Shown here: positions 1-23,853 of the stretch, in pieces
Layout: each line of letters opens with the position of its first letter
Numbering within the stretch: position 1 is the first letter of the stretch
IMG/VR virus record: IMGVR_UViG_3300030012_001409
Span: 1 to 23,853 of that record
Strand: one strand, 5' to 3'
DNA from: a virus
Length of the DNA stretch: 23,853 nt
Program-made: the position numbers and the translations under genes
The notes under the pieces: model-generated
Databases searched by the model: none
The model's input: the letters and a program-made list of their open reading frames with translations, nothing else
What the model was told of the DNA's origin: nothing

Positions 1-1126
1 TTACTGGATCATATTCATTCTCATGGGCAACCTTTAGGAGGCAATCAATTGCCATTTCTTTTGGCACTTTATAACCAAGTTCTGCGAGTGTGAGATAAAA
101 AAGTTCAATATTTTTTATTACTTTGCCATCCATTTCAATTGAATGTGAAAAAGTATTGAATCTTATTTCCTGTTTGAGGTTGCGTAAAAAGTTTATAAGT
201 TCCTGTGATGTGAGCTGTTCTAATTTACGAGGAACTGGTGTTGGTTCTTCTGCTGGTTTTATTGAAGTTGGAAAAGAACGTGGTGGTGGAGTCCAACCAT
301 CTTCTGAAGCAAACTTTTGGAGAGTGCCTAGTGAAACCCCAGATGATTTAAATGATGCCCATTTCTTTTCACATTCTCCTGATTGATATTTACTGTTTTT
401 CTGTGATAGCTGTTCCCAATCGTGAAGCAGAGAATTATCACCGACAGAATGAGCAGCCATACCAATTTTGACCCAAACATCATAATCATCTAGACGGTTT
501 GGATTTATTGATTGAAGAAGTGATCGTGCCTTGTCTGTATCTGAATTAAGAATTTGTATCTGTGGAGTTGTTGTTTTTTTCTTCTGCTCCATCATCTTTT
601 CGATTATGGCGAAGGGAGCTTCTGCAATTTCAAGGTCTTTTGGTGATCTTCCATCCATCCATCTATAGCCGTCAGTCTTTGGATGTTTACCAGATACTAT
701 GGATTGCGTACCATTCCACCGCAGTTCGATTTGTTCAACAGAACCATCCTCATCTTTTACACCTGTCTGAAATTTGCGTGTCTTTATCTTTGACCAATAC
801 TTTTCTGGAACTTGATAGATTATCTGAAATCTACCAACACGACCTGATGTGACCATCCATGAGGGAGGTAGAGAGGAAAGAGAAAAACCCCATTCACCCA
901 ATATTTTTGCAGCTGATGGCCCATCATGGTCAAGAAAAAGTAAACCACCTGAAGGAGTTCCACAGCAAACACCGATACCTGTAGATTTTTTAGAGGATAT
1001 TTCTTTAAATAGTTGTGAGCGTGTAAGTGGATTATTTTGCCAATCATTTTGATAAGGTCTTTTATTTTGAACGGCAACAAAACCCCAGTGCTTGGGAAGA
1101 CCAAGCAGTTCTTCTTTTATGTCCAT
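1..1126 (-). CDS. Primase-polymerase with PriCT-2 domain, partial (runs off left edge)
   Basis: The reading frame starts at the ATG at 1126 and is open for 375 codons to the window edge, so the 3' end is missing. Residues 1-170 look like an archaeo-eukaryotic-type prim-pol domain: GTPSGG at 57-62, LDHDG at 65-69 (the D-x-D metal motif), and SIVSGKHP at 142-149. Residues 199-273 match the PriCT-2 primase C-terminal domain (pattern LLQSINPNRLDDYDVWVKIG followed by KKWASF). A proline-rich linker (279-300) leads into the start of another domain (NTFSHSIEMDGKVI), as seen before the VirE/D5-type helicase part of phage primase-helicases. It probably primes or initiates phage DNA replication in the cytoplasm. 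It lies 2 nt downstream of the small RHH gene, so the two are probably co-transcribed. The family call is firm; the presence of a helicase domain is inference because it lies outside the window. Confidence 0.85.
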   Translation of the reverse strand, partial: MDIKEELLGLPKHWGFVAVQNKRPYQNDWQNNPLTRSQLFKEISSKKSTGIGVCCGTPSGGLLFLDHDGPSAAKILGEWGFSLSSLPPSWMVTSGRVGRFQIIYQVPEKYWSKIKTRKFQTGVKDEDGSVEQIELRWNGTQSIVSGKHPKTDGYRWMDGRSPKDLEIAEAPFAIIEKMMEQKKKTTTPQIQILNSDTDKARSLLQSINPNRLDDYDVWVKIGMAAHSVGDNSLLHDWEQLSQKNSKYQSGECEKKWASFKSSGVSLGTLQKFASEDGWTPPPRSFPTSIKPAEEPTPVPRKLEQLTSQELINFLRNLKQEIRFNTFSHSIEMDGKVIKNIELFYLTLAELGYKVPKEMAIDCLLKVAHENEYDPV

Positions 1127-1128
1127 TG

Positions 1129-1272
1129 TTATGCAGCCTGCTCCATCTTTTCTCGAATAAGGTTTCTTATAACACCACCACGTTTTAGTTCTGGGCCTTT
1201 ATTATCATCAAGCCACTTGATTTGCTCTTCTTCTAAATAGATTTGAATTGCTTTCTTTGGTTTCTGTTGCAT
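1129..1272 (-). CDS. Small ribbon-helix-helix DNA-binding protein (47 aa)
   Basis: An ORF of 47 residues with start ATG at 1272 and stop TAA at 1131-1129. The N-terminus KAIQIYLEEEQIKWLDDN has the strand-then-helix pattern of ribbon-helix-helix (Arc/MetJ/CopG) proteins, and RGGVIRNLIREKMEQ fits the second helix. Such proteins bind operators as dimers. It is the first gene of the leftward unit, 2 nt before the primase, and its upstream region carries a perfect inverted repeat shared with the divergent helicase promoter. I infer it is an autoregulator of both divergent units. No good Shine-Dalgarno is visible. It could instead be an antitoxin-like orphan, but no toxin is adjacent. Confidence 0.7.
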   Translation of the reverse strand: MQQKPKKAIQIYLEEEQIKWLDDNKGPELKRGGVIRNLIREKMEQAA

Positions 1273-1277
1273 AGGTA

Positions 1278-1305
1278 TTGCATATATAGCGTTCCTAAGT
1301 ACAAT
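1278..1305 (+). promoter_or_regulatory. Rightward sigma70-like promoter for helicase operon
   Basis: TTGCAT (1278-1283), 16-nt spacer, TACAAT (1300-1305), leaving roughly 16 nt of leader before the helicase ATG at 1328. It overlaps the leftward promoter almost completely, so the two would compete. Confidence 0.35.
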
Positions 1306-1314
1306 AGCTATATA
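1283..1314. promoter_or_regulatory. Perfect inverted repeat in divergent promoter, candidate operator
   Basis: TATATAGC at 1283-1290 and its exact reverse complement GCTATATA at 1307-1314 are separated by 16 nt; equivalent bases are about two helical turns apart. The arms sit at or near the predicted start points of both divergent promoters. I infer it is the operator of the adjacent RHH protein. AT-rich repeats can arise by chance, so this is moderate evidence only. Confidence 0.45.
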
Positions 1315-1328
1315 AACAACACTGTCAA
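1301..1328 (-). promoter_or_regulatory. Leftward sigma70-like promoter for RHH-primase unit
   Basis: On the minus strand, TTGACA (1328-1323) is followed after 16 nt by TATTGT (1306-1301). Transcription would start near 1294, about 20 nt before the RHH start codon. The -35 box is perfect; the -10 matches 4 of 6. Confidence 0.4.
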
Positions 1329-2641
1329 TGGTTGTATTAAGAAAATATCAAAAAGCGGCAAGCAGTAAGTTGACAAGGCTTTGTCAGATTAAGAGATGCG
1401 GTTATCTAAGTGGTGAGTGCAGAACAGGCAAGACAATGGTGGCATTGTCTGTTGTCAAAAATATGGCACTTGAAAAGGTGTTGGTGATAACCAAGAAAAA
1501 GGCAATCCCAAGTATAAAAAGTGATGTTGAGAAGATGAATCTTGAAAGGGTAGTATCCATTACTAATTTTGAACAGTTAAAAAATTTTAAGGGAACAAGT
1601 TGGAATATGATCATCGTTGATGAAGCCCATAGTGTGGGTGCATTTCCAAAACCATCTCAACGATACCAGAATATATTGCAGCTTAGATATAACAGCATCA
1701 TTTTAATGAGTGGAACACCAAGCCCCGAAAGTTTTAGTCAGTTATATCATCAATGGTCTTTAACTCCCTTTTTATGGAGTAAATATCAAAATTTTTACAG
1801 ATGGGCTAGTGATTATGTTGATGTAAAGGAGAAGAGGGTTGGAACTGGTGTTGTTATTAAAGATTATTCAGAAGCAAGACAAAGCAGAATATTAAAGGAC
1901 ATCGAACCTTATACAGTTCAGATGACCCAAAAGGAGGCAGGCTTCACTCAGGAGGTTGAGGAAGAAGTGCATCTTGTGAAGATGTCTAGAAGAACATACA
2001 GGTTGGCGTTAAGAATTATAAAAAACGGTGTCATTGGTAAACCTGGAGGAAGATCAGTGGTGGCTGATACAGGGGCTAAAGTAATGAGCAAACTAAGGCA
2101 GATTTATAATGGCCATGTGATCACTGAGAATCATGGGGCAGTTGTGTTTGATAAAAGCAAAATTGAATATATAAAGGATAATTTCAGTGGAAAGATTGCC
2201 ATTTTATATTGCTTTATTGCTGAAGGTAAAATGCTGAGAGATTTTTTTGGATATAGGGCAACAGATGATCCAGATATATTTAATGCTGTAAGCGATTCCG
2301 TTTTTATCGGTCAGGTAAAGAGTTGTAGAGAAGGAATAAATCTTAGCAGTGCGGATCATTTAATTTTTTATGGTATTGATTATTCTGCACTCAGTTATTT
2401 GCAGGGAAGAGAGAGGGCAAGTTTTCTTGGCAGGGATAGAAAGAATAAAATACATTATATTTTTGCAGAGAAGGGAATCGAGCCAAAAGTTTATCAGGTA
2501 GTACAATCAAAGGAAAGCTATACGATCAAGCATTATAGAAATGACAGAGGCTCAATATCAGAAGAAGCTGATCGACAGGCACGAGAAAGAAGGGTGGACA
2601 GTAATCAAGTTAATTATGTGCAACAAAGCTGGTTTACCTGA
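1328..2641 (+). CDS. SNF2-like superfamily 2 DNA helicase/translocase
   Basis: A 437-aa protein with the superfamily 2 motifs in order: Walker A GECRTGKT at 29-36, Walker B DEAH at 98-101, motif III-like SGTP at 128-131, motif V region CREGINLSSADHLIFY at 333-348, and motif VI-like QGRERASFLGR at 359-369. This is the compact phage SNF2/DEAD-type ATPase often found beside replication or recombination genes; it would move on DNA using ATP. The start at 1328 has no Shine-Dalgarno but fits the predicted promoter and the Q-motif-like start LRKYQKAA. Everything recognisable ends by about residue 400. The last 33 residues are read from DNA that also encodes the next gene in another frame and are charged with no family signal. 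Its tail may be accidental. The helicase identity is secure; the exact substrate is unknown. Confidence 0.85.
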   Translation: MVVLRKYQKAASSKLTRLCQIKRCGYLSGECRTGKTMVALSVVKNMALEKVLVITKKKAIPSIKSDVEKMNLERVVSITNFEQLKNFKGTSWNMIIVDEAHSVGAFPKPSQRYQNILQLRYNSIILMSGTPSPESFSQLYHQWSLTPFLWSKYQNFYRWASDYVDVKEKRVGTGVVIKDYSEARQSRILKDIEPYTVQMTQKEAGFTQEVEEEVHLVKMSRRTYRLALRIIKNGVIGKPGGRSVVADTGAKVMSKLRQIYNGHVITENHGAVVFDKSKIEYIKDNFSGKIAILYCFIAEGKMLRDFFGYRATDDPDIFNAVSDSVFIGQVKSCREGINLSSADHLIFYGIDYSALSYLQGRERASFLGRDRKNKIHYIFAEKGIEPKVYQVVQSKESYTIKHYRNDRGSISEEADRQARERRVDSNQVNYVQQSWFT

Positions 2642-2780
2642 TTTGATCTGTATGAAACCAGATGAGGTAAAGTTTATTGAGGTAAAAGGGCCGAAGGGCA
2701 GATTGAGCGAGATTCAGAAATATAGGATTGAGGAACTAAAAGCAGCTGGATTCGCAGTTGATGTTATGAAACCTTGTTGA
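2541..2780 (+). CDS. VRR-NUC domain nuclease
   Basis: A 79-aa protein that is essentially a single VRR-NUC (PD-(D/E)XK superfamily) domain: early glutamate region TEAQYQKKLIDRHEKEGW, then AGLPDLI (catalytic Asp of the G-x-P-D motif) and KFIEVKGPKGRLS (the E-x-K pair). Phage stand-alone VRR-NUC proteins are thought to cut branched DNA intermediates and are commonly encoded beside SNF2-like helicases. It overlaps the helicase by 101 nt in a different frame, so translation is probably coupled. No Shine-Dalgarno is seen before ATG 2541. Its TGA stop is embedded in the -35 box of the next promoter. Confidence 0.85.
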   Translation: MTEAQYQKKLIDRHEKEGWTVIKLIMCNKAGLPDLICMKPDEVKFIEVKGPKGRLSEIQKYRIEELKAAGFAVDVMKPC

Positions 2781-2806
2781 CAGTTGTTGACAAATATGTT
2801 TATAAT
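2777..2806 (+). promoter_or_regulatory. Consensus promoter with doubled TTGACA box
   Basis: TTGACA (2777-2782), 18-nt spacer, TATAAT (2801-2806); both hexamers are perfect. A second TTGACA at 2787-2792 lies exactly 10 bp after the first, forming a direct repeat of GTTGACA (2776-2782 and 2786-2792). The -10 box ends 25 nt before the ATG at 2832. The second box is too close to the -10 (8 nt) to act as its -35, so it may be a binding site for a regulator. Confidence 0.7.
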
Positions 2807-2831
2807 ATAGGTATAGAGACAACCCCCTCAA

Positions 2832-3035
2832 ATGACTAAAAAAACTCTTTATGTAGAAATCGGTGAAGAAAGCCTTGGCTTAGTTTATGCCGATCCTGAA
2901 AACCAAAGAAAGGGTCTTGGAGGAATCATTGCAGATTTTACAATCGTTGATGCACCCGATGACCTTAAAAGTGAGATTGGATGTTTTCTTACACTTCCTC
3001 TTAATCAAATGAAAATCATTGAGGAGGCTAAGTAA
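2832..3035 (+). CDS. Hypothetical protein (67 aa)
   Basis: A small soluble, acidic protein directly behind the consensus promoter at 2777-2806. It contains no family motif that I recognise (starts MTKKTLYVEIGEESLGLVYA). There is no Shine-Dalgarno before ATG 2832. The next tiny gene begins immediately after its stop, and the Shine-Dalgarno of that gene lies inside its last codons. This arrangement, and its placement in an early-type operon, support real coding. Function unknown. Confidence 0.6.
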   Translation: MTKKTLYVEIGEESLGLVYADPENQRKGLGGIIADFTIVDAPDDLKSEIGCFLTLPLNQMKIIEEAK

Positions 3036-3152
3036 ATGACCCAAGCAGATTTAAGTTACATGATGCAAATGCTTTCTGATAAGAAAAAACTTATCACCAA
3101 TAAAAAATTTGACTGCACGACATGGGATAAAGAGGCAGAAGAATTGATCTAA
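3036..3152 (+). CDS. Small hypothetical protein (38 aa)
   Basis: ATG at 3036 directly abuts the upstream stop (TAA ATG), with a strong Shine-Dalgarno GAGGAGG at 3021-3027 and an 8-nt spacer, the best ribosome site in this part of the operon. The product starts MTQADLSYMMQMLSDKK and ends EAEELI; it looks helical and charged. No homologue is recognised. The strong ribosome site is the main reason to call it. Confidence 0.5.
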   Translation: MTQADLSYMMQMLSDKKKLITNKKFDCTTWDKEAEELI

Positions 3153-3154
3153 TA

Positions 3155-3610
3155 GTGGCCCATCCGAGTTGTCAGCATTTGGCGGTCAGTGGTAGCCGTC
3201 ATTTTTGGCGAAAGCAGAAGGAACAGAAAGAGGCACTTGATTTTGTGCGTATGCTTATGGATTGCAATATACCGAGATGGGCCATTGAAAACCCGATCAG
3301 TGTTATAAGTTCTGCTATAAGACCTCCAGATCAGATAATACAGCCTTGGGAGTTTGGTGACAGCTTTCAAAAGACCACCTGTTTATGGCTCAAGAACTTA
3401 CCAAAACTGAAACCGACCAAGATTGTAGATAAGGGTGAATTTTATATTTCTCCTAGTGGCAAGAAACTTCCTCTTTGGTATTCACAGGCAAAAAGCGGAA
3501 AAGTGCGCAGTAAAAGTTTCCCAGGCATCTGCGATGCCATCGGCAGGCAATGGGGAGATGAGACAAATCTTCCGATACCTGTCGAGCAACTTGATCTTTT
3601 TCAAGGTTGA
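3155..3610 (+). CDS. Cytosine-methylase-like protein, C-terminal half only
   Basis: A 151-aa protein with GTG start at 3155; an in-frame stop at 3128 and the absence of any other canonical start between them exclude extension upstream. It opens with AHPSCQHLAVSG, which aligns with motif IV (PC-containing catalytic loop) of phage C5-cytosine-methylase-like proteins, and contains AIENPIS (motif VI-like ENP). These are followed by the usual phage pattern QIIQPWEFGD, TTCLWLKNLP and SKSFPGICDAIGRQWG. From family knowledge, full-length members carry about 60-80 residues upstream with the S-adenosylmethionine-binding motif I; that part is absent here. The protein is therefore either a functional short form, a partner subunit or a degenerate methylase. 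Its stop codon overlaps the next promoter. The family resemblance is good; methyltransferase activity is doubtful. Confidence 0.65.
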   Translation: MAHPSCQHLAVSGSRHFWRKQKEQKEALDFVRMLMDCNIPRWAIENPISVISSAIRPPDQIIQPWEFGDSFQKTTCLWLKNLPKLKPTKIVDKGEFYISPSGKKLPLWYSQAKSGKVRSKSFPGICDAIGRQWGDETNLPIPVEQLDLFQG

Positions 3611-3634
3611 CAAGTGTTGACCGTTAGTTATTAT
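3607..3634 (+). promoter_or_regulatory. Second promoter with doubled GTTGACN box
   Basis: TTGACA (3607-3612), 16-nt spacer, TATTAT (3629-3634). A second GTTGACC (3616-3622) follows the first GTTGACA (3606-3612) at 10-bp spacing, as at 2776-2792, and the -10 again ends 25 nt before an ATG (3660). Both copies also overlap the stop codon of the preceding gene. Confidence 0.5.
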
Positions 3635-3659
3635 TAGAAAGCCCCTGAAACCCAACCCC

Positions 3660-3794
3660 ATGAAACATTTATTTCTCTATCTTTGCATTTTTGGCATTGG
3701 ATATATCTCGCTCACGGATTCATTAACACGTTCTACCGAAATTCATTGCCTTAACAATATCCAGGCTGCGTGTGAGGAGCTTGCCAGAAAATGA
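3660..3794 (+). CDS. Small membrane or exported protein (44 aa)
   Basis: ATG at 3660, stop TGA at 3792-3794. The product begins MKHLFLYLCIFGIGYISL, a single hydrophobic helix after a short positive N-terminus, followed by a soluble part with two cysteines (EIHCLNN and QAACEEL). It could be a one-TM membrane protein or a cleaved secreted peptide. It is the first gene after the promoter at 3607-3634 and overlaps the next gene by ATGA. Function unknown. Confidence 0.5.
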   Translation: MKHLFLYLCIFGIGYISLTDSLTRSTEIHCLNNIQAACEELARK

Positions 3795-4078
3795 TGAGTG
3801 AATATGATCTTGGTCTGCGCTTCCATAAAAAACCGAGGAAGAAGCGACCAACCCCTGAACGCTCCGACCTCGGCAACCCAATATTAACTATGACTGAGAA
3901 AGAAATCTTCAATACATTTGCATCTGTAATTGATTCTGCAGACGCATCACCTTTTCTAAAGAGACTTGCACAGGCAGGTCTTGTTGCGATGCCACAGGAT
4001 AAGGCACTGATTTTGAAAACATGGCCACGTTTGATGATGCAATATGGCCCTCACACAAAGAGGTACACAGACACATGA
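3791..4078 (+). CDS. Hypothetical protein (95 aa)
   Basis: The start ATG at 3791 overlaps the previous stop (ATGA) and the stop at 4076-4078 overlaps the next start, so it sits in a translationally coupled chain. A Shine-Dalgarno-like GAGGAG lies 13 or so nt upstream, within the previous gene. The N-terminal 30 residues are very basic (FHKKPRKKRP); the rest is predicted helical (EKEIFNTFASVIDSADASPF). No family recognised. A nucleic-acid-binding role is possible from the charge alone. Confidence 0.65.
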   Translation: MMSEYDLGLRFHKKPRKKRPTPERSDLGNPILTMTEKEIFNTFASVIDSADASPFLKRLAQAGLVAMPQDKALILKTWPRLMMQYGPHTKRYTDT

Positions 4079-4383
4079 CAACTCTAAATGACTTGTTTAA
4101 TTACGAAGCCGAACTTTCTTTAGACTGTCCATTTTGCCAAGGCAATTATCTTCATCAACAGGCTTATCGAATCTGGTCTACAAATGAAGATCAACAAAGT
4201 GACTGTCTCACTATTTTTGATAAAAATAAAAAGTTAAGTATTCAGAAAACACTTAAAGAAGAAAACCCAAGTTCAAGATGTAGAGGTGCTATCTGCATTG
4301 AGTTTTGGTGTGAAGATTGTGAAAAAATTTCTACTTTTAAAATACTTCAGCACAAAGGTTGTACTTACTTAGGATGGAAATGA
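4075..4383 (+). CDS. Zinc-ribbon hypothetical protein (102 aa)
   Basis: The ATG at 4075 is chosen over the in-frame ATG at 4021 because it gives a 4-nt ATGA overlap with the preceding gene, the arrangement used throughout this operon. The protein has CPFC near residue 18-21 and a CRGAICIEFWCEDC cluster near residues 69-82, a likely zinc ribbon binding one or two zinc ions. Similar small Cys4 proteins occur in phage early operons, with no known function. It precedes the recombination nuclease and again overlaps it by ATGA. Confidence 0.65.
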   Translation: MTTLNDLFNYEAELSLDCPFCQGNYLHQQAYRIWSTNEDQQSDCLTIFDKNKKLSIQKTLKEENPSSRCRGAICIEFWCEDCEKISTFKILQHKGCTYLGWK

Positions 4384-5186
4384 TGACAACAGGATCAATT
4401 CAGATATCAAACGAAAAATATCATGCTGATGATGCGATTTCAGCATCTATGCAAAAAGTAATGGTATCTCATGGCCCCAAGGCTTACTGGAACTCTTTTC
4501 TAAATCCTGAAAGGCCAGAACATAAACCTACAAGTGCAATGCTCTTGGGAACATTAACCCACTGTGCGGTTCTTGAACCTGATGAACTTACAAAAAGATT
4601 TGTTGCAGTATCATCAAGGACAACCAAAAAAGGTAAGGAAGAGGCAAAGGAGGCTGAAGAAAAAGGCATGACGGCTGTTACTGAATCTGATATGGCAAAT
4701 GCGATTAAGATGAGAGATGCGGTTTTTGCAGAACCCCATGCCAAGAAGTTATTAAGTTTTGGTATTGCAGAGAAATCATACTGGTGGGATGACAAGACTT
4801 CTGGTTTAACTTGTAAGTGCCGACCTGACTGGTTGAATAAAGAAACTATTGTGGATTTAAAAACCAGTAGAACAGGAGCAAACCCCAGAGACTTTGCAAA
4901 GGCTGTTGCTAATTTTAAATACCATCTTCAATGCGCTCATTATTTATCTGGTATTCCATCAGCAAAAAGATTTATCTTTCTTGTAGTGCAATCTGAATAT
5001 CCATTTGATGTCGGTTTATGGGAGCTTGATGATGATGCGTTGCAAGAAGGGCAAAAACTGTCTAGAGAAGCTCTAGATAAGATTGCCGAATGTCGCCTGC
5101 TTGATGATTGGCCAAGTTGGTGTAAAACAGGAGTTCAATCTTTATCCCTGCCCCGATGGGCATTTTCAACCCCTTTAGAAAAATGA
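4380..5186 (+). CDS. RecE-like PD-(D/E)XK exonuclease
   Basis: A 268-aa protein belonging to the exodeoxyribonuclease-8-like PD-(D/E)XK family. Visible core: GTLTHCAVLEP (H61 region), AEKSYWW (E131), CKCRPDW (D150), TIVDLKTS (D159 and K161) and YHLQCAHY (Q184, Y188), in the expected order. It should degrade one strand of double-stranded DNA ends to give single-stranded tails for the annealing protein encoded next. The ATG at 4380 is preferred to TTG 4359 and ATG 4374 because it forms an ATGA overlap with the previous gene and has AGGA close upstream. The length matches phage homologues. With the Rad52-like gene it makes a complete two-component recombination system. Confidence 0.85.
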   Translation: MMTTGSIQISNEKYHADDAISASMQKVMVSHGPKAYWNSFLNPERPEHKPTSAMLLGTLTHCAVLEPDELTKRFVAVSSRTTKKGKEEAKEAEEKGMTAVTESDMANAIKMRDAVFAEPHAKKLLSFGIAEKSYWWDDKTSGLTCKCRPDWLNKETIVDLKTSRTGANPRDFAKAVANFKYHLQCAHYLSGIPSAKRFIFLVVQSEYPFDVGLWELDDDALQEGQKLSREALDKIAECRLLDDWPSWCKTGVQSLSLPRWAFSTPLEK

Positions 5187-5815
5187 GTTTTAATGAAGAG
5201 CAGAAAAAACTGCTTAACCAAAAAATTAACAAAGACAATGTATCCTTCAGAAGTGGTGGAGGTGGTCAAAAGTTAGCTTATGTTGAAAGCTGGCACGTTA
5301 TAAAAGAAGCCAACCGCATCTTTGGCTTTGATGGTTGGAGTTCTGAAACATTAGAAACATCTTTAGTTGCTGAAGATTCCAAGTGTGTTTCTTACATTGC
5401 AAAGGTAAGAATTACTGTCGGTGATATCGTCAGAGAAGGCACAGGTGCTGGTCATGGCCGCATGGGTGGTGTAGGTGATAAGCATGAATCAGCAATCAAA
5501 GAGGCAGAGAGTGACGCAAGAAAAAGATGTCTTATGCAGTTTGGAGATTCCTTTGGCCTGTCTTTATACGATAAGGACAAGGCATGGTTAAAACCTGATG
5601 ATAGTAAACCAACTGTCTCAAGTAATAAACCAATTGACAGATCCGAAAGTGATAAGTTCATTAAAGAATGTGAAGCCTTCATTAATAAACCAGGCAACAA
5701 AAACAAGCTCGGTTTGTTAAAGAAAAACATTTCCAAACGATATGAAACTAATGCTATTAGTGAAGATCAAAGAGATGGATTACTGACACTTATTCTAGAG
5801 AAGGAGGATTCATGA
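5183..5815 (+). CDS. Rad52-type single-strand annealing protein
   Basis: A 210-aa protein of the Rad52/22 superfamily. Signature segments are KLAYVESWHVIKEANRIFG (30-48) followed by FDGWSSE, and KEAESDARKRCLMQFGDSFG (106-125). The C-terminal third is a variable linker and tail. It should coat and anneal complementary single strands produced by the upstream exonuclease. The ATG at 5183 is preferred to the in-frame ATG at 5156 because it gives an ATGA overlap with the exonuclease stop and begins directly before the family's conserved part. The next gene also overlaps by ATGA and has a strong Shine-Dalgarno inside this gene's last codons. Confidence 0.88.
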   Translation: MSFNEEQKKLLNQKINKDNVSFRSGGGGQKLAYVESWHVIKEANRIFGFDGWSSETLETSLVAEDSKCVSYIAKVRITVGDIVREGTGAGHGRMGGVGDKHESAIKEAESDARKRCLMQFGDSFGLSLYDKDKAWLKPDDSKPTVSSNKPIDRSESDKFIKECEAFINKPGNKNKLGLLKKNISKRYETNAISEDQRDGLLTLILEKEDS

Positions 5816-6006
5816 ATGAACTTATAACCTCAGATCAATTAGCTGAAGAGCTTGGTGTAAAACCTCAAACTGTGCGACTTTGGAGAACCAAAACTCGTAA
5901 GGGTCATCCCAGTGGCCCCAAATGGACTGTCATCCTTAATAACACTATTCGGTACAACCGAGTAGATATTGAGGATTGGCAGCACAAAACAAACAACCCT
6001 GACTAA
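5812..6006 (+). CDS. Helix-turn-helix protein, excisionase/MerR-like (64 aa)
   Basis: A winged-helix type HTH of the excisionase/MerR fold: TSDQLAEELGVKPQTVRLWR (helix-turn-helix) followed by a wing-like strand pair and VDIEDWQ at the end. A perfect AAGGAGG Shine-Dalgarno (5801-5807) precedes ATG 5812. It could be an excisionase or directionality factor, a transcriptional regulator, or an origin-binding protein; no integrase is present in the window to favour the first. It is encoded between annealing protein and SSB, so a replication or recombination role is plausible. Confidence 0.75.
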   Translation: MNELITSDQLAEELGVKPQTVRLWRTKTRKGHPSGPKWTVILNNTIRYNRVDIEDWQHKTNNPD

Positions 6007-6016
6007 TTAAATTATC

Positions 6017-6337
6017 ATGTTAAGCATTACAGCCGTTGGCAACCTAGCCTCAGACCCAGTACAGAAGGAAACTTCTCAGGGAACTAAGGTAACAAACTTC
6101 AGACTACTAACAGACATCCAAGATGTGACTGTTCAAGTTGATTGCACTGTATGGGGCAATCGAGGAGATGTTGTCATGGACTATATCAAGAAAGGCAGTC
6201 AGATTACCGTTACAGGATCTGGCAACCTAAATACTTTTGAGAAAAGAGATGGCACCCCTGGAGCATCAATTCAGGTAAGGGTAAATGACTTTACATTACC
6301 TGTGAAGAGTAGAAGCTCAGAAGCAATACCAGCTTAG
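6017..6337 (+). CDS. ssb: Single-stranded DNA-binding protein (short SSB)
   Basis: A 106-aa OB-fold SSB: ITAVGNLASDP near the N-terminus, TKVTNFRLLTD, VQVDCTVWGNRGDVVMDYIK, KGSQITVTGSGNL, ending with VNDFTLP. This is the normal order of the bacterial SSB core. It binds single-stranded DNA during replication and recombination. Unlike bacterial SSBs it has no flexible tail with an acidic tip (it ends RSSEAIPA), so it probably does not recruit host proteins in the standard way. Start ATG 6017 has only a weak ribosome site. It is the last well-recognised gene of the rightward early operon. Confidence 0.85.
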   Translation: MLSITAVGNLASDPVQKETSQGTKVTNFRLLTDIQDVTVQVDCTVWGNRGDVVMDYIKKGSQITVTGSGNLNTFEKRDGTPGASIQVRVNDFTLPVKSRSSEAIPA

Positions 6338-6342
6338 TTTAT

Positions 6343-6384
6343 AGGGGCATTGTCTTGGAAGAGTTCATATAAGACCCCTTTTTT
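6343..6384 (+). terminator. Possible weak terminator or leader hairpin after ssb
   Basis: AGGGG (6343-6347) can pair with CCCCT (6375-6379), with an inner TCTT (6353-6356)/AAGA (6371-6374) pairing, followed by six T (6379-6384). The loop is long and the stem interrupted, and a short ORF starts at once downstream, so it may only attenuate transcription. Confidence 0.3.
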
Positions 6385-6388
6385 ATTT

Positions 6389-6481
6389 ATGACAACAGCC
6401 GAAAAAATCGCAGCAGCTAAGAAAAGAGTTGCTGAACTTGAACTTCTCATAAAATTATGGAGCAAACCAACAAAGACTTGA
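6389..6481 (+). CDS. Very small helical protein (30 aa)
   Basis: ATG 6389 to TGA 6481 encodes a 30-aa amphipathic helix (MTTAEKIAAAKKRVAELELL, then IKLWSK). It overlaps the next small ORF by 25 nt in another frame. No Shine-Dalgarno is visible; the T-rich hairpin lies just upstream. I call it because of the coherent heptad-like pattern and because the neighbouring ORFs are equally tightly packed. Function unknown. Confidence 0.4.
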   Translation: MTTAEKIAAAKKRVAELELLIKLWSKPTKT

Positions 6482-6609
6482 TAAAAAATTATTATGACCA
6501 GCTTGCAGAATTACAGAAAAAATTCTGGTTTGAACGGTTAGATCTTAAGGAATATTGTGTAAGATATGATGCTATAAATAAAAGGATAGCGGAACTAGAA
6601 AATGAGTGA
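6457..6609 (+). CDS. Small coiled-coil protein (50 aa)
   Basis: ATG 6457 to TGA 6609. The product is almost entirely charged helix (DLIKNYYDQLAELQKKFWFE, then AINKRIAELENE), a likely coiled coil. It overlaps the preceding ORF by 25 nt and the following one by 8 nt, as typical for packed phage genes. No family recognised. Confidence 0.45.
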   Translation: MEQTNKDLIKNYYDQLAELQKKFWFERLDLKEYCVRYDAINKRIAELENE

Positions 6610-6883
6610 TTCAAAAAAACTGAGAGCGTTGAAGGAGATCAGACGTAAAAATTTAGAAAAAAATTTATTAGATGTCCAGTTGAAAGGTCAAGATCATTAT
6701 GTGTTCATTAATGAAAGGAACAAAGCCCAAGTTGTAAATAAAGATGGTGCTTGGGTTACTGAACACATCAAAACATCAATTCTGAAGTTTAATTTTGAGA
6801 TTGATAAGATCCAAAAATTATTGGTGAAAGATTTTACAGATGAAGAACTTAAGCAATACGAAAAAAGCGTTTCATCTTCTTAA
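6602..6883 (+). CDS. Hypothetical protein (93 aa)
   Basis: A basic, mostly helical protein (LRALKEIRRKNLEKNLLD) with a short beta segment (DHYVFINERNKAQVVNKDG). The start ATG 6602 overlaps the previous stop by 8 nt. Its last 35 nt overlap, tail to tail, the end of the leftward gene at 6849-7127. Unknown function; it is the last gene of the rightward early series. Confidence 0.6.
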   Translation: MSDSKKLRALKEIRRKNLEKNLLDVQLKGQDHYVFINERNKAQVVNKDGAWVTEHIKTSILKFNFEIDKIQKLLVKDFTDEELKQYEKSVSSS

Positions 6884-7127
6884 ATAAATTTTTACGTTTT
6901 GTTTTTCTTTCACTGATCACTATTTGGGCTTCAAGTTCTATGAGGCGGCCAAGAAGGGATGCAAGAAATACATCCTGTTTCATTTGATGCCTTACCAAAT
7001 GAGTGCAATACCGTTTGATGCTGTAGATATCATCAGAGGCGAGGATGTCACGACATCTTTGTTCCACCGATAGCTCAAGCTCTAATGGAGCATCTTCTAT
7101 CTCGATGTTCAGGAATTTTCTTTTCAT
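6849..7127 (-). CDS. Hypothetical protein (92 aa)
   Basis: Second gene of a short leftward pair; its start overlaps the stop of the upstream gene by ATGA (7124-7127). The N-terminal half is acidic (NIEIEDAPLELELSVEQRCR), the middle is helical, and the C-terminus is strongly basic (SERKTKRKNLFKKMKRFF). No family recognised. It converges on and overlaps the rightward gene ending at 6883 by 35 nt, with no terminator between them. Confidence 0.65.
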   Translation of the reverse strand: MKRKFLNIEIEDAPLELELSVEQRCRDILASDDIYSIKRYCTHLVRHQMKQDVFLASLLGRLIELEAQIVISERKTKRKNLFKKMKRFFRIA

Positions 7128-7285
7128 TTTACTGGAAAGAGTTTTTCTTCTATCATCTTGACGATGGCATCGTCTACATCATTGTCTGATTTCTTGGCAA
7201 GATCTTTCAAAAGGTTCAATGCTGCCTTGCGTAGAGATTCACTTTTACCAAACTTGATAAATAGATTAATTAGAAACTTTGACAT
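7124..7285 (-). CDS. Small hypothetical protein (53 aa)
   Basis: ATG at 7285, TGA at 7126-7124, in a 4-nt overlap with the next leftward gene. The product begins MSKFLINLFIKFGKSESLRK and continues with a helix and an acidic stretch (KKSDNDVDDAIVKMIEEKLF). The start of the protein is amphipathic and might touch the membrane. The translational coupling to the next gene is the main support. Function unknown. Confidence 0.6.
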   Translation of the reverse strand: MSKFLINLFIKFGKSESLRKAALNLLKDLAKKSDNDVDDAIVKMIEEKLFPVK

Positions 7286-7398
7286 TGTTTTATTGTGTTA
7301 CTTTCCAAACATAACAGTATTTGCTAAGTTTGGCATATAGCTGCCTAATTAAGCAATGGTCATCAGCTTACTCCTCACACTAGGGCAGTTTTTTTATT

Positions 7399-7668
7399 AT
7401 GGCTGAAGAAGAAAAAGAGAAAGAAGGTTTTGACTGGGGTGAACTCTTTGGCCATAGTGTCAGGTTTCTTATTTTGACTTGGAGTTTGTCAATGATGACT
7501 CTTGGATACATGGGCAAGGTAAGAATTGATGGAGCGTTTACCGCAGGTTTAGTCAGCGGTGTGCTAGGAAGCTACGGCATTTCCGTGGGACAGAAGAAAG
7601 GTGGCACAGGTAACGGAAATCCACCTAAAATAGTAGATAATAGTAAAAACAAAGTAGGTATCAAATGA
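7399..7668 (+). CDS. Small membrane protein, holin candidate (89 aa)
   Basis: A charged N-terminus (EEEKEKEGFDWGELF) is followed by one clear membrane helix (FLILTWSLSMMTLGYMG, about residues 24-40), a second glycine-rich hydrophobic segment (FTAGLVSGVLGSYGISVG) and a charged tail. Size and layout suit a class II holin or an accessory membrane protein, but no endolysin is adjacent to confirm this. It is the first gene of a rightward cassette of four; the next gene overlaps its stop by ATGA. The intergenic stretch 7286-7398 must carry the divergent promoters, but I see no convincing boxes in it. Confidence 0.6.
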   Translation: MAEEEKEKEGFDWGELFGHSVRFLILTWSLSMMTLGYMGKVRIDGAFTAGLVSGVLGSYGISVGQKKGGTGNGNPPKIVDNSKNKVGIK

Positions 7669-8198
7669 AAAAACTGATCCCATTTTTATTTATTGTCGGA
7701 AGTCCTACCGCAGTATTGGCAGATATTTCTCACTCAATCCAAAACGTAGTTTCAGTTTCTACATTAGGTGCCAGTTCAACAGCAAATAGAGTTGGCACGA
7801 CCTTTTCAGCATCAGGAACAAATGTCACCCCAACTGCTAGTGAAACTGCTAATGCAATAGGTACGCTTGATTTAACAGATGCACAAATCACAAATGGAGT
7901 TCCTACTATCGACTCAACCACCACTTATGCAGTAACCACTACTGGTGATGCGTGGTCTGTGTCAGAAAGCTTTATTCAAGGCGATTCTATCCCTACAAGT
8001 TTTTTAGGTACAACGGTTACTAATGGTGTTGTGCCATCGTTACCTATCTTCGGGGATACCACAACTGTTAGTGGTGGAGATATTGGCACTACAGCGATGA
8101 CAATGGACTCTGGTGGTGCAATGACAGTCAATCTATCTGCAACAGGCGCGGGTGTTACAGCACAGATGCAAAGTACGATCAAACTTGAAATTGATTGA
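7665..8198 (+). CDS. Exported Ser/Thr-rich protein 1 (177 aa)
   Basis: A classical signal peptide (MKKLIPFLFIVGSPTAVLA, cleavage probably after VLA) leads a Thr/Ser/Val-rich, lysine-poor beta-type body (NVVSVSTLGASSTANRVG and similar), with no cysteine. Late phage genes rarely carry signal peptides, so it is likely placed in the periplasm, outer membrane or outside. A motif GDAWSVSESF about residues 92-101 has a counterpart GEAFSITENF in the next protein, suggesting a duplicated family. ATGA overlap with the holin candidate upstream. Possible roles: envelope disruption at lysis, spanin-like action, or surface modification; none is shown. Confidence 0.65.
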   Translation: MKKLIPFLFIVGSPTAVLADISHSIQNVVSVSTLGASSTANRVGTTFSASGTNVTPTASETANAIGTLDLTDAQITNGVPTIDSTTTYAVTTTGDAWSVSESFIQGDSIPTSFLGTTVTNGVVPSLPIFGDTTTVSGGDIGTTAMTMDSGGAMTVNLSATGAGVTAQMQSTIKLEID

Positions 8199-8626
8199 TG
8201 CGGTGGCTTGTACTTATATTCTTCGCAATACCTAGTGCAAATGCTGGGAGTATTACACCTTCCTTTTCTACAGGCCAGATGGAATCTTCAAGCTCTAGCA
8301 AGACTATTATCGTGGAGACAATTGTTACAGAGAACTATAGGACAGGGTACTCATATTCTATGCAAGGGTCTAATGTACAAGTCAAAGATGGAACTGTTAT
8401 CTCACCTGATGCGACATATACAAACACACAAACAGTTAATGGGGTTTCGTTTCAATGGGTGACTCCAAACCTAACAACCAAACCTCAATGGGAGATCAAA
8501 ACCCCAGGAGAAGCCTTCAGTATTACAGAAAACTTTTTAGCTCCAGGTTTAGATGCCACAAGCACAATACAGAGAACAATCAATACAGAAAGTCAGAGTA
8601 CAAGTTTAAGTATCTTCTCGCAGTAA
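8198..8626 (+). CDS. Exported Ser/Thr-rich protein 2 (142 aa)
   Basis: Signal peptide MRWLVLIFFAIPSANAG with probable cleavage after ANA. ATG 8198 shares one base with the previous stop (TGATG); an in-frame TTG at 8195 would add one residue. The mature protein is Ser/Thr-rich and beta-type; its YRTGYSYSMQGSNVQV and GEAFSITENF segments parallel NRVGTTFSASGTNVTP and GDAWSVSESF of the preceding protein, so the two are probably distant paralogues. The 3' part overlaps the next ORF by up to 172 nt in the -1 frame. Function unknown. Confidence 0.65.
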   Translation: MRWLVLIFFAIPSANAGSITPSFSTGQMESSSSSKTIIVETIVTENYRTGYSYSMQGSNVQVKDGTVISPDATYTNTQTVNGVSFQWVTPNLTTKPQWEIKTPGEAFSITENFLAPGLDATSTIQRTINTESQSTSLSIFSQ

Positions 8627-9222
8627 GTTTCTTACTTATATCGCCTGTAAAAGCTAATACCGTATCATCCCCATCTGCATCATCTTCTGGAACAGTTATA
8701 AATAATGGATATCAGACAATAAATGGAAACTTTCCTACTCATAGATATTCACAGGGTATTCAATGCCAATTACCAACTTTGGCTATCACTCCCTTTATCA
8801 CTAAAGGACAAAATTACAGCCATCCAAAAGTTACAACAACCAGAACCAACATTTACGATCTTTCAGAAGATGCTGACGGTAATCTTATTAATCCTGGTCG
8901 TATCCTTTATCAGTCCGAACAACCAAGAATAGATCAGACTACATTTAATTTTAATTATGGTGTCACTGCAAGTTTTCAGATACCACTCGGAGGTCATGGA
9001 TTTAATAAGGCTTGTTTAAGGGCTGCTGAAACACAGATAAAAGGACAGGAATTTGCACTTACTAAGGCGAAATTAGAGGCTAATCTGGCAAGAATGAAGA
9101 TATGTGCAGAGCAACTAAAACTCGGTGTAAAATTTGTTGGAGAAGATGCTGTTACCTGTAAAAATGTTGTATTAACTAGCGTTCCAAACCAAGTTATCCC
9201 ACATACTCATAAATTAAAGTAG
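8455..9222 (+). CDS. Exported Cys-containing protein 3 (start uncertain)
   Basis: The open frame from ATG 8455 gives 255 aa; ATG 8488 is the next possible start. The conserved-looking part begins at KYLLAVSFLLISPVKA (about residues 52-67), a signal-peptide-like segment, followed by NTVSSPSASSSG, GYQTINGNFPTHRYSQGIQC, a strand-rich middle and a helical C-terminus with cysteines (ACLRAAETQ, KICAEQLKLG, TCKNVV). From memory this pattern occurs in marine cyanophage proteins that start right at the signal peptide. Here no ATG, GTG or TTG lies between 8491 and the signal segment, so translation must begin upstream with a long basic N-region, use a non-standard start, or arise by a -1 shift from the preceding gene. 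The coding from about 8608 to 9222 is convincing. Confidence 0.6.
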   Translation: MGDSKPNNQTSMGDQNPRRSLQYYRKLFSSRFRCHKHNTENNQYRKSEYKFKYLLAVSFLLISPVKANTVSSPSASSSGTVINNGYQTINGNFPTHRYSQGIQCQLPTLAITPFITKGQNYSHPKVTTTRTNIYDLSEDADGNLINPGRILYQSEQPRIDQTTFNFNYGVTASFQIPLGGHGFNKACLRAAETQIKGQEFALTKAKLEANLARMKICAEQLKLGVKFVGEDAVTCKNVVLTSVPNQVIPHTHKLK

Positions 9223-9254
9223 ACAAGCCACGGGCTGTGGTAAGACTCGTCTAC
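9219..9254. terminator. Hairpin between converging operons
   Basis: GTAGAC (9219-9224) pairs with GTCTAC (9249-9254), and inside it CCAC (9228-9231) pairs with GTGG (9237-9240). It starts within the stop codon of the rightward cassette and lies just before the end of the leftward late operon. T-rich but not pure T stretches follow on both strands. A bidirectional terminator is likely. Confidence 0.5.
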
Positions 9255-9260
9255 AGATAT

Positions 9261-9881
9261 TTATTTTACCTTTTTTTCTTTCTTCTTTGTCAGTTTTTTT
9301 ACAATATTCTTAACTAATGGTTTGATGATATTAAGTAAAAGTGGAGAACTGGCAGCGACCAAGCCAATAACAGCAGTAGATACAATGCTAGAAACTTCTG
9401 GAATGTACTGATCCTTAAACGGGACATCCTCATAAAGTGTTATACATTCAATCCCATCATCCCCTCTTTTATGGCCTATGACACGTTCTAATCGTTTTTC
9501 GTTACGAAAGTCTCCAACTCTTTGGTTTGATTTACCAGGGCAGGGTTCAAACTCAATCTTTTTGTCTTTCTTTGGTTTTACAGTTTTTTGTTGAGTTGAA
9601 GTTGGAGTAGGTGGTGTTGATCTAGGCGTATCTTCTGTATAAATAATTTCATTAGGATCATATCTTATCGGATCGTAAGAAGGGATCTGACCTTCAGGGC
9701 AGACAGTATATGTTCCATTAGGATCTGCTATCAGCAAAGAAGGATTGCGTGTAGTTTCTAAATCTCTGTGATATAAATTACAACCTGGTATTTTGCCTTC
9801 AAGTTTATGTTTTATAAAATATGGTGTATCAGGTAGATCAATAGTTGGAAGTGTTATCTGAGGTATCTTAATTTCACTCAT
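9261..9881 (-). CDS. Cyanophage-type hypothetical protein with C-terminal membrane helix
   Basis: A 206-aa protein. The N-terminal half has the pattern IKIPQITLPTIDLPDTP, IPGCNLYHRD, LLIADPNGTYTVCPEGQIPS and YDPIRYDPNEI, which I recall from cyanophage and uncultured marine phage proteins near tail genes. A proline/threonine/lysine linker (about 85-110) separates it from a C-terminal hydrophobic helix (IVSTAVIGLVAASSPLLL) and a very basic tail (KKLTKKKEKKVK). It may be a membrane-associated or minor structural protein. It is the last gene of the late operon; its start overlaps the upstream gene by 8 nt. Confidence 0.65.
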   Translation of the reverse strand: MSEIKIPQITLPTIDLPDTPYFIKHKLEGKIPGCNLYHRDLETTRNPSLLIADPNGTYTVCPEGQIPSYDPIRYDPNEIIYTEDTPRSTPPTPTSTQQKTVKPKKDKKIEFEPCPGKSNQRVGDFRNEKRLERVIGHKRGDDGIECITLYEDVPFKDQYIPEVSSIVSTAVIGLVAASSPLLLNIIKPLVKNIVKKLTKKKEKKVK

Positions 9882-10092
9882 CTTTATCTACATCACCAAT
9901 AGAAATAGACCACCCATCTTCTCCGAATTTACCAGTTTCTATAATCTTTGGTTTTGTTATTTTTGCATCCATTTCATCATGATATTTTTTTATCTCATCA
10001 TCTAATTCAAGTTGTAATTTTTTTATTCTTAGCCAAGACACAAATTTATCAATATAGTATTTTATTAATTTTTTAAAAAACCCAAAGATCAT
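9874..10092 (-). CDS. Small hypothetical protein with amphipathic N-terminus (72 aa)
   Basis: The N-terminus IFGFFKKLIKYYIDKFVSWL is a basic hydrophobic helix that may bind membrane; a charged helical part and GEDGWSISIGDVDKDE follow. It is linked by a 4-nt overlap to the upstream gene (10089-10092) and an 8-nt overlap to the downstream gene, so three small genes form a coupled set. No family recognised. Confidence 0.6.
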   Translation of the reverse strand: MIFGFFKKLIKYYIDKFVSWLRIKKLQLELDDEIKKYHDEMDAKITKPKIIETGKFGEDGWSISIGDVDKDE

Positions 10093-10307
10093 TTAATGAT
10101 CGGCATTGATGGGCCTGTTACTTTTGGTAAACCCTGATCTAATACTTTGGGCATCATGCCTTGCACGTTACCTAATATTTCGTTCATTACTTTTGCTTTG
10201 AACTGTTCTGAAGTTACATACTTGTAACCAAAGTACGCTCCACCACTCATTGAGGCTACCATTACAAATGAGATGATACTCAAAACATTAGCGATTTTTT
10301 GAAACAT
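10089..10307 (-). CDS. Small one-TM protein (72 aa), cyanophage type
   Basis: One membrane helix (VLSIISFVMVASMSGGAYFG, about residues 8-27) with a short N-terminus, then a helical soluble part (YVTSEQFKAKVMNEILGNVQ) and a proline-rich end. I recall similar proteins with the MFQKIANVLSI start in marine phages infecting cyanobacteria, without a known function. A role at the membrane during infection or lysis is possible. Confidence 0.6.
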   Translation of the reverse strand: MFQKIANVLSIISFVMVASMSGGAYFGYKYVTSEQFKAKVMNEILGNVQGMMPKVLDQGLPKVTGPSMPIIK

Positions 10308-10330
10308 GATTAATAAAATGGTAGCACCAC

Positions 10331-10528
10331 TTACTCTGATGGTACTGTTTCTTCTTGTAGGGTTGTTGCCTTTGTACCTGATGGCTGGTTATCTTCGGAT
10401 TTTGACATCTCCAAAATCTGCTGTTCCAACAACTTTATCGCACCAGTAATTTCATAAAGATTTGCTAGTTGCTTTTCTTTTTCTAACAACAGTTGTTGTT
10501 TTGTCTCAACTAATTTTTGTAAATCCAT
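10331..10528 (-). CDS. Small coiled-coil protein (65 aa)
   Basis: Residues 1-42 form a continuous charged helix (MDLQKLVETKQQLLLEKEKQ onwards), a likely coiled coil; the rest is a polar tail. It starts 3 nt after the stop of the preceding gene (10532). Its place just downstream of the fibre gene suggests a helper or minor structural role, but this is only context. Confidence 0.55.
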   Translation of the reverse strand: MDLQKLVETKQQLLLEKEKQLANLYEITGAIKLLEQQILEMSKSEDNQPSGTKATTLQEETVPSE

Positions 10529-10531
10529 AAA

Positions 10532-10810
10532 TTAAGAGTAAAGTGTCTTACCTTTTGTTATAGCAGCATCAATATCTGTAAACGATTCAGATGTCCAGAT
10601 TGATGTTGTTTCATCAAGTTTTTTATAGTCTTTAATAATTTCAAGATGTTTTACATTTCTTTCAATCATTGCTTTCCATTCTGCCTCAGGATCAGAATAT
10701 CCTGTTCTTGTTGTATATGCTGAATAATTAGCATCTGCATTAATTACGTTAACGCTATGACCAGCAGCAGTATAAATTGCCGCAATTTCATCTGCGGTTT
10801 TTTCTTCCAT
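10532..10810 (-). CDS. Hypothetical protein downstream of tail fibre (92 aa)
   Basis: A small acidic protein (EEKTADEIAAIYTAAGHSVN at the N-terminus, YSDPEAEWKAMIERNVKHLE in the middle). No catalytic motif. It follows the S74 fibre gene by 24 nt and could be a fibre assembly factor or a minor tail protein. I recognise it only as a type that commonly sits behind phage fibres. Confidence 0.55.
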   Translation of the reverse strand: MEEKTADEIAAIYTAAGHSVNVINADANYSAYTTRTGYSDPEAEWKAMIERNVKHLEIIKDYKKLDETTSIWTSESFTDIDAAITKGKTLYS

Positions 10811-10834
10811 AATAAAAATTAGGTTAGTTTTAGT

Positions 10835-12559
10835 TTACCCCATTTCAAGGGCTGTGACTTTTGCTGATAATTCTTGTACTGCTTTTACTAAAATTGGTAC
10901 AAATTTTCCATAAGATGCTTCTAATTTTTCTGGATTGGATTTATAAACTGCACCAATATAATCATTTTTATCACCTAATGCAGCATCAATTTCTTGTGCA
11001 ATAAAACCAAGTTCTGTTTTTCCATTATTTGCACTAGGTTCACGCATTGCCCATGTAAACTTTCTTGGCCTCAGTGAATTAATTAAATCAAGTCCATCTT
11101 CTGAATCAACAATATCTGTTTTATCTCTTTCATCTGAAAGTGCGCTGATTGATTGCACTTGGCAACGAATAGCAGTGATACTTGAATTGCCTAGAGTTAC
11201 TTCATTAGTGGCTGTTGCAGAAGAAGGGTCTGCGTCATAACCAAGAGATGTGTTGTTTGATCCAGTTGTTATAAGATCACCTGCACTTGAACCTACGGCC
11301 GTGTTCTGAGTTCCAGTTGTGTTCGCATTTAATGAAAGATTACCAAAAGCAGTGTTATCATTTCCAGTATTGTTTTGCTGCAAAGCACTGACACCAAAAG
11401 CATTATTACGTGTTCCTTCAGTGTTGAATTGCATACAATGAGAACCAAAAGCATTATTTAATTCGCCAGTAGTATTAGTAGTTAAAGCGTTCCTGCCTAC
11501 AGCAGTAACATTATTTGCGGTAGTATTAGCATCTAAAGCATTTGCACCTACGGCTGTGTTATTTGAAGCAGTGGTGTTTACCCCCAATGCACTATTTCCA
11601 AAAGCTGTATTGTTTGCCCCCGAAGTATTTAACTTTAAAGATTGTGAACCCATCGCCGAGTTTGCGCTTCCTGTTGTATTACTAAGCAAACTATAAGTAC
11701 CAAAAGCAGAATTATTACTTGCCTCAGTGTTAGATTGCATAGCTGACGAACCCATACAAGTGTTGTTAGTTCCAGTTGTATTCAATGCCATAGCACTTTT
11801 ACCAACAGCAGTATTTAAGTTTGCTGTATTATTTGCAAGACATTCATGCCCGACTGCAACGATGTTAAAGCCAGATATATTACTTGTTAAAGCTGAACCA
11901 CCAACAGCAACGTTAAAGTTTCCTGTAGTATTTGCGTCTAATGCACCTGTTCCTACAGCAGTATTGATTTGACCTGTAGTATTTTTTTGCATTGCAGCAT
12001 TACCAATAGCAACATTACTTGCAGCATTGTTATCTTCTAGAGCTTGTGTTCCAATAGCAACGCACTGAATCGCAGTGGTGGCTGTTTCTAAAGCTTCTTG
12101 TCCTATTGCTATATTTGCATTTCCTGTAGTGATGTTTCCACCAGCAAGAGTACCAATTCCTACACAACTAGCCCCAGAAGTTAAATCTGTTAATGATTGT
12201 TTTCCTATTGCAATGTTATTTGTACCACTAACAGAAGCATCTAAAGCACTCTCTCCAAGAACAGTGTTACCATCAGCTGAGTTTGCACCTTTACCAATAT
12301 TAATTGAATTTATTGTTCCATCTATAGGAAATGCTGGCCCACCAGCTAATGTAAATAAATCTAAAAAAGCATTATTTGATGTATTTCTAAGCTGCATCAT
12401 ACTTGTGGAAGTATTAGCAAAAAAACCACTTGCAAAGGTTGTACTTGCAGCCGAAGAACCAGAATTATTTGTTGCTATCGCTTGTAAAACGGTATTAATA
12501 TCAGCTCTGACGTTAGCACCCGTAGAGTTGTCTATTGTATAATCTGAAGCTTGTGCCAT
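10835..12559 (-). CDS. Tail fibre with head-type repeats and peptidase S74 chaperone
   Basis: A 574-aa fibre. Residues 1-35 (ASDYTIDNSTGANVRADINT and neighbouring part) match the attachment domain of marine phage fibres. Residues 88-450 consist of about twenty 17-residue repeats, consensus NTAxGxxALxxNTTGxx, which should form a trimeric left-handed YadA-head-like stalk. Residues 473-574 are a peptidase S74 intramolecular chaperone domain: the self-cleavage site has SDERDKTDI (S475-D476 with K480), then FTWAMRE, ELGFIAQEI, and a final coiled coil (LVKAVQELSAKVTALE). The chaperone trimerises the fibre and cleaves itself off. It likely recognises the host surface. It follows the J-equivalent gene by 41 nt, where a TATAAT-like box (12587-12582) is seen without a matching -35. 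Confidence 0.88.
   Translation of the reverse strand: MAQASDYTIDNSTGANVRADINTVLQAIATNNSGSSAASTTFASGFFANTSTSMMQLRNTSNNAFLDLFTLAGGPAFPIDGTINSINIGKGANSADGNTVLGESALDASVSGTNNIAIGKQSLTDLTSGASCVGIGTLAGGNITTGNANIAIGQEALETATTAIQCVAIGTQALEDNNAASNVAIGNAAMQKNTTGQINTAVGTGALDANTTGNFNVAVGGSALTSNISGFNIVAVGHECLANNTANLNTAVGKSAMALNTTGTNNTCMGSSAMQSNTEASNNSAFGTYSLLSNTTGSANSAMGSQSLKLNTSGANNTAFGNSALGVNTTASNNTAVGANALDANTTANNVTAVGRNALTTNTTGELNNAFGSHCMQFNTEGTRNNAFGVSALQQNNTGNDNTAFGNLSLNANTTGTQNTAVGSSAGDLITTGSNNTSLGYDADPSSATATNEVTLGNSSITAIRCQVQSISALSDERDKTDIVDSEDGLDLINSLRPRKFTWAMREPSANNGKTELGFIAQEIDAALGDKNDYIGAVYKSNPEKLEASYGKFVPILVKAVQELSAKVTALEMG
11209..12298 (-). repeat. 51-bp-period coding repeats of the fibre stalk
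   Basis: About 20 tandem copies of a 17-codon unit (two copies look one codon shorter), consensus NTAxGxxALxxNTTGxx. The copies differ at most positions outside the consensus, so they are old duplications. The strand opposite gives long open frames that are by-products of this periodicity. Confidence 0.85.
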
Positions 12560-12600
12560 TTGTAATACAAAATTTTATTTAATTATATACTATCCTAAAA

Positions 12601-15600
12601 TTAACTTCCACGCCCAAAACCCGTTGCTGCATATTTGAAATTCCTATTTACATTATTACCGTTAGAATCTTTTACATCAATATCAAAACCAGTTCCAGTT
12701 ATATTTGATAAAACAAAGAAATCACCCTGTGATTGATTTTCTATTGTTATACCGATAGAGGGTAAGACAGAATTTGCTGCAACACTGGTACCAGATTGAC
12801 CAGTAAAGAAACTATTTGTAAAAGTAACTGATTTCGTGGATGTACCGGATGCAATAAATCCACCAGCAGAAGCCCCTGCATTACCAAGGCTTGTTTCTGT
12901 TCTGCTTTCTATAAGTGCTGTATATCCTAACTGTTCAATTTCGATTGACTGTGCAATATCTTTTGTTGACATATCACATCTAAATTTAAAACCTCTTGCA
13001 ATATATTTTCCATTTACAAAAGGGTTAAACTGGCTAAATTCTGCACTGAAATTGCAGTTACCACTGGTTGATAAAGAAGTTGCAGAAGTTAAGGTATAAG
13101 AATTTGCATCAGGTACAGTTTGTATTTCATAATCCCCATCGACACCTGTTCCAGATGTAAAGTCAACAGTAACAAAACTGCCAACAGAATATCCATGAGA
13201 AGATTTTGTAATTGTAATTATTGTTCCCGCCCCACCTGAGCCATTATTTATTGTATAAGTACCAGCAGTTGAAGTATCTGGGTCTGAATCAGTTGTTGCC
13301 ACTAATAATTTAGCGTTTACATCAACAGCGACAGTTGTACCGTCAAAATCAGTCCATGTGTCAACATTTTCACTTCTTTCATCAAATAATTGGTTATTGT
13401 AAAATCCTTTTGTGACAAAATGTCTTTGCAAAACAAGTGGTTGTTTGCCTCCTAAATCTAAAGTATTTGCAAAAGCATATGTTCCACCTGTAGCAACTGA
13501 GTTATCTAATAAATCTAAATCTTCTATGGCATCAAAATCTGAAACACCATCAATAGTATCTTCAGAACCAAGAACAAGACCATTGAGACTACTACTAAAA
13601 AAACAACCAACTTTCGCTCCATTAAAAGGTGTTCCGTCTGTATCTTCTCTATCTGTTAAAACTGTTAATTTAGGAAAGATGTCAGGTTGTGTTGAAATAT
13701 TTTTTATTGACGCAGCATTGGCACTTATGCGACCACCATCATCTCTAAAGGCTAAAAAATAAGTTCCATTAACAATATTAGGAACAATAGTTTCATTTAC
13801 ATTACCTGATAATTCAGGAATAACGTCAACAGAATCTGTAAAAGATGCACCTGTTGTTAGGTTAGAACCACGAATAATAACGTTGCCTCCATGTATAACA
13901 TCAACAGATGTTGATTTATCAAAACGTAATCTTATAAATTGATCGGATAATGGTTCAATCTGTACATTTTGTACATCTTCTGGCAAGCCTGTTTTTCCTT
14001 CAGCATTAAAAGTTAGAAGAGATGTACCAGAACTTAATTTGCCTAATGTATTTACAGATTTAACAGCAAATTTATAAGTGCCTAACCTTGATTCAAAAAG
14101 TTCAAAACTGGGTCTTGCTACTCTTAATCTTTCTGGATTATCATTTTCATATTGAAATTCTAATAAATATTCTTTAACACCCTGAACAGGTTCCCATGCA
14201 ACAAATATTTTTGATACGGCTCTATTACTAAGAGCAACTATTTGTTCTGTTGCCGTTAGGTTACTTGGAGAAGGTTTTTCATTTAATAAAGTAGTTATTG
14301 TTCTTGGATTGGCAGCAACAGTTGTATCTTCTACCTGTGCATATTTATTAGTATCATGAATAACTGCTGTAATAGTATATTCAGAGTCATTTTTTTCTTC
14401 GATGGAAACAACCCGATAAATTTGAAACTTAACAGAAGTATTTTCTATAGCCCAAACACTGTTTGCCAATGGTGCAGAAGAAAAAGCAGATGAAACTGTT
14501 ATTGTTGTATCACTAATTGTACTAATTGATCTACTTTCAACAGAACCATCAGATAAAACAACTGAAAGTGTTGCTGCATTTTCTGTTGTCAGATTAGTAT
14601 TGTTTGCATCATCTACAACAATAGTAGTGGTATCAGTAACAGATTTTATACGCCCTCCTCTTCTTACCCCTGCTCTTAATGAATCTGCGATAGCAATAAT
14701 TGTAGAAGGTCTTACAATTACACCAGCTTCAAGAGTAGTTGTAAAAGAAACTACCTCTGATTCTTTTAAATTTGAGTATAAAAACCACCGACCTAATCTA
14801 TTTGCTTGACCTCTTGAAGTACAGGCAAAAGCTCTTAAAGTTTTTCTAGTTCTTCCAAATTTTGATGTTGAATCTGATAACGCTGTAATATCATCAGTTG
14901 TAACAAGTTCATAATCTATCGTTTGAGTTTCATTATCAAAATAAGCAACCTCAACCTCTGTATATTTTGTTCTCTGCCCTACACCCTGATAAGTAAAACC
15001 TTCTTCTGTTACGTTTGAGTTATTGAAAATATATTGTGCATCAGATGTATTAGTTGATGTATTAGTTGGCCTGTCCTGAGATATCTGCAAGCTACCATTG
15101 CTATAGAATGGCATGGCGTTCATTACAGAACATAAATCATTAATCAAACTGTAAGCATCATTTTTTTGATTCAAAATTACGTTGCAACTAAATCTTGGTT
15201 CTGTAGTTCCTGTAATTGGATCTGTTATTAATTCACTGGCATATGCACTTGCAGAATAAAAGCTAAAAACATCTAAAGTGTCCGCATCAATTACACCATC
15301 TGTGCCGCCAAACCCTTTATCTGTTGTCAATATGTCGTATAAAATCCAAGCTGGATCAGAACACCATTCTTTATCTGTTTTGAAAGTACCATCAAAAACA
15401 TAACCATCAGGGTAAATAACTCTTCCATTATCACTATCAACTGTTGTATCGCTTGGCACTTTAATTTTTGTACCTTTGATACGGTACATACGTTTTGGAT
15501 AGCTTTGAAATTCTTGAGCATTGAACCTTATGGCAACATAAGCAAAGCCTTGATAAGCACTTGTATCTGTATTTATTTCTGTAAGAGACAAAAATCTTGT

Positions 15601-16248
15601 TTTGTTTTGTAGTGTTGATACTGTACTATCATCTGTATTTCTAATAACTGTTATATCAATAGGAAAGCTCATTGTTTTTTCAAACTTAATCTCAAAATCT
15701 TTAACAAATGGGCTTGTTGCTTTTCCATTAATAGAGTTTGCTTCTACTGGATCATGAACGGTACCATCATTTTCTGTAATTCGTATTGATACTTTTACTT
15801 CAGTTCCAACTATGTCTCCATTATCTTCAAACTTTTGTAAGCTCGGAATTTGAACTGATACTCTTACCTTATCAACATTAGTATCTGTAATTGATCTTGT
15901 AACAGAAGTTGCTTTTGTTACTTCCACATTCACTGGAACAGTATTTTCTATAGCATTAATTTCTTGTAATGCTGTCTGATCTGATGCACCATTTTTAAAA
16001 AATACTTCCACATCAGAAAAATTTTCTTCACCGTTTGCATTTTGTAATGGTGTTCCATCAAGGAAAACATTTTTTCTAAAAGTATTTGTACCAACACCAC
16101 CAGGATCTAATATTGAATCTATCTCTCCATATCCGAGCAAATCTAAAACAGTTGCAAATTGCTTACTACGCAGGCCACCATCTATCAGGTCAGGATCAAC
16201 AACCTTTCTATCAGTTCCAAATAATTGATCATCAACTAATCTAGGCAT
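12601..16248 (-). CDS. Tail tip host-specificity protein (lambda gpJ-like)
   Basis: A 1215-aa protein and the largest in the window. The N-terminus (MPRLVDDQLFGTDRKVV) and the region around 290-480 (DKEWCSDPAWILYDILTTDK, CSVMNAMPFYSNGSLQISQD, GRWFLYSNLKESEVVSF) are typical of the J-type baseplate hub that forms the tail tip and contacts the receptor. A fibronectin-III-like domain spans about 657-745 (WEPVQGVKEYLLEFQYEN, FAVKSVNTLG). A beta-rich module at about 995-1067 is also present in two neighbouring tail proteins. The C-terminal 150 residues are probably the host-contact part. It is preceded by the I-equivalent, whose stop overlaps its start by one base. Length is similar to lambda gpJ. 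Confidence 0.88.
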   Translation of the reverse strand: MPRLVDDQLFGTDRKVVDPDLIDGGLRSKQFATVLDLLGYGEIDSILDPGGVGTNTFRKNVFLDGTPLQNANGEENFSDVEVFFKNGASDQTALQEINAIENTVPVNVEVTKATSVTRSITDTNVDKVRVSVQIPSLQKFEDNGDIVGTEVKVSIRITENDGTVHDPVEANSINGKATSPFVKDFEIKFEKTMSFPIDITVIRNTDDSTVSTLQNKTRFLSLTEINTDTSAYQGFAYVAIRFNAQEFQSYPKRMYRIKGTKIKVPSDTTVDSDNGRVIYPDGYVFDGTFKTDKEWCSDPAWILYDILTTDKGFGGTDGVIDADTLDVFSFYSASAYASELITDPITGTTEPRFSCNVILNQKNDAYSLINDLCSVMNAMPFYSNGSLQISQDRPTNTSTNTSDAQYIFNNSNVTEEGFTYQGVGQRTKYTEVEVAYFDNETQTIDYELVTTDDITALSDSTSKFGRTRKTLRAFACTSRGQANRLGRWFLYSNLKESEVVSFTTTLEAGVIVRPSTIIAIADSLRAGVRRGGRIKSVTDTTTIVVDDANNTNLTTENAATLSVVLSDGSVESRSISTISDTTITVSSAFSSAPLANSVWAIENTSVKFQIYRVVSIEEKNDSEYTITAVIHDTNKYAQVEDTTVAANPRTITTLLNEKPSPSNLTATEQIVALSNRAVSKIFVAWEPVQGVKEYLLEFQYENDNPERLRVARPSFELFESRLGTYKFAVKSVNTLGKLSSGTSLLTFNAEGKTGLPEDVQNVQIEPLSDQFIRLRFDKSTSVDVIHGGNVIIRGSNLTTGASFTDSVDVIPELSGNVNETIVPNIVNGTYFLAFRDDGGRISANAASIKNISTQPDIFPKLTVLTDREDTDGTPFNGAKVGCFFSSSLNGLVLGSEDTIDGVSDFDAIEDLDLLDNSVATGGTYAFANTLDLGGKQPLVLQRHFVTKGFYNNQLFDERSENVDTWTDFDGTTVAVDVNAKLLVATTDSDPDTSTAGTYTINNGSGGAGTIITITKSSHGYSVGSFVTVDFTSGTGVDGDYEIQTVPDANSYTLTSATSLSTSGNCNFSAEFSQFNPFVNGKYIARGFKFRCDMSTKDIAQSIEIEQLGYTALIESRTETSLGNAGASAGGFIASGTSTKSVTFTNSFFTGQSGTSVAANSVLPSIGITIENQSQGDFFVLSNITGTGFDIDVKDSNGNNVNRNFKYAATGFGRGS
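13048..13266 (-). repeat. Shared beta-module, copy in gpJ-like protein
   Basis: The encoded segment, about 73 residues, runs from GTYTINNGSGGAGTIITITK to SGNCNF. It carries ITITKSSHGYSVGSFVTVDF, SGTGVDGDYEIQTV and DANSYTLTS, matching the modules at 18066-18263 and 18479-18703 block by block. Confidence 0.75.
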
Positions 16249-16853
16249 CAGGTTATGCTCTTAACTACTTGAGTAGAATCTGTTCCTGAACTTATTATAA
16301 TTGAGCCGCTAAAGACAGCCCCATAAATTATAGGTATTGGAACACCACTTGAACTGACATTCTGTATACCACTAAACGAATATGAACCTCTTATGGATGG
16401 GTCAATATCACTAACACTTGAAACATCAGGTATTGGATTTTGTGGTGATAAAAGATCAGTTACCCCACCAATAAGCATAGAAGTTCCAACAGTTGTCAAT
16501 GCTGTTGATAAGACAGTTCCAACAAGGAACCCTGCCACCCCAGTTAATGTTGTTGCAGCAGCAGCAGCTCCAGCACCTATTCCAATGGCACCAATAACTA
16601 CAGGAACAGCACCAGTAGCTATTGGAATAATTTGTATATCTCCCTGACCTGTCATTGATAAATATTCTTCTGTTATTACCCTGCCTCCCATCTTTACTTT
16701 ATAAATCTGATCATTCATATGTTTTTGGACGCCTTCAAAATTTGCGACTAAAAAACTCATCGCCTGTTGTGGTGACTTTACAGCAGCCATAAAATATGAC
16801 TTTCCCAGAAATTGCCTTAATTTTCCATATACTTTTATTTTTTTAAGCTGCAT
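16248..16853 (-). CDS. Tail assembly protein (lambda gpI-like)
   Basis: A 201-aa protein. Residues 1-75 (KKIKVYGKLRQFLGKSYFMA, then SFLVANFEGV) resemble the ubiquitin-like N-terminal domain of lambda I proteins. Residues 78-130 are very rich in Gly/Ala/Val (VVIGAIGIGAGAAAAATTLT), the characteristic hydrophobic middle. The C-terminus (GVPIPIIYGAVFSGSIIISS) matches the family's end. It is needed for tail tip assembly in lambda but not necessarily present in virions. It overlaps the upstream K-equivalent by 11 nt and the downstream J-equivalent by one base. Confidence 0.8.
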   Translation of the reverse strand: MQLKKIKVYGKLRQFLGKSYFMAAVKSPQQAMSFLVANFEGVQKHMNDQIYKVKMGGRVITEEYLSMTGQGDIQIIPIATGAVPVVIGAIGIGAGAAAAATTLTGVAGFLVGTVLSTALTTVGTSMLIGGVTDLLSPQNPIPDVSSVSDIDPSIRGSYSFSGIQNVSSSGVPIPIIYGAVFSGSIIISSGTDSTQVVKSIT

Positions 16854-17550
16854 ATCTATAAACTCCTCTGAGTGCCTGTTGGTATCTTAAGTCAAAAAGT
16901 TCTCTACAACTCAAAGCTTTTATATTATGATTCAATATCATGTTATCACCTATATAAACAGCGACATGATCTAAATTGCCTGTGACAGATTGAAAGAGTA
17001 AAACATCGCCAACTTCTATATTTTTATTACTTTCTTGTTTCTTAAATCCTGTAATTGGTAAACCTTTTTCAAATAAAGGGTTTTCAATAAAATCTTTTAT
17101 ACGTTTTGGTCTTTTCCATTCTTTTAACTTTATATTTTTTGTTTCTAAAAACCAGTCTGAAATTATACTCCAACAATCGTATTTTCCCCAGATAAATTTC
17201 CTACCTATCAATGAAGGTGCTTTCCAACCTGTAGGCTCTAAAGATTCCCAATGATCGTGTTCGATACTATAGATAAAATATGGAAACCCAAGATGTTCAC
17301 AGGCTGCCCTGTCTGTATCTGATGGTGTCGCAGCACCTACAGGATGACTATGTATTACACCAACAACCTCTCCTGTATCTTCACATTCTGCCCAATCATC
17401 AGGATCAAGAATAAAAAATTCAAACTTTCCCTCTGCCAAGTTTTTACAAGGCCAAAAAGTTTCTTTACCTTTAATTATTGCAAGCAAACCACAAGCCTCC
17501 TCTGGTGCTTGTTCTTTTGCATATTTTATAAAAGATTCTTTCCAAGTCAT
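16843..17550 (-). CDS. Tail tip peptidase, JAMM plus NlpC/P60 (lambda gpK-like)
   Basis: A 235-aa two-domain protein. The N-terminal MPN/JAMM metallopeptidase has the complete pattern: E17/E18 (PEEACGLL), H67-x-H69, S77 and D80 in HSHPVGAATPSDTD. The C-terminal NlpC/P60 domain has catalytic Cys126 (KYDCWSIISDWF), His195 (LDHVAVYIGD) and His208 (ILNHN). Such proteins sit at the tail tip; the NlpC/P60 part is thought to cut peptidoglycan during DNA entry. The length and domain order are those of lambda gpK. It starts 2 nt after the L-equivalent stop, without a clear Shine-Dalgarno. Confidence 0.88.
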   Translation of the reverse strand: MTWKESFIKYAKEQAPEEACGLLAIIKGKETFWPCKNLAEGKFEFFILDPDDWAECEDTGEVVGVIHSHPVGAATPSDTDRAACEHLGFPYFIYSIEHDHWESLEPTGWKAPSLIGRKFIWGKYDCWSIISDWFLETKNIKLKEWKRPKRIKDFIENPLFEKGLPITGFKKQESNKNIEVGDVLLFQSVTGNLDHVAVYIGDNMILNHNIKALSCRELFDLRYQQALRGVYRYAA

Positions 17551-17552
17551 AA

Positions 17553-18371
17553 TTAAAAATTAACAAATGTTCCAACACCTGCAAAGTCGGCCTTTGTTAC
17601 AAGTTTTTTAGGTGCTGATACACCAAACAGATCAAAAGAACTTACAAGCTCAAATTGTACAATGTTTCTATTTTCAATAGTTTTTCTTTCAATAAAATAT
17701 ACTTCTCGTGGTAACTCTGCTGAAGGATCAACAGAACCGCTTTTATATGGATTTACATCAGATGGAAAATTTACTTCATCTAAATCTTTACTCAATGCTC
17801 TGCGTCTTGTTACTTTTGCCCCTGCAAGATCAGATAATGCTGTGGTTTGATTTGTAAGCTGTAATATTGATGTAATAGTTCCTAAAAGATTAGAAAGTGT
17901 AAAAGTTGGTCTTGGTAATTTACCTTTACCAGAATATTTAAACCCTTCAGCTTTTACTGGCATCCTTGAATATGTATTTGCCTGCCAAACAATGTCCAGA
18001 CTATCTTTCATATTATTTCCACTATGAAATAAATAAACAGTTGGATTAGCTATTGTTGCATTGACATTGAAAGATACATTACCATTTGTGAATTGTGAAG
18101 TTGTACCAGTGACTGTGAAAGTATTTGTATCAACTGTTTGTATTGTATAAATCCCATCAATACCATTTCCTGAAGTAAAATCAAGACTTAAAATTAAACC
18201 AGCAGAAAACCCATGACTGCTTAGTGTGATAGTGATTGTCGTTGTTGATTGCACATATGTAGCTGTTTTTGCTGTTTTTGTATAATGTATATCAGGCTTT
18301 AATTCAACAGAATATAGCTCAATAATAGATTTATTTGTTAATCCTTGAAGTGCACTTGTAGGAACTGCCAT
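17553..18371 (-). CDS. Minor tail protein (lambda gpL-like) lacking the Fe-S end
   Basis: A 272-aa protein. Family features: LTNKSIIELYSVELKPDIHY at the N-terminus, YLFHSGNN, ANTYSRMPVKAEGF, KLPRPTFTLSNLLGTI, DLAGAKVTRRRAL, LDEVNFPS, and ELPREVYFIERKTIENRNIV. Residues 37-102 are a beta-module inserted between the N-terminal strand and the HSG motif. Family members normally continue after APKK with a cysteine-containing segment that binds a 4Fe-4S cluster in lambda gpL. Here the protein stops about 17 residues after APKK and contains no cysteine at all. It is a structural part of the tail tip. One base is shared with the upstream M-equivalent stop. Confidence 0.85.
   Translation of the reverse strand: MAVPTSALQGLTNKSIIELYSVELKPDIHYTKTAKTATYVQSTTTITITLSSHGFSAGLILSLDFTSGNGIDGIYTIQTVDTNTFTVTGTTSQFTNGNVSFNVNATIANPTVYLFHSGNNMKDSLDIVWQANTYSRMPVKAEGFKYSGKGKLPRPTFTLSNLLGTITSILQLTNQTTALSDLAGAKVTRRRALSKDLDEVNFPSDVNPYKSGSVDPSAELPREVYFIERKTIENRNIVQFELVSSFDLFGVSAPKKLVTKADFAGVGTFVNF
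18066..18263 (-). repeat. Shared beta-module, copy in gpL-like protein
   Basis: Residues 37-102: ATYVQSTTTITITLSSHGFS, LDFTSGNGIDGIYTIQTV, DTNTFTVTG and GNVSFN. It lacks the GSGGAG loop of the other two copies, so it is slightly shorter. Confidence 0.75.
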
Positions 18372-18967
18372 TATGGTTCAAATACTTCTCTGAAAGAACA
18401 GTTTATTATTGCTCTGTTATTATAAGGAATTGTTTTTGTCCAAGAATCACAGACATATTGACCAGCCCCAGAAAGTGTAAAATCAACATTAGTTGCAACT
18501 GTAACCAAAGCACTATCAGCAGCGGTTGAAGTAAGTGTGAAAGTATTGGCATCAGCAGAGGAGGCAACAACATAAGATCCATCAGTAGGGCCAGAACTAA
18601 AATCAACTGTTAATACATCACCTATTGCCACACCATGATTTGCAAAAGTGACAGTAATAATTGTTCCAGCAGCACCACTTCCATTTGATTGAACATAAGT
18701 ACCTGTCTTTGCACTAAACCCCTCTGCGGGTGGTGTGAATGTGAAACTAGCCTGATCTGCAACCCTACTTCTTAAAAATGCTTCAATGACATCTGCATTA
18801 GTTTCAGAGACATTAAAGGTAAGATCATATACTTTCGGATCTTGAGATAATGGAAGGCCATACAAAGCCCTGAACTCATAACCATCACCAAGAGAGGTAA
18901 CTCTTATCTTTGGTTTGCTTTGTTTTCTCATCCCATAAGTGGGCTGTATTGATGGAAATGTAGCCAT
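18371..18967 (-). CDS. Minor tail protein (lambda gpM-like) with inserted module
   Basis: A 198-aa protein. The first 80 residues (PTYGMRKQSKPKIRVTSLGD, EAFLRSRVADQASFTFTPP) and the last 30 (YVCDSWTKTIPYNNRAIINC, SFREVFEP) together make the ordinary gpM-like fold, about 110-120 residues. Residues 89-163 are an insertion placed exactly between the TPP motif and the YVCDSW motif. It is a tail-tip component working between tape measure and L. It shares one base with the tape measure stop upstream. The start is ATG 18967 with no Shine-Dalgarno. Confidence 0.85.
   Translation of the reverse strand: MATFPSIQPTYGMRKQSKPKIRVTSLGDGYEFRALYGLPLSQDPKVYDLTFNVSETNADVIEAFLRSRVADQASFTFTPPAEGFSAKTGTYVQSNGSGAAGTIITVTFANHGVAIGDVLTVDFSSGPTDGSYVVASSADANTFTLTSTAADSALVTVATNVDFTLSGAGQYVCDSWTKTIPYNNRAIINCSFREVFEP
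18479..18703 (-). repeat. Shared beta-module, copy in gpM-like protein
   Basis: Residues 89-163: GTYVQSNGSGAAGTIITVTF, ANHGVAIGDVLTVDFSSG, TDGSYVVASSADANTFTLTS and NVDF. Of the three copies it is closest to the one in the J-equivalent at its GSGxAGTIIT start. Confidence 0.75.
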
Positions 18968-20526
18968 TATCTATTTAATAAACCCCCTGCCCTTTGTTCA
19001 TCAATTATAGTTGCTTGCACTACACTGGCAATCAGACCGCCTAACTGATCAGCTTCTGATCCATTACCAGCAACAGATGAACCTGTGGCATCTACATTTA
19101 CAGTGATCATATTTGTTGTACCACCTCCACCAATAGCATTGTTTGGAATTATATTCCCGCCTCTTGAACCCATTTGTAAGATTTCAGGGCCTCTTTCACC
19201 AACTAAATATGCACCACCAGGAGATACAGGGCCACCATTTGCCCTTTTAGGCACAAACAAATTGCCCAAAAATCCACCAATCCTCCCACCTATACCTGAA
19301 ACGGCTTGTTGTATCGCTAATTCAACCAGTTTTCTCTTTAAATTATTTAAAACACCGATTGCAGCTTGAGCAAGTGTTTGTGTACCCATAACAGCATCGG
19401 TGAGGTTTGAAACAATACCTTGTTCAACACTTTCTCCTATCTCCATAAATTTATCTTTTATATCTTCTGTTGACTCTGCAAGAACTTTTGATGCTGTAAC
19501 AGTTCCCTCTGTTACTTCTCTTATTATTTTTGCTTGTTTTGCCTGTTGAACTAATAATGATGTTTTTTTTGTTTCAGTTTCGATTTCTTCTTGTGGTGAT
19601 GTTTCAGGAGTACCAGTAATTCTATTTTTTATTTTATTTATTCTTTGAAAAATTTTATCTATAGCTTGCACACCTTTGGTGGCAAAACTTAATGCACTTT
19701 TTATTACTGGTTCTAAAATTTCACCAATCGTTCTTGCTAGATTTTGAACTGAATCAACTAAGGTGGAAAATAATCCATTTAATGTGTCTGCCTGTGCTGT
19801 AGCACCACCAAAAAATGCACCACCCTCACTTGTAAGATTTATTAAGGCTTGATTTACGGCATCAGCACCAATTTCACCTTTACGCATTGCAGAGGCAAAA
19901 GCTTCTCCCTGTTTGCCTGTTATCTTTTCAAGTTCTGTTGTTATATCAACTCCTCTTTCTAATAACTGCAAATTCTCTTCTTGCTGTAATTTTCCTTTTG
20001 CTCTTATCTGTCCAAATGCCGTTGCTATGCCTGTAAGATCAGCACCAGTGGCACCAGCCACTTCTGATAATCTTTTTGTTGTATCAACCAACTCTTCAGT
20101 TTCAAAACCAAATGCTTTTAATCTTTTAGTCTGTTCTATTAATTCACTACTTGTAAAAGGTGTGACAGCACCAAATTCTTGTAGTTCCCTTATAATGTCG
20201 TTTGTTTTACTTATTGAACCTGTAAGAACTTCAAGACTTTTTCTTTGGGTTTCTAATTCAGCAGTTTGCACAAATATAAACCTTGCTGTTGCTGCTACAG
20301 CTAATGCTTTAAGTAATGGGCCTAATGTAGCAGTTAAAGTTCTTACGCCTCCAGCAGCAGATTTAGCAGCCCTTCCCTTATTTTTTAATGAGTTATTTGA
20401 TCTATCTAACCTACCTTTTAATTTATCTGTGCTATCGCTCAAAGATTTGGTGGCATTGTTTGTTCTCTGTAACGCCTGTATAGCATTTTGAGCATCAACT
20501 ATTAACTTAACTGTTGATTGTGCCAC
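18967..20526 (-). CDS. Tape measure protein (519 aa)
   Basis: The start is GTG 20526. An N-terminal coiled coil (residues 10-50), one hydrophobic helix (ATLGPLLKALAVAATARFIF, about 66-85), then the tape-measure core: EFGAVTPFTSSELIEQTKRL, RLSEVAGATGADLTGIATAFG, QQEENLQLLERGVDITTEL, and EGGAFFGGATAQADTLNGLF. The C-terminal part has NGGPVSPGGAYLVGERGPEI, a motif common at tape-measure ends. The protein sets tail length and is ejected into the cell. By the usual 1.5 Angstrom per residue rule, 519 residues imply a short tail of about 75-80 nm. It follows the tail chaperone frameshift extension by 27 nt. Confidence 0.85.
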   Translation of the reverse strand: MAQSTVKLIVDAQNAIQALQRTNNATKSLSDSTDKLKGRLDRSNNSLKNKGRAAKSAAGGVRTLTATLGPLLKALAVAATARFIFVQTAELETQRKSLEVLTGSISKTNDIIRELQEFGAVTPFTSSELIEQTKRLKAFGFETEELVDTTKRLSEVAGATGADLTGIATAFGQIRAKGKLQQEENLQLLERGVDITTELEKITGKQGEAFASAMRKGEIGADAVNQALINLTSEGGAFFGGATAQADTLNGLFSTLVDSVQNLARTIGEILEPVIKSALSFATKGVQAIDKIFQRINKIKNRITGTPETSPQEEIETETKKTSLLVQQAKQAKIIREVTEGTVTASKVLAESTEDIKDKFMEIGESVEQGIVSNLTDAVMGTQTLAQAAIGVLNNLKRKLVELAIQQAVSGIGGRIGGFLGNLFVPKRANGGPVSPGGAYLVGERGPEILQMGSRGGNIIPNNAIGGGGTTNMITVNVDATGSSVAGNGSEADQLGGLIASVVQATIIDEQRAGGLLNR

Positions 20527-20553
20527 AAATACAAATAACCTTTATTATATATC

Positions 20554-20736
20554 TTACCTTGTTTTGTTCTTTTGACGATTTAATTCTTGCTTTTCCCTGT
20601 CATTTTTTACTTCATAATATGCAGCCCAATAAACAAGCTCTTCCTCTGTAATAAGTTTTCTTAATTCTTCTAATGTTTTACCTAGTTCTGTAGCGAGAAA
20701 AAACTCAAAATTCAACCAGTTATCTCGCCTTATTCG
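20554..20736 (-). CDS. T extension of tail chaperone, made by -1 frameshift
   Basis: This frame has no plausible start of its own but continues the tail chaperone gene in the -1 frame from the slippery site. It adds 60 residues: RIRRDNWLNFEFF, LGKTLEELRKLITEEELVYW, AAYYEVKNDREKQ and a basic end, stopping at 20556-20554. The EEELVYWAAYYE pattern is typical of lambda GT-type extensions, which bind tail tube subunits while the G part binds the tape measure. The fusion would be 176 aa (116 + 60). A GCGAGA/TCTCGC pair (20728-20723 and 20698-20693 on this strand) could form a stimulatory stem 7 nt after the slippery site. Confidence 0.85.
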   Translation of the reverse strand, partial: RIRRDNWLNFEFFLATELGKTLEELRKLITEEELVYWAAYYEVKNDREKQELNRQKNKTR

Positions 20737-21083
20737 TTTTTTGCTGTATCTAAATCAACTTTTATATCCATCATAAATAGTTCAAGTTCATTTAAGACAG
20801 TCTCAGGAAGAAATCTTTTTAAATTTTCAGCATCAGCAGAATGAAATGCTTTTGTGCCATCTTCATTTTGTGCTAACTGGCAGAGTAATCTTGTTGATAT
20901 TGCCAAAGCCTCATCAGTTCCAGCAGCTGCTTGGGCTTGTATTCTGTCAAATCTTGTTAAAGGTGGAAAATATATTTCTTTTAGCAATTCACCATTAGGC
21001 TTTTTTAGTTCATATTTTCTTCTTGAAGTCATCACCTCACTGAAAGCCTCAGTGATAAGATCAACGGTTCTTTTTGTTGCCAT
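20730..21083 (-). CDS. Tail assembly chaperone G
   Basis: A 117-aa protein between the major tail protein and the tape measure, the standard place for G/GT chaperones. It begins ATKRTVDLITEAFSEVMTSR, has YELKKPNGELLKEIYFPPLT and ends DIKVDLDTAKNE, close to the slippery site. It should keep the tape measure soluble and guide tube assembly; it is not normally part of the virion. The leader upstream of ATG 21083 has no Shine-Dalgarno. Confidence 0.8.
   Translation of the reverse strand: MATKRTVDLITEAFSEVMTSRRKYELKKPNGELLKEIYFPPLTRFDRIQAQAAAGTDEALAISTRLLCQLAQNEDGTKAFHSADAENLKRFLPETVLNELELFMMDIKVDLDTAKNE
20736..20742 (-). other. -1 ribosomal frameshift slippery site A AAA AAC
   Basis: The zero frame reads GCA AAA AAC GAA TAA; the heptamer A AAA AAC is an ideal X XXY YYZ slip site, two codons before the stop of the G frame. 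Slipping back one base leads into the T extension. Both frames encode recognised chaperone parts. Confidence 0.88.
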
Positions 21084-21113
21084 GTTTAGTTGGGGTTAGT
21101 TATTTGAAATTTA

Positions 21114-21533
21114 CTATATATCTGAAGTAATTGCACCTGAAGTCTGGAAGGTGATATTTATTTCTTGGATCTCACCAAGTGTTGCTCCATATTCTGCACC
21201 TGTAATAATTCCAGAAAAACCAAACTTCTTTGCACTTGCTGAACTATCTGGGAATAATTCAAACAATGCGTCAGCAGCATCACCTGTGGTTAAAACATCC
21301 TCAACAAATGCCAAATAATCACTGTTGCCAGCATTGTCATAAATTAGGGTTGCTGAACCTTCACCAGAAATAAGGCCACCAACAAAAGTTTTTGAGGTAT
21401 CACCCTGCACTGTAGTCTCTTGAGTATCTTTGGTAATAGATAAAGACCATGATCTTAACCCCCCGATATCAGCTTCTGTTCCAGCAGCGTTATGGAACAT
21501 TATTTTACCGACATCACCTTTTACAGCAGCCAT
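21114..21533 (-). CDS. Major tail tube protein
   Basis: A 139-aa protein. VKGDVGKIMFHNAAG, LRSWSLSITKDTQETTVQGD, SGEGSATLIYDNAGN and the C-terminal EIQEINITFQTSGAI strand match the beta-sandwich tube proteins of siphophages. It should polymerise into the tail tube. The position between terminator-like protein and chaperone agrees. The leader has no Shine-Dalgarno but is AT-rich (TATAAAATAAATA), possibly a promoter element for this highly expressed gene. Confidence 0.8.
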   Translation of the reverse strand: MAAVKGDVGKIMFHNAAGTEADIGGLRSWSLSITKDTQETTVQGDTSKTFVGGLISGEGSATLIYDNAGNSDYLAFVEDVLTTGDAADALFELFPDSSASAKKFGFSGIITGAEYGATLGEIQEINITFQTSGAITSDI

Positions 21534-21559
21534 AACAAAAAGAAAGTATTTATTTTATA

Positions 21560-21712
21560 TTAACCTTTTTTTGCTTTTTTTACATCTCTTTTAGATTTTT
21601 CTTGATTCTCCATATATCTTTTGCAATTCGGATCCCACATTCTAGAATCCCTCACACCTTTGACAGCTTCGATAGCATCAAGCATTTCTTCTGTTATTAC
21701 AAGTTTTGGCAT
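21560..21712 (-). CDS. Small hypothetical protein (50 aa) in tail operon
   Basis: ATG 21712 to TAA 21562-21560. The product is MPKLVITEEMLDAIEAVKGV followed by RDSRMWDPNCKRYMENQEK and a lysine-rich end. It starts 2 nt after the stop of the upstream gene and fills what would otherwise be a 180-nt gap. Unknown function. Confidence 0.6.
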   Translation of the reverse strand: MPKLVITEEMLDAIEAVKGVRDSRMWDPNCKRYMENQEKSKRDVKKAKKG

Positions 21713-21714
21713 GA

Positions 21715-22137
21715 TTAAAGATCCTCAAATATTTCAAAAGTTATTCTGATCTGAGTTTGAAACTTACCTTCAGGACTAGATGTTAAAACTTCAGGGCCAA
21801 CTGGTGAATCAAAAATAACATTTGAAACTGTAATATTATTGTAGAGGTCACGCAATCTTTTGCCAATTACATAGTTTGACCCTGGGCCTATTCCTTCTTC
21901 TGTAAATATATTTATCAAAACTAAACCGACAACACTGTTTGTAGAGTTGGCAGAACCGCCCATTGTTAAATAACTTCCAGAGCCAAAACTTGTCTGGCAT
22001 TGAACAAAAGTATCTTCTGTAGTGGAATCAAAAGCCATGTTGTTAAATACAACAGGTATTACTGGACTTGATGCAAGTTCTGTTGCAAGCCTAGCCTCTA
22101 TTGTGGATCTTACGGTGTTTAAATCAACTGCTGCCAT
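21715..22137 (-). CDS. Tail terminator-like protein (DUF4128-type)
   Basis: A 140-aa protein: NTVRSTIEARLATELASSPV, IPVVFNNMAFDSTTEDTFVQ, GLVLINIFTEEGIGPGSNYV, and QIRITFEIFEDL. Fold pattern and place, between the HK97-gp10-like gene and the major tail gene, fit proteins that cap the tail tube and join it to the head. A good AGGAGG Shine-Dalgarno lies just upstream. Its start shares one base with the previous stop. Confidence 0.75.
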   Translation of the reverse strand: MAAVDLNTVRSTIEARLATELASSPVIPVVFNNMAFDSTTEDTFVQCQTSFGSGSYLTMGGSANSTNSVVGLVLINIFTEEGIGPGSNYVIGKRLRDLYNNITVSNVIFDSPVGPEVLTSSPEGKFQTQIRITFEIFEDL

Positions 22138-22475
22138 TATGACCTCCTAAATTCATCTCTAATAAACTGCTCTAGTTGCTTTGCAATAAGTTCTGGATAT
22201 CCTTTTATTGTATTTTGACGAGTTCTATATTGACCACCCCAACTTGGAGGTAGGTTTGTTCCATATGCCACTGGTTCTGCATATTCGACATTTGTAAAAA
22301 CTTCCCCGATAAAAGGTTCTATCTGAACTTGAAATGAGTTTCTTAGATTTCCAGTATCTACAGGAGTAAATTCTTTAATATCTTTTTCTGCTTTGAAAGT
22401 TGCCTTTCGCACAGTCTTTTGGACTTTTTCACCAAAATGATCTCCGATATCAGTTAGGTTTATTTCTCTAGCCAT
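22137..22475 (-). CDS. HK97 gp10-like tail completion protein
   Basis: A 112-aa protein with the gp10-family pattern: helical N-terminus (VQKTVRKATFKAEKDIKEF), TPVDTGNLRNSF, EVFTNVEYAEPVAYGT, and C-terminal helix (ELIAKQLEQFIRDEF). It acts in joining head and tail. GAGGT Shine-Dalgarno precedes the start. The family identity is clear from the TPVDTGNLRNSF motif. Confidence 0.85.
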   Translation of the reverse strand: MAREINLTDIGDHFGEKVQKTVRKATFKAEKDIKEFTPVDTGNLRNSFQVQIEPFIGEVFTNVEYAEPVAYGTNLPPSWGGQYRTRQNTIKGYPELIAKQLEQFIRDEFRRS

Positions 22476-22477
22476 AG

Positions 22478-22831
22478 TTACCTCAAGATAAGATCAAAGC
22501 TTATTGCTATATTATTTTGCTCATTTGTAATCACCTGGATAATTTTAAATTCAACACTGCTTATCACAACTCTATCTTTTGTTGTTGGTACAAACGATAA
22601 ATCCCCTGCTGATATTGTTAATCTTTTATCCTGTGACTCAATCAGATCATTTACCTCAGACCTACTTACATTTGTTAAGGCACCTTTAACAGTGGTATCA
22701 GATGTAGATTCTGTTATTGCTCCTGTAGTGGTATTGTATGACCCTGCTGTAACTCTCCTGATAATCACATCACCACCAAGTTTACTCAGTGTTTTTGATG
22801 CTGCTTTTTTTAATGCGTTGGCTAAACTCAT
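22478..22831 (-). CDS. Head-closure / head-tail joining protein
   Basis: A 117-aa protein: basic helical N-terminus (LANALKKAASKTLSKLGGDV), then a beta part with IIRRVTAGSYNTTTGAIT, VKGALTNVSRSEVNDLI, RLTISAGDLSFVPTTKDRVV and VEFKIIQV. The repetition of strands and the position before the gp10-like gene fit head-closure (stopper) proteins. Overlaps the preceding paralogue by 4 nt (ATGA). Confidence 0.7.
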   Translation of the reverse strand: MSLANALKKAASKTLSKLGGDVIIRRVTAGSYNTTTGAITESTSDTTVKGALTNVSRSEVNDLIESQDKRLTISAGDLSFVPTTKDRVVISSVEFKIIQVITNEQNNIAISFDLILR

Positions 22832-23103
22832 AATCTATATACAATAACAGTGCCGCTATCTAATACAACAACAGAAAATGGGCCAAAAAATTCTGCTCCC
22901 GCTTTTAATTGAACTGAACGATGATCTCCAAAATATCCTGGCAAAATACTATCAAAATCTGTAATATCATCAACTGATGGAACTGAATCAAAAAGTTTTC
23001 CAATAGTAATTACAGAATCTTGTAAAGCAACAACCTTACCAAAACGTCCAGTATGAACGCTGGTATCATTAATAATTTTTGCCGCTGGATAATTTGAGAT
23101 CAC
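22828..23103 (-). CDS. Tandem paralogue C, unknown virion-type protein (91 aa)
   Basis: The start is GTG 23103, overlapping the previous stop (GTGA). It shares AAKIINDTSVHTGRFGKVVA and LQDSVI with the two upstream genes, and ends LDSGTVIVYRL. Compared with the others it has about 15 extra residues (VPSVDDITDFDSILPGYFG) in the middle. Probably a small structural protein such as a decoration protein, but this is inferred only from location. Confidence 0.65.
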   Translation of the reverse strand: MISNYPAAKIINDTSVHTGRFGKVVALQDSVITIGKLFDSVPSVDDITDFDSILPGYFGDHRSVQLKAGAEFFGPFSVVVLDSGTVIVYRL

Positions 23104-23327
23104 AATGAATAAGCAATTACAGTGCCACTTGTTAATGTAATACTTGTTATAACACCTTCTATTTCAGCAGTAGATTTAAACTGTAGAGATGTCAGATCGC
23201 CTGTAATGTTTTCAGAAACAAGGGTTGCAATGACAGAATCTTGCAGAGCAGCAATTTTACCAAATCTGCCTGTATGGGCATCAGTATCATTGATAATTTT
23301 GGCGGCTGGGAAATCAGAATAGGACAT
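23100..23327 (-). CDS. Tandem paralogue B, unknown virion-type protein (75 aa)
   Basis: ATG 23327 is chosen over the longer in-frame ATG 23351 because it starts 2 nt after the upstream stop and matches the start of paralogue C (FPAAKIINDT versus YPAAKIINDT). Shared blocks: DTDAHTGRFGKIAALQDSVI, SENITGDL, EGVITSITLTSGTVIAYSL. Shortest of the three, so it approximates the core fold. Confidence 0.7.
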   Translation of the reverse strand: MSYSDFPAAKIINDTDAHTGRFGKIAALQDSVIATLVSENITGDLTSLQFKSTAEIEGVITSITLTSGTVIAYSL

Positions 23328-23329
23328 AG

Positions 23330-23587
23330 TTAAACTCGGTAAGCTATACAAGCTCCATTTTGAAGCTTAATACTGGTAAATACACCCTCAATTATAAAAC
23401 CTACTGGAAATGATTCACCATCTAAAGAATTACCTGTATAATTTTCGCTTGCAAGAGTTGTGATATGTGTATTCTCAAAAAAATCAATCCTCTTAAATCT
23501 GCCTGTATGCGTAGCTGTATCTGTTATAACTTCTGCTCCCACATTATAGAAACCATCAACAGCACCAACTCCTAAAGCCCTAGACAT
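23330..23587 (-). CDS. Tandem paralogue A, unknown virion-type protein (85 aa)
   Basis: Shares DTATHTGRFKRIDFFENTHI, ASENYTGNSL, EGVFTSIKLQNGACIAYRV with the next two genes, with about 10 extra N-terminal residues. Shine-Dalgarno AGAGGAG lies within the end of the connector gene. Three paralogues in a row between the connector and head-closure genes probably form a small multimeric part of the capsid or neck. Confidence 0.7.
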   Translation of the reverse strand: MSRALGVGAVDGFYNVGAEVITDTATHTGRFKRIDFFENTHITTLASENYTGNSLDGESFPVGFIIEGVFTSIKLQNGACIAYRV

Positions 23588-23589
23588 AA

Positions 23590-23853
23590 TTAACTCCTCT
23601 TGATGCCGATATTTGCTCTTCCACCTATTCTAATACCCATTAGGTAATGATCAACTATCGGTGGGATGCGATCAATCCCAACCTGACCAAAGAATCTAGG
23701 TGTTGCATTTATATTACCAATACTCACAGTTGCAAAATCTTCCAGACCACTTAATTCTAACCCGTTCCTATTGTTGTTAAGATAAACAGCCAAAATGACC
23801 TGTGCATTTTTTACACGATCTGGGATTTCAGTATCGGTGTAATAATCAGCAAC
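23590..23853 (-). CDS. Head-tail connector protein, partial (start outside window)
   Basis: The frame stays open to the right edge, so the true start is outside; 87 residues are seen. VADYYTDTEIPDRVKNAQVI at the edge resembles the helical part of gp6/DnaT-like connector proteins of phages, and NATPRFFGQVGIDRIPPIVD, MGIRIGGRANIGIK form the C-terminal tail. It would attach under the portal. An internal TTG at 23793 should not be taken as the start, because the upstream residues fit the family. Confidence 0.65.
   Translation of the reverse strand, partial: VADYYTDTEIPDRVKNAQVILAVYLNNNRNGLELSGLEDFATVSIGNINATPRFFGQVGIDRIPPIVDHYLMGIRIGGRANIGIKRS

Follow-up and report, generated by a model that had tools for sequence, protein, structure and literature searches.

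An endosialidase-like barrel inserted into neighbouring tail-tip proteins of a marine lambda-type phage: a candidate glycan-binding module

Introduction

When neighbouring tail-tip genes of one phage appear to encode the same segment, it must be asked what this segment is, how it came to lie in each of them and what it may do there. The DNA analysed here (the window) is a stretch of 23,853 nucleotides, corresponding to positions 1 to 23,853 of a 37,077-base virus record, IMGVR_UViG_3300030012_001409. The closest annotated relatives of this record are the Prochlorococcus siphoviruses MED4-184, MED4-117 and P-HS2 and the marine single-cell virus AG-345-A17, and the phage is marine and cyanophage-like. 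To our knowledge, little is understood of the receptors that Prochlorococcus-type phages use or of the chemistry of their first contact with the host. An earlier note on the window, made from the letters alone, had described a common segment in its gpM-, gpL- and gpJ-like proteins and read it as a mobile domain copied among neighbouring virion genes.

A lambda-type tail-tip block

The window contains a lambda-type tail-tip block on the minus strand, with genes M, L, K, I and J:

18371..18967, minus strand: gpM-like distal tail protein, 198 aa (Phage_min_tail PF05939, 52.5 bits, cut-off 39)
17553..18371, minus strand: gpL-like hub protein (HDI), 272 aa (Phage_tail_L PF05100, 96 bits, cut-off 25)
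16843..17550, minus strand: gpK-like protein (JAB and NlpC/P60, from Pfam), without the module
16248..16853, minus strand: gpI-like tail assembly protein (PHROG tail assembly protein, E 2e-31), without the module in the window
12601..16248, minus strand: gpJ-like central fibre/tip protein, 1215 aa (PHROG central tail fiber J, E 2e-175)

Besides passing the curated cut-off of PF05939, the M family is tied to lambda by a profile of M relatives that matched lambda gpM (8iyk_M) with an E of 3e-14. Likewise, the window gpL has the HDI fold and passes the curated cut-off of PF05100, and the core of its AF2 model matches lambda gpL with a Z of 17.4 over 151 residues at 3.1 A.

Several other genes lie nearby. 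A fibre-like protein of 574 aa, encoded at 10835-12559, contains many NTAVG-type repeats and has a Peptidase_S74 (endosialidase-type chaperone) domain at its C-terminus, and conserved families of unknown function (phrog_564; phrog_848 and 1755) occupy the plus strand at 7665-9222, facing the minus-strand virion genes. Between the head and tail genes, at 22828-23587, are three tandem small genes (83-91 aa) that all belong to phrog_34166, function unknown, and are possibly small decoration proteins.

One homologous module in gpM, gpL and gpJ

The shared segment is 70-80 residues long in each of the three proteins, and its copies were delimited as follows:

18473..18712, minus strand: barrel module of gpM, at residues 86-165 and inserted between TPP and YVCDSW (no counterpart in lambda gpM or in 104 marine M/L pairs)
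18060..18272, minus strand: barrel module of gpL, at residues 34-104 and inserted where core strand beta1 joins beta2 (model match to endosialidase barrels)
13036..13275, minus strand: inserted barrel module in gpJ, residues 992-1071 (PF12195 E 1.7e-5; empty site in relatives)

Local alignment of the whole M, L and J proteins gave scores of 146, 180 and 183, against shuffle maxima of 61-71 (300 shuffles each), and picked out exactly the segments described in the earlier note. The pairwise profile comparison which that note had proposed likewise found the segments to be related, since slot-specific alignments matched one another across nearly their full length at a probability of 99.7-99.9%, with E of 5e-26 (M/L), 1e-26 (M/J) and 4e-32 (L/J). 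A chance resemblance of T/S/G-rich beta sequences might be suspected from the biased composition of all three segments, but with alignment scores far beyond those of shuffles, this profile probability and a barrel fold predicted for the J as well as the L copy, we regard it as extremely improbable. These sequence comparisons show the three segments to be one homologous module. No further module was found in the remaining 13 kb of the record.

Similarity to endosialidase barrels

When compared with PDB, the module profile matched endosialidases (4hiz, E 1.2e-7; 1v0e, about 6e-7); antibody chains appeared at an E of 0.006 or worse and were taken as compositional noise. The Pfam family End_beta_barrel (PF12195) was matched by 63 of 82 module copies. 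As isolated segments the window copies score below its curated cut-off of 35 bits (J 25.1, L 17.9 and M 16.1 bits), and a copy in the capsid protein of P-SSP2 passes it with 36.4 bits. Weak PHROG and Pfam matches to UmuD-like, Zn-ribbon and PPC families had low scores and were not common to the three copies, so were rejected, and a search of NCBIfam with the module gave nothing useful.

Structures were predicted with AlphaFold from inputs that contained no rows of the phage collection, each such row having been dropped entire. The J copy was modelled as a six-stranded barrel (pLDDT 83, pTM 0.73) and gpL with a pLDDT of 85, rising to about 90 or more in the module. Residues 33-110 of the gpL model superpose on endosialidase barrels with a Z of 8.5-9.0 (1.8-1.9 A, 69-70 residues), ahead of E1 FCCH barrels at a Z of 7.4. 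With the isolated J model, flavin-reductase, E1 FCCH and ATPase barrels resemble the module at similar Z, and the fold alone does not discriminate; the endosialidase assignment therefore rests on the sequence profile and the gpL model. The other barrel families were set aside as only endosialidases appear in the sequence profile and endosialidases lead E1 in the gpL model. Taken together, profile and models point to an autonomous barrel of six strands that is PF12195-like and homologous to the beta-barrel domain of endosialidases. No beta-propeller endosialidase surrounds the modules, Pfam giving only the gpM, gpL and gpJ families in these window proteins.

The barrel of the K1F endosialidase has a polysialic-acid site to which S460, S468 and G504 belong, with host-dependent or discrimination effects (PMC12632334). 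With residues numbered from the start of the chain, a numbering with which the letters agree, all three positions fall within the module-aligned region, S460 aligning with the D of DF[ST]SG and S468 with the D of DG in the module profile. Both site serines are thus Asp in the modules, and therefore the ligand, if any, is probably a glycan other than polysialic acid.

Empty sites in relatives

The earlier note had observed that the segment cleanly interrupts the M and L family alignments, between TPP and YVCDSW and between IHY and YLFHSG, and relatives with empty sites bear this out. M relatives without the module read FDFEAPGESASQ-KFVCETW across the site and L relatives LHGSAQTYRFHNG, with nothing between in either case, and J relatives without it read VATTDDDPSSGSASFTQFNVFANG. 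Clean joins are seen over the M site in the M proteins of AG-345-A17 and S-H1, and over the L site in the L proteins of MED4-184, AG-345-A17 and S-H1. The cultured relatives P-HS2 and MED4-184, phages of Prochlorococcus MED4, bear the module in M and J. Lambda gpM and gpL, found by profile search, also have no such segment, and printed alignments place the insertion sites in lambda hairpins at ~77-82 (gpM) and ~31-34 (gpL).

Across 296 loci, which were gathered by similarity to M and L and whose proportions are thus not population frequencies, the distinct M/L pairs comprised 104 with neither module, 94 with both, 25 with M only and 0 with L only. The J site is empty in L010 and L072, whose M and L modules are present, and in 32 relatives with neither M nor L module. 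The segment is consequently no constant part of the M and L core folds. Its absence from precisely these positions in lambda gpM and gpL, in the 104 marine M/L pairs and in numerous J proteins shows the module to be a true insertion into otherwise normal M, L and J folds, one that is dispensable across relatives.

The gpL relatives vary in other ways. The window gpL stops short of the four-cysteine [4Fe-4S] domain found at the C-terminus of lambda gpL and contains no cysteine; by a simple motif test the four-cysteine pattern is missing in 204 of 219 complete gpL relatives and kept in 15, and the lambda structure paper calls this cluster universal in gpL homologues. A different insert of ~130 residues is present in the gpL of L003 (7418-8407) and its 331-aa relatives (L145, L146, L148, L153, L163 and L164), where it occupies another loop, after LDAVNFP, ends YYCSTHGNSMGNTI and looks cupredoxin-like by eye, with no Pfam match. 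In L268 (3290-4933), L271 and L278, gpL reaches 547-548 aa through a large beta-rich insert, lectin-like by eye, that lies inside the Fe-S domain between the cysteine pairs. Finally, the gpL proteins of L167, L175, L177, L194, L215, L216 and L272 bear an N-terminal extension before the HDI domain that is CBM5/12-like by eye, and in L175 and L177 Pfam detects another copy, lodged in the beta1-beta2 hairpin.

Occurrence in other virion proteins

The search for other phage proteins carrying the segment, which the earlier note had also suggested, was productive. In relatives the module occurs at the C-terminus of gpI (L035, L047, L109, L111, L115, L132 and others), at two or three additional N-terminal places of gpJ and in the pectate-lyase-like spike of L182. 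It is also carried by the major capsid protein of the cultured cyanophages P-SSP2 and P-SSP3, and the capsid homologue of P-SSP7 (74% identical) matches over only 83%, in two pieces. Weak tblastn matches add the gp7 baseplate proteins of P-HM1 and P-HM2 and tail tube protein B of NATL1A-7.

Two records merit separate mention. In L005, the major capsid protein of the Prochlorococcus podovirus P-SSP2, with its barrel above the PF12195 cut-off, lies at 2122-3435. In L002 (MED4-184), the public record splits gpJ at 11104-14762 into two overlapping open frames and leaves the module-bearing part unannotated, which may be a sequencing or annotation matter.

Age and inheritance of the modules

On a tree of the module-free M and L core columns (128 rows), on which a gain cannot be distinguished with certainty from a loss, the L module is explained by one change, on a branch with a support of 100, while starred branches force three changes for the M module. 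Insertion into gpL is therefore compatible with one event. In a tree of 156 modules, which has few columns and does not give the deep order among slots and donors, the modules group by slot, requiring 3 changes for M and 2 for L in place of ~30 each with shuffled labels. Aligned pairwise, the window copies have 39-49% of residues and 51-57% of bases identical, with half or less third-base identity at shared residues and a longest exact match of 12 bases.

Recent copying between neighbouring tail-tip genes within this phage lineage, as the earlier note had it, would suit the adjacency of the genes, and three gpI modules nested within the L-slot group of the module tree are the sole hint of neighbour-to-neighbour transfer. 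Against this, the slots form separate groups across phages, no phage was seen with the module in L but not in M, and the slot-wise clustering together with the low base identity excludes recent gene-to-gene copying for M, L and J here; as a general account we find it very unlikely. Of the mobile domain copied among neighbouring genes, the homologous module inserted in M, L, J and other virion proteins thus stands, and the copying, so worded, is not supported. The modules are old, slot-wise insertions, and the window phage inherited three long-separated copies.

Proposed role at the tail tip

We lean towards the module being a surface adhesion module, probably glycan-binding, that would form a polyvalent collar around the tail tip. 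With its N- and C-terminal strands side by side, the predicted barrel can be spliced into surface hairpins, and in the window phage it sits in the gpM ring hairpin, the gpL beta1-beta2 hairpin and a loop of the distal part of gpJ. In the gpV tube fold, to which gpL is related, the beta1-beta2 connection is the O-loop, which with a helix makes up the outer ring surface (PMC10721106). The barrels would accordingly be expected to face outward, given that a folded domain would not fit the DNA channel. Lambda has a gpM hexamer and gpL and gpJ trimers (PMC10721106), so if this stoichiometry is kept (6 M, 3 L, 3 J) about twelve barrels would surround the tip. They might grip host-surface glycans weakly and polyvalently, before the true receptor is engaged.

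The best support for such a collar comes from L175 and L177, where a CBM5/12-like module (CBM_5_12, E 3e-5 and 0.024) sits at the same gpL beta1-beta2 hairpin. Given this and the kinship with the endosialidase barrel, glycan binding by the modules can reasonably be inferred. Furthermore, the modules diverge faster than their host cores (mean identity 0.71 vs 0.91 for M, 0.73 vs 0.81 for L), as expected for host-facing parts, and the barrel recurs on other surface proteins of virions. The lactococcal Dit insertions discussed below are an experimental analogue.

A promiscuous domain, a neutral or weakly useful passenger spreading wherever a surface loop tolerates it, would also account for the wide scatter over unrelated virion proteins, and phage Ig-like domains show a comparable promiscuous spread. 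Such a passenger is harder to reconcile with the lasting presence of the module in M and L of one clade (all 94 pairs with both modules), with the single L-module change and with a CBM5/12-like module at the same hairpin, and we think it distinctly unlikely.

Alternatively, the barrels could be structural, bracing or spacing the M ring, the L/J ring and the fibre, or touching each other, with no host binding. The same fold does recur in three consecutive parts of one assembly, and in lambda the Ig-like domains inserted in gpJ are packed around the cone (PMC10721106). Yet the module can be missing from any slot independently of at least one other, as in L010 and L072 with M and L but no J module, the 25 pairs with M only and the 104 with neither; modules change faster than cores; and similar barrels occur in unrelated virion proteins. 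We rate a purely structural role as rather unlikely, though it deserves to be kept in mind, and prefer the adhesive collar, by which the modules probably give the tail tip extra surface grips on the host cell.

Discussion

The module resembles the endosialidase beta-barrel domain (PF12195; PDB 1v0e, 3ju4 and 4hiz) in sequence profile, predicted fold and inserted place in a larger beta protein. It differs in belonging to tail-tip structural proteins with no beta-propeller or catalytic part, in window copies that lie under the Pfam cut-off and in the aspartates that replace the aligned sialic-acid-site serines.

Distal tail proteins with inserted carbohydrate-binding modules are already known from lactococcal siphophages, where the modules aid adsorption (PMC6669499, PMC10688798); such insertions in Dit promote attachment of the phage to lactococci that bear EPS (PMC10688798). 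The lactococcal evolved Dit (evoDit) and further virion proteins decorated with CBMs (PMC6669499, PMC10688798) share with our case a portable domain in distal tail proteins, optional between relatives and also present in other virion proteins; as there, the domain lies in a Dit-type ring protein and is absent from close relatives, judged by the empty gpM and gpL sites. Those phages have Gram-positive hosts and recognised CBMs, with binding shown for some, whereas here the tip is of lambda type, the module falls in no recognised CBM family but is related to a barrel with a sialic-acid site, and it is carried at once by three neighbouring tip proteins.

In lambda itself, gpJ has Ig-like/FNIII insertions, likewise extra beta domains in a tail-tip protein, which its authors proposed to bind surface sugars weakly (PMC10721106). 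These have a different fold and are confined to gpJ, lambda gpM and gpL having no inserts at the sites described here. The CBM5/12-like module in gpL of L175 and L177 shares the beta1-beta2 hairpin but is an unrelated domain. What is new is the module type, the lambda-type marine setting and the presence in three to four neighbouring tip proteins; in open-access papers we found no report of the barrel in cyanophage tail-tip proteins, which is weak evidence of absence.

More broadly, and tentatively, marine lambda-type phages may use an endosialidase-like barrel on the gpM ring, gpL, gpJ and sometimes gpI as a glycan-gripping collar, the loops serving as recurrent docking slots, also for other sugar-binding modules; the odds are, in our view, somewhat against so general a picture. 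A portable barrel on surface proteins of marine sipho-, podo- and myophages, sharing a loop with a CBM5/12-like module, is a candidate for glycan recognition. Its sites mark loops of the lambda-type tail tip that evolution has used to add domains, and the evolved-Dit principle would thereby extend beyond Gram-positive hosts.
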